From NCBI GenBank assembly GCA_903827375.1, contig CAIKHZ010000261.1, positions 1 to 56,940 on the forward strand: 56,940 bases of DNA, read 5' to 3'. Each line of letters starts with the position of its first letter. Positions within the stretch are counted from its first letter, which is position 1. Below the pieces are notes generated by a model that did no database searches, had not been told where the DNA came from, and saw only the letters and a program-made list of their open reading frames with translations. Shown one piece after another: positions 1-56,940 of the stretch. The position numbers and the translations under genes were made by a program. This stretch comes from Akkermansiaceae bacterium (GTDB taxonomy: Bacteria > Verrucomicrobiota > Verrucomicrobiia > Verrucomicrobiales > Akkermansiaceae).

Positions 1-111
1 GTGACCGCCGCTGCGCATGAACTGCCCTGTAGCGGCGCGTCTGTGACCGCCGCTGCGCATGAACTGCCCTGTAGCGGCGCGTCTGTGACCGCCGCTGCGC
101 ATGAGGTGAAT
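1..111. repeat. 42-bp tandem hairpin repeat (2.6 copies, cut by window edge)
   Basis: A 42-bp unit starts at positions 1, 43 and 85. The third copy diverges after about 20 bases. Each junction contains AGCGGCG and CGCCGCT separated by 10 bases, so the array can form a run of GC-rich hairpins. The array stays open in one reading frame with the downstream permease gene, which would add an artificial repetitive N-terminus to it; the composition argues that it is intergenic. The array probably extends to the left of the window. It may be a dispersed palindromic element of this genome, but I see no other copy here. Confidence 0.85.
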
Positions 112-165
112 TGTTGCGTTGTTTCTGGACAGGCTTGGGAAGCCCGGGCAAATTGCCGCGACACA

Positions 166-1263
166 ATGCGAATTTCTGACCGCTATATCGGACGACAGGT
201 GCTGTTTGGCACGCTGTTAGCGATATTGGTGTTGAGCATGGTGCTTTTGCTGGGAAATTTGTTCAAACAGATCCGGCCTCTGTTGGTGGATAAGCACGCG
301 CCGCTGTGGTTGGTGCTGCGTTTTGTGCTGACGGTGTTGCCATTTTCGCTGATGTTCACGATTCCGTGGGGTTTTCTTTCGGCGGTGCTATTGGTTTTTG
401 GCAGGCTTTCGTCGGATCAGGAAATAACGAGTTTCCGGGTGGCGGGGGTGAGTTTGGGGCGTTTGGTGGTACCGGTGTTTGTGATTGCGGCGTTGCTTAG
501 CGGGGTTTGCCTGTGGCTCAATATCAACGTCGTGCCGCAGGCAAGGGGATCGCTCACCGATTTGCTGTATGAACAGGCAAAGCGGGATCCGCGCTCGTTG
601 TTGAATCCGGGGATGGTGCATGCCGGATTGCAGGATGTGAAATTTTTTGTAGAAGACCAGAAGGGGGATTCCTTCAATGGTTTGCACCTGTACCGGGCTC
701 CGGCGAACGCTGCCGCTGATGCTCCGCTGGACGCCTATCTGCATGCGGAGCGCTTCACGTTTGTGGTAGATGACGCAAAAAAGGAACTGCGTCTCAAGTT
801 GTACAACGCCAGCTTTGAGACCCGCAAGCCGGATGGCAGCGTTGAGATGTTTTTTGCTGAGGAGGCCGAGCCCTATCTCATTCCCTACGGCGTCGCTAAG
901 GCGGAAAAATCCAAACCCACGGCCATGACCAATCAGGAAATCGCTGACTATGTGCGCAGACACCCGGAGCTCACAGCGGAACAGTTGGTAAAGTACCGCA
1001 CCGAAATCACCGAGCGCTATTCGTTTTCACTGGCCTGTCTGGCGTTTGCCTTTGTAGCGGTGCCGCTGGGGATCCAGACGCGGCGCCGGGATTCCTCAGG
1101 CGGTTTGCTGATGAGTTTGTTGCTAGGCACCGGCTACTTCCTGTTCATCATGGTGGCCAATGATAGCAAATCCACTGCTGGGGCCACCTTGGCACTTTGG
1201 GCCCCCAATCTGCTGTGCGTGGCGATCGGACTCTGGCTGTTCCGCCGTGCTCAGTACAAGTGA
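166..1263 (+). CDS. LptF/LptG family lipopolysaccharide export permease
   Basis: This is an inner-membrane permease of the YjgP/YjgQ family, which works with LptB and LptC to move lipopolysaccharide from the inner membrane to the outer membrane. The 365-residue length is normal for the family. After the start 'MRISDRYIGRQVLFGTLL' there are N-terminal membrane segments with the family signature 'SSDQEITSFRVAGVS' around residues 83-97. A periplasmic beta-rich domain follows (about 150-270), then three C-terminal membrane helices. The start at 166 is chosen because the open frame upstream is only the hairpin repeat. I cannot tell LptF from LptG by eye, and the usual second paralogue is not beside it in the window. 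Confidence 0.88.
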   Translation: MRISDRYIGRQVLFGTLLAILVLSMVLLLGNLFKQIRPLLVDKHAPLWLVLRFVLTVLPFSLMFTIPWGFLSAVLLVFGRLSSDQEITSFRVAGVSLGRLVVPVFVIAALLSGVCLWLNINVVPQARGSLTDLLYEQAKRDPRSLLNPGMVHAGLQDVKFFVEDQKGDSFNGLHLYRAPANAAADAPLDAYLHAERFTFVVDDAKKELRLKLYNASFETRKPDGSVEMFFAEEAEPYLIPYGVAKAEKSKPTAMTNQEIADYVRRHPELTAEQLVKYRTEITERYSFSLACLAFAFVAVPLGIQTRRRDSSGGLLMSLLLGTGYFLFIMVANDSKSTAGATLALWAPNLLCVAIGLWLFRRAQYK

Positions 1264-1277
1264 GGCTGCCATCCGCC

Positions 1278-1892
1278 TCACAGCGGCATGAAGTACAGGA
1301 CGTAAATCATCTGCATTGCCGCCAGAATGCCCAGCGCGGTCGATACCACCCACAGCGGCTTCTTCTTCACAATCAGCGCTGTGGCCCCCAACGCGATGGC
1401 CACCTGAAACAGCGTGATGGACAAACCCATTTCCCGCGAATGCTCCGCCTCGCTCGTCGCCTTTGCGCGCGCCGCTTCACGCGCCGCCTCATAAGCCTCA
1501 GCTTTGGCCGTGATGTCGGCCTTGTCCTTGTCGTATTTATCGACCTTGGTCTGCATTTTTGCCAGTGCCGCTGCATCCGGTGTCGGGGCTGCGGCGAGGC
1601 GCTCCAGTTCGAGTTGGTAGAGGTTTTGTTTGATCGACTTCGCCTGGTAGAACGCCCATTGGTCGGAAGCCTTCGCTTGATTGAACGTCGCCTCGTTCAT
1701 CTCCTTCAAAGTGCGAGTGGAGAAGGCACCGCCCTTGAGGGTTGCGATGGCCGCTAGCACAGCGATGACCACCATCGTCAGCGACACGTATTTCGTCCAC
1801 TTATCGCGATTCTCCTTTTCCTTTTGGGCGGCGTGTTCAGCCCTCCATTCAGCCACCAATTCTTTCAAGTCATCCAAATCTGTCGTCTGCAT
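1278..1892 (-). CDS. DUF4337 domain-containing membrane protein
   Basis: A 204-residue protein that matches the DUF4337 pattern. It has a charged N-terminus rich in Glu and Lys, a membrane helix at about 37-52, the core 'NQAKASDQWAFYQAKSIKQ' near 90-108, a long Ala/Lys/Asp-rich coiled-coil stretch (about 120-165), and two membrane helices at the C-terminus. The family has no known function. The coiled coil lies between membrane segments, so it is probably exposed on one side of the membrane. The gene converges on the permease gene with only 14 bp between the two stop codons. Confidence 0.82.
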   Translation of the reverse strand: MQTTDLDDLKELVAEWRAEHAAQKEKENRDKWTKYVSLTMVVIAVLAAIATLKGGAFSTRTLKEMNEATFNQAKASDQWAFYQAKSIKQNLYQLELERLAAAPTPDAAALAKMQTKVDKYDKDKADITAKAEAYEAAREAARAKATSEAEHSREMGLSITLFQVAIALGATALIVKKKPLWVVSTALGILAAMQMIYVLYFMPL

Positions 1893-2028
1893 GGGAGATA
1901 TATAGTTGTAGGAAATTTGTATGAGAACACCGAGGGCAAGCCCCTACGCAGGGGGGCGGCCAAACCTTTCAAATTATTTTCATGGGCGGGGCGTCGGCAT
2001 CGTGGGACTCTTGAGCACGCTGGGGAAT

Positions 2029-2754
2029 TCACTTATGGGTTGGCTTTGACTGCCGCTTGAGGATGGCGGCGGGGTCGTCCTTAAAGGTGTCGGCGAAGTC
2101 GATCACGCACAGGGTTTTGAACGTCTGATGCGGTCCTCTGGCAATTCCCGCCAAGCGGTACTTGCCGTTGTAAATGATCTCCCGATGCCCGCGACTGGCC
2201 ACCCCGTCGTCGATGATCAGGGCCATGACAATCTGCCGGGCCTCATAGAAACCATAGGAAATGCACTCGCCCGAAGCCGTTCCGACTTCGCCATAGCGCC
2301 CGACCCTCGCGGCGGGGCTGCTGCCATCGGCCCCCTCATGGCTGACGAGTCCTTTGGGGCCGCTGTCCAGCACGTGATCGAGAGCCGCGCGGGCCAGCCC
2401 TTGGGAGAATTTCAGTGGGGCGAGCGGCGGTTGCTTGGATAGGGCGGCGATCGCCTCATCCACGGCCGTGACGCCCTCCTGAGTGATCAGTCTGTCGCCT
2501 CCGAAGCCGACATAGACCAGGCCCTTGAATTCGCGGCGGTGGTCCTTGAGATACCCGACGTATTTCATCGGCGCAGTCCTCGCCACGTTTAACTCATCAA
2601 GCAGCGACTTCTGAATGCCCTCGGCAGGCAGGGCTCCCGTGGGTGCCGCTTGCGCCGCCGTCATCAGCAGTCCCAGACAACCGATCTGCAACCACTTGAG
2701 CGGGTGCAGGGGCAGCGATGGTTGGCGTTTCAGGAGAGCTCGCACGGGAGGCAC
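2029..2754 (-). CDS. Secreted CAP-domain (SCP/PR-1-like) protein
   Basis: A 241-residue exported protein. The N-terminus has basic residues followed by the hydrophobic run 'WLQIGCLGLLMTAAQA', which ends in a plausible signal-peptidase site. The mature part reads as a CAP domain: 'LLDELNVARTAPMKY' opens it, 'LARAALDHV' and 'LVSHEGADGSSPAARVGRYG' give the His/Glu-containing cavity motifs, and 'ASRGHREIIYNGKYRLAGIA' is the conserved C-terminal block. Bacterial CAP proteins are extracellular, and their roles are mostly undefined (lipid or ligand binding, possible proteolysis). The start used here is a GTG at 2754. There is no operon partner on either side. Confidence 0.85.
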   Translation of the reverse strand: MPPVRALLKRQPSLPLHPLKWLQIGCLGLLMTAAQAAPTGALPAEGIQKSLLDELNVARTAPMKYVGYLKDHRREFKGLVYVGFGGDRLITQEGVTAVDEAIAALSKQPPLAPLKFSQGLARAALDHVLDSGPKGLVSHEGADGSSPAARVGRYGEVGTASGECISYGFYEARQIVMALIIDDGVASRGHREIIYNGKYRLAGIARGPHQTFKTLCVIDFADTFKDDPAAILKRQSKPTHK

Positions 2755-3052
2755 AAGGGGGCTTGCTAAAAACTAGAACCCGCCGGTTTGGCAGGACAAA
2801 ATCTGGTGAGCGATCTTGTCGCCGGATTGGTAGCCGTGATCGTGCCTGTTGGCAAGCCAGCAATCGCTGGGCTGCATTGGTCAGGGGCACGGAGCCTATG
2901 GCCGGCGTGTTGAAATAGGTGCCGGGAATCTCAAAAATATCCGTGCCTCAGGAATTTTGCGCTTGCTCCCAGGTTTGGGCATGGTATCAATCCCCAGCAG
3001 CAATCTATGCCTATTGGTTTCCAACGGGTTAAAGTATGCCGCCTGTAGCAGA

Positions 3053-3125
3053 GGGGCATTAGCTCAGTTGGTAGAGCGTCTCGTTCGCAATGAGAAGGTC
3101 AGGAGTTCGAATCTCCTATGCTCCA
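3053..3125 (+). tRNA. tRNA-Ala (anticodon CGC)
   Basis: A complete 73-nt cloverleaf. The acceptor strands GGGGCAT and ATGCTCC pair and include the G3:U70 wobble that identifies alanine tRNAs. The D arm is GCTC/GAGC, the anticodon loop is TTCGCAA (anticodon CGC, reading GCG), and the T arm is AGGAG-TTCGAAT-CTCCT. The discriminator base is A. The 3' CCA is not encoded, because CGC follows. The gene stands alone. Its 3' side faces a broken restriction-modification gene, consistent with past integration at this tRNA. Confidence 0.96.
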
Positions 3126-3273
3126 CGCCCTTTGCAGGCTGAGTTTCCCTCGGTTCTAAGACAATTCCGCTCTCTCCAGCCCTCCCTTCCTCGCTCACCT
3201 CTCAGCCGCCCACTGCCGCCCACTGCCGCAGCACTGCCGCAGCACTGCCACCGCCTGCGCCCCTCTGAGCGTA

Positions 3274-3859
3274 TTGAGTAGGTCGCCAGCTGAGGTGGTC
3301 CTAGGTCTAATCTTCCTCAAGTACATCTCCGACATTGTCGATTGCATGGTCGCGCTGCCCGGCCAGCTTTTTTACAGCACTCAGATCCGCGTCTGTCTGT
3401 GGTTCCTCACGAAAAGCAAGAAGGCCGACGCCAAACGCGGCTTCCGCGACCGCCGCAAGCACACCCTGTTCATTGACGCCCGCAAGCTCGGCACGCTCAT
3501 TGACCGTGTCCACCGTGAACTGCTTGAGCCTGACCTCCAGAACATCACGTCCACCTATCACGCTTGGCGCTCTGACCTCCCTTCTACCTCTTGGAGAAGG
3601 GCCGGGGATGATGGCAATCCCGGCTACGTTGACTTAGCGGGATTCTGCAAGTCCGCGACCACCGCTGAGATTGCCGCACACGGCCATGTCCTCACGCCCG
3701 GTCGTTATGTTCGGGCTGAGGAGGTCGAGGGCGATGGTGATCCCTTCGAGGAAAAAATGCCGCGCCTGGTCGGCGCGGTTGCACGCCCAGTTCGCCGAGT
3801 CCGAAAAGTTAGAAAAGGCCATCAAAACAAACCTGAGGGGACTGGGTTATGGCGGGTGA
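3274..3859 (+). pseudogene. hsdM remnant (type I restriction N6-adenine methyltransferase), internally deleted and frameshifted
   Basis: The first residues, '[16 protein letters not shown]', match the N-terminal region of HsdM. The text then jumps to the C-terminal third of the family: '[18 protein letters not shown]', '[20 protein letters not shown]', 'TYHAWRSD', '[24 protein letters not shown]' (shown in pieces) and '[11 protein letters not shown]'. The middle, with the AdoMet-binding and NPPY catalytic motifs, is missing. Near 3760 the frame shifts by one base into a tail ending '[11 protein letters not shown]' at 3859, which is the usual HsdM end. About 195 codons remain out of roughly 500. 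No hsdS or hsdR lies nearby. The gene must be non-functional. A hairpin element interrupts it at 3576-3611. Confidence 0.85.
3576..3611. repeat. Hairpin element inserted in the hsdM remnant
   Basis: CCCTTCT at 3579-3585 pairs with AGAAGGG at 3595-3601 across a 9-base loop and is followed by GCCGGGGATGA. This resembles the widespread intergenic hairpin whose consensus is roughly CCCTCTCCC..GGGAGAGGGCCGGGGTGAGGG. In the protein frame it adds about a dozen residues between 'TYHAWRSD' and '[12 protein letters not shown]' that HsdM proteins do not have. That supports insertion after the gene had decayed. Confidence 0.6.
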
Positions 3860-3884
3860 TTTCAGCACCAACGGTGCGCGATTC

Positions 3885-4019
3885 GATAGCCCAGGGCAAC
3901 GCCTTGGGTTTACGGCGGTTTTTCATCAAGCCCTGAAGGGGCGGCACAACGGTTGTCTCGCCCCTTCAGGGCTTGGATCATATCTGACCATCGAACCCAG
4001 GGCGTTGCCCTGGGCTATC
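3885..4019. repeat. Nested inverted-repeat element, probable bidirectional terminator
   Basis: The outer arms GATAGCCCAGGGCAACG (from 3885) and CGTTGCCCTGGGCTATC (to 4019) are complementary for about 26 bases with few mismatches. The inner arms AAGCCCTGAAGGGGCG (3928-3943) and CGCCCCTTCAGGGCTT (3959-3974) are perfectly complementary. The element touches the stop codon of the giant minus-strand gene and follows the plus-strand hsdM remnant, so it can end transcription from both sides. From memory, this type of sequence ('SPGQRPG...ALKGRHN' when translated) recurs across many genomes, including Verrucomicrobiota. Confidence 0.85.
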
Positions 4020-7000
4020 TACTTCTTCAGCACGTCGCTGGCTTCGACGCCCTTGCTGTTAGATCGGCGCTTGGATTCCCAGTTTTGAATTTGTGACTTC
4101 TGAACAGCTCTGTTAGACTCATCGATATTCTTGAGATATTCGCCTTTTTCCAACACCTGGCGCTTGGGAGATGCGGGGGTGCTGGGTTTGGCGGCAGAGG
4201 CATTGCCAAGGTTCTGGGACGGTTGCTGCGGGTTGTGTGAGCCGAGTGCGAGTGTGCCGCGATGGAAGGCATAGCGGTTGTCGCCCTGTCTGACGATCAC
4301 GGTGGAGGTGCCCTGGATGCCGCTGACTTCGAAGACGCCGCGCGGATCGGTGGTGCCGCTTTGCACTTGCGGACTCGAACTGCCGAGGGCTTTGACCTCG
4401 GCATCGGCCAGCGCCTTGCCCGTGGCGGCATCGGTGACGGTGGCTCGAACGCTGCCCTCCTGGGTTTCCTTCACCTCGAGTTTGAGCGGCGATATGAGGA
4501 CCAAACCGCTGGTGAACAGATTGTCGCCGCGCACGATGGCCAGATAGGCGCCTTCCTCCTTGACCGGCAAATGGAGCACCTTTTGCTTCACGACGTAGTC
4601 GGTGCCAGCGCCCAGGGCGAACGCCTCCCCGGCTTGAGGCGCGATGCCGGCGAGGTCCACCCTCGTGATGTTGCTGAGGCTTTTCTCACGCAGATAGAGT
4701 TTTTGCAAATCGACTTTATATAACTGCACGGCACCTTCCTTGATGTTGCGATAGTCGAGTGTTAGCTTCACTTCGTCGCCAGGTTTGAAAATCGTCACCT
4801 CTGGAAGACTCACTCGTTTTTCCTCGAACAATGCGATCGCCTGAGCCGCGTCCTCATACACGGTTCTGACTTTCTGATACCACGCGATGGCCTCTGCCGG
4901 TTGGCCCTGGGCGTGATAGACCTGGGCGGTGACGTAGCGAGCGTAGTCGCGGTCCTTGCTCTCACCGTTGGCCACCGGCGCGGCTGCGGCCAACGCCTTG
5001 TCGAAGGCACCCTGCCAGAAGTAACCCAGCGCCGCCATGTACTTGAAGCTGTCGGCAAAACGGCCACTGGTGTGGTGTTCCGCCCCGGCTGTGGCCGCGC
5101 TAACCATTCCCGGATAGTTCTTCAGCGTGAAGAAGACATTCACCAGACTGAAGGCGGCGTCGTCCGCCTGGGCATCTGTCGGATAGAGCGTAATGAAACG
5201 CTCTAGCAGATCCTTGCTGTGGATCAGCAGGGCGTTTTTTTCCAACTTCTTTTGGCCTCGGCGCACTGGCAACTTGTCAGCATCCTGCGCTTTGGCACTG
5301 AGGCTTTGGGCCAGGCCGCTGAGCGAGCCGATGACGTCCTGGCTATCCGGGAACTGCCGCCACAGCCGCTCTTGAAGGTCCACTCCGCCGGCATAGTCGC
5401 CCGCATCCTCGAGCGCCACACTCAATCCCGAGTCTGCTAGAAATGCGCCGTCCAGCGCCGCACGGAAAACGGTTGCCGCCCGTTCAAATTCATTGAGGCG
5501 GTGGTAGGCCGCCCCCACCCGCAGCAATTTCTCGAATGGAATGACCAGCCGCGGGTGTCGTTCAGTTAGGAGTTCGAACGCGCCGATCATCGCGCTGGCG
5601 TCGGCGTTTTCCTGCTCCGCGAGAATCCACAGCCGCATGCGGGCGGTGTCGCGCTCTTCGTCTTGGGTGAGCTTGCCGCCGCTTAGAGCGTCGAGATGAG
5701 TTAGGCATTCGCTGCCCTTGTGATCGTCGAAGAGCAGGCTCGCCGCTTCCAAATGCTCGGCGCGGTTCATGACGTATGCTTCGGTGGCGGGCTGGCCAGC
5801 TGGCAGGATCGTTAGTGTGTTCCAATCACCGCGGCGGCAGCGTGCCGGATCGTATGGATCGGCCAGCACCGCTGCCCGCGCAGTCCAAGTCCCCGGCGTG
5901 AGGGCGATGACGTCGTAACTGACGTTGCCCATGGTGCCCGGGCCGTAGCGCAGACGCAAGCGGTTGCCATCGCGCTCGACGCCCTGGGCGTTGCATTGCA
6001 AACTGCCCTCCACAAACAGGCAGCCGGCGGGAATTTCTTCCTCGATCTGCAAGAAGTTGCCGTGCGATTGCCAAGCTGCGTCCGGATGATTGGCTATCTT
6101 CACTAGCACCCGCAACAATTGCCCCTGGGCCGCTTGCGTCACCGGCGAGGTGCTCGCTGAGTCGAGCTTGGTCTCTCCTAACATGTAATTGTCGTGCAGA
6201 TAGGTGCGGCTGGCAATTTTCGGATACTCCCAGGTTTTAGGATCGTCTGCTGGAGTTTTTCTAACAATAGCGGCAATGACCACTGCTGGCGAGCCGCCTT
6301 TTACCCGGACGATGAGTTTGCCATCTGCTGGCAGGGGGAGGATTTCGCCGGGTGCTGGGGTGATGACTTTTCCATCGGAAAGGACCTCGACGGTGTCGCC
6401 GGCTGCCGCGCGGGGCAGGGATTTGGCATACTCGGCGATGGCCTGCATCACTTGGCCGCGGCAACGGGTGGTGCCGCCGGGCGCGCTGGCTTGTGAGGTT
6501 ACAAGCCAGTTGGCGATAGCGCGTGCTTCCGGTGCGGCGGGATTGAGTTTGGCGGCACACCAGAGGGCGGCGGCCGTCGCTTCCTCCGGCGCATTCAGTC
6601 CTGCCACCTCCTTGCTGCCTGGCCAGCACAGGGTATCGTCGCCGCTGGTGGTCTTGCCGGGGGTACCGGTTTTGAGCACCAGCGTGAGCAATGCCTTGGC
6701 CTCGTCATCGCGGCCGGCAAGGATAAACGCCGCGCACAATCGGACCAAAGCCACGGGTGAGAGGGTTTCGCGGACTCGGTAGAGAGGATTGAGCAATGAA
6801 AAGTCGGCCTTGCCCGCTGCGGCAAGCGCCTGCAGCACCACTGCTTTTCGCTCGAAGTCCGAAGCCCCGATGCCGCCATAGCGCCCTGCCACAAAGGCAG
6901 CCGTGCGCTTCAGCATCATGTCACTCACGACCACTCCGGCGGCCTTGGCCTCTAGCAAAGCACGCCATGTGAATGCGGTTGTTAGCAACCCCGGAGATAT

Positions 7001-10000
7001 ATCAATGTTCTCCCACGACCATCCGCCGTTGCCAGTGTGCTCGGTTGCCGTCAGCTCAGCGGTTAGAGTTGCCAAGCGCTTTTGGAGCGCTGCCTTCGTT
7101 GGGGCTCCCTCCGCGCTGGTTAGGGTGGCCATCACCTGCAGCAGGGCGCTTGCCGCGTTCTGTGGTTCACTGGCGTCCATCGTTTCACCGTTGACGTCGA
7201 GTGATGCGCTTGGAAACGCGGCGACGTCTAGGGCCTTCACTAGGCGGAAGCCCGTGGTGCCCTCGGCCACCGGCAGTGTGAGTGTGTGTTCGCCCTGGGC
7301 AAAGAGTCCGCCGCTAGGCACGATGACTGGAACGCTGAGGTTGCGCGTGGTTAGGGTGCCGCTCCACGTTACGCCGCCGACTGCGATGCGCACTTGGGAG
7401 GTGCCCGGTTGCTGTGGGGCCTTGAGTTCTTCCAGCCATCTGACGCTGTGCCCGCCGACTGGCAGCACGCCGAGTGTCAGCTTGATCGGCGCTTCACCGA
7501 GCGTGCATTCGGCAGTTAGGTCAGTGGTGGCTACGGTGCCGCAATTGGTGACGGAGACGGGAATGCTGAACGTCTGGCCTGGAGTTAGGTGCTCGGGCAG
7601 CATAGCATGAACCAGGAGTTTCTCGTCCGGGGCAATGACCAGCGCGTTGGCCGCTATGAGAGAGGCTCCATCCACTGCCCAGGCAACAACGGCGGTGCCG
7701 CTTGTTGGCTGAGTCAATCCCGCGAGTTTCTTCATTCCTGTGGCATCGGTGGTGAAGTCGCTGGCGAGTTTGAGCAGCGCATGGGGCGCCTCCGGGGCTC
7801 CGAATTTGGGTTGTGCGGCAGCGGCTTTTGGCTGGCCCGCGTCCTCACTGCGGGCGTCACTCCAAGCGATGTCTGGCACCCCTCTGGTGTCTATTCTAAC
7901 ATCGATGCCGAGGGCGTCCTGCTTCATGGACTTGAGGCCCGGGTTGACGACGAAGACGCCGTGCTTGGAGGCGTTATTGACTAACAGGAAGGAGTTGGAT
8001 CGGATAAACTTCTGGTTGTTGTCGAGAAGCAGGGTGTTGCCGCCGTTGAGGCCGAGCTCAGTTTGCTGGATGCCGAAGAGCAGTGCTTGGTCATTGTCAA
8101 AGACCGCGAAGTTGCCGTTGGTTAGTTTGCGCGAGGTCCCCGGATGGGCGAAGGTGACGCTGCTCTCGACGCTCAGGCCGGTGGAGCGGGCGGGGATGAC
8201 GACCCGGCCAGGCGGTTTGTAAGGCGCGCCATCTGTTAGGCTCCATGCCCGTGCAAACACGCTTGCGGCGACGGGTTTGCCTGCCAAATCCGTGGTCTTA
8301 ACTACATAGTCAGCGGCTCCGGCACCAGTGGCTGTGAGGGATACTTTCAAGCCGCTGCGCAATTCGAATGGCCGGGACGTGAGGTTGACTTGGCGTCCGT
8401 CCAGGGCGGCGACGGTGACGCGGAAATTGGGCGTGTAGGCGGCGGCTGTTGGAAGCTCCAGGGCATTGCTGCCGGCCTTCAATTCGATCAACTGATGGCT
8501 GAAGAATTCCTGTGCGTGGACGGTGACCAGGGCATACGGGTGGGCGCTGGCGGACTGCACCCGCAGCTTGAAGGGCTGGCCGGCGACGAGGTCGGCGGCG
8601 TCGGACAGCAAGCGCAGTTTTGAATCCTCGTCACCGCCTGCGGCGCGAAGGGTGGTCTCTGCCGAAATGTCATGACCCTGCTTGTCCTTGCCGGTTAGCT
8701 TCAACACGTAAAGCCCCGGTTGCGGCAGCGTGATCGTTTGGTTAGCCTCGCCGCTGGCAGCGGTTTTCAGCGGGTGCTCGGCAATCGGAGTGTCGGTTGG
8801 TGAGTTGGTGAACCCGCTGATCCACGGCACGCCTTCCAGCACGCGGCTGGATTTTGCCGGCTCGCGGCGGACGATGGTGAGCTTCAAGGGTGTGGCGAAA
8901 TTCTCGCCACGATAACTAACGGTTTTGACCTTGAGGTCGAACGCTTCGCCGGCGAGCGCCACTTCCGGGAGCTTGTCAAACTGCGCGCTGAATTCGTTTT
9001 CGACGATGTTGAGAGCGAGTGTGTGTCCGGCATCGACTGCGGGCATGTTCAGTGTTAGGAAATAGGCGCCCGGCTTCAGGGCGGCTGCTGGGAATTGATA
9101 CGCCACCGCTCCCGCCGTATCGGTTAGTATATCTTTGGTCGTGCCATCCGGCAGCGTCAGGGTGCCTTTCTCGGTGGTGACCGGCAGGCCGTTGGACCAA
9201 TTCACGAGGAAGGAGCCATTGATGACGTCGCCGCGCAAATAGGACTGCCGCTCGGGTTGTGTGGAGCTGATGCGACCGCGTGGCGAGGTGTCTGCCTCTT
9301 GGACGCTGAAGCTCGCTTGGAGGCTTTCCTTGTCATTGAACACGCGCACCTTGTAATCCCCGTCGGGGGACGATGGCGGCAGAGTGAATTCGCCATGGCA
9401 GAGCCCGAGTTCGCTCCAGGTAATCGGGCCTTCATAGAGCAGGCGGCCGTCGGGCAATTGAGCGCGCCACTTCCAGCCCTCGCTTGCCGCTGGGACTTGG
9501 AATGTGCCATCTTTGACGTCGCGGCGAATGGCATGCCAGCCGACTTGCTCGCCGACGGCATAGCGGCCTCGATCAAACAAGACCCGAGACATTTTTGTTG
9601 GCACGGTGCTCAGTCCCAAGCCATCGAGGGAGAGGAAGCTGCCAGCCATCCCCTGAGGAGTGCTGACCAATACCCGCACACTGTGGGATTTCTCAATGCC
9701 CTCGGGCTTGGCGCGGAACACACCGTCGGCTCCAGTTAGGCCGGTGGCGATGATTTTTTCGCCGTCACTAACCAACACATTCGCACCGGCCAGAGGTTTT
9801 TTATCGGCACCATTCATGACATAAGCCAGCAACTCGCGGCGCGCGCTTTCCACCAGCACATCGATGTCACTGCGCACCACCAGCGTGGTGGCCTGCCAGT
9901 CGTCGCCCTCCACCCGAACGATGCAAGCGCCCGACTTGCCCGCTGCGAACTCGATAGGGATTTCCTGTTGGATCGAACGGAACCGCGCGTAGCCGGCCAC

Positions 10001-12049
10001 CGCCACCTCCCAGGATTTCTCAGGTGCGATGAGGTCGATGTCTAGCAAGTCTATGGCGTCCATGCGGTGGCGGCTGCGAAAGAATGCCTCCACATCCAGC
10101 GGATAGCGGCTGACCTTGAGTTTCTCGATGTTGCGCACGCTGACTTTGACCGTCGGAGTCTCTGTTAGGCGGAATACTCGCTCGGTGGCGACGGCCAGTG
10201 ACTTGCTATTCATCAGATCGACGCGGCGTTTGGCTGGATCGGCCCAGTGGCCCCAGGTGACGCGTTTGAAGGCGGCCAGGCCGTCATCCAACTGTCCGAA
10301 TTCCTCGCTGAGGATGAGTGCGGTGTTGTAGAGGGCCAGCGATGACTCCTCGGTGGCGGGATACTTGGCGATGAGGCGGGACCAGGCGTCGATGGCCTTT
10401 TGGAATTCTTTTGTTGTTAGATCCGTTGTGGCCTTTTGTTCTTTGAGTTGTTGAGCGGCGGCGTAGCGGGTCTGGCCGTAGATGAAGAGGATTTGGCGTG
10501 CTCTGGAATCGAGCGGATAGCGTGACAGGAAGCCGTCGAAGACTTCGCGTGCCTTGGCTTCATCGCCTGCCGCCACGGCGCTTAGGCCGATCTGAAATTC
10601 GGCGTCCACGATCCCGCTTTGCGCTTGCTGCCACTCGGCACCGTTGGGCCAGGAGGTGATGTATTGCCGCCACTGGGCAATGGCTTCGGCATAGCGGTGC
10701 TGGTTGCAATGAATTTGGCCGATGCGGAAGGCGGCCGTCTGTTGGCGGCGGGCGAGCGCCTCTGCGGGTGTCAGACCGGTCGCGGGGTCCGATTTCCGGT
10801 TAGCCTCGGATGTGGCATCGAACTGGAACGCCTTGGCCGTGATAAAGTCGTTCCAGGCGGCGATGGCCTCCGCGTCCTTGCCATAGCGGTCGAGTGTTTG
10901 GGCAATGGCTCCGGCGGCCAGCGGGGCTGCTTGGTGGCCGGGGAAATTGCTTAGAAACGTGTTCAGTTGAGCGAGATAGTCGATGATATCGAAGGCGGGA
11001 TTTAGACCGCGGGAGGGGAAGGGTTCCTGATTGGCTGGCAAATGCAGGGCTCTGCCGCGAGCCGTGTCGCCCGGTTCGCGTTGCTGTGCCGGGGTTGCAA
11101 AGGGGTCTGTCTCGCCCTGTGCCGCCTGTTGCGGGATCAGCGGTGCTTGGTTTGCGGCGTTGTTGCCCAATTGTTGTTGCTGCACCGCGCTTTGCGGTAG
11201 CGGGGCGAAGGTTCGCACCTTCAACCATGCCGCGTCGCCGGCCAGCGCCTTGTCCGGTGAGTCCGCAGGCAGGGCGGCAAGCATGCCTAGCAATTCATTG
11301 GCGACTGCCCGCGCGTCGCCGCTGTGGTGCAGTTCCAGCAGGTTTTCCGTGAGGTGCAGGCGGGCTTCGGCACGCGGTTTGCCGGTGAATTTGGCCGTGG
11401 TGTTTTTCTTGCCCGGGCCGAGCGGCAGTGACCAGTTAGGATCGAACAACAGCAACCAGGCGTTGAAGGCACCCTGCGCCGCTTGGTGTGCGCCGGCCTT
11501 GTGAAAGAGCATTGCCAGGCGAAACAGCACGTCTGCCCGCAACTCGACAGTGATTGGCATATCGAGAACTTTCTCGCAGAGCATCGCGGCTTTCTTCCAG
11601 TCCGGCTGTGGCTGGGCCACCTCTCCCGGGGCCGTGGGTGCCATGGTCTCCTCCACGAATTCGAGCAACGCCTTGACCAGATCGTCGCGGCGTTGCGGCG
11701 CAAAAGCACGGGCCGCCGCCTCCGCGTAAATCGCCTCGGCCTGCGGGTGCTTCTTTTGTTTTGTTAGGGCTGCCCCAGTTAAAAACCGTGCTTTCATTCC
11801 CCACGGCGAGTCGGCGGGCACCGTCGCTGCTGCAGCTATCGCCTCGTCTTGTTGCCCGGCCAGATAGAGGCTCAGTGCCTTGTGATACGGCGCGTAGCCG
11901 GGGCCAGCGGCGTCCGTCGGCAAGCTGGCGAATGCACTGGCTGCCTCGGGGAATTTGCGTGACTGCAGCAGTGCCACAGCATCATCAACAGGAGCGGAAA
12001 ACAGCGGGCCGACCAACGCAAGCAGGGATAGGATGAAGGCAGTTTTCAT
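4019..12049 (-). CDS. Giant secreted alpha-2-macroglobulin-like protein with TPR regions, thioester lost
   Basis: A 2676-residue protein with signal peptide 'MKTAFILSLLALVGPLFSA'. Residues 20-600 are TPR-like helical repeats ('YAPYHKALSLYLAGQQDEA', 'AIDAWSRLIAKYPATEESS'). Macroglobulin-type beta domains follow from about 740, with an MG2-like block near 825-915 ('MSRVLFDRGRYAVGEQVGW'). The helical thioester-domain fold is recognisable at about 1600-1900 ('NGGWSWENIDIS'), but the CxEQ thioester site is replaced by 'DASEPQNAAS' near 1628. TPR repeats return at about 2130-2400. A carboxypeptidase-regulatory-like domain follows ('DPRGVFEVSGIQG', about 2560), then a basic tail. Bacterial A2M proteins trap proteases in the periplasm; without a thioester this one would have to rely on conformational trapping or binding. 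There is no adjacent pbpC. The inverted repeat just after the stop codon probably terminates it. Confidence 0.85.
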   Translation of the reverse strand: MKTAFILSLLALVGPLFSAPVDDAVALLQSRKFPEAASAFASLPTDAAGPGYAPYHKALSLYLAGQQDEAIAAAATVPADSPWGMKARFLTGAALTKQKKHPQAEAIYAEAAARAFAPQRRDDLVKALLEFVEETMAPTAPGEVAQPQPDWKKAAMLCEKVLDMPITVELRADVLFRLAMLFHKAGAHQAAQGAFNAWLLLFDPNWSLPLGPGKKNTTAKFTGKPRAEARLHLTENLLELHHSGDARAVANELLGMLAALPADSPDKALAGDAAWLKVRTFAPLPQSAVQQQQLGNNAANQAPLIPQQAAQGETDPFATPAQQREPGDTARGRALHLPANQEPFPSRGLNPAFDIIDYLAQLNTFLSNFPGHQAAPLAAGAIAQTLDRYGKDAEAIAAWNDFITAKAFQFDATSEANRKSDPATGLTPAEALARRQQTAAFRIGQIHCNQHRYAEAIAQWRQYITSWPNGAEWQQAQSGIVDAEFQIGLSAVAAGDEAKAREVFDGFLSRYPLDSRARQILFIYGQTRYAAAQQLKEQKATTDLTTKEFQKAIDAWSRLIAKYPATEESSLALYNTALILSEEFGQLDDGLAAFKRVTWGHWADPAKRRVDLMNSKSLAVATERVFRLTETPTVKVSVRNIEKLKVSRYPLDVEAFFRSRHRMDAIDLLDIDLIAPEKSWEVAVAGYARFRSIQQEIPIEFAAGKSGACIVRVEGDDWQATTLVVRSDIDVLVESARRELLAYVMNGADKKPLAGANVLVSDGEKIIATGLTGADGVFRAKPEGIEKSHSVRVLVSTPQGMAGSFLSLDGLGLSTVPTKMSRVLFDRGRYAVGEQVGWHAIRRDVKDGTFQVPAASEGWKWRAQLPDGRLLYEGPITWSELGLCHGEFTLPPSSPDGDYKVRVFNDKESLQASFSVQEADTSPRGRISSTQPERQSYLRGDVINGSFLVNWSNGLPVTTEKGTLTLPDGTTKDILTDTAGAVAYQFPAAALKPGAYFLTLNMPAVDAGHTLALNIVENEFSAQFDKLPEVALAGEAFDLKVKTVSYRGENFATPLKLTIVRREPAKSSRVLEGVPWISGFTNSPTDTPIAEHPLKTAASGEANQTITLPQPGLYVLKLTGKDKQGHDISAETTLRAAGGDEDSKLRLLSDAADLVAGQPFKLRVQSASAHPYALVTVHAQEFFSHQLIELKAGSNALELPTAAAYTPNFRVTVAALDGRQVNLTSRPFELRSGLKVSLTATGAGAADYVVKTTDLAGKPVAASVFARAWSLTDGAPYKPPGRVVIPARSTGLSVESSVTFAHPGTSRKLTNGNFAVFDNDQALLFGIQQTELGLNGGNTLLLDNNQKFIRSNSFLLVNNASKHGVFVVNPGLKSMKQDALGIDVRIDTRGVPDIAWSDARSEDAGQPKAAAAQPKFGAPEAPHALLKLASDFTTDATGMKKLAGLTQPTSGTAVVAWAVDGASLIAANALVIAPDEKLLVHAMLPEHLTPGQTFSIPVSVTNCGTVATTDLTAECTLGEAPIKLTLGVLPVGGHSVRWLEELKAPQQPGTSQVRIAVGGVTWSGTLTTRNLSVPVIVPSGGLFAQGEHTLTLPVAEGTTGFRLVKALDVAAFPSASLDVNGETMDASEPQNAASALLQVMATLTSAEGAPTKAALQKRLATLTAELTATEHTGNGGWSWENIDISPGLLTTAFTWRALLEAKAAGVVVSDMMLKRTAAFVAGRYGGIGASDFERKAVVLQALAAAGKADFSLLNPLYRVRETLSPVALVRLCAAFILAGRDDEAKALLTLVLKTGTPGKTTSGDDTLCWPGSKEVAGLNAPEEATAAALWCAAKLNPAAPEARAIANWLVTSQASAPGGTTRCRGQVMQAIAEYAKSLPRAAAGDTVEVLSDGKVITPAPGEILPLPADGKLIVRVKGGSPAVVIAAIVRKTPADDPKTWEYPKIASRTYLHDNYMLGETKLDSASTSPVTQAAQGQLLRVLVKIANHPDAAWQSHGNFLQIEEEIPAGCLFVEGSLQCNAQGVERDGNRLRLRYGPGTMGNVSYDVIALTPGTWTARAAVLADPYDPARCRRGDWNTLTILPAGQPATEAYVMNRAEHLEAASLLFDDHKGSECLTHLDALSGGKLTQDEERDTARMRLWILAEQENADASAMIGAFELLTERHPRLVIPFEKLLRVGAAYHRLNEFERAATVFRAALDGAFLADSGLSVALEDAGDYAGGVDLQERLWRQFPDSQDVIGSLSGLAQSLSAKAQDADKLPVRRGQKKLEKNALLIHSKDLLERFITLYPTDAQADDAAFSLVNVFFTLKNYPGMVSAATAGAEHHTSGRFADSFKYMAALGYFWQGAFDKALAAAAPVANGESKDRDYARYVTAQVYHAQGQPAEAIAWYQKVRTVYEDAAQAIALFEEKRVSLPEVTIFKPGDEVKLTLDYRNIKEGAVQLYKVDLQKLYLREKSLSNITRVDLAGIAPQAGEAFALGAGTDYVVKQKVLHLPVKEEGAYLAIVRGDNLFTSGLVLISPLKLEVKETQEGSVRATVTDAATGKALADAEVKALGSSSPQVQSGTTDPRGVFEVSGIQGTSTVIVRQGDNRYAFHRGTLALGSHNPQQPSQNLGNASAAKPSTPASPKRQVLEKGEYLKNIDESNRAVQKSQIQNWESKRRSNSKGVEASDVLKK

Positions 12050-12239
12050 GGTTAGTTAGAAGAGTAGGGCGAGGCCGCCAACCCGTCAAGCACGCATCAA
12101 CACCAGCAGAGCACGGCACGTATCAACACAAGCCCCGAACCCGGCAGGGCGAGTATGGAGCAGGCAGTCACTTCACACCTCAGCGAGGCGGTGCCTCAGA
12201 CGCGGTGGGACGCTAAAAGGCGTGAGGGCGTTGATTCAG

Positions 12240-13355
12240 TTAGACGTTGAAGCGGAAGTCGATCACATCGCCATCCTTGACGATGTATTCCTTGCCTTCG
12301 ATGCGCACCTTGCCAGCTACCTTGGCGGCGGCCTTGCTGCCGGCTGCCACCAGGTCGTCGTAGTGGACGATTTCCGCAGCGATGAAGCCGCGCTCAAAAT
12401 CACTGTGGATGACCCCGGCGGCGGCGGGTGCCTTGTCGCCGGCCGTGATGGTCCAAGCACGGGACTCCTGCACTCCGGTGGTTAGGTAGGTGCGCAGGCC
12501 AAGGAGATGATAGACGGCACCGATCAGGCCGGAGACGCCGGAGTCGGTCACGCCCATGTCGGCTAGAAATTCAGCGGCTTCCTCGGCGGGCAGGTCGCTG
12601 AGTTCTTCTTCGATGCGGGCGGAAATGACCACCGCTTCCGAGCCGCTGTGTTCAGCGGCAAATAGCCGGACCTTGGCGACTTGCGGATGGCTGTCGGGGT
12701 CGGCCAGAGCGGCCGCCAGCTCGTTTTCGGCCACGTTGCAAGCGTAGATCGTGCGCTTGGCGGAGAGCAGGAAAAAGTCGCGCACCATTGGGCGGTCTTC
12801 GTCGCTGAATTCCAGTGTGAGGGCCGGTTTTCCCTGGTCAAGGTGAGGCAGCAGGAGGTCGATCAATTCGACTTCGCGGCGGGCATCCTTATCGCCGCCC
12901 TTGGCCTTTTTTTCGCGGGAGACGCGGCGCTTTTCGAGGGCTGCGAGGTCAGCCAGGATCAATTCCGAGTTGATAATCTCGATATCACGGACTGGATCGA
13001 CGGTGCCTAGTTCGTGGATGATATCGTCATTTTCAAAGCAGCGAACGACCTGGACGATGGCGTCGGTTTCGCGGATGGTGGCGAGGAACTGGTTGCCGAG
13101 GCCGGCACCCTCGGAGGCACCCTTGACCAATCCGGCGATATCGACAAACTCGATGGCGGTGGGCACCAGACGGTGTGAGCCCGAGATTTTTGAGATCACC
13201 GCGAGGCGCGGATCCGGCACGCTGACGATGCCGATGTTCGGATCGATGGTGCAAAACGGATAATTGGCCGCCTCCGCCTTGCGGGTGCGGGTGACGGCAT
13301 TGAAGAGGGTGGATTTTCCGACATTGGGCAGACCTACGATTCCAGCTTTGAGCAT
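12240..13355 (-). CDS. ychF: Redox-regulated ATPase YchF (OLA1/Obg family)
   Basis: A 371-residue cytosolic P-loop ATPase. The Walker A motif 'GLPNVGKSTLFNAVT' is at residues 8-22, the YchF-type switch 'AANYPFCTIDPNIG' follows, and Walker B 'VDIAGLVKGASEGAGLG' is near 70. The nucleotide-specificity loop reads 'YACNVAENEL', with the NxxE form that favours ATP over GTP. A coiled-coil arm (about 130-165) and a C-terminal TGS domain ('RGFIAAEIVHYDDL', 'YIVKDGDVIDFRFNV') complete the family architecture. YchF binds ribosomes and is linked to translation and oxidative-stress control. The start at 13355 ('MLKAGIVG') is preferred because it matches the family; an open frame extends about 33 codons further upstream. 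Confidence 0.96.
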   Translation of the reverse strand: MLKAGIVGLPNVGKSTLFNAVTRTRKAEAANYPFCTIDPNIGIVSVPDPRLAVISKISGSHRLVPTAIEFVDIAGLVKGASEGAGLGNQFLATIRETDAIVQVVRCFENDDIIHELGTVDPVRDIEIINSELILADLAALEKRRVSREKKAKGGDKDARREVELIDLLLPHLDQGKPALTLEFSDEDRPMVRDFFLLSAKRTIYACNVAENELAAALADPDSHPQVAKVRLFAAEHSGSEAVVISARIEEELSDLPAEEAAEFLADMGVTDSGVSGLIGAVYHLLGLRTYLTTGVQESRAWTITAGDKAPAAAGVIHSDFERGFIAAEIVHYDDLVAAGSKAAAKVAGKVRIEGKEYIVKDGDVIDFRFNV

Positions 13356-13569
13356 TGCGGCGGCAGGGTGGGGGAGTCCGATGGCCCGCGACGAGCAAAA
13401 AAGTTGCGAATTGGCATTTTCCAAGCCTCTCAACCCGCACAAGCTGGCTACCATGCTCGAACAATGGCTGCCTGTGCCACCGCTTCACCCGGACCGTGCC
13501 TGAGGATAAACCGGGTGGCGGTTCACCATGCAAAAATTCCGCTGTGGGGATTTTTGGACCGCTGGGTCT

Positions 13570-14784
13570 TCAGGCGGTGCCAGTGAGTGTGGGGCCTTTG
13601 GCGTGGTCTGGCGTTTGCGGGGCGGTCGCTGGGGACGGATCTTGTGGAGGCACGGACTCCATGAGTTTTTTAACGACGGTGGCGTGGGCGTGGTTGGCTG
13701 AGATAGCCACGCTGATCCAACGGAACTCGTCGCTGCCGTCCAGCACGACCTTGAGCATCATCGTGATGGGCACGGCTAGCAGCATGCCCAAAGGTCCCCA
13801 TACCCAGCCCCAAAACATCACTGAAACGAGCACCACGAGGGTCGAAATACCGAAGCGCCGACCCACCAAGAGGGGTTCAACCACATTGCCGAGGAAATTA
13901 TTGATGAGCAGATAGCCGCTTGCCACCACCACGGCGTTGGGCACGCCGAAGAGAATGAGCGCCAGCAGGGCGGGTGGAATCCCGGCAATGATCGAGCCAA
14001 TCACCGGGATGTAGTGCAGCGCATACGCCAAAATCCCCCATAACACAAAAAAATCCAGACCGGCGGCCCAACACAGCAGGCCGGCCAGAAAGCCGGTGGC
14101 CAAACTAATCACCGTTTTGATCGCCAAATAGCGCTGAATGTCCCTGGTGGCGCTGAGCATGCGGGCAATGTTGGGCCCTCGGGCTAGGCTGATGGCCTCC
14201 AGTCGTTGCCCAAACATCTTTGCCTCGGCGAGCATGAAAACCGTTAGGATCAGCACCACCAAGAAGGTGCCGAAAAAGCCCACCAAATGCCCGAGCAGGC
14301 CGGTGCCCACATCCCAGATTTTTTCAAAGCGGATATTTTGGAGGTTATCTAGATTGGTGACTACGGCAGCGCGGATTTTTGTTTCAGCATCCTCCACGCC
14401 CCATGAATCCAGGGTTTTTGCCAGTGAGCCTGAAACCGTTTGCACCCGCGTGGACAACTCGGTGGCGTACTTGGTATTCCATTTCACCTGCAAATCATCC
14501 ACCATGGTGGCAGCCAGCAAAATCACCCCGACGATGAAGGCAAAATCGACCAAGACGGTGAGCAGCACTGCAATGGCCCTGGGAGCCTTTTTAGCGCAGA
14601 GCCAGTTGGTGATGGGGGAGCTGACGGTGGCAACGAAAAACGCCAGCAGGATGGGCAGAAAAAACCCTTGCGCCGCTTTCAATCCTGCCACTAACAGGAC
14701 CAGAGCCCCCAGTAAGAGGAGCACTCGCCCGGCGTTCGGTCCGCTCATTCGCGATTTGATTTCCATTCGAGGAGGATTAAACAT
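13570..14784 (-). CDS. AI-2E family transporter (PerM-like permease)
   Basis: An integral membrane protein of about 400 residues with the AI-2E/PerM layout. There are two hydrophobic segments at the N-terminus ('VLLLLGALVLLVAGL', 'FFLPILLAFFVATVSSPI'), a third after the first loop ('IAVLLTVLVDFAFIVGVILL'), and a soluble stretch of roughly 100 residues. A cluster of helices follows with the family motifs 'LAYALHYIPVIGSIIAGIP' and 'PLLVGRRFGISTLVVLVSV'. The substrate of most members is unproven. The start is uncertain: 14784 ('MFNPPRMEIKSRM') leaves 11 bp after the stop of the AEC transporter gene upstream, and the two genes are probably cotranscribed. Confidence 0.88.
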   Translation of the reverse strand: MFNPPRMEIKSRMSGPNAGRVLLLLGALVLLVAGLKAAQGFFLPILLAFFVATVSSPITNWLCAKKAPRAIAVLLTVLVDFAFIVGVILLAATMVDDLQVKWNTKYATELSTRVQTVSGSLAKTLDSWGVEDAETKIRAAVVTNLDNLQNIRFEKIWDVGTGLLGHLVGFFGTFLVVLILTVFMLAEAKMFGQRLEAISLARGPNIARMLSATRDIQRYLAIKTVISLATGFLAGLLCWAAGLDFFVLWGILAYALHYIPVIGSIIAGIPPALLALILFGVPNAVVVASGYLLINNFLGNVVEPLLVGRRFGISTLVVLVSVMFWGWVWGPLGMLLAVPITMMLKVVLDGSDEFRWISVAISANHAHATVVKKLMESVPPQDPSPATAPQTPDHAKGPTLTGTA

Positions 14785-14795
14785 GGCCCGGCCGG

Positions 14796-15776
14796 TTATG
14801 GCAACAACGGTTTTAGTCCGATCCACTCAATTCCCCAGAAAATAATCCATGGCAGCGACAACAAACTGCCCAGAGTGGTTGCCAGCACCACATGCACGGC
14901 GATGGACGGGCGTCCGCCATACATTCGGGCCAGCATGATTGGAGTCATGGCGGCGGGCATGGCGGCTTGGACCACAAGCACCTGCCGCAATTCCACCACC
15001 AGAGGCAGGTACTTTGCCGCCGCCAAAATCAGCCCTGGAGCGAGCAGCAAGCGCACCAGGACAGCCCCACCAAGGATTTTTAAGGACGGTCTGTCGTTTC
15101 CCGCAAAGCCCACCATCGTCGCCCCGGTGATCAAAATGGCCACAGGAAACGCTCCGACTCCCAGCAGGCTGATGACCTTGCGCAGCGGATCGGTCGCGTA
15201 ATGCAGCGGCAGTGGCCCATCGGCCGGACGGTCCAGGCGCAGGGCCACCAGCAGCAAGCCGAGGCCCACGGCGATGATCGGGCCGTTGACGAGTTTGCGC
15301 CAAGGCACCCCGCGTTGGCCGCTGATGATCATGACGCCAGCCGACCACATGGCCACCTCGACTCCGATATTGTGGACGAAAAGCATGGCACAGGCACTGC
15401 TGCCCCAAAGGATTGAGAGCACAGGGATAGCGGTGAAGCCGTAGTTTTGGCAACCAGCGGCCACGGTAAACGTGCGCAGTCCGGTGCCGCGTTCCAGCCC
15501 CAAGAGACGGGCCATGCACCAGGCTGTGAGCATTCCGGAGAGGAGCAGGGCAAACCCGAGAGTGATGCCCCAGGCGACCGCTGTTCCGCTGCGCAACACC
15601 TCGGCACCGAGGATTTGATCGAGGACAAAGCATGGCAGCATCACCGAGTAAACCACCTGCATGGCTCCGGCGTCGTGTTCGGGACGCAGCACTCCGATTT
15701 TGCGCAGCAGGGCTCCAGCCACGAGGAGCAAGTAGAAGGGCAACACCGAAATAATGACTGCACCAGGAGAAATCAC
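14796..15776 (-). CDS. AEC family transporter (auxin efflux carrier-like)
   Basis: A 326-residue membrane protein with about ten predicted helices in two halves, as in bacterial AEC permeases (malonate, malate or amino-acid export in characterised relatives). The N-terminus 'VLPFYLLLVAGALLRKIGVL', the block 'AAGCQNYGFTAIPVLSILWG' with the conserved Asn-Tyr-Gly in the middle of the protein, and the C-terminal 'AAMPAAMTPIMLARMYGG' are the usual conserved regions. The start is a GTG at 15776. The gene is followed at 12 bp by the AI-2E family transporter. The substrate cannot be read from the sequence. Confidence 0.88.
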   Translation of the reverse strand: MISPGAVIISVLPFYLLLVAGALLRKIGVLRPEHDAGAMQVVYSVMLPCFVLDQILGAEVLRSGTAVAWGITLGFALLLSGMLTAWCMARLLGLERGTGLRTFTVAAGCQNYGFTAIPVLSILWGSSACAMLFVHNIGVEVAMWSAGVMIISGQRGVPWRKLVNGPIIAVGLGLLLVALRLDRPADGPLPLHYATDPLRKVISLLGVGAFPVAILITGATMVGFAGNDRPSLKILGGAVLVRLLLAPGLILAAAKYLPLVVELRQVLVVQAAMPAAMTPIMLARMYGGRPSIAVHVVLATTLGSLLSLPWIIFWGIEWIGLKPLLP

Positions 15777-15822
15777 CGGCGAAGCGTTCGGTTGAGCCCG
15801 CTTTTGGGCAAGCTCATCATGT

Positions 15823-16524
15823 TCACTTGTGGGCTGGAATGACCAAGCTCCTGCCGTCCCGGATGATGCTGCCGGAGATTCCGTTGGCTTCCTTCAGGGC
15901 GTTCATCGAGCAACCATACTTTGCCGCAATGCTGTAGAGCGAATCCCCTGACTTGACCACGTGGTGAACGCTGGCGCTCTTGGGTTTGGTGGTGGTTTTG
16001 GCCGTGCTGGATGGGTTTTTAGAAGACGTTTTTGCAGTCCGATCCGTGTCGCCCTTGGTCTTGCTGCTGCCGGTTTTGGCTGTCGAGCGATCCGTGTCGC
16101 CCTTGGTCTTGCTGCTTCCGGTCTTGGCAGTCCGATCCGTGTCAGCCTTGGTCTTGCTGCTTCCGGTCTTGGCAGTCCGATCCGTGTCAGCCTTCGTTTT
16201 GATGCTGGTTACCTTGGTCGTCGTTGTCCTTGGGGAACCTGATCCGCCATGGGGCGGCACCTCTGCCGATGCGACGGCACCGGGGAGCAGTGGCACTGAA
16301 TTGGGCGACGGTTGTTCGTTCGATGCGATCTTAGGCGGATCTCCTTCCACGTCTTTGGGCGTGTACGGCCGCCACTTCGACTCATCATCAGCCCATGCAT
16401 CGACGTAACGGCCTTGGCTGTCAAAGGGGCCCACGTTTGGTTCCTGTTTGCCTGGGGTCGTCTGGCAAGCATTGAGCGAAAGGAGGACTACGACACCACA
16501 CAAGGCATGAAAAAGCGGTCTCAT
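15823..16524 (-). CDS. LysM-domain lipoprotein with Lys/Thr/Asp repeat linker
   Basis: A 233-residue lipoprotein. The signal 'MRPLFHALCGVVVLLSLNAC' ends in a lipobox (LNAC), giving a Cys around residue 20. A Pro-rich region leads to a low-complexity linker made of four copies of a 15-16-residue unit, KTKxDTDRTAKTGSS. The C-terminal 45 residues form one LysM domain ('HHVVKSGDSLYSIAAKYGCS', 'LKEANGISGSIIRDGRSLVI') that should bind peptidoglycan. The linker is long, charged and probably disordered, like a spacer between membrane anchor and cell wall. The start at 16524 is set by the signal peptide. A second LysM lipoprotein lies at 51249-52145. Confidence 0.9.
   Translation of the reverse strand: MRPLFHALCGVVVLLSLNACQTTPGKQEPNVGPFDSQGRYVDAWADDESKWRPYTPKDVEGDPPKIASNEQPSPNSVPLLPGAVASAEVPPHGGSGSPRTTTTKVTSIKTKADTDRTAKTGSSKTKADTDRTAKTGSSKTKGDTDRSTAKTGSSKTKGDTDRTAKTSSKNPSSTAKTTTKPKSASVHHVVKSGDSLYSIAAKYGCSMNALKEANGISGSIIRDGRSLVIPAHK
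16034..16205. repeat. In-frame 45/48-bp tandem repeat inside the LysM lipoprotein gene
   Basis: GATCCGTGTC recurs at 16041, 16089, 16134 and 16179, giving spacings of 48, 45 and 45 bp, with nearly identical sequence between. All spacings are multiples of three, so gain or loss of a unit keeps the reading frame and only changes linker length. Confidence 0.9.
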
Positions 16525-16798
16525 GGCCGGATTATACCTGCTCACATCCGCTTTGCAAAACATTGTTAAGACTTACGAATATTTCCCGTGGTGGGGCATC
16601 CGACCTCAAAGCGGATCAGTCCTCGACAACAAGAATCCTAGCCATACAGAGGGCCGAGGAATGATCATCTGCTCATTTTTTCACAAGAGCGTCTTCCCGT
16701 CAGAACATTTTCCCGGACCTCTTCTCCTGTCCCCCATCCATCATCGGCTATGGCGAACTAACTCTTTGCCCCTTTATTTAAGAAAATGCAGTCAGTCC

Positions 16799-16832
16799 AT
16801 TTTGATGTATTGACATCAAAATATCTTGATGT
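16799..16832 (+). promoter_or_regulatory. Operator for the vapBC promoter
   Basis: ATTTTGATGT (16799-16808) and ACATCAAAAT (16813-16822) are perfect 10-base inverted arms separated by four bases. A third half-site, CTTGATGT, lies at 16825-16832, 12 bp before the antitoxin start codon. AT-rich inverted sites beside the start are typical of autoregulation by a ribbon-helix-helix antitoxin bound to its toxin. Confidence 0.75.
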
Positions 16833-16843
16833 AAGATGCCACC

Positions 16844-17107
16844 ATGAGAACCACGCTGACCCTTGAGCCGGAAATCGCCGAGCGTTTGCGCCAGGAACTG
16901 ACATTGGGCAAGCGCCCGCTAAAGCTCATTATCAACGAAGCCCTGAAACTCGGGTTGGGGCTGGAAGAGCCCATTCAGCAGCAACCGTATCGCGTGACTC
17001 CTCACTCGTCCCGGTTTGTCACCGGCATTGATATTGGAAAATTGAACCACTTGGCCGATGATCTGGAAGCGGGCGAATTCCATCTTCCTCGCCCCGCCTC
17101 ACCGTGA
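16844..17107 (+). CDS. vapB: VapB-type ribbon-helix-helix antitoxin
   Basis: An 87-residue protein. Its first 40 residues read as a ribbon-helix-helix DNA-binding domain: the beta strand 'MRTTLTLEPEIAERLRQEL' is followed by 'RPLKLIINEALKLGLGL'. The C-terminal half, with 'GIDIGKLNHLADDLE', is the usual flexible part that wraps around and blocks the PIN toxin. Its stop overlaps the toxin start (GTGA), so the two are translationally coupled. The palindromic operator just upstream suggests that the complex represses its own promoter. Confidence 0.9.
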   Translation: MRTTLTLEPEIAERLRQELTLGKRPLKLIINEALKLGLGLEEPIQQQPYRVTPHSSRFVTGIDIGKLNHLADDLEAGEFHLPRPASP

Positions 17108-17532
17108 TCATCCCTGACATCAACCTGCTTGTTTACGCCCACAATGACCAAGCCCCGGGACATGCCAAGGCGAGGACTTGGTGGGAAGCCGCGCTCAACG
17201 GCAGGATTCCGGTGGGTCTGCCGTGGCTGAGCATCAGCGGCTTCATCCGGCTCATGACCCATCCGCGGGTGCTTGCGCAACCGCTCGACATTCATCAGGC
17301 CATCTTTCACGTGCGCTCATGGCTGGCCCAGCCACCCGTGCGCATCCTCCATCCGGGGTCTAAATTTGAAAATCTTTTCCTCGACTATCTAGCGCATCTC
17401 GGGTCCGGCGGCAACCTGACAACCGATGCCCAGCTCGCCGCGCTCGCCTTGGAACATCAGGCCGAACTCCACAGTTGCGACGCCGACTTCTCCCGCTTCC
17501 CCGGCCTCCGTTGGATCAACCCGCTCGCGTGA
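17104..17532 (+). CDS. vapC: VapC-type PIN-domain toxin
   Basis: A 142-residue PIN-domain ribonuclease. The expected acidic residues are present: Asp in 'IIPDINLLVYA' near the N-terminus, Glu/Asp in the middle ('SKFENLFLDYL') and the C-terminal pair in 'LTTDAQLAALALEH' and 'HSCDADFSRFPGLRW'. Family members cut initiator tRNA or rRNA when the antitoxin is degraded. The start is a GTG that overlaps the vapB stop by four bases. The sequence looks intact. Confidence 0.92.
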   Translation: MIIPDINLLVYAHNDQAPGHAKARTWWEAALNGRIPVGLPWLSISGFIRLMTHPRVLAQPLDIHQAIFHVRSWLAQPPVRILHPGSKFENLFLDYLAHLGSGGNLTTDAQLAALALEHQAELHSCDADFSRFPGLRWINPLA

Positions 17533-17628
17533 GAATGGATCCCCAGTGGGATGATTCCTCCGTCCCTTGTATGCTGGCTATTGTCGAAAACGAGGTCGAA
17601 CAATGAGTTTTTGGCCTTGGCCGTGGGT

Positions 17629-20600
17629 TCAGCGCAATAACACCCGGCGGGCGGCGGCGTGGCCAAAGCGAAGGTTGATGTCCAGTAGGTCGGAATAATT
17701 GGCGGCAGGAATTAGCGCTGGCTGGGTGTCCTGGTCCAAGGTGTAGGTGAAGCGCGTGGTGCCATCGATTTGTTGGGCACCGGCCGTGAATTTGATGCTG
17801 CCGAACTTGGCGGGGCCGTCCCAGTTGAGAGATTCCGGTTGGATGACGGGTTTGAGGCCGGAGGGCGCGCTGACCTGCCAAACGATGTGCGAGCGGTTGT
17901 CCTCCGCCACCAAAAGGGCTCGCTGACGGGTGTTGCTGTCGGTGGCAACCCATTGTTGGGGCATGCCCGGTAGATCAAAATAGAGGCCAGAGGCAATTTT
18001 CGAAGCGTAATGATTCGCTTTGACCGTGTATTTGAGCGTGCCAGGATAGGAGAAGTCGGTGATTAGATCCCCCTGTGCACTGGCGTTTTGGGAGATGGCG
18101 CTGACCAAACCTTGGAAATCGCGTTTGCGTTCCTCCGGCGTCATTTCGTGGTATTTCGCGGAGAATTCGAGGTGGGCCGTGCCATGCAGGCGATTGGTTA
18201 GAGTGATGACCGCTGAGCCTTCGGAGTCAAACTCCAGGGCCACTTGGACGTCATGGCCGTCCTTCATCGCGGCGGGCGCGGACCAGGTGAACGCCTTGCC
18301 ATCCAGAGTGTAGCCGGGTTGCTGGTCCAGTCCGGTGACCCCAAGCGGCGCGTATTGGCTCAAGGCGTCGAGAGGCAGCCATTCGCCGGTGAGCGGGTGT
18401 TTGACGCGACAGACCAGGCTGTCAAAATATCCGTTTTCCGGGATCCTTAGGCCGCGCTGCTGCAAGGCTGGTTCCCGAGTGGCTGTGGTGGCGAGGTCTA
18501 ACTCGCAATCAAGACCCACGGCCTTGAGCATGACGTGAAGGAGCACGGCGCGATCGGCACTGTGGCCGTAGCCGTCCTTGAGGGTGACATCGGCCGGTGA
18601 AAATGCCACAGCGAGCGGAAAGTTCGAAAAGCCGGGGGCCGTTGCGCGGATCTGTCTGGCAACAAAATCACGGATGGCGGTAAGCTTGGCCAGTGGCTCG
18701 CTGTGCCCGTTCGCCAGTTCCTTGGCCTTGGCGATGCTAGCCGGTTGGTTTTCTAACAGTGGCTTCAGTCGCGAGCCGATGGACGTGGCGTAGTCGCTCC
18801 AGTTGCCGGTGCTCATCGCGAAGTTTGGAGCGTCCACCCAGTCGGGCGGGGTGAGGTTTTCGGCGGCCTGCGGTTTGATATCCTTCCAGTGAAATGAAAA
18901 TTTGCGGCGCTTGTCGTCAACAACCTCTGTGAAGTGGCCGTCCTTGGGAAAGTCTATCACCAAGTGTGGATCGAGTTGGGCGGGCATGTCATAGGAAATT
19001 TCTGTGTCCTTGATCGCATCCCGGCTGGCGAAGGCGTAGGCGGCGTGGAACATCGGTTGGTCCTTGGCGGTGGTCTTGATGGCATAGGCGATGGTGGAGC
19101 CGACCTCGACCCCTGGCAGCGAGACCACCAGGGTTTTTGCCCCTGGATAGCGTGGCGCGCTGGCCACCCAGTCGGCATCTAGCAGGTTCATTTCCTGCGG
19201 CTGGATCTTGCGCACCGTGCCATCGTTCTGGGTCACTTGGGCGTATTCAATCGTCACGCTTTCCCACACGGGATTGAAGTTGAATTTTAGTTCGCTGTTG
19301 GATTTTTTGCCGCCGTAGGTCAGGATTTTTTTAATAACTTCCTGGCGGGAGGACCAGGTGGAAGAATTCTCGACGAGCAGATCACAGTGTGAGCTGAGGA
19401 TTTCCACGTCGGCGGTGACGGGTGGGGGAGTCGGGGGCGTGGCTGCGGCACGTCGCGGCTCAGGGGCCGGGCGGTGGTGGGAAAACAAAGGTTGCTGGCG
19501 GACGTTGGCTTGGAGTTTAGCCACGGCCTGTTTGAGGCTGAGATACTCGGCGGGTTTCACCGTGGGAGACTTGAGACGGATGTCAATGGCGGCTTTCAGC
19601 AGGCCGGCCTCTGCGCTGACAGTCTGGGTAAGGCTGAAATCCGGATGCTCGGTGTTCTCATATTGGGGCAGTGAAATGGGCTGGGCCAGAGTGGGGGGCA
19701 GAGTGATAGTTAGATCCTCCCGAGTGCCACACGTTAGATCCAATTGCAGGGGAAAGCGTCGTTCTTCCAATTGCAGCGATTCACCGATGACTTTCATGAC
19801 TACGCCAAAGTCACAGCCGACGAAGGGTAATTCGAGTTGCGCCACATCATCGCCGCTCACCAGAATATTGGGGGCAGACCAGCCGATGGTGATGCGGAGG
19901 TTGCGCGTCGAGTCTTGCATGTCTTCCGGTTCCAATTTGAAATGAGTGATTGTGGCACCGGGTAGCATGGATTTGACAGAGCCCTCGAAGGAGCGGCGGA
20001 TCGCGTCGGGCTTCGCTTGGGCGAGGTTGCCGCGGCAGTTGACGTCATTGATGCCAGTTAGATCAACCACGGTGGTGCCGGTGGCGCTGCCGTTGTCGGC
20101 GAGTTTGACCTCGGTTTTCGCTAGGCACATATTATCTTCTACAGGGGAGACGGGAGAAGTCATGAGGGGTTCGCCCTCTGGGGTGGCCACCAGATAACTC
20201 CGATCGTAGAGGTACTGCGGCATGAGGTCCGCGGTGTTCTCGTTGGTGCTATCCATGAGCAGGTATTTGCCATCTTGGGTGCGGGCCGCAGTGATGGCAT
20301 GATTGAAGCTAGCCGAGGGAACCTCGGGATCGAGTTTGGCTCCCACCATGATGATGACGGGAAAGGCAGGGATGCCGGCCTCGCAGAGCATGGCGGCGAG
20401 CAGCGCTGCTTTGTCGCGGCATACGCCATAGCGGTTGTCAAAGGTGATATTGACATCATGGGGTTCGTAACCTGGGGCATCGGTCTCGGTCGTGATGCCC
20501 ATGTAGCGGATCTCCTGGCTCACAAACTTGAAGATAGCCGTGATCTTGTCCCGCTCCGTGGTTGCGGTGGCAGTTAGTTCCTTGATTTTGGCGCGAATTG

Positions 20601-21483
20601 TCGGGGTTGACTTTTGCAGGTGACCTTTACACAGGTTGTAGTACCAGCGGCTGACGTCCTTCCAATCCGCCACGGTGCTCACCAGCAGGCGCTGGCAGCA
20701 GGTGGACACCTCCGGCATGCCATTCTCTGGAAATACCTGTGGCACATTGCGGCCGGTCCAGATATAGCGGATATGATCCCCCTCGGTTTGTTCGCTGGCG
20801 GTGACGGTGCCGCGCACTTCACTGAGCAGCGCCTGGCTCTTGAGCGGATGATCCTTGGGTGCCAGATACTCATAAGTGACCTGTTTGATGGGCATGGTGG
20901 TCTCCAGTATCGACCAGTCCGAAAAACAACCCTGCATGCGCGGCTTGGATTCCCAGTGCTTGACGAAAAACCGGATTGTATCGCCGATTTCCACATTCGG
21001 AACCGCGGCAACCAGAGCCTTGTCGTTGGGATCGTAAATATTGGCCTCCATTTGAGTGCTATCCACCTGTTCCTTGCTAATCGACTTGGCATCGTGCCGC
21101 ACGACGCTGCCATCCTCCTTGATCACCTCCACCTCCAAAATCTCCAACCCTCCATAAAAAATATTGTACGTGAAATCTTTCACGCCAACCTTGCGCCCCG
21201 CTTCGGTCAGCACTTTCACATACTCGTCATCCAGCGTCACAAAACTGCCATCCGCCTGATACTCGCTTCGCACATGCTCGGCAACCAGCACCGTGTCGGC
21301 ATCAGGATATTCGTCTGCCGTGACTTTCCCGGCAGACGCCACCGCCTGATCGTGATTTAGCAGCGCTGCGGGCCTCGCTGCCGAAGACGCAGTGGCGGGC
21401 TCCGCCAGGCAGTGGTGGGCGGAAATGACCGCCATGGCGGCCACTGCGACAGTGGCGAGAAAGATCCTGGGACGTGAATTCAT
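17629..21483 (-). CDS. Exported double DUF3857/transglutaminase-like protein, second catalytic site degenerate
   Basis: A protein of about 1284 residues made of two DUF3857-transglutaminase units. The signal 'FLATVAVAAMAVISAHHCLA' directs export. Unit one has DUF3857 at about 55-250 and a transglutaminase-like core with Cys near residue 355 ('RYGVCRDKAALLAAML'), His near 395 ('FNHAITAA') and Asp near 410 ('LLMDSTNEN'), a complete Cys-His-Asp triad. Unit two starts near 700 and is laid out the same way, but has 'YGHSADRAVLLHVML' (Ser in place of Cys, near 975), and the His position reads 'YFDSLVCRV'. It therefore looks like a non-catalytic partner domain. Possible starts are 21483 and 21498. 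The function of such periplasmic proteins is unknown. Confidence 0.88.
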   Translation of the reverse strand: MNSRPRIFLATVAVAAMAVISAHHCLAEPATASSAARPAALLNHDQAVASAGKVTADEYPDADTVLVAEHVRSEYQADGSFVTLDDEYVKVLTEAGRKVGVKDFTYNIFYGGLEILEVEVIKEDGSVVRHDAKSISKEQVDSTQMEANIYDPNDKALVAAVPNVEIGDTIRFFVKHWESKPRMQGCFSDWSILETTMPIKQVTYEYLAPKDHPLKSQALLSEVRGTVTASEQTEGDHIRYIWTGRNVPQVFPENGMPEVSTCCQRLLVSTVADWKDVSRWYYNLCKGHLQKSTPTIRAKIKELTATATTERDKITAIFKFVSQEIRYMGITTETDAPGYEPHDVNITFDNRYGVCRDKAALLAAMLCEAGIPAFPVIIMVGAKLDPEVPSASFNHAITAARTQDGKYLLMDSTNENTADLMPQYLYDRSYLVATPEGEPLMTSPVSPVEDNMCLAKTEVKLADNGSATGTTVVDLTGINDVNCRGNLAQAKPDAIRRSFEGSVKSMLPGATITHFKLEPEDMQDSTRNLRITIGWSAPNILVSGDDVAQLELPFVGCDFGVVMKVIGESLQLEERRFPLQLDLTCGTREDLTITLPPTLAQPISLPQYENTEHPDFSLTQTVSAEAGLLKAAIDIRLKSPTVKPAEYLSLKQAVAKLQANVRQQPLFSHHRPAPEPRRAAATPPTPPPVTADVEILSSHCDLLVENSSTWSSRQEVIKKILTYGGKKSNSELKFNFNPVWESVTIEYAQVTQNDGTVRKIQPQEMNLLDADWVASAPRYPGAKTLVVSLPGVEVGSTIAYAIKTTAKDQPMFHAAYAFASRDAIKDTEISYDMPAQLDPHLVIDFPKDGHFTEVVDDKRRKFSFHWKDIKPQAAENLTPPDWVDAPNFAMSTGNWSDYATSIGSRLKPLLENQPASIAKAKELANGHSEPLAKLTAIRDFVARQIRATAPGFSNFPLAVAFSPADVTLKDGYGHSADRAVLLHVMLKAVGLDCELDLATTATREPALQQRGLRIPENGYFDSLVCRVKHPLTGEWLPLDALSQYAPLGVTGLDQQPGYTLDGKAFTWSAPAAMKDGHDVQVALEFDSEGSAVITLTNRLHGTAHLEFSAKYHEMTPEERKRDFQGLVSAISQNASAQGDLITDFSYPGTLKYTVKANHYASKIASGLYFDLPGMPQQWVATDSNTRQRALLVAEDNRSHIVWQVSAPSGLKPVIQPESLNWDGPAKFGSIKFTAGAQQIDGTTRFTYTLDQDTQPALIPAANYSDLLDINLRFGHAAARRVLLR

Positions 21484-21498
21484 TGGCTGGCGGCGCAT

Positions 21499-21833
21499 GG
21501 GTGCTGGACTAACGTCACCACCGTCGAAAAATTTCCATTTTTCCGCCGTCAGGGGCCATGCGCGGAACGGGAAATTATTTTTTTGTACTAGGACTGGGAT
21601 GCAGACAAATGCGCCTTTGGGGGGCGTTTTTCAAATGTCGCGATTTAATGGGCGGTCCGACTGATAGATTTCCCGGGTTATTGGGTTTTCCTAGGGCATT
21701 GGTCAGTCGGGCCGCTTTTTTCAGGTGAGAAGGTGGTTTATGGGGTGCCTTTTGAGTGCATCAACGAGAGGCGGCGTCCCACTGTCATTTATCTCCTTGG
21801 TATTGGGCAAACTGAACCGCTTCCCAACGACGT
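21499..21833. other. Intergenic region, no gene seen
   Basis: This is 335 bp between two minus-strand genes. It must carry the promoter of the DUF3857 gene, but I see no clear -35/-10 pair, strong hairpin or coding signal. Confidence 0.5.
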
Positions 21834-24011
21834 TCAAGGCGCGACAATGCGCACCCGATAAAAGCGCCGTGGGTGCAGGGTGATGGCTGCCGCATCCGTC
21901 GTGGTGGCAGTGGCACCGTTGCCCGTCACATCACTCCCGAGTTGGGCCCAAGAACCCGCATCAAGCGAATCACTGAACTCAACCCGGTAGGTGACACCGT
22001 TGGCCGTCGAAAAGCTGATTTGAAAGTCCTTGTTAGCACCGTTGGGAATCTCCGTGACTTGTGCGATAGCCAGCCGACTGGCAGGATTGTTAGGTGATGT
22101 GCCTAATAAATATTCCTGCAAATTGGTGAAGCCATCTCCATCGGCATCAGCGAAGGGGTCCACCCCGAGATGGCCAAAATTGGCTATCTCCCACCAGTCC
22201 GGCAAGCCATTGCCATCGCTATCGACGACCCTCGCCAAGTTGAGTCGTCCGCCGCTGGCCACCTTGCCGGTTAGGGCAGCCAGCGGGGTGACGCTGGTGA
22301 TGATGCGTGAAACTCGCTGGGCAGCGGATTCATTGGGGAAATTGCCTGCAGCGAAGGCCACGGCGGCGGTCACGTAGGGAGTGGCCATGGATGTGCCGTC
22401 TTCATAGGTATAGATGGCGGCCGGATCAGCCGCGTTAGACAGGGTGACGGTGGTAGGCAAAAGGGCCTCCAGACTTTGGCCATCGGTCTGGGAAATGCCG
22501 AGCGCAGGGATCCAATTACCGGCACTGGCCAAGGTGCCATTGAATGATCCGCTGGTATTGTTGTAAACGACAACGGCGGATGCGCCGGCCTTCATGGCAT
22601 TGGTCACTTTGGCGGCAAACGTGAGAGTGCCGCGCTGAATGAGGGCGATGTTGCCACTCACAGCGGCGGGGAATTCGCTGGGATTGCCCAACCCGCAATG
22701 ATAGAGCTTGCTGGTGATGCCCGCTGCATATCCGCAATAGGTCATCGGCACTGTGGCGTAACTGGTGCCCGCGTGGGTCAGCGCCGAGGTGGGCGTGGCT
22801 TGCCAAGTGGGAACCGTCGATAATATGTTTGTGCCGGGTGCAGCCAGATCGACTTTGCTGCCAAAGTTGGAAAACGAGGCGAGGTGATCGGTGGAGTCGC
22901 TGGCGGTGACTACTATCATGTTAGAGAGGCGGTAGTTAGCCGGATAGGTGGGAGTGAGGGAATTATCAACCCCCTCGTTACCGGCAGCGGTGCAGAAGAC
23001 GATGCCGACATCGGCGGCGGCTTGGATGGCGCTACTTTCGCTGGCGGAGTAGGAAGGGCCGCCGTATGAGGCATTGATGGCGACGATATTGACGCCTCGT
23101 TTTTTCATTTTCACCGCGTAGTCGAGGGCGGCGAGTTCCGCAGCTGTGTTGATAACTGAGCCATCAGAGGAAATTTTGAGAGCCATGATATGGGCATTGA
23201 AGTCGGTGCCCACGATGCCCACATGGTTGTTGGCAACCCCGGCGATAATTCCGGAAACATGGGAACCATGCAGGCCGGAATCTGATGGGTTGCCGACGTT
23301 GCCGGCAAAATCATACCCGTGGACATCGTCGATCTCGCCGTTGCCATCATTGTCGAGGCCGTCGCCGGCAATTTCACCGGGATTGGTCCACAGGTTGGCT
23401 GCCAGATCCGGATGGGACGGGTCTATACCGGTGTCGAGCACTGCCACGACCACCTCTGGCATGTTAGGTTTGGCCAAGCCCCAAGCGTCAAGAAAGTGAA
23501 TATCAGCCCCGCTGGTGCCAGCGACACCATTGACGGATTGGCCGGTATTTTGAAGCGCCCAAAGTTTGGTAAAACTCGGATCATTGGGAACCGGCATGCT
23601 GCTGACGTGGCGCAGGTAGTTTGGTTCCGCGAGATCCACTTCGGGGTCGAGCTGAAGTTCGGCGATGAGTTCAGCGGTGGATTGGGTGGCGGAGCGGACG
23701 TGACAGTGCTCGCGCTGAGGCGAAATGGCCGCAAATTTCCGAACTGCGGTGAGGTGGTGGCGCACAGTGGCCGCCGCAGCGGCATCTGCGTTGGTGGCAG
23801 GTTTAAAGATGACCAGCGCTTCCCCTTCGACGAAATTGGCTTGTGGGGTGGACGCCGAGGCATGACCCAGCAGCAAGCCGAGGGCCAGGATCCAGCAGGC
23901 GCGGGAAAGGAGCCGCGCTGCTGCCTGCCCGACGTGGCGATGGTGGGTTTTGAAGGGGGTAGCGCAGTTCACAGGGCGGCGCAAATTTGGGGCGAATCCG
24001 GCATCGGGCAA
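21834..24011 (-). CDS. Secreted S8 (subtilisin) peptidase with PA insert and calcium-binding tail
   Basis: A serine protease of about 720 residues. A signal anchor ('ILALGLLLGHASA') and an N-terminal prodomain ('LVIFKPATNADAAA', 'DLAEPNYL') precede the catalytic domain. The triad is complete: Asp in 'VVAVLDTGIDPSHPDL', His in 'GLHGSHVSGIIAG' and Ser in 'DGTSMATPYVTAAVAF'. A PA domain ('GNIALIQRGTLTFAAKV', 'AGASAVVVYNN') is inserted between His and Ser, as in lactocepin-type subtilases. The tail has an Asp-rich thrombospondin-3-like calcium site ('DSDGNGLPDWWEIANFG', 'DADGDGFTNLQEYLLGTSP') and a small beta domain. The start could be TTG 24011 or GTG 23972; the latter gives a cleaner signal peptide. 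Confidence 0.93.
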   Translation of the reverse strand: MPDAGFAPNLRRPVNCATPFKTHHRHVGQAAARLLSRACWILALGLLLGHASASTPQANFVEGEALVIFKPATNADAAAAATVRHHLTAVRKFAAISPQREHCHVRSATQSTAELIAELQLDPEVDLAEPNYLRHVSSMPVPNDPSFTKLWALQNTGQSVNGVAGTSGADIHFLDAWGLAKPNMPEVVVAVLDTGIDPSHPDLAANLWTNPGEIAGDGLDNDGNGEIDDVHGYDFAGNVGNPSDSGLHGSHVSGIIAGVANNHVGIVGTDFNAHIMALKISSDGSVINTAAELAALDYAVKMKKRGVNIVAINASYGGPSYSASESSAIQAAADVGIVFCTAAGNEGVDNSLTPTYPANYRLSNMIVVTASDSTDHLASFSNFGSKVDLAAPGTNILSTVPTWQATPTSALTHAGTSYATVPMTYCGYAAGITSKLYHCGLGNPSEFPAAVSGNIALIQRGTLTFAAKVTNAMKAGASAVVVYNNTSGSFNGTLASAGNWIPALGISQTDGQSLEALLPTTVTLSNAADPAAIYTYEDGTSMATPYVTAAVAFAAGNFPNESAAQRVSRIITSVTPLAALTGKVASGGRLNLARVVDSDGNGLPDWWEIANFGHLGVDPFADADGDGFTNLQEYLLGTSPNNPASRLAIAQVTEIPNGANKDFQISFSTANGVTYRVEFSDSLDAGSWAQLGSDVTGNGATATTTDAAAITLHPRRFYRVRIVAP

Positions 24012-24020
24012 GCGAAATCT

Positions 24021-25322
24021 TCAGCTGGCAAATTCCCGGGCCAATTCCATGGCTATCTCGGACCACTCCCAGAGGCGTTTGGGATCGTAGCGCACCGTGG
24101 AGATGTCCTTCATGATGATTTCGACATGGCAACCGCGTCCGCGTTCAAGCAATTCACGCAATTCGCGGCGCGCTTGATCGGGGTGCCAGACGTCATAGGC
24201 GAACACAGCCGGATTGGGCTTGTAGCTCATAACGTAACGGTTCGCAATGTTGCGCACGGCCCGCTCAGCCTGGATCTGATAGTTCAGTGAAATTTTCCGC
24301 AGGTTGGGAATTCGGCTTAGCATGTCCACCTTGTTGTCGAGAGGTTCGCAACAGCCGTAGTAATTCAGGCCCCAGCGCGAGAGCCACGGAAAATCGTGTT
24401 TGAGGGCGAATTCCCAGTGCATTTCCTTGGACACCTCTGAAAATATCTGGGCGTTCGAACAGCCCCACATTTGATTTGGGATTGCGCCGAGGGTTTCGGT
24501 GGTTGGATTGGGCAGGGACTTGGTATAGCCATAACCGCCGGACCCAATGCGGGTATTATTGCCATCCGGTGAGAGCAGGTTATTAGCGATAAATTGGTCC
24601 AATTCACTGTTCCAAGCAGCCACCATCCGGTCCACCGCAGCATGCACAAAATCAGGGCGGTCCACCAAGTCGAACATCGCCTCCTCCACCCCCCACCAAC
24701 GTATGAGGAAATCCCAAGGGGTGTACCAAATGTGGGTTTGGCCGACTCTGCGAACAGGCAGGATTCCCTGACAAATTTCCGACATCACGCGGAAGCGTTC
24801 CTCGGTGGCCTCCTCAACGTGGGTGATCCTCGGCATCTGGATCTTCTCTAGGTCCTCCCAATCTTTGATCTGAATTTTGTAATGGCGAGAAACGATGTGG
24901 TTCGCCTCGTCGGTTTTCGCCAGATCCACATCCTCAATGATGCCAAAGTCCGTGGTTTGAATCGCTAGCGGACACTCGATGTAATCACTAACCACCATGT
25001 CGGCAGGCATGTGCTGCCACTGATAGATTGTCTGCCTAAGGGTGGTTTCCCACTCACGTGCCCACGGATGGGTGGTTTGCAGGGTCAACTCACCGTTGAC
25101 ATTCATTTCATGCCATGGAATCTCGTTGATCCACACCATGGGCCGCACGGATTCGAGATCATTGAGGCGGCACCAGAGACGTGCCTTTTGCTCATGCACC
25201 GGCAGGGCCGCAATCCGGGAAATATCGGCGACCAACCCTCGAAGCACCTGCTTTTCCGCTGGACTGAGGTGGATCGTGGACGCAGTGATCGGCTGCGGTC
25301 GGTGGCTTGGATCGTGCAGCAC
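24021..25322 (-). CDS. Uroporphyrinogen decarboxylase-like (URO-D superfamily) protein
   Basis: A 433-residue cytosolic protein that reads as a URO-D/MtaA-type TIM barrel, the group that includes corrinoid methyltransferases. Recognisable parts are 'RPMVWINEIPWHEMN' near 58, 'ADMVVSDYIECPLAI' near 103, 'WYTPWDFLIRWWGVEEAM' near 200, 'LSRWGLNYYGCCEPLDNK' near 320 (with the Cys-Cys pair) and the end 'IIMKDISTVRYDPKRLWEW'. Such paralogues are common in Planctomycetota and Verrucomicrobiota and have no assigned substrate; I know of no evidence that they make haem. The gene starts with GTG, lies 33 bp behind the unknown lipoprotein gene and 9 bp before the subtilisin gene. Confidence 0.75.
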   Translation of the reverse strand: MLHDPSHRPQPITASTIHLSPAEKQVLRGLVADISRIAALPVHEQKARLWCRLNDLESVRPMVWINEIPWHEMNVNGELTLQTTHPWAREWETTLRQTIYQWQHMPADMVVSDYIECPLAIQTTDFGIIEDVDLAKTDEANHIVSRHYKIQIKDWEDLEKIQMPRITHVEEATEERFRVMSEICQGILPVRRVGQTHIWYTPWDFLIRWWGVEEAMFDLVDRPDFVHAAVDRMVAAWNSELDQFIANNLLSPDGNNTRIGSGGYGYTKSLPNPTTETLGAIPNQMWGCSNAQIFSEVSKEMHWEFALKHDFPWLSRWGLNYYGCCEPLDNKVDMLSRIPNLRKISLNYQIQAERAVRNIANRYVMSYKPNPAVFAYDVWHPDQARRELRELLERGRGCHVEIIMKDISTVRYDPKRLWEWSEIAMELAREFAS

Positions 25323-25355
25323 GGGTTTGATCTTTTACGGCACAACGGCGTTGGC

Positions 25356-26564
25356 CTATTCCGCCTTCGGCACAATCGCCGCCCGTGGTGGGGCCTCTTT
25401 CGCTGGCTTCTCAACCGGCGGCCTCGGGGTGGCTCCCTGTGGCTTGCGGGTGGCGACCATCAGGGTGGATTCGCCGGCCCGGTGACGATATCCGATGCCA
25501 AACTCCAACGGCACCGGATGGGTTGTGCGGTAGGCTTCTGCAAGCTTCGGCTGCTGGCAGTTTTTGAATAAGGCGATCGGGCCGGGATAGGCACCGAAGT
25601 AACGCATCTGCCAGTCGTCGGCCTTGAAGTAGGACACAGGGATGCCAGAGTCGTCTTGCACCAAGGTGCCCGTGTTTTCTAACAGAAACCCGCGAATCGT
25701 CGAGAAATTGCTTTCATGCATCAGATAGGAGGCCGATTTTACACAACTATTTCCTGGTGCCAGCGACTTACAGAATTTCAAAAACCCGCTTTTTCTCAGT
25801 CCGTCGTCCGAGATATTGGTGCTGAAGTAATAGAGTGTCCGCGGGGTGGATGAACCGTCCGCTAGAAAATGAATACACACGCCGGGTGCCGACGATTTGG
25901 TGCTGCGGGTGGCTTCCACTTGCGGAGTGCCCGCCTCGTCGAGGCTGACGTAGCTCACGTCGGTTAGAGTCAAACCCGAGCGTGCCAGAAAGATATACAA
26001 AACTGGCAGGGTGCCGCTGAGGCTGTGGTTCTGGAAGTCGTCCTTCATTTGTTTGGTGATGAAGAAGCTATAATTCATGACAGAATTGAGTGACTCCTGA
26101 AGGGCATGAAGCTCGGAACCCAGCACTTTTGGTGTGAGTTTGGCCACGTCCGGGATAGCGCCGGTGGGTTCCATGCCGCAAAGCACATAAGTGGACGCCT
26201 GGGGAAAGAATGTATCAGCGTAGAGGAAATCGGGCCCGCTAAACATATAGAATGCAGTGCCCTTGGCCGCAAACGCATCTGGGATGTTCGTTTCCGCCCA
26301 ACTGCGCACCTTGGAAATCTGGTTCTTTTCCAGCCGAGCCCAGGCTGCATCAAAAAATTTTGCATGTTGCTGCCACGCGCCTTCTTTGGTTAACGCCACC
26401 ATCGCAGGGTCGGCCGACGGTGCCATGCCCGCCAACAAGCGCGCGGTGTCGTTGGTGGGATTGGCCACCGGAGTGGGGGCGGGCGCGGCGTCCTGAGCTG
26501 GCAGGCAAGCTGCCAGCAGATAGGCGAACAGGGGGATGGCGATAAGTTTGTTATGGCAGTTCAT
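25356..26564 (-). CDS. Lipoprotein of unknown function
   Basis: A 402-residue protein that I do not recognise. It has a lipoprotein-like signal, 'IAIPLFAYLLAACLPAQ', with a LAAC lipobox, followed by a Pro/Ala-rich spacer. The folded part has 'AFYMFSGPDFLYADTFFP', 'YVLCGMEPTGAIP', 'HALQESLNSVMNYSFFITKQMK', 'LYYFSTNISDDGLRKSGFL', 'YLMHESNFSTIRGFLLEN' and 'MRYFGAYPGPIALF'. These conserved-looking aromatic blocks suggest a real enzyme or binding domain. The C-terminus is low-complexity (Pro, Ala, Lys). Its start overlaps the end of the permease gene by 14 bp, so the two are translationally coupled, and the lipoprotein may act with that permease at the cell surface. Confidence 0.8.
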   Translation of the reverse strand: MNCHNKLIAIPLFAYLLAACLPAQDAAPAPTPVANPTNDTARLLAGMAPSADPAMVALTKEGAWQQHAKFFDAAWARLEKNQISKVRSWAETNIPDAFAAKGTAFYMFSGPDFLYADTFFPQASTYVLCGMEPTGAIPDVAKLTPKVLGSELHALQESLNSVMNYSFFITKQMKDDFQNHSLSGTLPVLYIFLARSGLTLTDVSYVSLDEAGTPQVEATRSTKSSAPGVCIHFLADGSSTPRTLYYFSTNISDDGLRKSGFLKFCKSLAPGNSCVKSASYLMHESNFSTIRGFLLENTGTLVQDDSGIPVSYFKADDWQMRYFGAYPGPIALFKNCQQPKLAEAYRTTHPVPLEFGIGYRHRAGESTLMVATRKPQGATPRPPVEKPAKEAPPRAAIVPKAE

Positions 26565-27897
26565 TTTGGCGGAAGGGCTGGGACGATGATGGCGATTTTT
26601 TTGCGGAAAGCAAGTAGAGGATGAGGCCGAGTCCAGCGGTACCCAGGCCCACGAGCGATTCGACGGGCTTGGAGATGACGATGTTCCATAGCATCCAGGC
26701 AGACACCGCAAGAAACACCAACGGCGTGACCGGATACCCCCATGTCCGGTAGGGCCGCGCCAGATCTGGCCGCTTGTGCCGCAGCACAAACACCCCGAGC
26801 ACGGTTAGGAATGCGCACAGCTGCAACACCAGCATCGCGCAGGTGCCTACTTGCTCAAAGCTCGAGGTCAGCAAAAACACGTTCACCAACGCGAATTGCG
26901 CCAAGGTGGCCCGCACCGGGGTGCCTTGTCGGCTCTTGCCGGCCAACCAGCGCAAGCCCCGCAGGTCTTCACCCATCACCACCATGACCCGCGGCCCGAT
27001 CCACATCATGGCGCTGATGGTCGAGACCAGCCCGACGCAAATGAGCCCTGCCATGATGCGGGTGCCTGCCGCCCCGAATAAATGCGGCCCGGCAGTTAGA
27101 GCGACTTCCACCTTGCCAGCCATTTCCCCAAGAGGGGTGCTGCGGACAAACACCGCGTTGACCGCCAGATACAAGCCCATCACCAGCAATGTTCCGAGGC
27201 CCACCGACAATGGAATCATGCGCGACGGATTGCGCAATTCGCCTGCGATATACGTCGAGGCATTCCAGCCCGAATACGAGAACATCACCCACACCAGGCT
27301 CACCGCAAACGGCCCGCTGGCAATCAGCGTGCCATCACCGGGCCGCGGCAGGAACGAGACCGCTTGCGGCGTGCCGACAAAACATCCCACCCCGATCACG
27401 GCTAGAATCAACGCCACTTTAAGAAGTGTGGAAGCATTTTGAAACCGGCTGCCTAGCTTGGCATCACCCAGCAACAATGGCGTGGCCAGCCACACCACCG
27501 CCAGCGAGGTCCCCAGGGGTGGCACGCCAGGCCAGACACCGGCGAGGTATTTGCCGAACGCCATGGCCGCCATGGCCACCGGTGCGGCGAAACCCGCGGT
27601 GGCCGACACCCAACCCGCCATAAAGCCCAGCGACGGATGATAAATGGTGCCTAGAAAGTGGTACTCGCCGCCCGAGCGGGGCAGGGCAGTGGCAAGCTCG
27701 GCGTAGCATAGAGCCCCACACAGCGCGCAGACGCCACCAACGAGCCACAGCATCAGAATGGCGAAGCCGCTAGGCAAAACGCCCACCTGAAATCCCAGAC
27801 TGGTGAAAATACCGGTGCCAATCATGTTGGCGACGACAATGCAAGTGGCGGTGAGGCCGGAAATGTGACGGGTGGAGGCGGGAGATGAGTCGCTCAT
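26551..27897 (-). CDS. APC-family amino acid permease
   Basis: A 448-residue permease with about 12 hydrophobic helices. The N-terminal signature of the amino acid-polyamine-organocation family is present: 'VVANMIGTGIFTSLGFQVG' (helix 1, with the GTGIF unwound segment) near 17-35, 'CALCGALCYAELATALPRSGGEYHFL' (in pieces) near 65-90, and 'SYSGWNASTYIAGELRNPSR' near 220. The Leu/Ala-rich C-terminal helices end at 'AKKSPSSSQPFRQNELP'. The start at 27897 ('MSDSSPASTRH') fits better than the longer open frame. The substrate is not visible. The gene is coupled to the unknown lipoprotein downstream. Confidence 0.92.
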   Translation of the reverse strand: MSDSSPASTRHISGLTATCIVVANMIGTGIFTSLGFQVGVLPSGFAILMLWLVGGVCALCGALCYAELATALPRSGGEYHFLGTIYHPSLGFMAGWVSATAGFAAPVAMAAMAFGKYLAGVWPGVPPLGTSLAVVWLATPLLLGDAKLGSRFQNASTLLKVALILAVIGVGCFVGTPQAVSFLPRPGDGTLIASGPFAVSLVWVMFSYSGWNASTYIAGELRNPSRMIPLSVGLGTLLVMGLYLAVNAVFVRSTPLGEMAGKVEVALTAGPHLFGAAGTRIMAGLICVGLVSTISAMMWIGPRVMVVMGEDLRGLRWLAGKSRQGTPVRATLAQFALVNVFLLTSSFEQVGTCAMLVLQLCAFLTVLGVFVLRHKRPDLARPYRTWGYPVTPLVFLAVSAWMLWNIVISKPVESLVGLGTAGLGLILYLLSAKKSPSSSQPFRQNELP

Positions 27898-27989
27898 TTG
27901 TGGGAGGCAGAGAGTAGCTTCGGTTTTACAAATTGGAAGCCCCGAGAACAGCGGATCCGCTAGATCACCTGGCTTTACCACGCCCTCCT

Positions 27990-28170
27990 ACGTGGCGCAC
28001 CTCCGGCCGCAGGCCGTGCGTGCCGCGTCTCGCGGCGCGAGCCATGGAGCAGCCCATGCTTGGGGAATGCGCTGAGTTTGGCGCACGCTGCATTCGCTTT
28101 TGCATGGGCGCAGCGGCCAGAGGCACGCTGCGACGGCCTGCTGCGAGGACGCAGCAACTACGCCCCCGCC
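27990..28170. repeat. Dispersed GC-rich repeat, copy A
   Basis: This contains CTCCGGCCGCAGGCCGTGCG, CCGCGTCTCGCGGCGCG and, about 100 bp on, CATGGGCGCAGCGGCCAGAG and GACGGCCTGCTGCGAGGACG. The same blocks occur in the same order in copy B at 43475-43745. The element has several internal palindromes and lies between divergent genes (permease and SHD1 protein). Confidence 0.8.
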
Positions 28171-28237
28171 CACCCGTCGCTGTTACAAAAAATTTTTAAG
28201 TGGTAATGGCCGACGCTGTCGCTAAGCTCGCGACCTC

Positions 28238-29497
28238 ATGCAAAACTCGAATGTCATCCGTGGATTGTTGGCCGTGCTTGGCATGGCCGTTTCGATGGCC
28301 CAAGCGGCGGAAGTACGCACTTGGATGTCGCGTAAAGGCGGCACGCTGGAAGCGGAATTGGGATCGCTCACCGACGATCAGGTGACGCTTGTGACCAAGG
28401 ATGGCAAGGAGCAAAAATACAAGGTGGAGGACCTGAGTTTGGCCGACCGCCAATATCTCGTCGAATTCGGTGGTGCGGAGGCATCTATCATCACGAGCGG
28501 CGCGCCGGGCCTGCCGGAGAAGGATGTTCACATCGATACCGCCACGCTCAAGAAACTTCCCACCAAATTTCATCTGGGAGAAACCAGCGATCAATTGGTG
28601 TTCGACTTGGTCCAAAGCACCCATTTCTTGGTGGCTAGCGCCGGCAAAGTCCGCGGCCAAGACACGGCCGATACCGCTGAGCGCTTGTGGCACGGCATGG
28701 CCTTCCAGCACATGAATTTCCGCAAGGACTGGGGCGATAAACGCATGCTCATCCTGTTGGTAGATGAACGCAAAATTTACAAATCGCTAGGCGATTGGTA
28801 CGTGGCATTCCTCATCAAGGAAGGCGACCCTGATGGGGCGCAGCGGGCCAAGACGGTGTGGCAGAAGGCCGGATCCAACCAGCTTCGAGTGCCCGAAGAC
28901 ACCGCCAAGGAGTACAACCTGCATCCCGGTGCCATCCTGTTTAATATCACCGAAGCGGCCAGCTACGCCAAACCACTCGGCCCCTTCCCCACCCATTGCA
29001 TATCCAGTGTGCTGCTCAGCAAACAAATGAGCGGTGTCAGCTCGTTCGGCGCAGAAGGCTATTTCGCCATCCTCACCGGCCATTCCTATTTCAAGGAAAT
29101 CAGCCTCGCCAAAAAGACGGAAACCCATTTGCTAGATGTGTCCGGCACTGGCAATGACGAGATCAGCTCCAAGGCCGGCTTCAAGGACGGCACATCCTGG
29201 GCCAAAACCCTCCGCCCCCTCGTCCGCAAGGGCAAGGTCAGTGTGAAGCTGGAACCCATGCTCAAATGGACCGGCGCGGAACTCAATCCCGAACGCCTTG
29301 TCCTCATTTACTCCTTCGCCTATTACATGGAAAGCGATTCGAAGCGCTTGTGCGCTTTCGCCAAGATGATCCGCCGCATCGAGTCATCTAACCAAATTCC
29401 GCCGGCTGATGAAATCGCCAAAATCTTCGGTTTTGAAACGGTTGCCGCATTTGAGGCGGACTGGAAGAAATTCATCACCGACGGCGAATTCAAATAA
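28238..29497 (+). CDS. SHD1-domain exported protein with a degenerate peptidase MA-like core
   Basis: A 419-residue protein with signal 'GLLAVLGMAVSMAQAAE'. Residues 25-75 form an SHD1-like SH3 barrel ('VRTWMSRKGGTLEAELGSL', 'YKVEDLSLADRQYLVEF'). The rest is laid out like the DUF1570/peptidase MA group: 'STHFLVASAGKV', 'DKRMLILLVDERKIYKSLG' and, at the C-terminus, 'LIYSFAYYMESDSK' and 'IFGFETVAAFEADWKKFI'. Where active members have HExxH this one has 'THCISSVLLSKQ', followed by 'EGYFAILTGHSYF'. It is therefore probably not a working zinc protease. It lies directly upstream of the SHD1 aspartic protease gene, 9 bp away, in one operon. The assignment of the core is inference. Confidence 0.72.
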   Translation: MQNSNVIRGLLAVLGMAVSMAQAAEVRTWMSRKGGTLEAELGSLTDDQVTLVTKDGKEQKYKVEDLSLADRQYLVEFGGAEASIITSGAPGLPEKDVHIDTATLKKLPTKFHLGETSDQLVFDLVQSTHFLVASAGKVRGQDTADTAERLWHGMAFQHMNFRKDWGDKRMLILLVDERKIYKSLGDWYVAFLIKEGDPDGAQRAKTVWQKAGSNQLRVPEDTAKEYNLHPGAILFNITEAASYAKPLGPFPTHCISSVLLSKQMSGVSSFGAEGYFAILTGHSYFKEISLAKKTETHLLDVSGTGNDEISSKAGFKDGTSWAKTLRPLVRKGKVSVKLEPMLKWTGAELNPERLVLIYSFAYYMESDSKRLCAFAKMIRRIESSNQIPPADEIAKIFGFETVAAFEADWKKFITDGEFK

Positions 29498-29506
29498 GTG
29501 CAATCC

Positions 29507-30877
29507 ATGATCCTGAAATTTTCTCGTGTTCTGGCGCTGGCCGCCCTATTCGTTAGTACAACTTCCGCCCAAACGGTGCCTGACAAGGATTACCGGGACT
29601 TTAAGGGCAGCAACGGCAAAGTGATTCAAGCTGTGTTGCTTGATAAAACCGACACCGATGCGGTGTTGCTGCTGCGCGACGGCAAAAGGACCACCATTCC
29701 CCTTGAGCGCCTCAGCACGGAGGATCAGGAGTATGTGAAAGACTGGTCCAAGGACAAGGCGGTGTTCGTGCAAAAATGCCGCGGTCTGGCCATCCGACAG
29801 TTGCTGGAACTGCGTGGCTATGAGTCCTTCGAGTTTCGTTTGCAAAACAACTCGATTTTCATCGACGGCAAACTCAACGGCAAACCGGCGCGTTTCCTGA
29901 TTGATACCGGAGCGGGAACCAGCCTGCTGCACGCGCCGTTTGCCACTTCGGTGGGTCTGGCGGTCGGGCCGATGGACGAGAAAATCTTCGGGGTTTCCGG
30001 TGAGGCACCTGCAGGCTGGACTTCGGTGCCAACCATTCAACTCGGCGAAGCCGTGTTCAAGGACCGGCGGATCCTGGCCACCGACCTGCTAAAGGATAAA
30101 CCGCCGGGCACCAAGTCGCGCGAAGATGTCATTTTGGGTGCCGAGTTTATGAACAAATTGGATGCAGTCATTTCCTATCAGGATCGGCGGATCTTCCTGC
30201 GGCCCGACCGCTCGGACGAAAGTGACGTCAAGGCTGGCAAGGGGGATGAAGGGTTGGCATTCCGCCTGTTCAAGACCAAGGAAGGCAAGACACTGCGCGG
30301 CAAGGTCGTCTCCAAAACTGCAACGTCCGCCACCATTGAATTGGTCGATGGTAAAAAAAGCCAAGTCTTCATCGATAGTTTCGTCAAGGAAGATGCGGAG
30401 TACGTGAAGGCTTGGAGCGAAGCGGGTGCCTTCTTCCTCCAGTATTGCCAGAGTCTAACGATCCATGAACTGCTCACCCTGCGCAAGTACCAGTCGTTTC
30501 AGTTCGAGCGCCGAGACAACCATATCTTCGTCGAGGGCTTCCTCAATGACAACAAGGTCACCTACATGATCGATACCGGTGCCGATAGCAGCCTGCTCCA
30601 TATCAGCGCCGCCAAAAAGTACGGCTGCGAAGTCGGCCCCTTGAACCAGGAAGTCTGGGGCATCGGCGGAAAACAGGCCGCAGGCGTCACCAATATCGGC
30701 AAAATTAAAATGGGTACCGCCGTTCTAACCAACCGAAAGGTGCTCGCCACCGACATGGTCCGCCGAGGCCAACCGGACAACCTCGGTTACGTCGGTCTCT
30801 TCGGAGCGGATTTCATGCGCGAACTCGACACGGTGATCACTTACACCGAAAATCGCATCTTCCTCATCCAACGCTGA
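29507..30877 (+). CDS. Tandem SHD1-retropepsin: exported protein with two aspartic protease domains
   Basis: A 456-residue exported protein (signal 'FSRVLALAALFVSTTSAQ') built from two similar halves. Each half has an SHD1-like barrel ('VIQAVLLDKTDTDAVLLLRD' and 'LRGKVVSKTATSATIELVDG'), a helical linker ('LAIRQLLELRGYESFEFRL' and 'LTIHELLTLRKYQSFQFER') and a retropepsin-like fold. Both catalytic motifs are intact: 'FLIDTGAGTSLLH' near residue 133 and 'YMIDTGADSSLLH' near 356. Retropepsins are normally homodimers with one DTG per chain, so this internal duplication could form a single-chain active site. I prefer the ATG at 29507 over the GTG at 29498, which directly follows the upstream stop. 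It is probably cotranscribed with the preceding SHD1 gene. Confidence 0.88.
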   Translation: MILKFSRVLALAALFVSTTSAQTVPDKDYRDFKGSNGKVIQAVLLDKTDTDAVLLLRDGKRTTIPLERLSTEDQEYVKDWSKDKAVFVQKCRGLAIRQLLELRGYESFEFRLQNNSIFIDGKLNGKPARFLIDTGAGTSLLHAPFATSVGLAVGPMDEKIFGVSGEAPAGWTSVPTIQLGEAVFKDRRILATDLLKDKPPGTKSREDVILGAEFMNKLDAVISYQDRRIFLRPDRSDESDVKAGKGDEGLAFRLFKTKEGKTLRGKVVSKTATSATIELVDGKKSQVFIDSFVKEDAEYVKAWSEAGAFFLQYCQSLTIHELLTLRKYQSFQFERRDNHIFVEGFLNDNKVTYMIDTGADSSLLHISAAKKYGCEVGPLNQEVWGIGGKQAAGVTNIGKIKMGTAVLTNRKVLATDMVRRGQPDNLGYVGLFGADFMRELDTVITYTENRIFLIQR

Positions 30878-31001
30878 ATCGGGCAATCGGCCATTGCAAA
30901 AATCCAGCTCCGATTGCACGATTGCGGAAAATTCTTTCTTGATAAAGCTGCTGTTTTTCGGCGGTATCTGCCCCACGCCTACCTCCTCCACCCAACAAAT
31001 C

Positions 31002-31325
31002 ATGCACTCCCGACGTTCGTTTATGCTCAAACTAGTGGCTTCGACAGCAACCCCCGTCCTGCTGGGCGGCCGGGCCATGGCCGAAAGCCCGCCACCACCG
31101 GCCAAGCTTGAAGAAGCCGATCCGTTGGCGACGGCCCTCGGCTTCAAATTGGACACCACCAAAGTGGACGCGCAAAAATACCCGCGCCACGCCAACGACC
31201 AGCTATGCTCCGGGTGCACGCTTTATCAAGGCAAGGCTGGCGAAGCCTTGGGCCCGTGCCTCACCGTGGGCGGCAAGTTGGTACCGACAGCCGGATGGTG
31301 CATGGTTTACGTCAAGAAACCCTAA
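31002..31325 (+). CDS. High-potential iron-sulfur protein (HiPIP), Tat-exported
   Basis: A 107-residue protein with a twin-arginine signal ('MHSRRSFMLKLVAS') and a mature part of about 75 residues. Four Cys in the HiPIP spacing, near 69, 72, 87 and 101 ('QLCSGCTLYQG', 'GPCLTVGGKLV', 'AGWCMVYVKK'), should hold one [4Fe-4S] cluster. HiPIPs carry electrons in the periplasm between quinol-oxidising complexes or dehydrogenases and terminal acceptors. Tat export fits cofactor insertion in the cytosol. The gene leads a same-strand run with ThuA, isomerase and hydrolase genes, so it may accept electrons from an exported sugar dehydrogenase. Confidence 0.93.
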   Translation: MHSRRSFMLKLVASTATPVLLGGRAMAESPPPPAKLEEADPLATALGFKLDTTKVDAQKYPRHANDQLCSGCTLYQGKAGEALGPCLTVGGKLVPTAGWCMVYVKKP

Positions 31326-31355
31326 GCGAGGCTGTACATCAAACCCAATACTATC

Positions 31356-32345
31356 ATGAAAACTCTGGTCACTTCAGCCGCTTTGGCGGCCATATTGCAA
31401 ACAAGCGCCCCCGCTGCTGAGGCGGATTGGGTGGACTACCCCGGCGCTAGCGGTCCCGGCAAAGGCAAGCATATTGTGCTCATCTCCGGTGATGAGGAGT
31501 ACCGCTCCGAGGATGGTCTTCCGATGTTAGGAAAGATCCTTTCCCAACGCCATGGCTTTGATTGCACGGTGCTCTTTTCGGTTTCGCCCGAGGGCCTGAT
31601 TGATCCGAACGCAGGCGCCAGCCTCAGCCACCCGGAAGCCTTGGATTCGGCCGACGCGATCGTGATGTTGATCCGCTTCCGCAAGTGGCCCGACGCGACG
31701 ATGCGGCGATTTGATGCGGCAATACGCCGCGGGGTGCCAGTGATTGGTCTGCGCACCAGCACTCATGCCTTTCAACTGCCTGACTCTAGCGAGTTCAAGG
31801 GGTATAACAGTTTTGGCAAACGTGTGCTTGGCGAGCAATGGGTGAACCACTGGGGTGGACACAAGTCTGAGGCCACTCGCGGCATCATTGAAGCTGCCAA
31901 CGCCAACGATGCCCTCCTGCATGGCGTCAGCGAGGTCTTCGCCAATTCCGACGTCTATGAGGCGGCCCCCCCTGCCGATGCCAAAATCCTGCTGCGCGGC
32001 CAGGTGCTCAAGGGCATGAACCCAGGCGACGAAGCTGCCAGCTATTCCAAGAAACGCGCCGATGGCGTCGAGCAACCCGTCAATAGCCCGATGATGGCCG
32101 TGGCGTGGAGCCGCGAGGTCAAGGGCGAGGCCGGCAAAACCAACAAAATCCTCTGCACCACAATGGGTGCGGCTACGGATCTGACAAATGAAGGTTTGCG
32201 GCGTTTGGTGGTCAACGGCGTTTACTGGGGCCTCGGACTGGCGGTGCCGGCCAAGGCCGACGTGAGCCTTGTTGGCAGCTATGAGCCGCTGATGTATGGC
32301 TTTGGGGGGTTCCGCAAGGGCGTGAAACCTTCATCTCACAAATAA
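31356..32345 (+). CDS. Exported ThuA-domain protein
   Basis: A 329-residue protein with signal 'MKTLVTSAALAAILQTSAPA' and one ThuA-like domain, a glutamine-amidotransferase-like alpha/beta fold. Key stretches are 'GKHIVLISGDEEYRSEDGLP' near 38, 'SADAIVMLIRFRKWPDATM' near 103, 'GVPVIGLRTSTHAF' near 128 and 'WVNHWGGHKSEATRGII' near 165. ThuA proteins take part in trehalose and disaccharide use through 3-keto intermediates. This copy is secreted, as is common in the PVC group. It follows the HiPIP gene by 30 bp. A second ThuA domain forms the N-terminus of the 34360-38742 product. Confidence 0.88.
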   Translation: MKTLVTSAALAAILQTSAPAAEADWVDYPGASGPGKGKHIVLISGDEEYRSEDGLPMLGKILSQRHGFDCTVLFSVSPEGLIDPNAGASLSHPEALDSADAIVMLIRFRKWPDATMRRFDAAIRRGVPVIGLRTSTHAFQLPDSSEFKGYNSFGKRVLGEQWVNHWGGHKSEATRGIIEAANANDALLHGVSEVFANSDVYEAAPPADAKILLRGQVLKGMNPGDEAASYSKKRADGVEQPVNSPMMAVAWSREVKGEAGKTNKILCTTMGAATDLTNEGLRRLVVNGVYWGLGLAVPAKADVSLVGSYEPLMYGFGGFRKGVKPSSHK

Positions 32346-32426
32346 TTCCGCCCCAGCGAGTATTTTTTCAAAACACCCCTTGGCAAGGTGGGGAATTGAA
32401 CTACTTTGCGCTCCGCAATCAAACCT

Positions 32427-33254
32427 ATGAATCCATTACCATTTCGTTTTGCCGCTGAAACCTATACTTGGTTTATGAAAGACTCCGGTCGAGCCCACGC
32501 AGGGCGCATCGGCCACATGATCGAAGTCACCGCACGCGGAGGATTTGCCGGATTTTCACCGAGCCACGGATGGATGGGCGATTTTTTTGATGCAGATCGT
32601 CTTGAGCGTGGGCTCAAGGATGCGGGGTTGGATCTGGCCGCCATCGCGCTGGTCCTGTCGTGGAATGGCCCTGAGGAAACCGCGCAGGAGCGAGATGAAG
32701 CGGATGCCACCATCGCCTTGTTGAAGCGTTTTCCCGGTGCCATTCTCTGTACCGTGCAAATGCCAGAAGGCCGTCATGATCTGGAACAGCGCCAAAAAAA
32801 CCTCGTGGCAAATCTCAATACCGTGTCGCGGCGCGCGGCCGCCGCCGGTGTGCCAGCAAGTTTTCATCCCAACTCCCCGCATCATTCCACCAATCGCACG
32901 GAGGCGGATTACCGCGCGATTCTTGAGCAACTCGACCGCTCGGTGACGGGGTGGACGCCGGACGTCGGGCACATGGCCAATGGCGGCATGGACCCGCTGG
33001 CCAAGATGCGTGAGTACGCTGAGATGATCAATTTGGTGCACTTCAAGGATTGGGATGGCCAGCCTGAGTTTGCGCTGATGGGTGAAGGCAAGGTGGACTT
33101 GGTAGGCATTACCCAGTGGCTGTTAGACCGGAACTATGGCGGCTGGATCGTTTGCGAGGACGAGGCCGAACAGGCGATCGAGGACCCGGATGGGGTGACG
33201 TTGCACGACGGCAAATGGATCAAGGATACCTTGCTCCCCGCCTTGAAACGCTGA
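32427..33254 (+). CDS. Sugar phosphate isomerase/epimerase family TIM barrel
   Basis: A 275-residue cytosolic protein of the AP-endonuclease-2-like barrel family (IolE, xylose isomerase-like). The start 'MNPLPFRFAAETYTWFM', 'GGFAGFSPSHGWMGDF', 'VPASFHPNSPHHSTNRTEAD', 'WTPDVGHMANGGMDPLAKM', 'INLVHFKDWDGQPEF' and 'GWIVCEDEAEQAIEDP' contain the His, Asp and Glu residues that bind the divalent metal at the barrel mouth. The substrate is likely a sugar or inositol derivative. The position beside ThuA genes suggests handling of keto-sugars. ATG 32427 is chosen over the open frame from 32406. The stop lies 14 bp before the next start. Confidence 0.87.
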   Translation: MNPLPFRFAAETYTWFMKDSGRAHAGRIGHMIEVTARGGFAGFSPSHGWMGDFFDADRLERGLKDAGLDLAAIALVLSWNGPEETAQERDEADATIALLKRFPGAILCTVQMPEGRHDLEQRQKNLVANLNTVSRRAAAAGVPASFHPNSPHHSTNRTEADYRAILEQLDRSVTGWTPDVGHMANGGMDPLAKMREYAEMINLVHFKDWDGQPEFALMGEGKVDLVGITQWLLDRNYGGWIVCEDEAEQAIEDPDGVTLHDGKWIKDTLLPALKR

Positions 33255-33268
33255 AGCCCCCTCTCCCC

Positions 33269-34072
33269 ATGCCAGTCATTAGCACTAACGGAATAAGCCT
33301 CCACTATCAGGAATGCGGCAGCGGCGAACCGCTCCTGCTCATCATGGGCATCACCGCTCCCGGTGGCGTGTGGGAAAAGCACGCCGATGCTTGGTCTGAG
33401 AAATTCCGCTGCATCCTGCCCGATAACCGGGGAGTCGGTCTGAGTGACCAACCCGCCGGGCCTTACACCAGCGCGATGATGGCCGAGGATTTCATTGGCT
33501 TGCTAGATGCGCTTGGCCTCCAGCAGGTGCGGGTCGTCGGTTGCTCAATGGGCAGCATCATCGCCCAGCAACTCGCATTGCGTCATCCCCAACGAGTGCG
33601 TTCGCTCGTCCTGATGTGCCCGTGGGCTCGCTGCGATGCTTACGCCCGCGGCATCTTCGAACACATGTGTGCCATCAAGGCCCGGCTCCGGCCGGAGGAG
33701 TTCATGGCCTATATCCAATTGTTGATCTTCAGCAAACCAACGTGGGATGACGCCAATAGCCTCGTCGGCTTGCTCGATGGACGGCGACAGGCAGCAAGCG
33801 CCACCTTGCCCCAGCCGCTCCATGCGCTCGAAGCACAGGCGGCGGCCTGCATCAACCACGACACCCTTGCCGATCTCGGCAAGATCCAGTGTCCGACGTT
33901 GGTCATTGGCGGCACCGCGGATATTTTCACGCCGCGTTGGATGGCCGAAGAAGTGGCAGAGGGCATCCCGAATGCACAGTTGCACCTCTATGAAGGTGCC
34001 GGCCACGCCTTCCATTGGGAGCGCATCGAGTGCTTCAACCCATTTGTTTCCCAGTGGCTCGAGGCTAACTGA
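33269..34072 (+). CDS. Alpha/beta-fold hydrolase
   Basis: A 267-residue hydrolase. The oxyanion region is 'PLLLIMGITAPGGVW' near residue 25, the nucleophile elbow 'VGCSMGSIIAQQLAL' puts Ser near 94, the acid is in 'LVIGGTADIFTPRWMAEE' near 214, and the base His is in 'EGAGHAFHWERIE' near 246. The cap region 'YIQLLIFSKPTWDDANSL' lies between. No signal peptide is visible, so it acts in the cytosol. The substrate is unknown; esterase, lactonase or C-C hydrolase are all possible. It follows the TIM-barrel gene by 14 bp and ends the operon that begins with the HiPIP gene. Confidence 0.9.
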   Translation: MPVISTNGISLHYQECGSGEPLLLIMGITAPGGVWEKHADAWSEKFRCILPDNRGVGLSDQPAGPYTSAMMAEDFIGLLDALGLQQVRVVGCSMGSIIAQQLALRHPQRVRSLVLMCPWARCDAYARGIFEHMCAIKARLRPEEFMAYIQLLIFSKPTWDDANSLVGLLDGRRQAASATLPQPLHALEAQAAACINHDTLADLGKIQCPTLVIGGTADIFTPRWMAEEVAEGIPNAQLHLYEGAGHAFHWERIECFNPFVSQWLEAN

Positions 34073-34359
34073 CACCTCCTCGAAGGCATCATCCTGCGCG
34101 ATCACCTTCTCCGCCAATAACCCTCCAAGCCTCAAGCGCAGCTCGCTGGATTCGCAATCAATTGCCCGCTTCACTCTACAGATATGCGAACCCGCATGCG
34201 AACCCGACAATTTTAGAAAAAATTAGCTTTTTTGAGGAAATGGCTGGAATCCTGATGTATAGGGTGACGGCCCGAGTCCCCTGTGTTATTTCCGATATCT
34301 GCAACTGGACTGTCTGATATCTGAAGGCAAAGGCAAACGCCACACATTCCCCCATCGTC

Positions 34360-37300
34360 ATGAGAACCATCTGTCTTCGAATTGCCACCCTGCTCCTCGC
34401 CTGTGTCGCCACCCTGTCGGCCGACGAGAAGAAACATATTGTGCTGATTGCCGGGCGGCCGAGCCATGGGCCCGGCGAGCATGAGCACAATGCCGGGGTG
34501 TTGTTGCTGGCGAAATGTTTGCGGGAGAACGCAGCGCAGTTGGCGGAGGTGAAGGTGCATCTGAACGCCGAGTGGCCAGCTGAAGCCGAACTGCAACAAG
34601 CCGACACAATTTTGATATATGCCGACGGGGCGGGCGGGCACCCGGCCTTGCAGGACAATCATTTGCAACAATTGTCCAAGCAAATGGCGCGGGGTTGTGG
34701 CTTCGTCTGCCTGCACTTTGCGGTGGAAGTGCCTGTGAAACCGGGTGGCGCTGAGTTCAAGAACTGGCTCGGGGGATATTTCGAAACCTTCTGGTCAGTC
34801 AATCCGGTGTGGGATGCCAGCTTCAAAGACCTCCCCAAACACCCGGTTTGCCAAGGGGTCAAACCGTTTGGCACTCACGACGAATGGTATTTTCACATGC
34901 GCTTTCAAGATGGGATGCAGGGCGTGACCCCGATTCTCAGTGCCTTGCCACCGCCCCAAACCGTGGGCAACTCAGACAGCGACCGCGGCGGTAACCCCGC
35001 TGTGCGCCTCGCCCTCAAAAACCAACAGCCTCAGCCGACCGCCTGGGCCACCGAGCGCGCCGACGGCGGCCGCGGCTTTGGCTTCACAGGTGGCCATTAC
35101 CACCAGGGATGGGCCAATGACGAACAACGCAAACTGGTGCTCAATGCCATCCTCTGGAGTGCCAAAGGGACGGTGCCGGCCAATGGCATCGACTCCAAAA
35201 TCAGCGCCGAAGATATGTTGGCTAATCTCGATGATAAGGGGCAGGCTTCGGCCAAAAAACCAGCCCCACCGGCCAATCCCAACCTGAAACCCGTCTATCA
35301 ATCGAAACTGGTTCACACCGAAGTTGTCGATATCAAAGCCAATCTAAAAGGTGCCAAACAGCTCTATCTGGTAGTGACCGACGGTGGCGACGGATTCGCT
35401 GCGGACTGGGCGGAGTGGATGGAACCCGTGCTGGTCAAGGCAGATGGCAGCAAAATCAAACTCACCGAGCTCAAACCCAAAACCGCGCAAGTCGGCTGGG
35501 GCCAACTCGGCGTCAACACACGTTGTGACGGACAGGGGCCAATGCGTGTGAAAGGCCGCAACGTGCCCTTCGGCCTGGCGGCACATGCTCCATCACTGCT
35601 CGCGTATGATCTCCCGGCCAATGTCGTGGCGTTCGAGGCCCAAGGCGGCATTGACGAAGGCGGCACCAACCAGAACGGTGCCACCGTCACCTTCCAAGTG
35701 TGGACGGAAAATCCCGGCAGCGCGGCCCCCGCCGCAGCGCCGCCGCCACCAGCCCCACCGGGCGTCGGGTATGGTGTCGATGACGCGCTCAAGAACATGG
35801 CCACGTTCCATACTCCCCCAGGGCTCGAGGCCTCTCTGTTTGCCGCAGAACCGATGATCCAGAACCCAACAAATATCGATATCGACCACCGCGGCCGGGT
35901 GTGGGCCACCGAATGTGTGAACTACCGCGGATATATGAACCTGCGCGATGAGGGCGACCGCGTCGTCATTCTCGAATCCACTCGCGGCGACGGCATCGCC
36001 GACCGTGAGAAAACGTTTTTCCAAAGCAAGGAACTAACCAATCCACTTGGCCTGTGCGTGCTCCCGCAGGCCAAGGGCACCAAGGTCATCGTCAGCGCCG
36101 CCCCCAATGTCTGGCTGCTAACAGACAAAAATGGCGACGATGTCGCCGACGAGGCCGTGGTCATTTTTAAAATTGGCGGGGTGTGGAATTACGACCATCA
36201 AATCCATGCCTTCATGCTCGGGCCTGACGGTAAATTTTATTTCAACGCGGGCAATTCCATCACTGAGTTGATGTGGCCGGATGGTTCGATCGTCAAGGAC
36301 ATGGATGGTCATGAGGTCACCAATCAGGGCAAACCCTATCGGCAAGGCATGGTGTTTCGCTGCGACATCGACCTGAACACCGGCAAGGCCAGCCACGTCG
36401 AAGTGCTAGGCCATAACTTCCGCAACAACTACAAAGTGGCGGTGGACTCATTCGGTACCCTTTGGCAGAGCGATAATGACGACGATGGCAACCAGGCCGT
36501 GCGCATCAACTATGTGATGGAATACGGAAATTTTGGTTACACCGACGAGTTGACCGGTGCAGGCTGGCAGAGTGCGCGCAGCAACATTGAGGCGGAGATT
36601 CCGCGGCGCCACTGGCATTTGAACGATCCTGGCGTCGTCCCCAATCTGCTCCACACCGGTGCCGGAGCCCCCACCGGCATCGTCGTCAATGAGGGCTCAC
36701 TGCTCGGCGAATCCTTCACTAACCAAATCATCCACTGCGATGCCGGGCCGCGCACGGTCCGCGCCTATCCGGTGACAAAAGACGGTGCTGGCTATCAGGC
36801 AACCATGGTTGATATCCTAACCGGAACAGACAACTGGTACCGAGCCAGCGACGCGGCCATCGGCTGCGATGGTTCGCTTTTCGTCGCAGACTGGTATGAT
36901 CCAGGCGTAGGCGGCCATGGCATGGGCGACAACGTAAAAGGCCACATCCGCGGCCGCATCTATCGGGTGGCACCGCCAGGGGCAAAACTCAACGCACCCA
37001 AGGTGGATGTGAGCAACCCCGCCGGTGCCGTCGCCGCACTTCAATCCCCTAACCGGGTGATTTGCGGGATGGCTTGGCAGGCGCTCCACGCCCAAGGCGA
37101 GGCAGCCGTCGGTGAACTCAGCAAACTCTGGCAAAGCCCACTGCCACGGATGAGAGCCCGTGCGCTCGGCGTGCTGGCACAAATTCCAGGCCATCAGATC
37201 AGTGCTCTCACGGCCGGGTTTCATGACGCCGATGCCGACGTGCGCACTTGGGCCCTGCGCCTAACATCCACGCTGTCTCGGAGCGGTTTGATCGATGCTG

Positions 37301-38742
37301 CAGCCCTCAAGGAGCCCATCGAAAAATTGCTTCACGACCCGAGTGCGGCGGTGCGTCGGCAGATCGCCATTTCCCTTCACGGGCAAAAGGATGTGGCGCA
37401 TTTCTGGAGCGCGCTTGCCCTGCAGCACGATGGCAAGGACCGCTGGTATCTTGAGGCCCTCGGCATCGGATCCATGGGCCATGAAGATGCGTGTTTCGAT
37501 GCTTGGCAAGCCGCCGTCGGTGAGCACTGGAACACTCCCGCCGGACGGGACATCTTGTGGCGTCTCCGCTCTGGCAAGACCGCAGCCTATCTGGCGAAAA
37601 TCCTCGAAGATCCGGCCGTCGCCAGCGGCGAAAAGGCGCGGTTTCTGCGGGCCTTCGACTTTCTGCCAACCTCGCCGTCAAAACTGTCCGCACTCATCGA
37701 ACTGGCGGGCAACGGCTCCAGTGCCGAAGTGATCCGGGAGGCACTGTTGCGCTTGAAAGGCAGCTCTGGCCCGGAGCTCGCCACCGTCATTCAAGCAGCT
37801 CTGACAAAATCTCGCGGCACATCACAGTTTGTGCAACTTGCCCGCGATTTCGGCGCAGCCGGCCAAGCTGCCGCACTGCTCGATACTGCTGTGGCCATCG
37901 CCAATGACCCCGCCGCCAACGACGCCATCCAGTTACTCTATCAAGACGCCGAGGCTGACAAGATCATCGATGCCGCACTCACCGGCCCCCATGCTGCGGG
38001 CGTCGTTGCAGTGCTCGGCAGCAGTGGCACCGCCCGAGGGCTGACACGCCTCGGGACGCTACTATCTAACACGCAAGCCTCGCTTGAGCTACGCCAGCAA
38101 GCGGTGCGTGCTTTCTCCCGCAGCCAAACAGGTGCCACGGCGCTTCTGAAGTTAGCCAAAGACGGGCATCTGCCTGCTGAGTTGGCAGCCGCTGCCGCCA
38201 GCGCGCTGCGCCTTGTGCAATATCCCACGCTCACCAGCGACATCGACGCGCTCTTTCCGGCCCCGGCGGCGCTCGGCGGAAAGACACTCCCGGCCATTCC
38301 TGAACTTGCCAAGATATCAGGCGATGTGGCGCAAGGTCGCGCTGTGTTCGAGCGTCCAGAAAGTTCATGCATCACCTGCCATCGCATCGGCAAGCTCGGG
38401 GTTGATGTCGCCCCTCCGCTAGACGCGATTGGTGCCAAACTCACCAAAGAACAACTCCTCGACTCCATCATCAACCCCAACGCCAGCCTCAGCATGGGCT
38501 TCGAAACCACCCAACTCGCCCTCAAGGACGGCAGCACCGGCTTTGGCATCGTTCGCAGCGAAACTGCCGACGAGTTGATTCTGGCACTGCCTGGTGGCAC
38601 GACCCAGAAATTCCGCAAGGCCGACGTCACCAAGCGCGAAAAGCTCACCACCTCGCTCATGCCCAATGGCCTCAGCCAAGTCCTGAGTCAGGCCGAATTG
38701 GTCAATTTGGTCGAGTATCTCTCATCCCTCAAAGCCAAGTAA
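34360..38742 (+). CDS. ThuA - NPCBM - PVC-type dehydrogenase - HEAT - CxxCH cytochrome fusion
   Basis: A 1460-residue exported protein (signal 'MRTICLRIATLLLACVATLS'). The domains in order are: ThuA at about 25-275 ('HIVLIAGRPSHGPGEHEHNA', 'GFGFTGGHYHQGW'); an NPCBM-like carbohydrate-binding domain at about 310-455 ('LYLVVTDGGDGFAADWAEW'); and a beta-propeller dehydrogenase-like domain at about 470-885 ('FHTPPGLEASLFAAEPMI', 'NIDIDHRGRVWATECVNYRG', 'DWYDPGVGGHGMGD'). HEAT-like repeats occupy about 890-1300, and a C-terminal haem-c domain has CITCH near 1337-1341 and 'VDVAPPLDAIGAKLT'. This PVC-specific architecture is thought to oxidise sugars at the cell surface and pass electrons to the haem. 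HiPIP or soluble cytochrome could be the acceptor. Confidence 0.93.
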   Translation: MRTICLRIATLLLACVATLSADEKKHIVLIAGRPSHGPGEHEHNAGVLLLAKCLRENAAQLAEVKVHLNAEWPAEAELQQADTILIYADGAGGHPALQDNHLQQLSKQMARGCGFVCLHFAVEVPVKPGGAEFKNWLGGYFETFWSVNPVWDASFKDLPKHPVCQGVKPFGTHDEWYFHMRFQDGMQGVTPILSALPPPQTVGNSDSDRGGNPAVRLALKNQQPQPTAWATERADGGRGFGFTGGHYHQGWANDEQRKLVLNAILWSAKGTVPANGIDSKISAEDMLANLDDKGQASAKKPAPPANPNLKPVYQSKLVHTEVVDIKANLKGAKQLYLVVTDGGDGFAADWAEWMEPVLVKADGSKIKLTELKPKTAQVGWGQLGVNTRCDGQGPMRVKGRNVPFGLAAHAPSLLAYDLPANVVAFEAQGGIDEGGTNQNGATVTFQVWTENPGSAAPAAAPPPPAPPGVGYGVDDALKNMATFHTPPGLEASLFAAEPMIQNPTNIDIDHRGRVWATECVNYRGYMNLRDEGDRVVILESTRGDGIADREKTFFQSKELTNPLGLCVLPQAKGTKVIVSAAPNVWLLTDKNGDDVADEAVVIFKIGGVWNYDHQIHAFMLGPDGKFYFNAGNSITELMWPDGSIVKDMDGHEVTNQGKPYRQGMVFRCDIDLNTGKASHVEVLGHNFRNNYKVAVDSFGTLWQSDNDDDGNQAVRINYVMEYGNFGYTDELTGAGWQSARSNIEAEIPRRHWHLNDPGVVPNLLHTGAGAPTGIVVNEGSLLGESFTNQIIHCDAGPRTVRAYPVTKDGAGYQATMVDILTGTDNWYRASDAAIGCDGSLFVADWYDPGVGGHGMGDNVKGHIRGRIYRVAPPGAKLNAPKVDVSNPAGAVAALQSPNRVICGMAWQALHAQGEAAVGELSKLWQSPLPRMRARALGVLAQIPGHQISALTAGFHDADADVRTWALRLTSTLSRSGLIDAAALKEPIEKLLHDPSAAVRRQIAISLHGQKDVAHFWSALALQHDGKDRWYLEALGIGSMGHEDACFDAWQAAVGEHWNTPAGRDILWRLRSGKTAAYLAKILEDPAVASGEKARFLRAFDFLPTSPSKLSALIELAGNGSSAEVIREALLRLKGSSGPELATVIQAALTKSRGTSQFVQLARDFGAAGQAAALLDTAVAIANDPAANDAIQLLYQDAEADKIIDAALTGPHAAGVVAVLGSSGTARGLTRLGTLLSNTQASLELRQQAVRAFSRSQTGATALLKLAKDGHLPAELAAAAASALRLVQYPTLTSDIDALFPAPAALGGKTLPAIPELAKISGDVAQGRAVFERPESSCITCHRIGKLGVDVAPPLDAIGAKLTKEQLLDSIINPNASLSMGFETTQLALKDGSTGFGIVRSETADELILALPGGTTQKFRKADVTKREKLTTSLMPNGLSQVLSQAELVNLVEYLSSLKAK

Positions 38743-38836
38743 TTGGATACAGGCTTGCACTGAACCGGTTTCCTGCTAAGCCATATCCCGTGCCCCGGCC
38801 GCGCTTGGCATCGCCCAATCCAACCCACCCCATCGC

Positions 38837-39069
38837 ATGAAACGACTCGCATCGCTCACGGCTCTGATCCCCAGTGCCTCATTGGCCTGCTCCGCCGAAA
38901 ATGCCATGTTCCACGGCAAGGATCCACAACGATTCATGAACGGCCTGTTGACCGTTGACGTGCCCGGCAAATCGAGGGTCGGCGCCAAGAAGGAAGGGAT
39001 CACCTGCAACTTCACGCCGGGGATCCGATGACCGTCCAAATGAAGGACATGATTCTTAAAAGCGAATAA
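38837..39069 (+). pseudogene. Collapsed DUF1080 (3-keto-disaccharide hydrolase) gene remnant
   Basis: An ATG at 38837 opens 'MKRLASLTALIPSASLACS', a signal peptide, followed by 'FHGKDPQRFMNG', which resembles the first mature residues of DUF1080 proteins. The frame then stops at 39031. In another frame, bases from about 39000 to 39069 read 'HLQLHAGDPMTVQMKDMIL', very like the C-terminal strand of DUF1080 domains, and end in a stop. Almost all of the roughly 200-residue domain in between is missing. I infer an internally deleted hydrolase gene between the ThuA/dehydrogenase and GH4 genes. It could instead be a short real gene of 64 codons. Confidence 0.55.
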
Positions 39070-39093
39070 TCCAAACCAAAGAAAAATTCAGTT

Positions 39094-40512
39094 ATGGCTA
39101 AAATTGCAATGATAGGAGCGGGCAGCTTGGTATTCTGCAAGACCCTTATGTCGGACTTTCTCGCCACCCCGGCATTGGCTGGCAGCGAGTACCGCTTGAT
39201 GGCACTGACCCGCACGCGGCTGGACAAGATGCACGCCTTTGTCACCCGCATGATCAATGACAACGGCGTCAACGCAACCGTGATGTCCACCACCGACCGT
39301 CGCGAAGCCCTGCGCGGGGCGGACTATGTGGTGGTGATGTTGCAGGCCGGCGGCGTCGAGGAATTCCGTCAAGATTACGAGATTCCGTTGAAGTACGGCG
39401 TGGATCAATGCATTGGCGACACGCTGGGGCCGGGCGGGGTGTTTCGTGCGTTGCGGCATATTCCGGCGCTGCTGGAAATTGCCCGGGATATGCAGGAACT
39501 ATGCCCTAACGCCATCCTCTTCAACTATGCCAACCCGATGGCCATGTGCTGCTGGGCCTTGGGACGGGTGCCGGGACTGCAATTTGTCGGCCTCTGCCAC
39601 GGCGTGCAAACGACCATGGATTTGATTGCCAGCTACACCGGCGTGGCCAAGGATGAGATTGATTTCCTGGCCGCCGGCATCAACCACATGGGGTGGTTTT
39701 TGAGACTCGAGCATGGCGGGCGCGACCTCTATCCAATTCTCAAGGCCAACTTCGAAAAGCCCGGATTCTATGTGAATGAAAAGGTACGCGGTGAGGTGTT
39801 ACGGCACTTCGGCTACTTCATGACGGAGAGCACCGGCCATCTATCCGAGTATTTGCCATACTTCCGAAAAAACCGCAAGGCCCTCGAGCTTTACTGCGAC
39901 GAGCCGTCGTTTGGCGGCGAGACCGGTGCCTATTACAAGTACTGTGCGATGCTGGCGGAGAAATTTGCCAGCACGGATCCGCTGTCCATTGAGTCCACGG
40001 CGCTTGCGGCTCGAAGTGCGGAGTACTGTTCACATATCATTGAAGCCAGGGAAACCGGCGAGATTTTCCGCCTCAACGGCAACGTCCGCAACGATGGCTA
40101 TATCACCAATCTGCCCCAAGGTTGCTGCGTGGAAGTGCCAATCTATGTCGATCGCCTCGGCTTGCACCCGACGGTGGTTGGCGATTTGCCGCCGCAGTGT
40201 GCCGCGCTCAATCTAACCAACGTGTTGGTCCAGGGGCTGGCCGTTGAAGCGAGCTTCAGCGGGGATCCTGAATTGGTGATGCAAGCTGTGGCGCTCGATC
40301 CGCTGACCTCCGCCGTGCTAACTCTGACGGAGATCCGCTCGATGGTGGCGGAAATGCTCGAGGCGGAGCGCCAATATCTGCCACAATTTGCCGGGCGCAG
40401 CCTGCGTCCCGTACCCGTAATCAGCGTGCCGGCAGACGTTCAACGCCAGGAGGTTCCGCTAGACCCCGCGCTGGCCATTGCCAATCGCTTCGGCACGCTG
40501 GCCAACGCCTGA
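39094..40512 (+). CDS. Glycoside hydrolase family 4 (NAD- and metal-dependent)
   Basis: A 472-residue cytosolic enzyme of the MelA/AglA type. The N-terminal Rossmann motif 'AKIAMIGAGSLVFCKTLMSD' binds NAD, and 'GADYVVVMLQAGGVEEFRQD' is the second nucleotide-fold strand. Metal ligands lie in 'FVGLCHGVQTTMD' (Cys near 168) and 'AAGINHMGWFLRL' (His near 198). GH4 enzymes cleave glycosides by transient oxidation at C3, so a 3-keto-sugar intermediate is part of their mechanism. The CHG form of the Cys motif has been linked with glucuronidase-like members rather than the CHS of alpha-galactosidases, but that is a weak guide. The gene sits in the sugar region, 24 bp after the DUF1080 remnant. Confidence 0.93.
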   Translation: MAKIAMIGAGSLVFCKTLMSDFLATPALAGSEYRLMALTRTRLDKMHAFVTRMINDNGVNATVMSTTDRREALRGADYVVVMLQAGGVEEFRQDYEIPLKYGVDQCIGDTLGPGGVFRALRHIPALLEIARDMQELCPNAILFNYANPMAMCCWALGRVPGLQFVGLCHGVQTTMDLIASYTGVAKDEIDFLAAGINHMGWFLRLEHGGRDLYPILKANFEKPGFYVNEKVRGEVLRHFGYFMTESTGHLSEYLPYFRKNRKALELYCDEPSFGGETGAYYKYCAMLAEKFASTDPLSIESTALAARSAEYCSHIIEARETGEIFRLNGNVRNDGYITNLPQGCCVEVPIYVDRLGLHPTVVGDLPPQCAALNLTNVLVQGLAVEASFSGDPELVMQAVALDPLTSAVLTLTEIRSMVAEMLEAERQYLPQFAGRSLRPVPVISVPADVQRQEVPLDPALAIANRFGTLANA

Positions 40513-40525
40513 TCCCATCTCTCCG

Positions 40526-43384
40526 TCAAGGTGCGGATAGCTGGTGGATGGTGCCGTGAATCGAGCGCTCGACGGGTGATCCGTCGGGTGCCTTGAACTT
40601 CACGTTGAGTTCGTAACATTGCGTGGTGACAAGCGCCGGAATATTTACCGTGAGCGTGCGGCCATCCTGGCTAAGACTCGCCCCGGTGATTTCCAGCGGA
40701 TGCTCACCGACGTGCGGCGAACCGTAATCCGCAGTGCGCTTGAGTGACCAAATTCGGAAGGCACAGGCAGCAGGAGTGACGCTGGCCGGGTCCAGCACAT
40801 CGCTGAATGTCACCCGCATGGCACCTTGCACCGGGTGCATGGCGAGCGGGACATGGGCCGCCTGGGTGCCCCGGCGGATCCGATAGAAACCACCGGGTGA
40901 GGTGGCATTGCCGGCCCATGCAAACATGCCGCAGGTATAGAGGGCACCATCTGCGGCGAAGCGGCCTCGCATGATGCCGGTGGCAAACGCCGGCATCGGC
41001 AACTCGCACACGGCACCCTGCCAGATACCGGCGGCCTGCTCATGGGGCACAATAAAGGCGCGGCCGGTGCCATAACTGAGGTTGAGCAGTGAGCCGCCCA
41101 GATCACCCCAGGCGTTTTTGGGCACCCACAGCAATTCCGCCGGGCTGCGGTCCTTGTTGTTAGTGATCCACACCATCGGCTGCTCCATGGCAGAATCGGA
41201 TTCATCCGTCACGTCGGTATAACCGGTTATGTTGCCATAAAAGCCACCGGTTTTCACCCGGTTAATGCGGTTTTTGGGTGTCCAATACCCTTCCTGATCG
41301 GTGACGAAATACGTGCCGTCGTCATTGAGGCAAACCCCGTTGGCCGCCCGAAAACCCGTGGCTAGGATGTCGGTTCGCTTGCCGTCGGCGCTCACCCGCA
41401 ACAATGTCCCGTGATGCGGCACCAGCGCCGGCAGCGCGTGGCGGGCGCACTTGGCATAGTAAAAGTTGCCTGCTGCATCCGTCTGCAAGCCCATCGCAAA
41501 CTCATGAAAATGCTCGGTCACCTGATGGTCGTTGTTGAAGCACTCAATAAAGTCGATTTCCCCGTCACCGTTCAGGTCATGCAAGCAGGCGAGCTGGTCT
41601 CGACAAGTGATGAACACGTCGTTGCCTCGGAACTTCACGCCTAACGGTTGGAACAAACCACCGGCGATGCGCCGCCAACGCAGGGTGGCGGGAGCGGGAT
41701 CCATCACTCCCTCGACCCGCCATACATCGCCATTCCACATGGCGACCACAGCGGCCTTGCCATCCGGGGTAAAGTCGAAGCCGCCAGGACGCAACCAACT
41801 TTGCCACGGATTGTCCAGCGGTAGCGGGAATGTATCGGCGATGAATGAGGCCGCAGGATTGCCGGGTTCTGACGTGGTGGTTAGTTCCTGCGGCCAGCGG
41901 GCCGGACCTCCAGTAGTCAGCGGCTCAAGGGCCAACGGAGCACTATCGGCTTTGGCCAATGCTGCGAGCTCCTCTGGGGCACTGCGCGAAATGAAAATGC
42001 GCGTCCGAGCTGCGCCAGGCAGCTCGGCCAACCAGAAGCCACCGTCCTTGCGCAGGGTGCCATCGCCTTTTAGGGCGACACTCAATGAGTCCGGGGCCAC
42101 CCGCAACTGAAGCGGTTTGGTGGCAGCTGCGATGTTGAATGTCCTTATGAACACTGTGTTGGCATCAGTTTCCAGCAAGCCGGGTGATTCAAGAACACGG
42201 GTACCGCAGATGGTAGATGCTATCACCGCCTTGTCCCCCTGCAGGTACAATCCGTCGTAGCGTGCCCACTCACGGGGCAGCGGCCCGTATCGCAGGTGGT
42301 CGCGCCCGATCAGCCGGGCGTCATCCCAACTGCCATCCGGCGATGCCCAGCCGGGCCCGACCGGGTTGACGACGTGTTTGTCGCCGGTGAGACTTACGTG
42401 AGAGCCGTGGCCGCCGTCAAAGGCAATGTTGTGCCAATCGATGAAGTTGCCAGTGGTGGCGGCAGCCAGGCGCATCGTGTCGTGGTCATACACCATCCAA
42501 GCCCGGCCTTTACTAACACCTCCGGGACCATCGTCGAGGCGGATGGCTATGCCTTTTTGGGCGATGTTGCCCGGGGCCACCTGATAGGTCCAAAACAGGG
42601 CGGGCCCGAGGTCCATGCGCAGGTATTGGGGCTGATCTCGATCGATCTTTTCGGCCTCCCCGCGTGCCAGCGCCTTGGGCAGTGAGGCGAGGTATTCGGG
42701 GGTGATTTGAAACCATTGTCCGGGGTTGTGAGGGCGCAGGAACGTCTCGCGAATGTAGTGGATAACCGCATATTTTTGCGCTGTGGTGAACTGCGGCTGT
42801 GCCACCATCTGGCCGAATCCCTTGGTCAGCGTGCGATACATCGAGTAGGGGTCCGAGCCATTCTTGAACTGTCCCTCAGCAAAGCGCAGGGCCGTGGGCA
42901 GCGTGCCTGGCTTGTCTTTGGTGCCGTGGCAAGCCACACACAGCGAAGCATAGATTTTGCCACCCTCGGCGAGGACTTGCGGGTTCCATCCAGCCACCAA
43001 TTCGCCGTGATCACTGCGCTCCAGTTCTTGCACCCAAGCGCTTGTCACCGTGGCTCCAGCCGCCGCTTCCACCAACGGCCGGCTGAGGGGCTTAAGTCCT
43101 TTGACTTCCTCGGGACCGCGCTGCAACTTGCCGCCGGACCACACCCGCAGCACCGCCGGACCCTTCGCCGGCTTCTCCACTGCGATATCCTGCGTGGTGC
43201 CCTCTGGCAATTCCATCGTCGGGCCGTCGGGCCAATGCAAAGTGGCGCGTGTGGACGCGGAATACTCGACGTGCAGGCGGTAGTTTCCCGGCCACTTCGC
43301 AGCATCCAGCGGCAAGGCATCACGCGGCACCGCCGAAACCACTGGGGCTAGCAGAAATATCACGAGTACGGCAATGGTTTTCAT
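40526..43384 (-). CDS. Exported c-type cytochrome with DUF6797-like region and beta-propeller
   Basis: A 952-residue exported protein. The signal is 'MKTIAVLVIFLLAPVVSA'. After a small beta domain, a cytochrome c unit has CVACH near 151-155 ('GGKIYASLCVACHGTKDKPG') with a Met in 'TKGFGQMVAQPQF' as likely sixth ligand. The DUF6797-like block follows ('FWTYQVAPGNIAQKGIAIRL', 'FDGGHGSHVSLTGDKH'). A propeller of the PQQ/sorbosone-dehydrogenase kind spans about 540-850 ('GGFDFTPDGKAAVVAMWNGD', 'LNGDGEIDFIECFNNDHQ'), and a C-terminal Ig-like domain closes it. It is probably another surface oxidoreductase for sugars or alcohols. It converges on the GH4 gene with 13 bp between stops. Start 43384 is set by the signal; an ATG at 43393 is also in frame. 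Confidence 0.85.
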   Translation of the reverse strand: MKTIAVLVIFLLAPVVSAVPRDALPLDAAKWPGNYRLHVEYSASTRATLHWPDGPTMELPEGTTQDIAVEKPAKGPAVLRVWSGGKLQRGPEEVKGLKPLSRPLVEAAAGATVTSAWVQELERSDHGELVAGWNPQVLAEGGKIYASLCVACHGTKDKPGTLPTALRFAEGQFKNGSDPYSMYRTLTKGFGQMVAQPQFTTAQKYAVIHYIRETFLRPHNPGQWFQITPEYLASLPKALARGEAEKIDRDQPQYLRMDLGPALFWTYQVAPGNIAQKGIAIRLDDGPGGVSKGRAWMVYDHDTMRLAAATTGNFIDWHNIAFDGGHGSHVSLTGDKHVVNPVGPGWASPDGSWDDARLIGRDHLRYGPLPREWARYDGLYLQGDKAVIASTICGTRVLESPGLLETDANTVFIRTFNIAAATKPLQLRVAPDSLSVALKGDGTLRKDGGFWLAELPGAARTRIFISRSAPEELAALAKADSAPLALEPLTTGGPARWPQELTTTSEPGNPAASFIADTFPLPLDNPWQSWLRPGGFDFTPDGKAAVVAMWNGDVWRVEGVMDPAPATLRWRRIAGGLFQPLGVKFRGNDVFITCRDQLACLHDLNGDGEIDFIECFNNDHQVTEHFHEFAMGLQTDAAGNFYYAKCARHALPALVPHHGTLLRVSADGKRTDILATGFRAANGVCLNDDGTYFVTDQEGYWTPKNRINRVKTGGFYGNITGYTDVTDESDSAMEQPMVWITNNKDRSPAELLWVPKNAWGDLGGSLLNLSYGTGRAFIVPHEQAAGIWQGAVCELPMPAFATGIMRGRFAADGALYTCGMFAWAGNATSPGGFYRIRRGTQAAHVPLAMHPVQGAMRVTFSDVLDPASVTPAACAFRIWSLKRTADYGSPHVGEHPLEITGASLSQDGRTLTVNIPALVTTQCYELNVKFKAPDGSPVERSIHGTIHQLSAP

Positions 43385-43474
43385 AGTTATCAAAATGGGT
43401 GGCGGCCATCCGCCACGGACGCCACCAGACCGAGTTCTTTAATCCACGATCCGTGCGATGTCAACGCGTCGATC

Positions 43475-43745
43475 GCCAACAGCGAGACGCAGCAAGCTAC
43501 GCATCCCCACGTGGCTGCGCTCCTCCGGCCACAGACCGTGCGTGTCGCGTCTCGCGGCGCGTGCCAAGTGGCTGGACCATGCTTGTAGAATGCGCCGGGC
43601 CAGGAGCACGCTGAACTCACTTTCGCATGGGCACTGCGGCCAGAGGCACGCAGTCACGGCCTGCCGCGAGACGCGCCAGCCACACGACACCACGTCACGT
43701 AGCTGCGTTCCTCCGGCCGCAGCGCCTGACGCCATCCTCTACGGT
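43475..43745. repeat. Dispersed GC-rich repeat, copy B (about one full unit plus partial units)
   Basis: CTCCTCCGGCCACAGACCGTG, GTCGCGTCTCGCGGCGCG, CATGGGCACTGCGGCCAGAGG (first 20 bases shared) and CACGGCCTGCCGCGAGACGCG-type blocks appear in the same order and spacing as in copy A at 27990-28170. GAGACGCAGCAAGCTACGC before the full unit and ACGTAGCTGCGTTCCTCCGG after it are ends of neighbouring units, so the copies were once tandem. It lies between the divergent cytochrome and feoA genes, so it also occupies their promoter region. The stretch 43746-43911 holds nothing else I can name. Confidence 0.8.
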
Positions 43746-43911
43746 GACCGCAGGCGAAAGCCATCGCGCTCAGGGGGCGGCTGATGAAAAAGAAGTCGGA
43801 TCTTGGCGGGTTTTAAAGTTTTTGAAGTTTGTTGTTGCAATTGGTTCTCAATTAGGCAATCCTCTGGGCGTGAAGTTTGCAGCCCCAAATGCCCCTGAAA
43901 GCCACCCATCG

Positions 43912-44124
43912 ATGACCCTGAATCAGGCCGGAGTGGGCTGTGATTTGGAGGTTGAAGTATTGAGTGGGCCGGGATGCGAGCGCTTGCGGGAGCTTGGGTT
44001 TTGCGAGCGAAGCCAAGTGCGAAAACTCGCCGGTGGCCGGAATCTGCTCTGTTCAGTGTGCGGCACTCGGCTGGCGATCAGCCGCGAATTGGCCGAGCAG
44101 GTGTTGGTGAAGGCGGCGGGTTGA
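43912..44124 (+). CDS. feoA: FeoA, ferrous iron transport accessory protein
   Basis: A 70-residue SH3-like protein. 'MTLNQAGVGCDLEVEVLSGP', 'CERLRELGFCERSQVRKLAG' and 'LLCSVCGTRLAISRELAEQV' follow the FeoA pattern of a five-stranded barrel with a Leu-Gly turn. FeoA binds and modulates FeoB at the inner membrane. The ATG at 43912 gives the standard length; an open frame continues upstream into the repeat. feoB starts 23 bp later in the same operon. Extra Cys residues (positions 10, 24, 33, 50 and 53) are more than most FeoA proteins have. Confidence 0.92.
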   Translation: MTLNQAGVGCDLEVEVLSGPGCERLRELGFCERSQVRKLAGGRNLLCSVCGTRLAISRELAEQVLVKAAG

Positions 44125-44147
44125 AATCGAGGCCTCCTCCCCCAGCG

Positions 44148-46040
44148 ATGCCCACGACCCCTGAAGTAGCTGCGACGATTGCGCTGATTGGCAATCCGAA
44201 TGCCGGCAAGACGACGCTGTTTAACGCGCTGACCGGCAGCAACCAACGGGTTGGTAATTACTCCGGTGTGACGGTGGATGTGAAATCTGGAACATTTTTC
44301 ACACCTCACGGACGCAAGTTGCGGGTCCTTGACCTTCCAGGTTGCTACTCGCTGCGGGCTGGTTCACTTGACGAACAGGTGGCTGTGGATGCGCTGGCTG
44401 GCAGGCTGCCGGACGAAGCTGCGCCCGACCTTGTGGTGTGTGTGGTGGATGCTTCGAATCTGGAACGCCACCTGCTACTCGCACTGCAGGTCGTGGAACT
44501 CGGCCTGCCCTGTGTGCTGGCACTCAATATGATCGATGTGGCTGAGAACGCGGGATTGCGCCTCGATCCGGCCAAACTCGCCTCCGAACTCGGCATCCCC
44601 GTGCTACCCATGCAGGCCAGCGCGGGCAAGGGGGTCATCGAGCTTAAACAGGCACTGCGTTTTCCGCTGCCGCATGCAGCCTCAGCCACCTGGCTCACAC
44701 CCGGAGTGGAACCCGAAGCGGCGCGGCGCGCCTACGTCAACCGTCTGTGCGAACTAGCGGCTCGACGCTCCGCGGTGCATCAGTGGACGCTTTCAGACCG
44801 GGCGGACGGCCTGTTGCTGCACCCGCTGTGGGGCTGGGTTTGTTTTTTGATGATCCTGTTGGCGGTGTTTTGGTCGATCTTCAGTTTTGCTAGAATCCCG
44901 ATGGGCTGGATTGAGATGGCCCAGGGGGCACTGGGAGGATGGGTTTCCTCACGGCTCGCCAGCGGGGACCTGCGCTCGCTGCTGGTGGACGGGGTGATTG
45001 GCGGGGTTGGCGGAGTGGTGATGTTTCTGCCCCAAATTGTTTTACTCTTTGTGTTCATTGGTGTGCTGGAAAGCACCGGCTACATGACGCGAGCTGCCTT
45101 TTTGATGGATGCGGTGATGGCAAGGGCCGGGCTGAGCGGCAAGGCGTTTCTGCCACTATTCAGCTCCTATGCCTGTGCCATTCCGGGAGTGATGGCCACT
45201 CGAACGATCCATTCCGCCAAAGAGCGCTTGGTGACGATTTTTGTGGCACCTTGGATGAGTTGCTCGGCGCGGCTGCCGGTGTACCTATTGATTGTGCCGC
45301 TGTTATTGCATGAAAACGAGGGCTCTTGGAAACAGGCACTGGTGCTATTTTGCATCTATGCGGTGGGTACCCTCAGCGCATTTGTGGCGGCGCGGGTGTT
45401 GCGCGGGCGGCTAGGGCCTGACACCAACGTGAGCCATTTCATGTTAGAAATGCCGCCGTACCGGATGCCGCAGTGGAGTTATATCCTGCGGCACGTGTTA
45501 GAGCGTGCTTGGGCATTCGTGCGCAACGCCGGCACCCTGATCCTCGGGCTCTCGGTCTTGCTGTGGGCACTCAGCACCTATCCAAAATCCGCCAGCGGCG
45601 ATGAGGCCGACAAGCTAGCCCACAGCGCGATGGGCCGGATGGGCGTGCTGATAGAGCCGCTGGTCAAACCCCTGGGCTTCGATGGGCGTACCGGCACTGC
45701 GGTCCTAACGTCCTTCTCGGCGCGCGAGGTGTTCAACGCGTCGATGGCCATCTTGTTTCGGGTGCGCGACGGGGGTGATAAGAAAGTCACCCGCGGCATG
45801 TTGCGGGAGCAACTTGCTGCGGCCACCTGGCCGGATGGCCGGCCGTTGTTTACTCCGCTGTCGTTGCTCTCACTGCTGGTATTTTACATTTATGCATTGC
45901 AATGCTTGCCGACCGTTGCGGTGGTGGCACGCGAGTGCGCCTCGTGGCGCTGGGCGCTGGGGCAATTTATTTTCATGACCGGTTTTGCATGGTTCGCATC
46001 GCTGTTGGTCTATCAAGGAGGGCGGATGTTCGGATTCTGA
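44148..46040 (+). CDS. feoB: FeoB, ferrous iron transporter
   Basis: A 630-residue inner-membrane Fe(II) transporter. The N-terminal G domain has G1 'IGNPNAGKTTLFNAL' at 14-28, G2 around 'GNYSGVTVDVKSG', G3 'DLPGCYSL' near 64 and G4 'LNMIDVAENAG' near 126. Two Gate motifs in the membrane part, 'FLPLFSSYACAIPGVMATR' and 'LTSFSAREVFNASMAILFR', carry the Cys and Ser/Glu residues of the iron path. It is shorter than E. coli FeoB (773), with a compact C-terminus. Its last base overlaps the start codon of the small Cys-rich protein (TGATG). The operon feoA-feoB-Cys-rich protein should supply iron under reducing conditions. Confidence 0.97.
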   Translation: MPTTPEVAATIALIGNPNAGKTTLFNALTGSNQRVGNYSGVTVDVKSGTFFTPHGRKLRVLDLPGCYSLRAGSLDEQVAVDALAGRLPDEAAPDLVVCVVDASNLERHLLLALQVVELGLPCVLALNMIDVAENAGLRLDPAKLASELGIPVLPMQASAGKGVIELKQALRFPLPHAASATWLTPGVEPEAARRAYVNRLCELAARRSAVHQWTLSDRADGLLLHPLWGWVCFLMILLAVFWSIFSFARIPMGWIEMAQGALGGWVSSRLASGDLRSLLVDGVIGGVGGVVMFLPQIVLLFVFIGVLESTGYMTRAAFLMDAVMARAGLSGKAFLPLFSSYACAIPGVMATRTIHSAKERLVTIFVAPWMSCSARLPVYLLIVPLLLHENEGSWKQALVLFCIYAVGTLSAFVAARVLRGRLGPDTNVSHFMLEMPPYRMPQWSYILRHVLERAWAFVRNAGTLILGLSVLLWALSTYPKSASGDEADKLAHSAMGRMGVLIEPLVKPLGFDGRTGTAVLTSFSAREVFNASMAILFRVRDGGDKKVTRGMLREQLAAATWPDGRPLFTPLSLLSLLVFYIYALQCLPTVAVVARECASWRWALGQFIFMTGFAWFASLLVYQGGRMFGF

Positions 46041-46186
46041 TGAACCTGGACTGGCAATCCCTAACAGCATTGGCACTGGTGCTGCTTACCGCCGCGCTGT
46101 TATTGCGGCGGATGCTGCGGCCCAAGCGTGGCGGCTGTGGGGGTGGCTGCGGCTGCCATGCGCCGCGCCAGCCAAAGCAAAAATGA
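46040..46186 (+). CDS. FeoB-associated Cys-rich membrane protein
   Basis: A 48-residue protein with one membrane helix ('LTALALVLLTAALLLRRML') and a Cys/Gly-rich tail, 'GGCGGGCGCHAP'. The start ATG shares bases with the feoB stop (TGATG), a standard sign of coupled translation. Proteins of this shape follow feoB in many genomes and are named for that position; they may bind iron or an Fe-S cluster at the inner face of FeoB. It plays the role that FeoC has in enterobacteria, although the sequences are unrelated. Confidence 0.85.
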   Translation: MNLDWQSLTALALVLLTAALLLRRMLRPKRGGCGGGCGCHAPRQPKQK

Positions 46187-46199
46187 GGGTGCTGCTCCC

Positions 46200-46535
46200 T
46201 CAGGATTCCTTGCTATCTACTTTGCCACATCTATAGGACAGGGGGTACTCGCCATTTTCGTCGATGCCATGCCAGCCAAGTTTGGCGAAGGCGCGCAGGA
46301 TGGATTCGAGAGGTTCGCCTTCTTCTTCGTTTTCGCCGTGCTCGATGGTGGCACCATGAGAGATCCCGTTGATGCATTCGAGGCTGATGACGGTGCGGAA
46401 GCCGTAGAGGTAGATCCAGTCACCCCAAGTTTTGCTTTCGTGATTGGGTTCAAAATGCACCCTGCGAAGGGCATCGAGGATTTGAGTGATGGTGCTCGGG
46501 GCTTCCGAGTGGGGAATAACAAGTTGAGTTTCCAT
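46200..46535 (-). CDS. Conserved protein of unknown function
   Basis: A 111-residue soluble acidic protein that I do not recognise. It starts 'METQLVIPHSEAPSTITQIL' and continues 'DWIYLYGFRTVISLECING', 'ATIEHGENEEEGEPLESIL', 'AFAKLGWHGIDENGEYPL'. The pattern of strands and helices, ending in a Gly-rich acidic loop, looks like a small alpha/beta domain. There is no signal or membrane helix. It converges on the feo operon with 13 bp between stop codons and stands alone on its strand. Confidence 0.72.
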   Translation of the reverse strand: METQLVIPHSEAPSTITQILDALRRVHFEPNHESKTWGDWIYLYGFRTVISLECINGISHGATIEHGENEEEGEPLESILRAFAKLGWHGIDENGEYPLSYRCGKVDSKES

Positions 46536-46903
46536 GATTGGAGGTAGAGTCGAAGGGAGGGATTGAGAGAACGCTTACACTGGAGAATCACGCGGGCGGT
46601 GTCGAGCCTGAAATTTTCCTAATCTGACAAAAATACCTGTGGCACGTTTGGCCGCGCGAAGAAGGCTCAGGGAGAATGGCGGAGCGGTTGGGTTTGGGGG
46701 GATTTGCACGTGGATGCATTGGCGGTTTATTAGAGTGGGGCATAGCAAATTGCAATGGGAAAAAGCTGAGACGAAGGGAAACTTTTTTTGGCTTGGGCAT
46801 GCCTGAAAGGACATCCATATTCCTGATGATTTCCCCTGGTGCTTTGTTGAAATCTTGAAAATCTGTGCTGGTGCCGGGTATGGGGCTGCTGCAGGGTCGG
46901 TGC
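46536..46903. other. Intergenic region, no gene seen
   Basis: This is 368 bp between divergent genes, so it should hold two promoters. I see no clear operator, riboswitch fold or terminator. A stretch at 46673-46695 looks like the start of a class II tRNA but has no matching 3' acceptor strand. Confidence 0.5.
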
Positions 46904-47950
46904 ATGAATGTTGCTGACGCTGGATTCGCCATGCCCCCTGAATGGTCGCCGCAAACCGCGGTATGGCTGTCGTGGCCTGTGGACGACCCTCGGCATTGGG
47001 GCGGAGCGAAACAGGCATTGATTTGGAGGAAATTCGCCGAGATTGCCGCAGCTATCAGCCGGTTTGAGCCGGTGCGAATCAACGCGCCGGAGGTGGCTCA
47101 CCGGGCGATTGCCGCTGCGTGTGGGCAGGCGCTGGCTGTGCCGGAACGCGTTGAGTTGTTTGATCATGCGCACAACGACGTGTGGTGCCGCGACCATGGG
47201 CCGATTTTTGTAAAGCACGCTCAGAGCGGCGAGGTTGCGGTGACGGATTGGGGTTTCAATGCCTGGGGTGGAAAGTTTCCGCCGTGGGACATGGATGACG
47301 CCATCCCGGGCCGAATTGCCGCGGCGCTGGGCATGGCGCGTTTTGATGGCGGCATGATTTTGGAAGGAGGGGCGATTGAAATCAACGGTGCGGGGCAGTT
47401 GCTGACTACCGAGGCGGTGATGCTCAATTTGAATCGCAATCCGGATCTCACGCGCCAGGAGATTGAGCAACGCTTGCGTGACGGACTGGGGGTTGCCGAA
47501 ATCCTCTGGCTGCGCCAGGGCATCGAGGGTGACGACACCGATGGGCATATCGATGATTTGGCTAGATTCGTCGATTCGCAAACACTGCTGGCCTGTGCCG
47601 AGCGCAATCACCACTCGCCTAACCACCGGATTCTCGACGAAAACCGTGCCCGCCTGAAATCATTCTTGGACCCGCGGGGCCGCCCGTTTGAGGTCCTTGA
47701 TATCCCGCTGCCGGAAGCCTGCGAGGTGCCGGGTTGGCGACTTCCGGTCCTGCCCGCCTCTTACGTTAATTTCCTCATCGTCAATGGCGGCGTGTTGGTG
47801 CCTACCTTCCGCCAAGCAAAAAACGACGGACACGCTCTTGGTTTGATCCGCGAACTATTCAGCGGCCGCGAGGTGCTAGGCATCGACTGTCTGGATCTCG
47901 TTGAAGAAGGTGGCACATTGCACTGCATTTCCCAACAACAGCCGGCGTGA
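46904..47950 (+). CDS. aguA: Agmatine deiminase (peptidylarginine deiminase family)
   Basis: A 348-residue cytosolic enzyme that converts agmatine to N-carbamoylputrescine and ammonia. The family blocks are present: 'MPPEWSPQTAVWLSWPVDD' at the N-terminus, 'HAHNDVWCRDHGPIFVKH' near 90, 'WGFNAWGGKFPPWDMDD' near 117, 'DGGMILEGGAIEINGAGQLL' near 147, 'DDTDGHIDDLARFVD' near 212 and the catalytic Cys in 'EGGTLHCISQQQPA' at the very end. The Glu-Gly-Gly, His and Cys residues of the catalytic site are all present. ATG 46904 is preferred to the upstream extension. No aguB amidase lies nearby, so the next step to putrescine must be encoded elsewhere. Confidence 0.93.
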   Translation: MNVADAGFAMPPEWSPQTAVWLSWPVDDPRHWGGAKQALIWRKFAEIAAAISRFEPVRINAPEVAHRAIAAACGQALAVPERVELFDHAHNDVWCRDHGPIFVKHAQSGEVAVTDWGFNAWGGKFPPWDMDDAIPGRIAAALGMARFDGGMILEGGAIEINGAGQLLTTEAVMLNLNRNPDLTRQEIEQRLRDGLGVAEILWLRQGIEGDDTDGHIDDLARFVDSQTLLACAERNHHSPNHRILDENRARLKSFLDPRGRPFEVLDIPLPEACEVPGWRLPVLPASYVNFLIVNGGVLVPTFRQAKNDGHALGLIRELFSGREVLGIDCLDLVEEGGTLHCISQQQPA

Positions 47951-48042
47951 AGGCCTGCGGAACGAGATGCGACCGGGCAAGTTACTTGGGGTATTCGCAT
48001 TCTGTGATTGGCGCGGTGGAGGTTCTGAGGTAGTTTTCGGGC

Positions 48043-48609
48043 GTGGCTGATGATGCTTCTACGCCTGGCGCGCCGATCCAATTGCAGGGGTACCTGTTGT
48101 TGGCTGATCCATCGTTGCGTGATGGCACGTTTGACCATTCCGTGATCCTGCTGGCCGATCACTCGCCGACGGACGGGGCATTCGGGCTCATTCTCAATCA
48201 TCCCACCGAACGGGTCGTCGGAGATTTTCTAACTGACGCGGATTTGGAGCCTCTGCGGCGCATCCCTGTGCATGACGGCGGCCCGGTGGGCCGTGAACAG
48301 CTGACGTTTTCCGTCTTCTGGTGGAGCAAAAAGGACGGTCTCCGCTGGGCAATCCGCATCTCCGCCGAGGATGCGATCAAACACTCAAATCGCCCTGGCA
48401 GGATCGTCCGTGCCTTCCTCGGCCACTCCGGTTGGAGCCCAGGCCAACTCGAAGGGGAATTGCGTCGGGCCTCGTGGATCACCACCCGCCCGGCCCCCGA
48501 GTTGCTCGGTGCCGATCACGATCGCAGCCTGTGGTTCTCCATCTTGCGCCATCTTTCTCCATTCCATCGGGTGCTCGCCGAGGCACCCGCTAATCCCTTA
48601 CTCAACTGA
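48043..48609 (+). CDS. yqgE: YqgE/AlgH family protein
   Basis: A 188-residue cytosolic protein of the UPF0301 family. 'QLQGYLLLADPSLRDGTFDH' starts the fold, followed by 'SVILLADHSPTDGAFGLILN' with 'HPTERVVGDFL', then 'HDGGPVGREQLTFSVF' and 'AFLGHSGWSPGQLEGELRRA' near 125-145, which is the most conserved stretch. The biochemical role is unknown; relatives affect alginate and stress regulation. The start is a GTG at 48043. It lies 26 bp before ribBA and the two are probably cotranscribed. Confidence 0.93.
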   Translation: MADDASTPGAPIQLQGYLLLADPSLRDGTFDHSVILLADHSPTDGAFGLILNHPTERVVGDFLTDADLEPLRRIPVHDGGPVGREQLTFSVFWWSKKDGLRWAIRISAEDAIKHSNRPGRIVRAFLGHSGWSPGQLEGELRRASWITTRPAPELLGADHDRSLWFSILRHLSPFHRVLAEAPANPLLN

Positions 48610-48635
48610 GTGCGCAAACACTCGAACTAACAGTG

Positions 48636-49847
48636 ATGCCCGTGCCTGATTTTCCGCTCCACTTCAGCCCGCTAGATGAAATTATAGAGGAAATCGCCGC
48701 TGGGCGTCTGGTCATTGTTGCCGATGACCCGTCGCGTGAAAATGAAGCGGATTTGGTCGGAGCGGCCGCCTTGTGCACCGCGCAAATGGTCAACTTCATG
48801 GCTTTGCACGGCCGCGGATTGATCTGCGCCCCACTGACGGTTGAGCGGGCCGTCAGGCTCGATTTGCCGCAGATGGAGCAACGCAACCGCGAGGGCCAAA
48901 AAACCGCATTCACCATCAGCGTGGATGCAGCGGAAGGGATCAGCACGGGAATTTCCGCCGCCGACCGTGCGCTGACCATCCGTTTGCTGGCCGACCCCGC
49001 AGTCGGACCCGAGGTCTTTGTCAAACCCGGCCATGTGTTTCCGCTTCAAGCCCGCCCTGGTGGGGTATTGCGCCGCGCCGGGCACACCGAAGCCGCCTTG
49101 GACCTTGCCCGCTTGGCGGGGCTGGCAGCGGCCGGCGTCATTTGTGAAATCATGAATGACGATGGCACGATGGCCCGCGTTGGCCAGCTTGGGGCTTACC
49201 AACAGCGCCATGGTCTGAAAGCCTGCACCATTGCCCAGCTCATTGAGTATCGCCGCCGCTCGGAAAAGCTCGTGCATCGTGAGCAATCCATCGCCATGCC
49301 CACTGCCTTCGGGGATTTCACTTGTCACCTTTATGGCATCGATACGGATGCCAGCCACCATTTGGCGCTCACCCGAGGTGAGATTGATCCAGAGTTCCCA
49401 ACCCTGGTGCGCGTGCATTCCGAGTGCCTGACCGGAGACGTTTTTCACTCGCAGCGATGCGATTGCGGCGACCAATTGGCCGCCGCGTTGGAGCGCATTG
49501 CCAGCGAGGGCGGTGTCTTGCTGTATTTGCGCCAGGAGGGCCGCGGAATCGGCCTGCCTGCCAAGATCCACGCCTACAAGCTTCAGGAGCAGGGCTTGGA
49601 TACCGTCGAGGCTAACGAAAAACTTGGCTTTGGTTCGGATTTGCGTGACTACGGCATGGGTGCCCAAATCCTCTGCGACCTCGGTGTGCGACGCATCCGC
49701 CTGCTCACCAACAATCCCCGCAAGGTCATTGGCCTCGAAGGTTACGGCCTTGAAATTGTCGAGCAACTCCCGATCAGTATTCCCGCCAATCCCCACAACG
49801 CCAAATATCTGGAAACCAAACGCCTCCGCATGGGCCATTTGCTCTAG
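48636..49847 (+). CDS. ribBA: RibBA: DHBP synthase / GTP cyclohydrolase II
   Basis: A 403-residue bifunctional riboflavin enzyme. The N-terminal half (about 1-205) is 3,4-dihydroxy-2-butanone-4-phosphate synthase: 'IVADDPSRENEADLVGAA' is the acidic loop, and 'PGHVFPLQARPGGVLRRAGH' and 'VICEIMNDDGTMARVGQL' are substrate and metal sites. The C-terminal half is GTP cyclohydrolase II, with the zinc Cys set in 'SECLTGDVFHSQRCDCGDQL', 'LYLRQEGRGIGLPAKIHAYK' and the GTP loop 'LGFGSDLRDYGMGAQIL'. Both active sites look complete. The start is ATG 48636, directly after an in-frame GTG. No FMN riboswitch is visible upstream, and the gene seems to be read through from yqgE. Confidence 0.96.
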   Translation: MPVPDFPLHFSPLDEIIEEIAAGRLVIVADDPSRENEADLVGAAALCTAQMVNFMALHGRGLICAPLTVERAVRLDLPQMEQRNREGQKTAFTISVDAAEGISTGISAADRALTIRLLADPAVGPEVFVKPGHVFPLQARPGGVLRRAGHTEAALDLARLAGLAAAGVICEIMNDDGTMARVGQLGAYQQRHGLKACTIAQLIEYRRRSEKLVHREQSIAMPTAFGDFTCHLYGIDTDASHHLALTRGEIDPEFPTLVRVHSECLTGDVFHSQRCDCGDQLAAALERIASEGGVLLYLRQEGRGIGLPAKIHAYKLQEQGLDTVEANEKLGFGSDLRDYGMGAQILCDLGVRRIRLLTNNPRKVIGLEGYGLEIVEQLPISIPANPHNAKYLETKRLRMGHLL

Positions 49848-49896
49848 TCTGACTTAATGATTGCGTTCGTGGGTCTCCACCTGCATCCTCCCGCGC

Positions 49897-50175
49897 ATGG
49901 AACTCGACCTTATCGACGTTCAATTCGACCTCCGCAACCTCAAGCCCCGCGAGCTTGAGGAAGCTCTCGAGGACCCGTTTGGCGTGCGCTTTTTGCCTGA
50001 TCACGAACGCTCCGACGGCGCTTCGCGCTACTATGCGTTGGGCCGTACCGTGGCCGACCGCCACTTGCTGGTGGCGTTTTGGACCGATGGCAAAGTCATC
50101 CGGGTGGTGGCCGCCCGCGATATGACGGAATGTGAACAACGATTTTACGACAGAAAATATGCAGAATTCCGCTGA
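49897..50175 (+). CDS. brnT: BrnT-like toxin
   Basis: A 92-residue protein with the BrnT ribonuclease-toxin pattern. 'LEEALEDPFGVRFLPD' is the 'FEEA..DP' region, 'RYYALGRTVADRHLLVAFWT' the central strands, and 'VIRVVAARDMTECEQRFYD' the C-terminal strand and helix with conserved Arg. The N-terminal 'KHG' block of most BrnT proteins is replaced by 'VQFDLRNLKPRE', so this is a divergent member. BrnT toxins cleave RNA and halt translation; the toxin gene comes first and the antitoxin second, as here. ATG 49897 is chosen from the family length. Confidence 0.75.
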   Translation: MELDLIDVQFDLRNLKPRELEEALEDPFGVRFLPDHERSDGASRYYALGRTVADRHLLVAFWTDGKVIRVVAARDMTECEQRFYDRKYAEFR

Positions 50176-50185
50176 GCCTCCCCCC

Positions 50186-50458
50186 ATGCAAGCGATCACT
50201 CGCTGGGCAGATATTCCCGATTTCATCGACGAAGCCGCCGAAGCGCGTTATTGGGAAACCCACGAGATGGATAGCCGGTTGATGGCCACCTCGGTGCACG
50301 AGGCCAATGCCCGTGAAAGCACCACCATCACCTTGCGCTTTGACCCACGGATGCTCTCGCGCATCAAACGGATTGCCCGCTCGCGCTTTCTCAACTACCA
50401 GTCGATGATCAAGCAATGGCTCGCCGAACGCTTGGAAGACGAAATGCGCAAACTTTGA
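50186..50458 (+). CDS. brnA: BrnA/CopG-type antitoxin
   Basis: A 90-residue antitoxin. The N-terminal half 'ITRWADIPDFIDEAAEARYW' with 'ETHEMD' is the toxin-contact part seen in BrnA/CopG antitoxins. The C-terminal half is a ribbon-helix-helix domain ('ESTTITLRFDPRMLSRIKRI', 'FLNYQSMIKQWLAERLEDEM'). The start is uncertain: ATG 50186 lies 10 bp after the toxin stop and gives the usual length, whereas ATG 50159 would overlap the toxin gene by 17 bp. The complex probably represses its own promoter upstream of 49897; I see no obvious palindrome there. Confidence 0.8.
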   Translation: MQAITRWADIPDFIDEAAEARYWETHEMDSRLMATSVHEANARESTTITLRFDPRMLSRIKRIARSRFLNYQSMIKQWLAERLEDEMRKL

Positions 50459-50604
50459 AAATTCATTGGATTTCCCTTTTTTTCTCCCCATGGCGAAGGG
50501 ATATGACAAGCATGGAGCGTGCCGGACGGGGCAACCAGGACCAGCTAGAGTTAGTCAGGTCGGTCCCGGTCCCGAAGTGATAAGCCCGACCCAAAATCCG
50601 CACG

Positions 50605-51204
50605 ATGGAGGTTAATTTGACGTCATCCCCGGGCGATGAAAACGCGCTCGATGTCGCCCTGATGGCCCGCATTGGAGCGGGCGATCACGCGGCATTTCGG
50701 CTCTTGGTGGAGCGCCACCAGGATGCGGTGGTAGGGACCGTGGCTAAAATGTTAGGCAATCCATCGGAGTCGGAGGATATTTCGCAGCAGGTATTTTTGC
50801 GTTTATGGAAACACGCCAAGCACTATCGTCCGGACGCTAAATTCACCACCTATCTGTTCACCATCACCCGCAACTTGGTCTTCAACGAAAGCCGCCGTCG
50901 AAGCCGCCGCAAGGAAGTTTCGTCCGACGAACGGGAGGAATCATCCCACCTCCAGATTGAGGCCCACCCCGACCGCCAGCCCGATGCGGAATTGCTTCAA
51001 GCTGAACTCCGAGCCGCCGTGGATGCCGCCATCGCCGAGCTCCCGGAGGCCCAGCGTCTCGCCGTGGTGCTTCGCCGCTACGAGCAAATGCCATACGAGG
51101 AAATCGCCAGCGTCCTATCCCTCTCGGTTTCCGCCGTCAAGAGCCTGTTATTTCGAGCACGCAGCACGCTCCGCGAGTCCCTCAGCAGCTACCTTGCAGA
51201 ATGA
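50605..51204 (+). CDS. ECF-type RNA polymerase sigma factor
   Basis: A sigma-70 family regulator of about 199 residues. Region 2 ('FRLLVERHQDAVVGTVAKML', 'SEDISQQVFLRLWKHAKHYR', 'KFTTYLFTITRNLVFNESRR') recognises the -10 element. A charged linker follows, then region 4 ('AAIAELPEAQRLAVVLRRYE', 'MPYEEIASVLSLSVSAVKSL'), which binds -35. A GGAGG at 50607-50611 lies inside the first codons and is well placed for TTG 50617, so translation may begin there rather than at ATG 50605. No anti-sigma gene follows: the next gene is convergent. Control is therefore likely by a distant partner or at the transcription level. Confidence 0.92.
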   Translation: MEVNLTSSPGDENALDVALMARIGAGDHAAFRLLVERHQDAVVGTVAKMLGNPSESEDISQQVFLRLWKHAKHYRPDAKFTTYLFTITRNLVFNESRRRSRRKEVSSDEREESSHLQIEAHPDRQPDAELLQAELRAAVDAAIAELPEAQRLAVVLRRYEQMPYEEIASVLSLSVSAVKSLLFRARSTLRESLSSYLAE

Positions 51205-51248
51205 ACTCGACGATTTGCCAGGATTAAAACCACGCTGCGATTCAGAAC

Positions 51249-52145
51249 CTACTTTTTAGGGATCTTGAGTTTTTGGCCGATGTGCAGACTGTCATTTTTG
51301 AGGTCGTTGGCCGTCAAAATCGCCTCTGCTGTGCAGTGGTGGCGGCGTGCAATTCTTTCCAAAACGTCACCATGAACCACCGTGTAAGTGGTGAATTTCT
51401 TCGGGTTCGGCGCCTCAGGCTCGGTCGTGGGACGCAATTCGCTCGGGGGCACAACCATGGCTGTGGGCAGCTTCTCCTCGGCCGGGGACTCGTCAGCGGC
51501 GCTTGCAAGGTCGGTCCCGGCAGCGGGAGCGGGTGAGATGGTTGGCTCGGTAGCAGCGGTTTCCTCACTGGGCAGCGGCTCTGGCGGGTTGGTGACTGCA
51601 GGTTGGGTGGCCGGGTCGGGCTGCGTGACGCGTTTTTGGGTAGGCGGCGCCGGGGTGCTGGCAGCGGTGCTGGCCTTGGTACCGGCCGGGCGGAGCCAGA
51701 CAAACTGATGCAAGGCACAGCCGGAGGCGTCGATAAACACCTGCATGCTCTTGCGGATAAAACCGGCACGCAGGAGGCGCAGTTCTGTGTCGAAAAGCCT
51801 CTTGTCGTTCTGGCCCCAGAAAATCCCGGCTTCAACGTACTGCTCTACCGGCAGGGGCTGCGGACGCACCGCGCGATACTCGCTCAGACCGGCATTGTTG
51901 CGGCCCTCGACGTGCGCAAAATATTGGCCCGGAGCTGCCTGGTCCTGATAAAATTGCAACTCCGCACTGGTCATCCATTGGGTATATTCCTCCTCCGGCC
52001 ACGCCGAGCTCGCCGGCAGGCAATAGCCCTTCGCCGGAGGCTCTTTGGAGGCAGCGACTCCAGATGCCTCGTGGGATGCACGCTTGGTGCAGGAACTGGC
52101 GAGGCAGACGACGGTAAGCAGGACGATCAGCGCGGGGAACTTCAT
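51249..52145 (-). CDS. LysM-domain lipoprotein
   Basis: A 298-residue lipoprotein with signal 'MKFPALIVLLTVVCLASSC' (lipobox ASSC, Cys 19). A globular part at about 35-165 has 'YCLPASSAWPEEEYTQWMTS', 'EYRAVRPQPLPVEQYVEAGI' and 'KSMQVFIDASGCALHQFVWL' and is not a family I know. A Pro/Ala/Thr/Glu-rich linker of about 80 residues leads to one C-terminal LysM domain ('TYTVVHGDVLERIARRHHC', 'NDLKNDSLHIGQKLKIPKK') for peptidoglycan binding. The layout mirrors the lipoprotein at 15823. It converges on the sigma factor gene; whether the sigma factor controls it cannot be read from the sequence. Confidence 0.88.
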   Translation of the reverse strand: MKFPALIVLLTVVCLASSCTKRASHEASGVAASKEPPAKGYCLPASSAWPEEEYTQWMTSAELQFYQDQAAPGQYFAHVEGRNNAGLSEYRAVRPQPLPVEQYVEAGIFWGQNDKRLFDTELRLLRAGFIRKSMQVFIDASGCALHQFVWLRPAGTKASTAASTPAPPTQKRVTQPDPATQPAVTNPPEPLPSEETAATEPTISPAPAAGTDLASAADESPAEEKLPTAMVVPPSELRPTTEPEAPNPKKFTTYTVVHGDVLERIARRHHCTAEAILTANDLKNDSLHIGQKLKIPKK

Positions 52146-52237
52146 GGACGGAGCAGGTTTGAAAGTGGATTGACTGGAAACGGATTGCAATCCGTTGGGA
52201 GACACTACGCAACAAGATTGATCGTTTGCGCAAATTT

Positions 52238-53650
52238 TCACTCGTGTCGCTCGGCGGCCCGGGCGATGCGCAATAACATCGCCTCGCCCAAATGCGGCCC
52301 GAGAATCTGCAAACCCACCGGCAGCGCGGAGGCCCCATCGAAGGCAGTGACGCCACAGGGAACGGAAATGGCACAGATGCCGGCGAGGTTGGGTGCCAAC
52401 GTGAAAATATCCGATAGATACTCGTCGAGCGGATCGATGGACGCGCCGCCGAGTTTGCGAGCAGGGGAGGGGGCCACAGGCGAGAGGATGGCATCGACGC
52501 GGGTGAAGGCGGATTCGAAATCATGGCGGATCAGGCTGCGCACTTTTTGGGCGCGGCTGTAATAGGCGTCGTAATAGCCGGACGACAGGACGTAGGTGCC
52601 GAGGATGATGCGGCGTTTGACTTCGGGGCCAAAGCCGATTTCGCGGGAGCGTTTGTAGAGGTCGGGGATATCAGCCGGGTTGGCGGCGCGCTGGCCGTAG
52701 CGGATGCCGTCGAAGCGTGAGAGATTGGATGACGCCTCGGCCGGGGCAATCACATAGTAGGTGGCCACCGCATATTGGGTGTGCGGCAGCGAAATGTCCA
52801 CCACCTCGGCTCCTTGGGCGGCCAGCGCCTGCACCGCCGCTTCCACTTGCCGACGCACACCCGGCGCGATGCCCTCGCCAAAGTACTCCTTTGGCAGGCC
52901 CAGCCTGAGACCTTTGACGCCGTCGTTGAGCCCACTGAGGTAGTCAGGCACAGGTGCCTCCAAGCTCGTGGAATCCAGTGGGTCTGGCCCGGCAATCACC
53001 TGCAGGATCCGCGCCGCGTCCTCCACGCTGCGGGTCAGCGGCCCGACTTGGTCCAGCGACGAGGCAAAGGCAACCAATCCATAGCGTGAGACGCGGCCAT
53101 AGGACGGCTTCAGGCCGACCACCCCGCAGTGGGATGCTGGCTGGCGGATCGATCCGCCAGTGTCCGACCCGAGGGCAGCGATGGCCGTGAAGTCGGCCAC
53201 AGCGGCAGCGGGTCCGCCCGACGATCCGCCGGGAATCCGCTCGGGATCGTGGGGGTTGCGGGTCGTCTGCAAGGCGGAGTTTTCGTTCGAGGAACCCATC
53301 GCAAATTCGTCGAGATTCATGCGCCCAAATGGAATCGCTCCGGCCGCCCGCAGCTTCCGGATGACCGTGGCGTCATAGGGCGAGCGGTAGTTTTCCGCTA
53401 GAAACCGCGACCCGCAGGTGCAGGGCTGACCGAGCACGTTGATGTTGTCCTTGATGGCTATAGGAATGCCGCCCAAGGGCAAGCTCAGATCGACCTTCTC
53501 CGCCTCGGCCATGGCGTTTTCCAGATCGTGGCCAAGGTAGGCACCGGTGCGGCCGTCCCGCGCGGCAATCTCCCCGGCAAGCCCGGAAAGAATGGCGGCG
53601 GATGTCGTTTGCCCGGCGAGAAGTTGCTGGCGGAGGGAACTGAGGGTCAT
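52238..53650 (-). CDS. gatA: GatA, Asp/Glu-tRNA amidotransferase subunit A
   Basis: A 470-residue amidase-signature enzyme. It releases ammonia from glutamine so that GatB can amidate misacylated Glu-tRNA(Gln) or Asp-tRNA(Asn). The Ser-cisSer-Lys triad is visible: Lys in 'GGIPIAIKDNINVLGQPCTC' near 67, then the Gly/Ser-rich block 'IPGGSSGGPAAAVADFTAIA' and 'ALGSDTGGSIRQPASHCGVV' near 140-170, followed by 'GLKPSYGRVSRYGLVAFASS'. The C-terminus 'GVTAFDGASALPVGLQILGP' is standard. gatC lies 25 bp upstream in the same operon; gatB is not in the window. Confidence 0.97.
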   Translation of the reverse strand: MTLSSLRQQLLAGQTTSAAILSGLAGEIAARDGRTGAYLGHDLENAMAEAEKVDLSLPLGGIPIAIKDNINVLGQPCTCGSRFLAENYRSPYDATVIRKLRAAGAIPFGRMNLDEFAMGSSNENSALQTTRNPHDPERIPGGSSGGPAAAVADFTAIAALGSDTGGSIRQPASHCGVVGLKPSYGRVSRYGLVAFASSLDQVGPLTRSVEDAARILQVIAGPDPLDSTSLEAPVPDYLSGLNDGVKGLRLGLPKEYFGEGIAPGVRRQVEAAVQALAAQGAEVVDISLPHTQYAVATYYVIAPAEASSNLSRFDGIRYGQRAANPADIPDLYKRSREIGFGPEVKRRIILGTYVLSSGYYDAYYSRAQKVRSLIRHDFESAFTRVDAILSPVAPSPARKLGGASIDPLDEYLSDIFTLAPNLAGICAISVPCGVTAFDGASALPVGLQILGPHLGEAMLLRIARAAERHE

Positions 53651-53675
53651 TTTGAGAAAAGGATGTTAGGGTGAC

Positions 53676-53969
53676 TCATGCATCGGCAACCACTTTTGGC
53701 ACGCGAATTTGCCCTTGCGACTGGTCCGGAGCGTTTTGCAGCACGGCCGAGAGTGGCAGGCTGATATGCGGCTCATCGGCACGCATCCGTCCGAAAACCG
53801 GCACGGCGTGGGCGCTCGCCTCGATGCCGTCCACGTCGAGTTGGGAGAGCGTCTCGACGTGGCCGAGAATGGCATCAAGTTGCGGCTGGAACGTGGCGAT
53901 TTCCTCGTCGCTGAGTTCCAAGCGGGCGAGGTTCGCGACGTAGCGCACGTCAATATGAGGGTGGGACAT
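53676..53969 (-). CDS. gatC: GatC, Asp/Glu-tRNA amidotransferase subunit C
   Basis: A 97-residue subunit that wraps around GatA and stabilises the GatCAB complex. 'DVRYVANLARLELSDEEIAT' opens it (the conserved 'VA.LARL.L...E' pattern). 'LDAILGHVETLSQLDVDGIE' and 'HAVPVFGRMRADEP' follow, with the C-terminal 'GQIRVPKVVADA' matching the usual 'F.VPKV' end. The gene order gatC-gatA is common. Its start is followed upstream by a long non-coding region, where the operon promoter must lie. Confidence 0.93.
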   Translation of the reverse strand: MSHPHIDVRYVANLARLELSDEEIATFQPQLDAILGHVETLSQLDVDGIEASAHAVPVFGRMRADEPHISLPLSAVLQNAPDQSQGQIRVPKVVADA

Positions 53970-54600
53970 GCGCCGAGCATCGACCCCCGAGCAGCGATTT
54001 CCAAGCGCGAAATTGTGGCACTAATATTACCGCCCGTTGGCTGCCGGAAGAATGGGCTTTTGGGATGGATGAGGGTCCGGCTTACCCCGATTTCCACAAC
54101 GACGACCCCGACCCAAACCTCTGCATGGCCTCCGCCTAATAGAAAAGCAGAATGCTCCCGAGGAACATGCCCGGGAACGCCGAGCCCCAGCTCGGCGAAA
54201 ACCCGCTTTACAGGCCAAGTTCCTCAATTTCCCACCCCCTCAGCCAGCCCCGCGTTCGGCGCTTGTGTCCTTTCTCATTTCAGCGCTTCTTCCTCTTCTT
54301 TCTCCTTGTCAGCCCCTCATCGACCGCCCTAAATCGTCTCCGATGAATGGAAGATCGCAGAAAAGTACCCATCAGGGTAGGTTTTGCCCCCTGTTACACG
54401 ACCGGTCGTGTATCCAGTTAACCCACCAGTCCGACATTGTTCCCGAAGGATTACCAATTTGGCCAGAGTGATCCCATATTCAAGAAATAGAACTAACAAG
54501 CTGTGCCATCCGACGGGCATAAGCCCTCCAGTCGCGTTCCCTCGTCTGGATCAACCACGCCCGCAGATAGAAATTAAACGTCAGTGCCAAGAGAAGTCAG
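53970..54600. other. Long intergenic region with hairpin and palindrome
   Basis: This is 631 bp between divergent genes with no convincing coding region. It holds a GC-rich hairpin, CGCCGAG (54178-54184) and CTCGGCG (54191-54197) around a six-base loop, which resembles a repeat I recall from other Verrucomicrobiota. Further right is the perfect palindrome at 54395-54412. The rest shows no clear signal. Confidence 0.6.
54395..54412. promoter_or_regulatory. Perfect 18-bp palindrome, likely repressor operator
   Basis: TACACGACCGGTCGTGTA is identical on both strands. An uninterrupted palindrome of this length with a GACCGGTC centre is typical of TetR-family operators. It lies about 190 bp upstream of the 54601 gene and about 425 bp upstream of gatC. 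No TetR-type gene is in the window, so the regulator would be encoded elsewhere. Confidence 0.6.
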
Positions 54601-55044
54601 ATGCGCAAGATCACCATAGAGAACTATCGAGTCCAGAAAGAATACCCAAGAATCGTGACCGCTGTGGCTCAAGCGCTTGCCCGGCAAAGATTTGTTGCTC
54701 CAATAGACGTCTTCCTTGGCATGGGGCTTCTGGACGCCGATGCCCTGGCGAAGTGGAGGCGCGGCGGGACTCCATATCTGGAGCGGGTGCTGCGATGCAA
54801 TCTGTCGCGAGCCAGTTCGATTCTGCGGATTCTACGATTTCACGCGTATGATCTGAACCTTAGCCCATCGATTACCAGTTACATGCACCGTAAGAATGCG
54901 TTGCGATTCTCAAAATCGGGTGAGGGACCTATTGAAGAGGCATATGCAAGACACTTTGTCGTAATTGGTAAGAAGAAGCCTTCCGAGGGCACACGGGGTC
55001 ATTCTATGGCCGGTGACCAGACACCCGGCAAACAAGGAACCTAA
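54601..55044 (+). CDS. Conserved protein of unknown function
   Basis: A 147-residue basic soluble protein. 'MRKITIENYRVQKEYPRIVT', 'RFVAPIDVFLGMGLLDADAL', 'KWRRGGTPYLERVLRCNLSR', 'SILRILRFHAYDLNLSPSIT' and 'GPIEEAYARHFVVIGKKKP' are conserved-looking blocks. I recall similar proteins in Proteobacteria, without function. It is mainly alpha-helical, has no signal or membrane helix, and carries many Arg and Lys residues that could bind nucleic acid. The palindrome at 54395 may control it. A 37-codon frame follows after 4 bp, then a terminator, so the two could form one short transcript. Gene transfer from another phylum is possible. Confidence 0.78.
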   Translation: MRKITIENYRVQKEYPRIVTAVAQALARQRFVAPIDVFLGMGLLDADALAKWRRGGTPYLERVLRCNLSRASSILRILRFHAYDLNLSPSITSYMHRKNALRFSKSGEGPIEEAYARHFVVIGKKKPSEGTRGHSMAGDQTPGKQGT

Positions 55045-55048
55045 GATT

Positions 55049-55162
55049 ATGAACCGCGATGAAACCATCATCGGACACTTTGCAGCGGCAACCCGTGGTG
55101 ACGTCGTATGCGACGGCCCCGCTTGCATCATCGCCGGCTCGTACAAGACCATGAAAGGGTAA
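55049..55162 (+). CDS. Possible small protein (37 residues)
   Basis: An ATG 4 bp after the preceding stop opens 'MNRDETIIGHFAAATRGDVV' and continues 'CDGPACIIAGSYKTMKG'. It has balanced composition with two Cys and ends just before a strong terminator, which supports a real last gene of the operon. I know no homologue, and a chance frame of this length is quite possible. Confidence 0.35.
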   Translation: MNRDETIIGHFAAATRGDVVCDGPACIIAGSYKTMKG

Positions 55163-55195
55163 ACACCATTTGCCCCGCCACATCCCCCCCACGCC

Positions 55196-55231
55196 AAGCC
55201 CGTCCGGTCTTATTGATCCGACGGGCTTTTT
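55196..55231 (+). terminator. Rho-independent terminator
   Basis: AAGCCCGTC (55196-55204) pairs with GACGGGCTT (55220-55228), and an inner GG:CC pair extends the stem next to a one-base bulge. A run of T follows directly (TTTTTCG). It ends the transcript of the 54601 and 55049 genes. Confidence 0.78.
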
Positions 55232-55311
55232 CGTTTCGTGATCTATCAATTATCTTATCCAGGCACCTGGCTTCTGCGAGATCCCCGCTGACCAACAAGC
55301 CGCGACATTTT

Positions 55312-55926
55312 CTATCGAAACCCGGATTCCCCTGGCCGAACGACACCGGTGGCCCCATTCCGCCGCGCGCTGCCACCACGGCCCGTGAGCCATGCCATGG
55401 CGATACCCGCGAGGAGGCCGAACAGGTGGCCCTCCCATGAAATACCCCGGTGGTTGGGCAGCACACCCCAGATGATGGAGCCGTAGAACAGGCCGACCAC
55501 GAGGGCGCGCACGATGGAAACCACGCTGTGTTCGATCACACCAAGCGCCACCAGATAGCCAAAATAGCCGAAGATCAGGCCACTGGCCCCGACATGGACG
55601 GTCTGGCTGCGGCCCAGCAACCAAACCGCGAGGCCTCCCCACACCACGATGCCAGCGCTGACAGACCAGAAAGTGCGCTCGCCGCGGCCCATGACAAACA
55701 GCCCAAGAATGGCAAACGGCAGGGTGTTGGCAGCCAGATGAGACCATCCGGCGTGAAGGAACGGTGCCAGTGGAATGCCAAGGAGGCCGGACAAGCGGCG
55801 CGGGACGATGCCGAATTGATCGAGTTCCAGCCAGCGACCACCTATCCAATCAACCAATTCGACTCCCCACATCACAGCGAGAAGACTGCCGATGACAAGC
55901 AGGGATCGTTTGGCAGTGGATGGCAT
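55312..55926 (-). CDS. Rhomboid family intramembrane serine protease
   Basis: A 204-residue membrane protein with six hydrophobic helices. The rhomboid catalytic dyad is present: Ser in 'HVGASGLIFGYFGYL' (GASG, near 114) and His in 'ISWEGHLFGLLAGIAMAWL' (near 167). 'PFLHAGWSHLAANTLPFAIL' near 55-75 holds the His/Asn oxyanion region (HLAxN). Rhomboids cut single-pass membrane proteins inside the bilayer; the substrate is unknown. It ends 80 bp from the plus-strand terminator, so the two units converge. The start is ATG 55926. Confidence 0.93.
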   Translation of the reverse strand: MPSTAKRSLLVIGSLLAVMWGVELVDWIGGRWLELDQFGIVPRRLSGLLGIPLAPFLHAGWSHLAANTLPFAILGLFVMGRGERTFWSVSAGIVVWGGLAVWLLGRSQTVHVGASGLIFGYFGYLVALGVIEHSVVSIVRALVVGLFYGSIIWGVLPNHRGISWEGHLFGLLAGIAMAWLTGRGGSARRNGATGVVRPGESGFR

Positions 55927-56166
55927 GACGGATTAGAAGGTACCTAGTTCTGCGGGCGGCGGCAAGCACAGGGATCCTTCTGGTCATCTCCGAGAGGCGA
56001 TTGCCGCTGGGATATGGCTTTGGGAGGATCTTGTACGGCTGCTTCCGACTCGTCTTGAGGTAGATCCACCCGAGATTGGGAGCCTCCTTCAGGGCTTTCG
56101 CTTGCCGCTGCCCTGTGGCCACTTCATGCCACATGACAAATTTGATTTTCATGAGCAATACTGGTT

Positions 56167-56394
56167 ATGGCTGCTCTAGCCGTTGGCCCGTGCCCGCAGA
56201 TGCTGTCTGCCCGTACCGCCATCGAGTTCACGTTCCCCGGAGCGATTGGCACCAGCTACCGGATCGAGGATTCTCCTGATATGAACACCTGGTCGCTTGT
56301 GGAGAGCAGGATCGCTGGCAATGGCAGCGTGATCCAGCGGTTCTACTCAACCCTCAATGTGGCCCGGCGCTATTTCCGGGTGTCGGTGGAATAG
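56167..56394 (+). pseudogene. C-terminal fragment of an exported verrucomicrobial protein
   Basis: About 75 codons. From 'IEFTFPGAIGTSYRIEDSPD' onward ('NTWSLVESRIAGNGSVIQRF', 'YSTLNVARRYFRVSVE') it matches a small beta domain that normally ends much larger secreted proteins in this phylum; the tail of the subtilisin at 21834 is of the same kind ('VTYRVEFSDSLDAGSWAQL'). There is no signal peptide and no upstream body, so this is probably a gene remnant. The 240 bp before it have no recognisable coding sequence. Confidence 0.6.
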
Positions 56395-56498
56395 TGCAAG
56401 CCGTTGGATACCTCAACCTTCCGCCCCCAACTCCGACCACCGACTCTTCCCTCCGGAGTTCACCAACTGGCAGACGCATTCAGAGCCTTTCCAAACCT

Positions 56499-56726
56499 AT
56501 GAACCCCCATCAAACAGGACCTTTGGTGCCACCTAATTCAGATCCTCCGGCAACCGGTGAACTCCCGCCAACCGACATGCATTTTGGTTCCGATGCGGAC
56601 ATGCTGGAATGGTGCCAAAGCGAAGGCATCGTTCCACACAGGGATGAGGATGGATTTTGGGACTGGCAGAGGGCCTGGGATGAATACTGCGTTAGGATTG
56701 ATAGAGAGGAAGCAGCTAAACCATGA
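56499..56726 (+). CDS. Small acidic protein of unknown function
   Basis: A 75-residue protein. The N-terminal 25 residues are Pro-rich ('MNPHQTGPLVPPNSDPPATG'). The rest, 'DADMLEWCQSEGIVPHRDED' and 'GFWDWQRAWDEYCVRIDREE', is acidic and helical with four Trp. The even codon composition and ordered second half suggest a real gene. I know no family. The next open frame begins 113 bp later on the same strand. Confidence 0.5.
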   Translation: MNPHQTGPLVPPNSDPPATGELPPTDMHFGSDADMLEWCQSEGIVPHRDEDGFWDWQRAWDEYCVRIDREEAAKP

Positions 56727-56839
56727 GCAAAGGACGGCCGGAAATCACCATTAGGCACGGCCGGGGGGGCTGGCGGAATGCGGGACAGCCTTTACAACAA
56801 GCAATTTCTTTGGTATTTTAGCGCCAACCCAGTTGCCAA

Positions 56840-56940
56840 ATGCAGCCAAAAATCAGATACAACGACCCATGGGAGTCCATTCCAGTGGACTATGTGGATG
56901 ACATCCTGGAGCTCTTTGACAGATCATTACAACCCAGCCA
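56840..56940 (+). CDS. Start of a coding region, cut by the window edge
   Basis: From the ATG at 56840 the frame is open to the end of the window and reads 'MQPKIRYNDPWESIPVDYVD', 'DILELFDRSLQPS'. It looks like coding sequence (charged and aromatic residues, no stops in 33 codons). Too short to assign. Confidence 0.45.
   Translation, partial: MQPKIRYNDPWESIPVDYVDDILELFDRSLQPS

Follow-up and report, generated by a model that had tools for sequence, protein, structure and literature searches.

The locus analysed here raises two questions: whether a single bacterial polypeptide built from two SHD1-linker-retropepsin units forms one aspartic protease, and whether the SHD1 protein encoded immediately upstream is its partner. 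The locus lies in the window, that is, the whole 56,940-nucleotide stretch of Akkermansiaceae DNA that was analysed. We refer to the tandem SHD1-retropepsin protein as TP and to the conserved partner gene and its product as UP. Their features are as follows:

28238..29497, plus strand: UP, conserved partner gene, 419 aa, with a signal peptide (by eye), SHD1 at about residues 20-76 and a C-terminal domain
29507..30877, plus strand: TP, tandem SHD1-retropepsin protein, 456 aa (ORF, Pfam, self-alignment, family)
29507..29572, plus strand: Sec-type signal peptide of TP, residues 1 to about 22, read by eye from MILKFSRVLALAALFVSTTSAQ, ending in TTSAQ; pLDDT is low at residues 1-23
29585..29746, plus strand: SHD1 barrel 1 of TP, about residues 27-80; strands 30-34, 39-47, 51-56 and 61-65 (model), sub-threshold Pfam SHD1, profile match to the UP SHD1
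29849..30205, plus strand: retropepsin lobe 1 of TP, about residues 115-233; PF13650 at 120-214, structural superposition
29903..29914, plus strand: catalytic motif of lobe 1, D133-T-G-A, invariant (54/54)
30260..30415, plus strand: SHD1 barrel 2 of TP, about residues 252-303, between the lobes; strands 253-257, 262-270, 274-279 and 284-288 (model), aligned to barrel 1
30518..30874, plus strand: retropepsin lobe 2 of TP, about residues 338-456; second PF13650 stretch, PF00077 at 347-443, structural superposition
30572..30583, plus strand: catalytic motif of lobe 2, D356-T-G-A; D356, G358 and A359 invariant, position 357 T or S

TP consists of two homologous SHD1-linker-retropepsin units

The TP reading frame contains no internal stop and yields 456 aa from the ATG at 29507, the longest frame opening at a GTG at 29498. 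In a self-alignment, residues 27-235 align from end to end with residues 250-456 as two homologous units, with 83 of 203 positions identical (41%, E = 3e-59). Each unit opens with an SHD1 barrel and continues through a helical linker, which ends in LR(G/K)Y.SF, into a retropepsin lobe. The Pfam profile PF13650 (Asp_protease_2) matched two stretches of the protein (88.4 bits versus a cut-off of 24.3; E 5.2e-25), and the NCBIfam model TIGR02281 (clan_AA_DTGA) barely passed its own threshold (58.4 versus 57.95 bits), with both stretches contributing. Sequence and alignment further placed the hydrophobic-hydrophobic-Gly motifs of the lobes at ILG211 and LFG433. The pepsin family A1 profile (PF00026) was absent from the eight families listed for TP up to E = 10, a search in which HMMER filters drop most weak matches.

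Several comparisons bear on the SHD1 assignment. PF03983 (SHD1) scored 18.2 bits on TP itself, under the Pfam cut-off of 23.7, and matched 25 of the 54 family members at E <= 0.01 (best 7e-7). Profile-profile comparison aligned the TP SHD1 region with that of UP over 62 columns (E = 2.9e-9), and the structure of the SLA1 SHD1 domain (2hbp) was not among the hits of a TP half profile up to E = 1. The predicted model places four short strands and a helix ahead of each linker and lobe, as for a small barrel. Together, these data bear out a preliminary description of this DNA in which TP was read as a duplicated SHD1-linker-retropepsin unit keeping DTG in both copies, at D133 and D356. The periplasmic location that it also suggested agrees with the Sec-type signal peptide, although the signal peptides of TP and UP are by-eye readings and not program calls.

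Both catalytic motifs are conserved across the TP family

We searched for this four-domain order elsewhere by running the family alignment against 84,980 species, each represented by a single genome. The scan, whose two short peptide seed patterns may miss remote relatives both in the phylum and beyond it, returned 64 loci. Full-length TP is encoded at 56 of them, each with D[TS]GA in both halves. Among 54 aligned proteins, D133, T134, G135, A136, D356, G358 and A359 are invariant, as are the glycines G211 and G433; lobe 1 reads DTGA in all 54, and lobe 2 in 53, the remaining one carrying DSGA. Record titles assign the loci to Verrucomicrobiota, with the exception of two contigs titled Rhodopirellula (L089 and L090, sp. 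NAT69); their halves match those of the Verrucomicrobiales locus L068 exactly or almost exactly, and their bin or label may be mistaken.

Six-frame searches of two overlapping sets recovered TP, always with two units, from 10 of the 286 genomes in the class set and 6 of the 387 in the phylum set. A catalytically intact single SHD1-retropepsin unit, the candidate ancestor, was not found among matches at E <= 1e-12 in these 286 class and 387 phylum genomes, where the best 8-10 first-look candidates per genome were scored. Three genomes encode proteins of ~220-260 aa (L027, L150 and L152) that combine a single SHD1 with a single retropepsin-like lobe and have motifs of the DHRN/SHQN type in place of DTG.

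Tandem retropepsins are common, and those of the TP family carry SHD1 between the lobes

The single-chain tandem retropepsin had been put forward in the preliminary description as a special arrangement, a claim that did not hold: the class has many such tandems that lack SHD1, and one tandem, 9iy9 from Bacteroides fragilis, is already in the PDB. Two PF13650 matches in one reading frame were evident, by manual count, in 16 ORFs from 14 of 57 class genomes, the window included, and at least two D[TS]G motifs are present in 34 of the 36 retrieved retropepsin entries that exceed 280 residues. SHD1-free tandem PF13650 proteins of Verrucomicrobiota (L103, L149, L172 and L175) have two D[TS]G lobes per chain, as TP does, but lack a TP-type SHD1 by model. 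The two catalytic Asp are about 128-160 residues apart in tandems outside the TP family, these four included, versus 219-241 within it, where the spacing is wider because SHD1 and the linker sit between the lobes. Of 41 entries (40 different sequences), the SHD1 model of the TP family scored two, each belonging to that family, so SHD1 between retropepsin lobes was seen only in the TP family among the entries compared. A further ORF of ~896 aa (L166, G361 contig 6) encodes four retropepsin domains with D[ST]G at 84, 232, 518 and 655, arranged as two tandem pairs, and yielded no SHD1 match.

The two lobes are predicted to share one active site

The structure of the whole TP chain was predicted as a monomer with AlphaFold2 from 54 sequences (pLDDT 85.7, pTM 0.77); a single-sequence model (pLDDT 40) was discarded. 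VIA-align superposed model residues 108-446 on the tethered HIV-1 protease dimer 1lv1 over 198/198 residues (3.1 Å, Z 14.9), residues 102-456 on renin (5kos_A) over 240 residues (3.6 Å, Z 15.0), and residues 101-454 on the Bacteroides fragilis protein 9iy9 over 256 residues (3.4 Å, Z 18.7), alignments that span TP residues 101-456 and barely probe the SHD1 parts. Foldseek itself gave modest global TM-scores, 0.43 with 9iy9 and about 0.3-0.4 with pepsins. We relied on VIA-align, and set the Foldseek alignments alone aside, because the latter were forced over nearly the full length of pepsins, at about 8-21 Å rmsd. As all residues of 1lv1 were aligned, the TP lobes appear to be in about the right mutual placement; as both fit one superposition, the model places them as in the dimer or in pepsin, and the two motifs should therefore meet. 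The prediction thus speaks for a single pepsin- or HIV-protease-like unit, in keeping with the likeness to pepsins drawn in the preliminary description, with one active site to which each lobe should contribute one Asp. The Ala that follows DTG in HIV protease and renin is linked to activity near neutral pH in a section of PMC2761423, and by analogy the DTGA of both TP lobes suggests that TP may likewise be active near neutral pH.

Duplication history of the halves

Duplication and fusion of a half-enzyme is the event proposed for the origin of pepsins. A tree of 88 halves from 44 proteins placed most N-halves in one group and their C-halves in another, and in the L073-L083 group (11 proteins) the N- and C-halves join each other with support 96/87. 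Forcing all N-halves together cost 8.0 log-likelihood units (AU test, p = 0.056). The distance from the SHD1 Trp to the linker Arg is 25 residues in 22/22 halves of this group and 23 residues in 86/86 halves of the other 43 proteins. Tree and spacing are compatible with two duplications that arose independently, or with gene conversion within a single lineage, and, at this AU value, one duplication alone may account for the whole family. It is conceivable, if rather doubtful, that duplication and fusion of the SHD1-retropepsin half took place on two occasions, one ancestral to the L073-L083 group and the other to the remaining members, with the same SHD1 partner kept each time; if true, these would be two natural repeats of the proposed pepsin-origin event.

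UP is an SHD1 protein with a conserved C-terminal domain

Only 9 bases lie between the UP stop codon and the start of TP. PF03983 was detected in 21 of 28 aligned UP members at E <= 1 (best 1.6e-6), and the UP profile matched the SLA1 SHD1 structure 2hbp (E 5.8e-4). The C-terminal domain gave no convincing match in Pfam, NCBIfam or PDB sequences. The preliminary description had taken this neighbour for a degenerate peptidase, a reading that our comparisons did not establish: UP matched no Pfam peptidase family, and HExxH was absent from all 55 UP proteins inspected (window plus 54 loci, 3 partial). Comparison by hhalign with 13 SHD1-HExxHQ proteins yielded E 0.028 and a probability of 1.7%, although the conserved UP His falls on HELTHQ in that alignment; the profile comparison does not support UP as more than a putative degenerate metallopeptidase. 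Beyond its own family, UP matched the divergent L107/L120/L138 group (1.7e-34) and L127 (2.2e-11), neither of which matched the HExxHQ group. An intact, metallopeptidase-like HExxHQ motif occurs in SHD1 proteins of numerous g21 genomes and of others (L121-L126, L128-L131 and L134-L136), where a scan of three gave SHD1 as the only domain over a Pfam cut-off.

TP and UP are genetically linked

UP lies near TP at 54 of the 64 loci, in co-directional (31), convergent (13) or divergent (10) order. The gap between the two genes is within 300 bases at 47 of these 54 loci and 323-2205 bases at the remaining seven. Nine TP loci have no UP nearby: at seven of them a contig end falls within 1.4 kb of TP on at least one side, and at L060 and L083 UP is missing despite more than 5 kb of sequence on both sides. 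The L093 locus (G014 contig 141:30342-30533; also L028) retains only a 66-residue remnant of the TP C-terminus, and, as G014 has no UP match, this looks like a joint loss.

Among 99 related genomes, that of the window included, 26 encode both proteins, 3 UP only, 1 the TP remnant only (G014) and 69 neither. The UP-only genomes are G051 and G068, which gave no TP match beyond SHD1, and G094, with a UP fragment. Among 286 class genomes, in which UP was counted at E < 1e-100 (weaker matches being SHD1-only or distant relatives), 10 encode both, none TP alone, 1 UP alone (G356) and 275 neither. UP is thus present in 26/27 and 10/10 of the TP genomes of the two sets, the one exception being the TP remnant. 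Fisher tests of this co-occurrence gave p < 1e-16, a value that overstates the evidence since the genomes are related; for that reason, the three gene orders are a better argument than the p-values. The pairing of TP with the neighbouring SHD1 protein, anticipated in the preliminary description, therefore stands on 54 of 64 loci, three gene orders and co-occurrence in both genome sets, and it is a stronger finding than the tandem lobes themselves.

The surroundings of the pair are less constant. Of the eight largest neighbour clusters, those found in 48, 35, 16 and, in one case, 9 loci proved on re-checking to be strand- or frame-shadow ORFs of TP or UP. True neighbours (sulfatase-like and several others, named by eye) are limited to 11 and 9 loci, so no conserved third gene was found beside TP and UP among clusters reaching at most 11 loci. 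Promoter and terminator scans returned counts near or below chance. Elsewhere in the window, positions 17629-21498 (minus strand) encode a 1289-aa protein with DUF3857 and a transglutaminase core, adjoining a subtilase with a PA domain at 21834-24011 (minus strand), and positions 34360-38742 (plus strand) encode a 1460-aa protein with ThuA, NPCBM, DUF7133 and HEAT repeats.

Proposed mode of action and alternatives

Beyond the observed domain architecture, conservation of both motifs and linkage to UP, we propose that TP is probably a secreted single-chain aspartic protease with one catalytic dyad that works with UP as its dedicated SHD1 partner. It would be a clan AA endopeptidase active in the periplasm or at the outer surface. 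Tandem duplication of the SHD1-linker-retropepsin unit would have given rise to two lobes folded against each other in one chain, and D133 and D356 would form the dyad under two flaps, as predicted by the model and like the tethered HIV protease dimer. The SHD1 barrels may serve as binding modules, one per lobe. UP, with an SHD1 of its own besides a conserved C-terminal domain, would act with TP, most probably in a complex or a common pathway, presenting the substrate, controlling TP or being cut by it; SHD1-mediated contacts are the mode of association that we favour. By analogy with the Pseudomonas rlo system, UP could be a regulator, a presenter or a target of TP.

That UP is mainly a substrate or proprotein of TP and not its helper is the alternative that fares best, albeit still improbable. 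Such a relation would also explain a pairing conserved in three gene orders and in co-occurrence, and it has a counterpart in the rlo system, where, in the part of the account on which we draw (PMC12239564), the defects that follow from loss of the proteases are relieved when the partner is lost as well, fully for low-osmolarity growth and partly for other traits; however, UP is found without TP in a few genomes. It is decidedly unlikely that each TP lobe pairs instead with a lobe of another chain, the active form being a dimer or larger with at least two separate sites. The lobes are unusually symmetric, a single alignment column being 90%-conserved in both halves with differing residues (L073-L083 group left out), so that either kind of pairing is plausible, and RloA, a bacterial retropepsin with one lobe per chain, forms homodimers according to the portion of PMC12239564 cited here; against this, the predicted TP monomer already displays the pepsin-like arrangement.

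We give little credence to the linkage of TP and UP being inherited gene order without functional meaning: most TP loci belong to bacteria that are related to one another, and the co-directional arrangement may represent an old gene pair, but the pair is kept in three different orders and G070 has both genes, on separate contigs. Least credible of all is a TP that has lost catalysis and acts as a binding protein, since both Asp, the motif Gly and Ala, and G211 and G433 are invariant in 54 sequences, even though DTG was lost in single-unit SHD1 relatives in G020, G300 and G323 and non-catalytic members hence exist in the wider group.

With a catalytic TP paired with UP as the preferred reading, the family offers a naturally occurring single-chain retropepsin with two halves that have stayed about 40% alike. 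The transition from a homodimeric to a bilobed enzyme thereby becomes open to experiment, for instance by asking whether each half dimerises alone and whether the lobes are interchangeable. TP and UP also point to a two-gene secreted system in Verrucomicrobiota in which a protease and its SHD1 partner travel together, and this system offers a function to seek for the bacterial SHD1 barrel.

Comparison with known systems

A literature search that covered few subscription journals found no description of an SHD1-retropepsin fusion or of the steady SHD1 partner UP, and no paper on 9iy9. Tandem retropepsins are already known; the SHD1-bearing version with a linked SHD1 partner is apparently undescribed. 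The closest fold match is 9iy9 (PDB release 2025-08-06), a Bacteroides fragilis putative endopeptidase or 'Exported protein' that, like TP, has two retropepsin lobes per chain. Sequence alignment places DTG in both of its lobes, the match in the second being weak (i-Evalue 4.8); it is 17% identical to TP over the aligned part, and its first ~150 residues lie outside the alignment.

Enzymes of pepsin family A1 (renin, plasmepsin, shewasin) are also bilobed single chains, and renin and plasmepsins match the TP fold across both lobes. In pepsins, sequence similarity between the lobes is confined to the surroundings of the active-site motifs, as stated in one part of PMC2761423, whereas those of TP are 41% identical over the whole unit. 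SHD1-HExxH proteins resemble TP in placing SHD1 before a putative catalytic domain and after a signal-like N-terminus, with HExxHQ replacing the retropepsin, and are possible relatives of UP. Amuc_1434 of Akkermansia muciniphila, a protein of ~50 kDa that carries DTG and LLG motifs and has an activity sensitive to pepstatin according to an excerpt of PMC6982040, can be likened to TP by description only.

The single-lobe enzymes RloA and RimB of Pseudomonas and APRc/ApRick of Rickettsia share the retropepsin fold of TP, ApRick also being a sequence match, but have one lobe per chain. The Pseudomonas RloA retropepsins are secreted and homodimeric, and share an operon and a pathway with the inactive transglutaminase RloB, as reported in the part of PMC12239564 used here. 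The partner of RloA is thus an inactive transglutaminase and that of TP an SHD1 protein; with this difference, the rlo system would be, by analogy, the closest functional precedent for the TP-UP pair.
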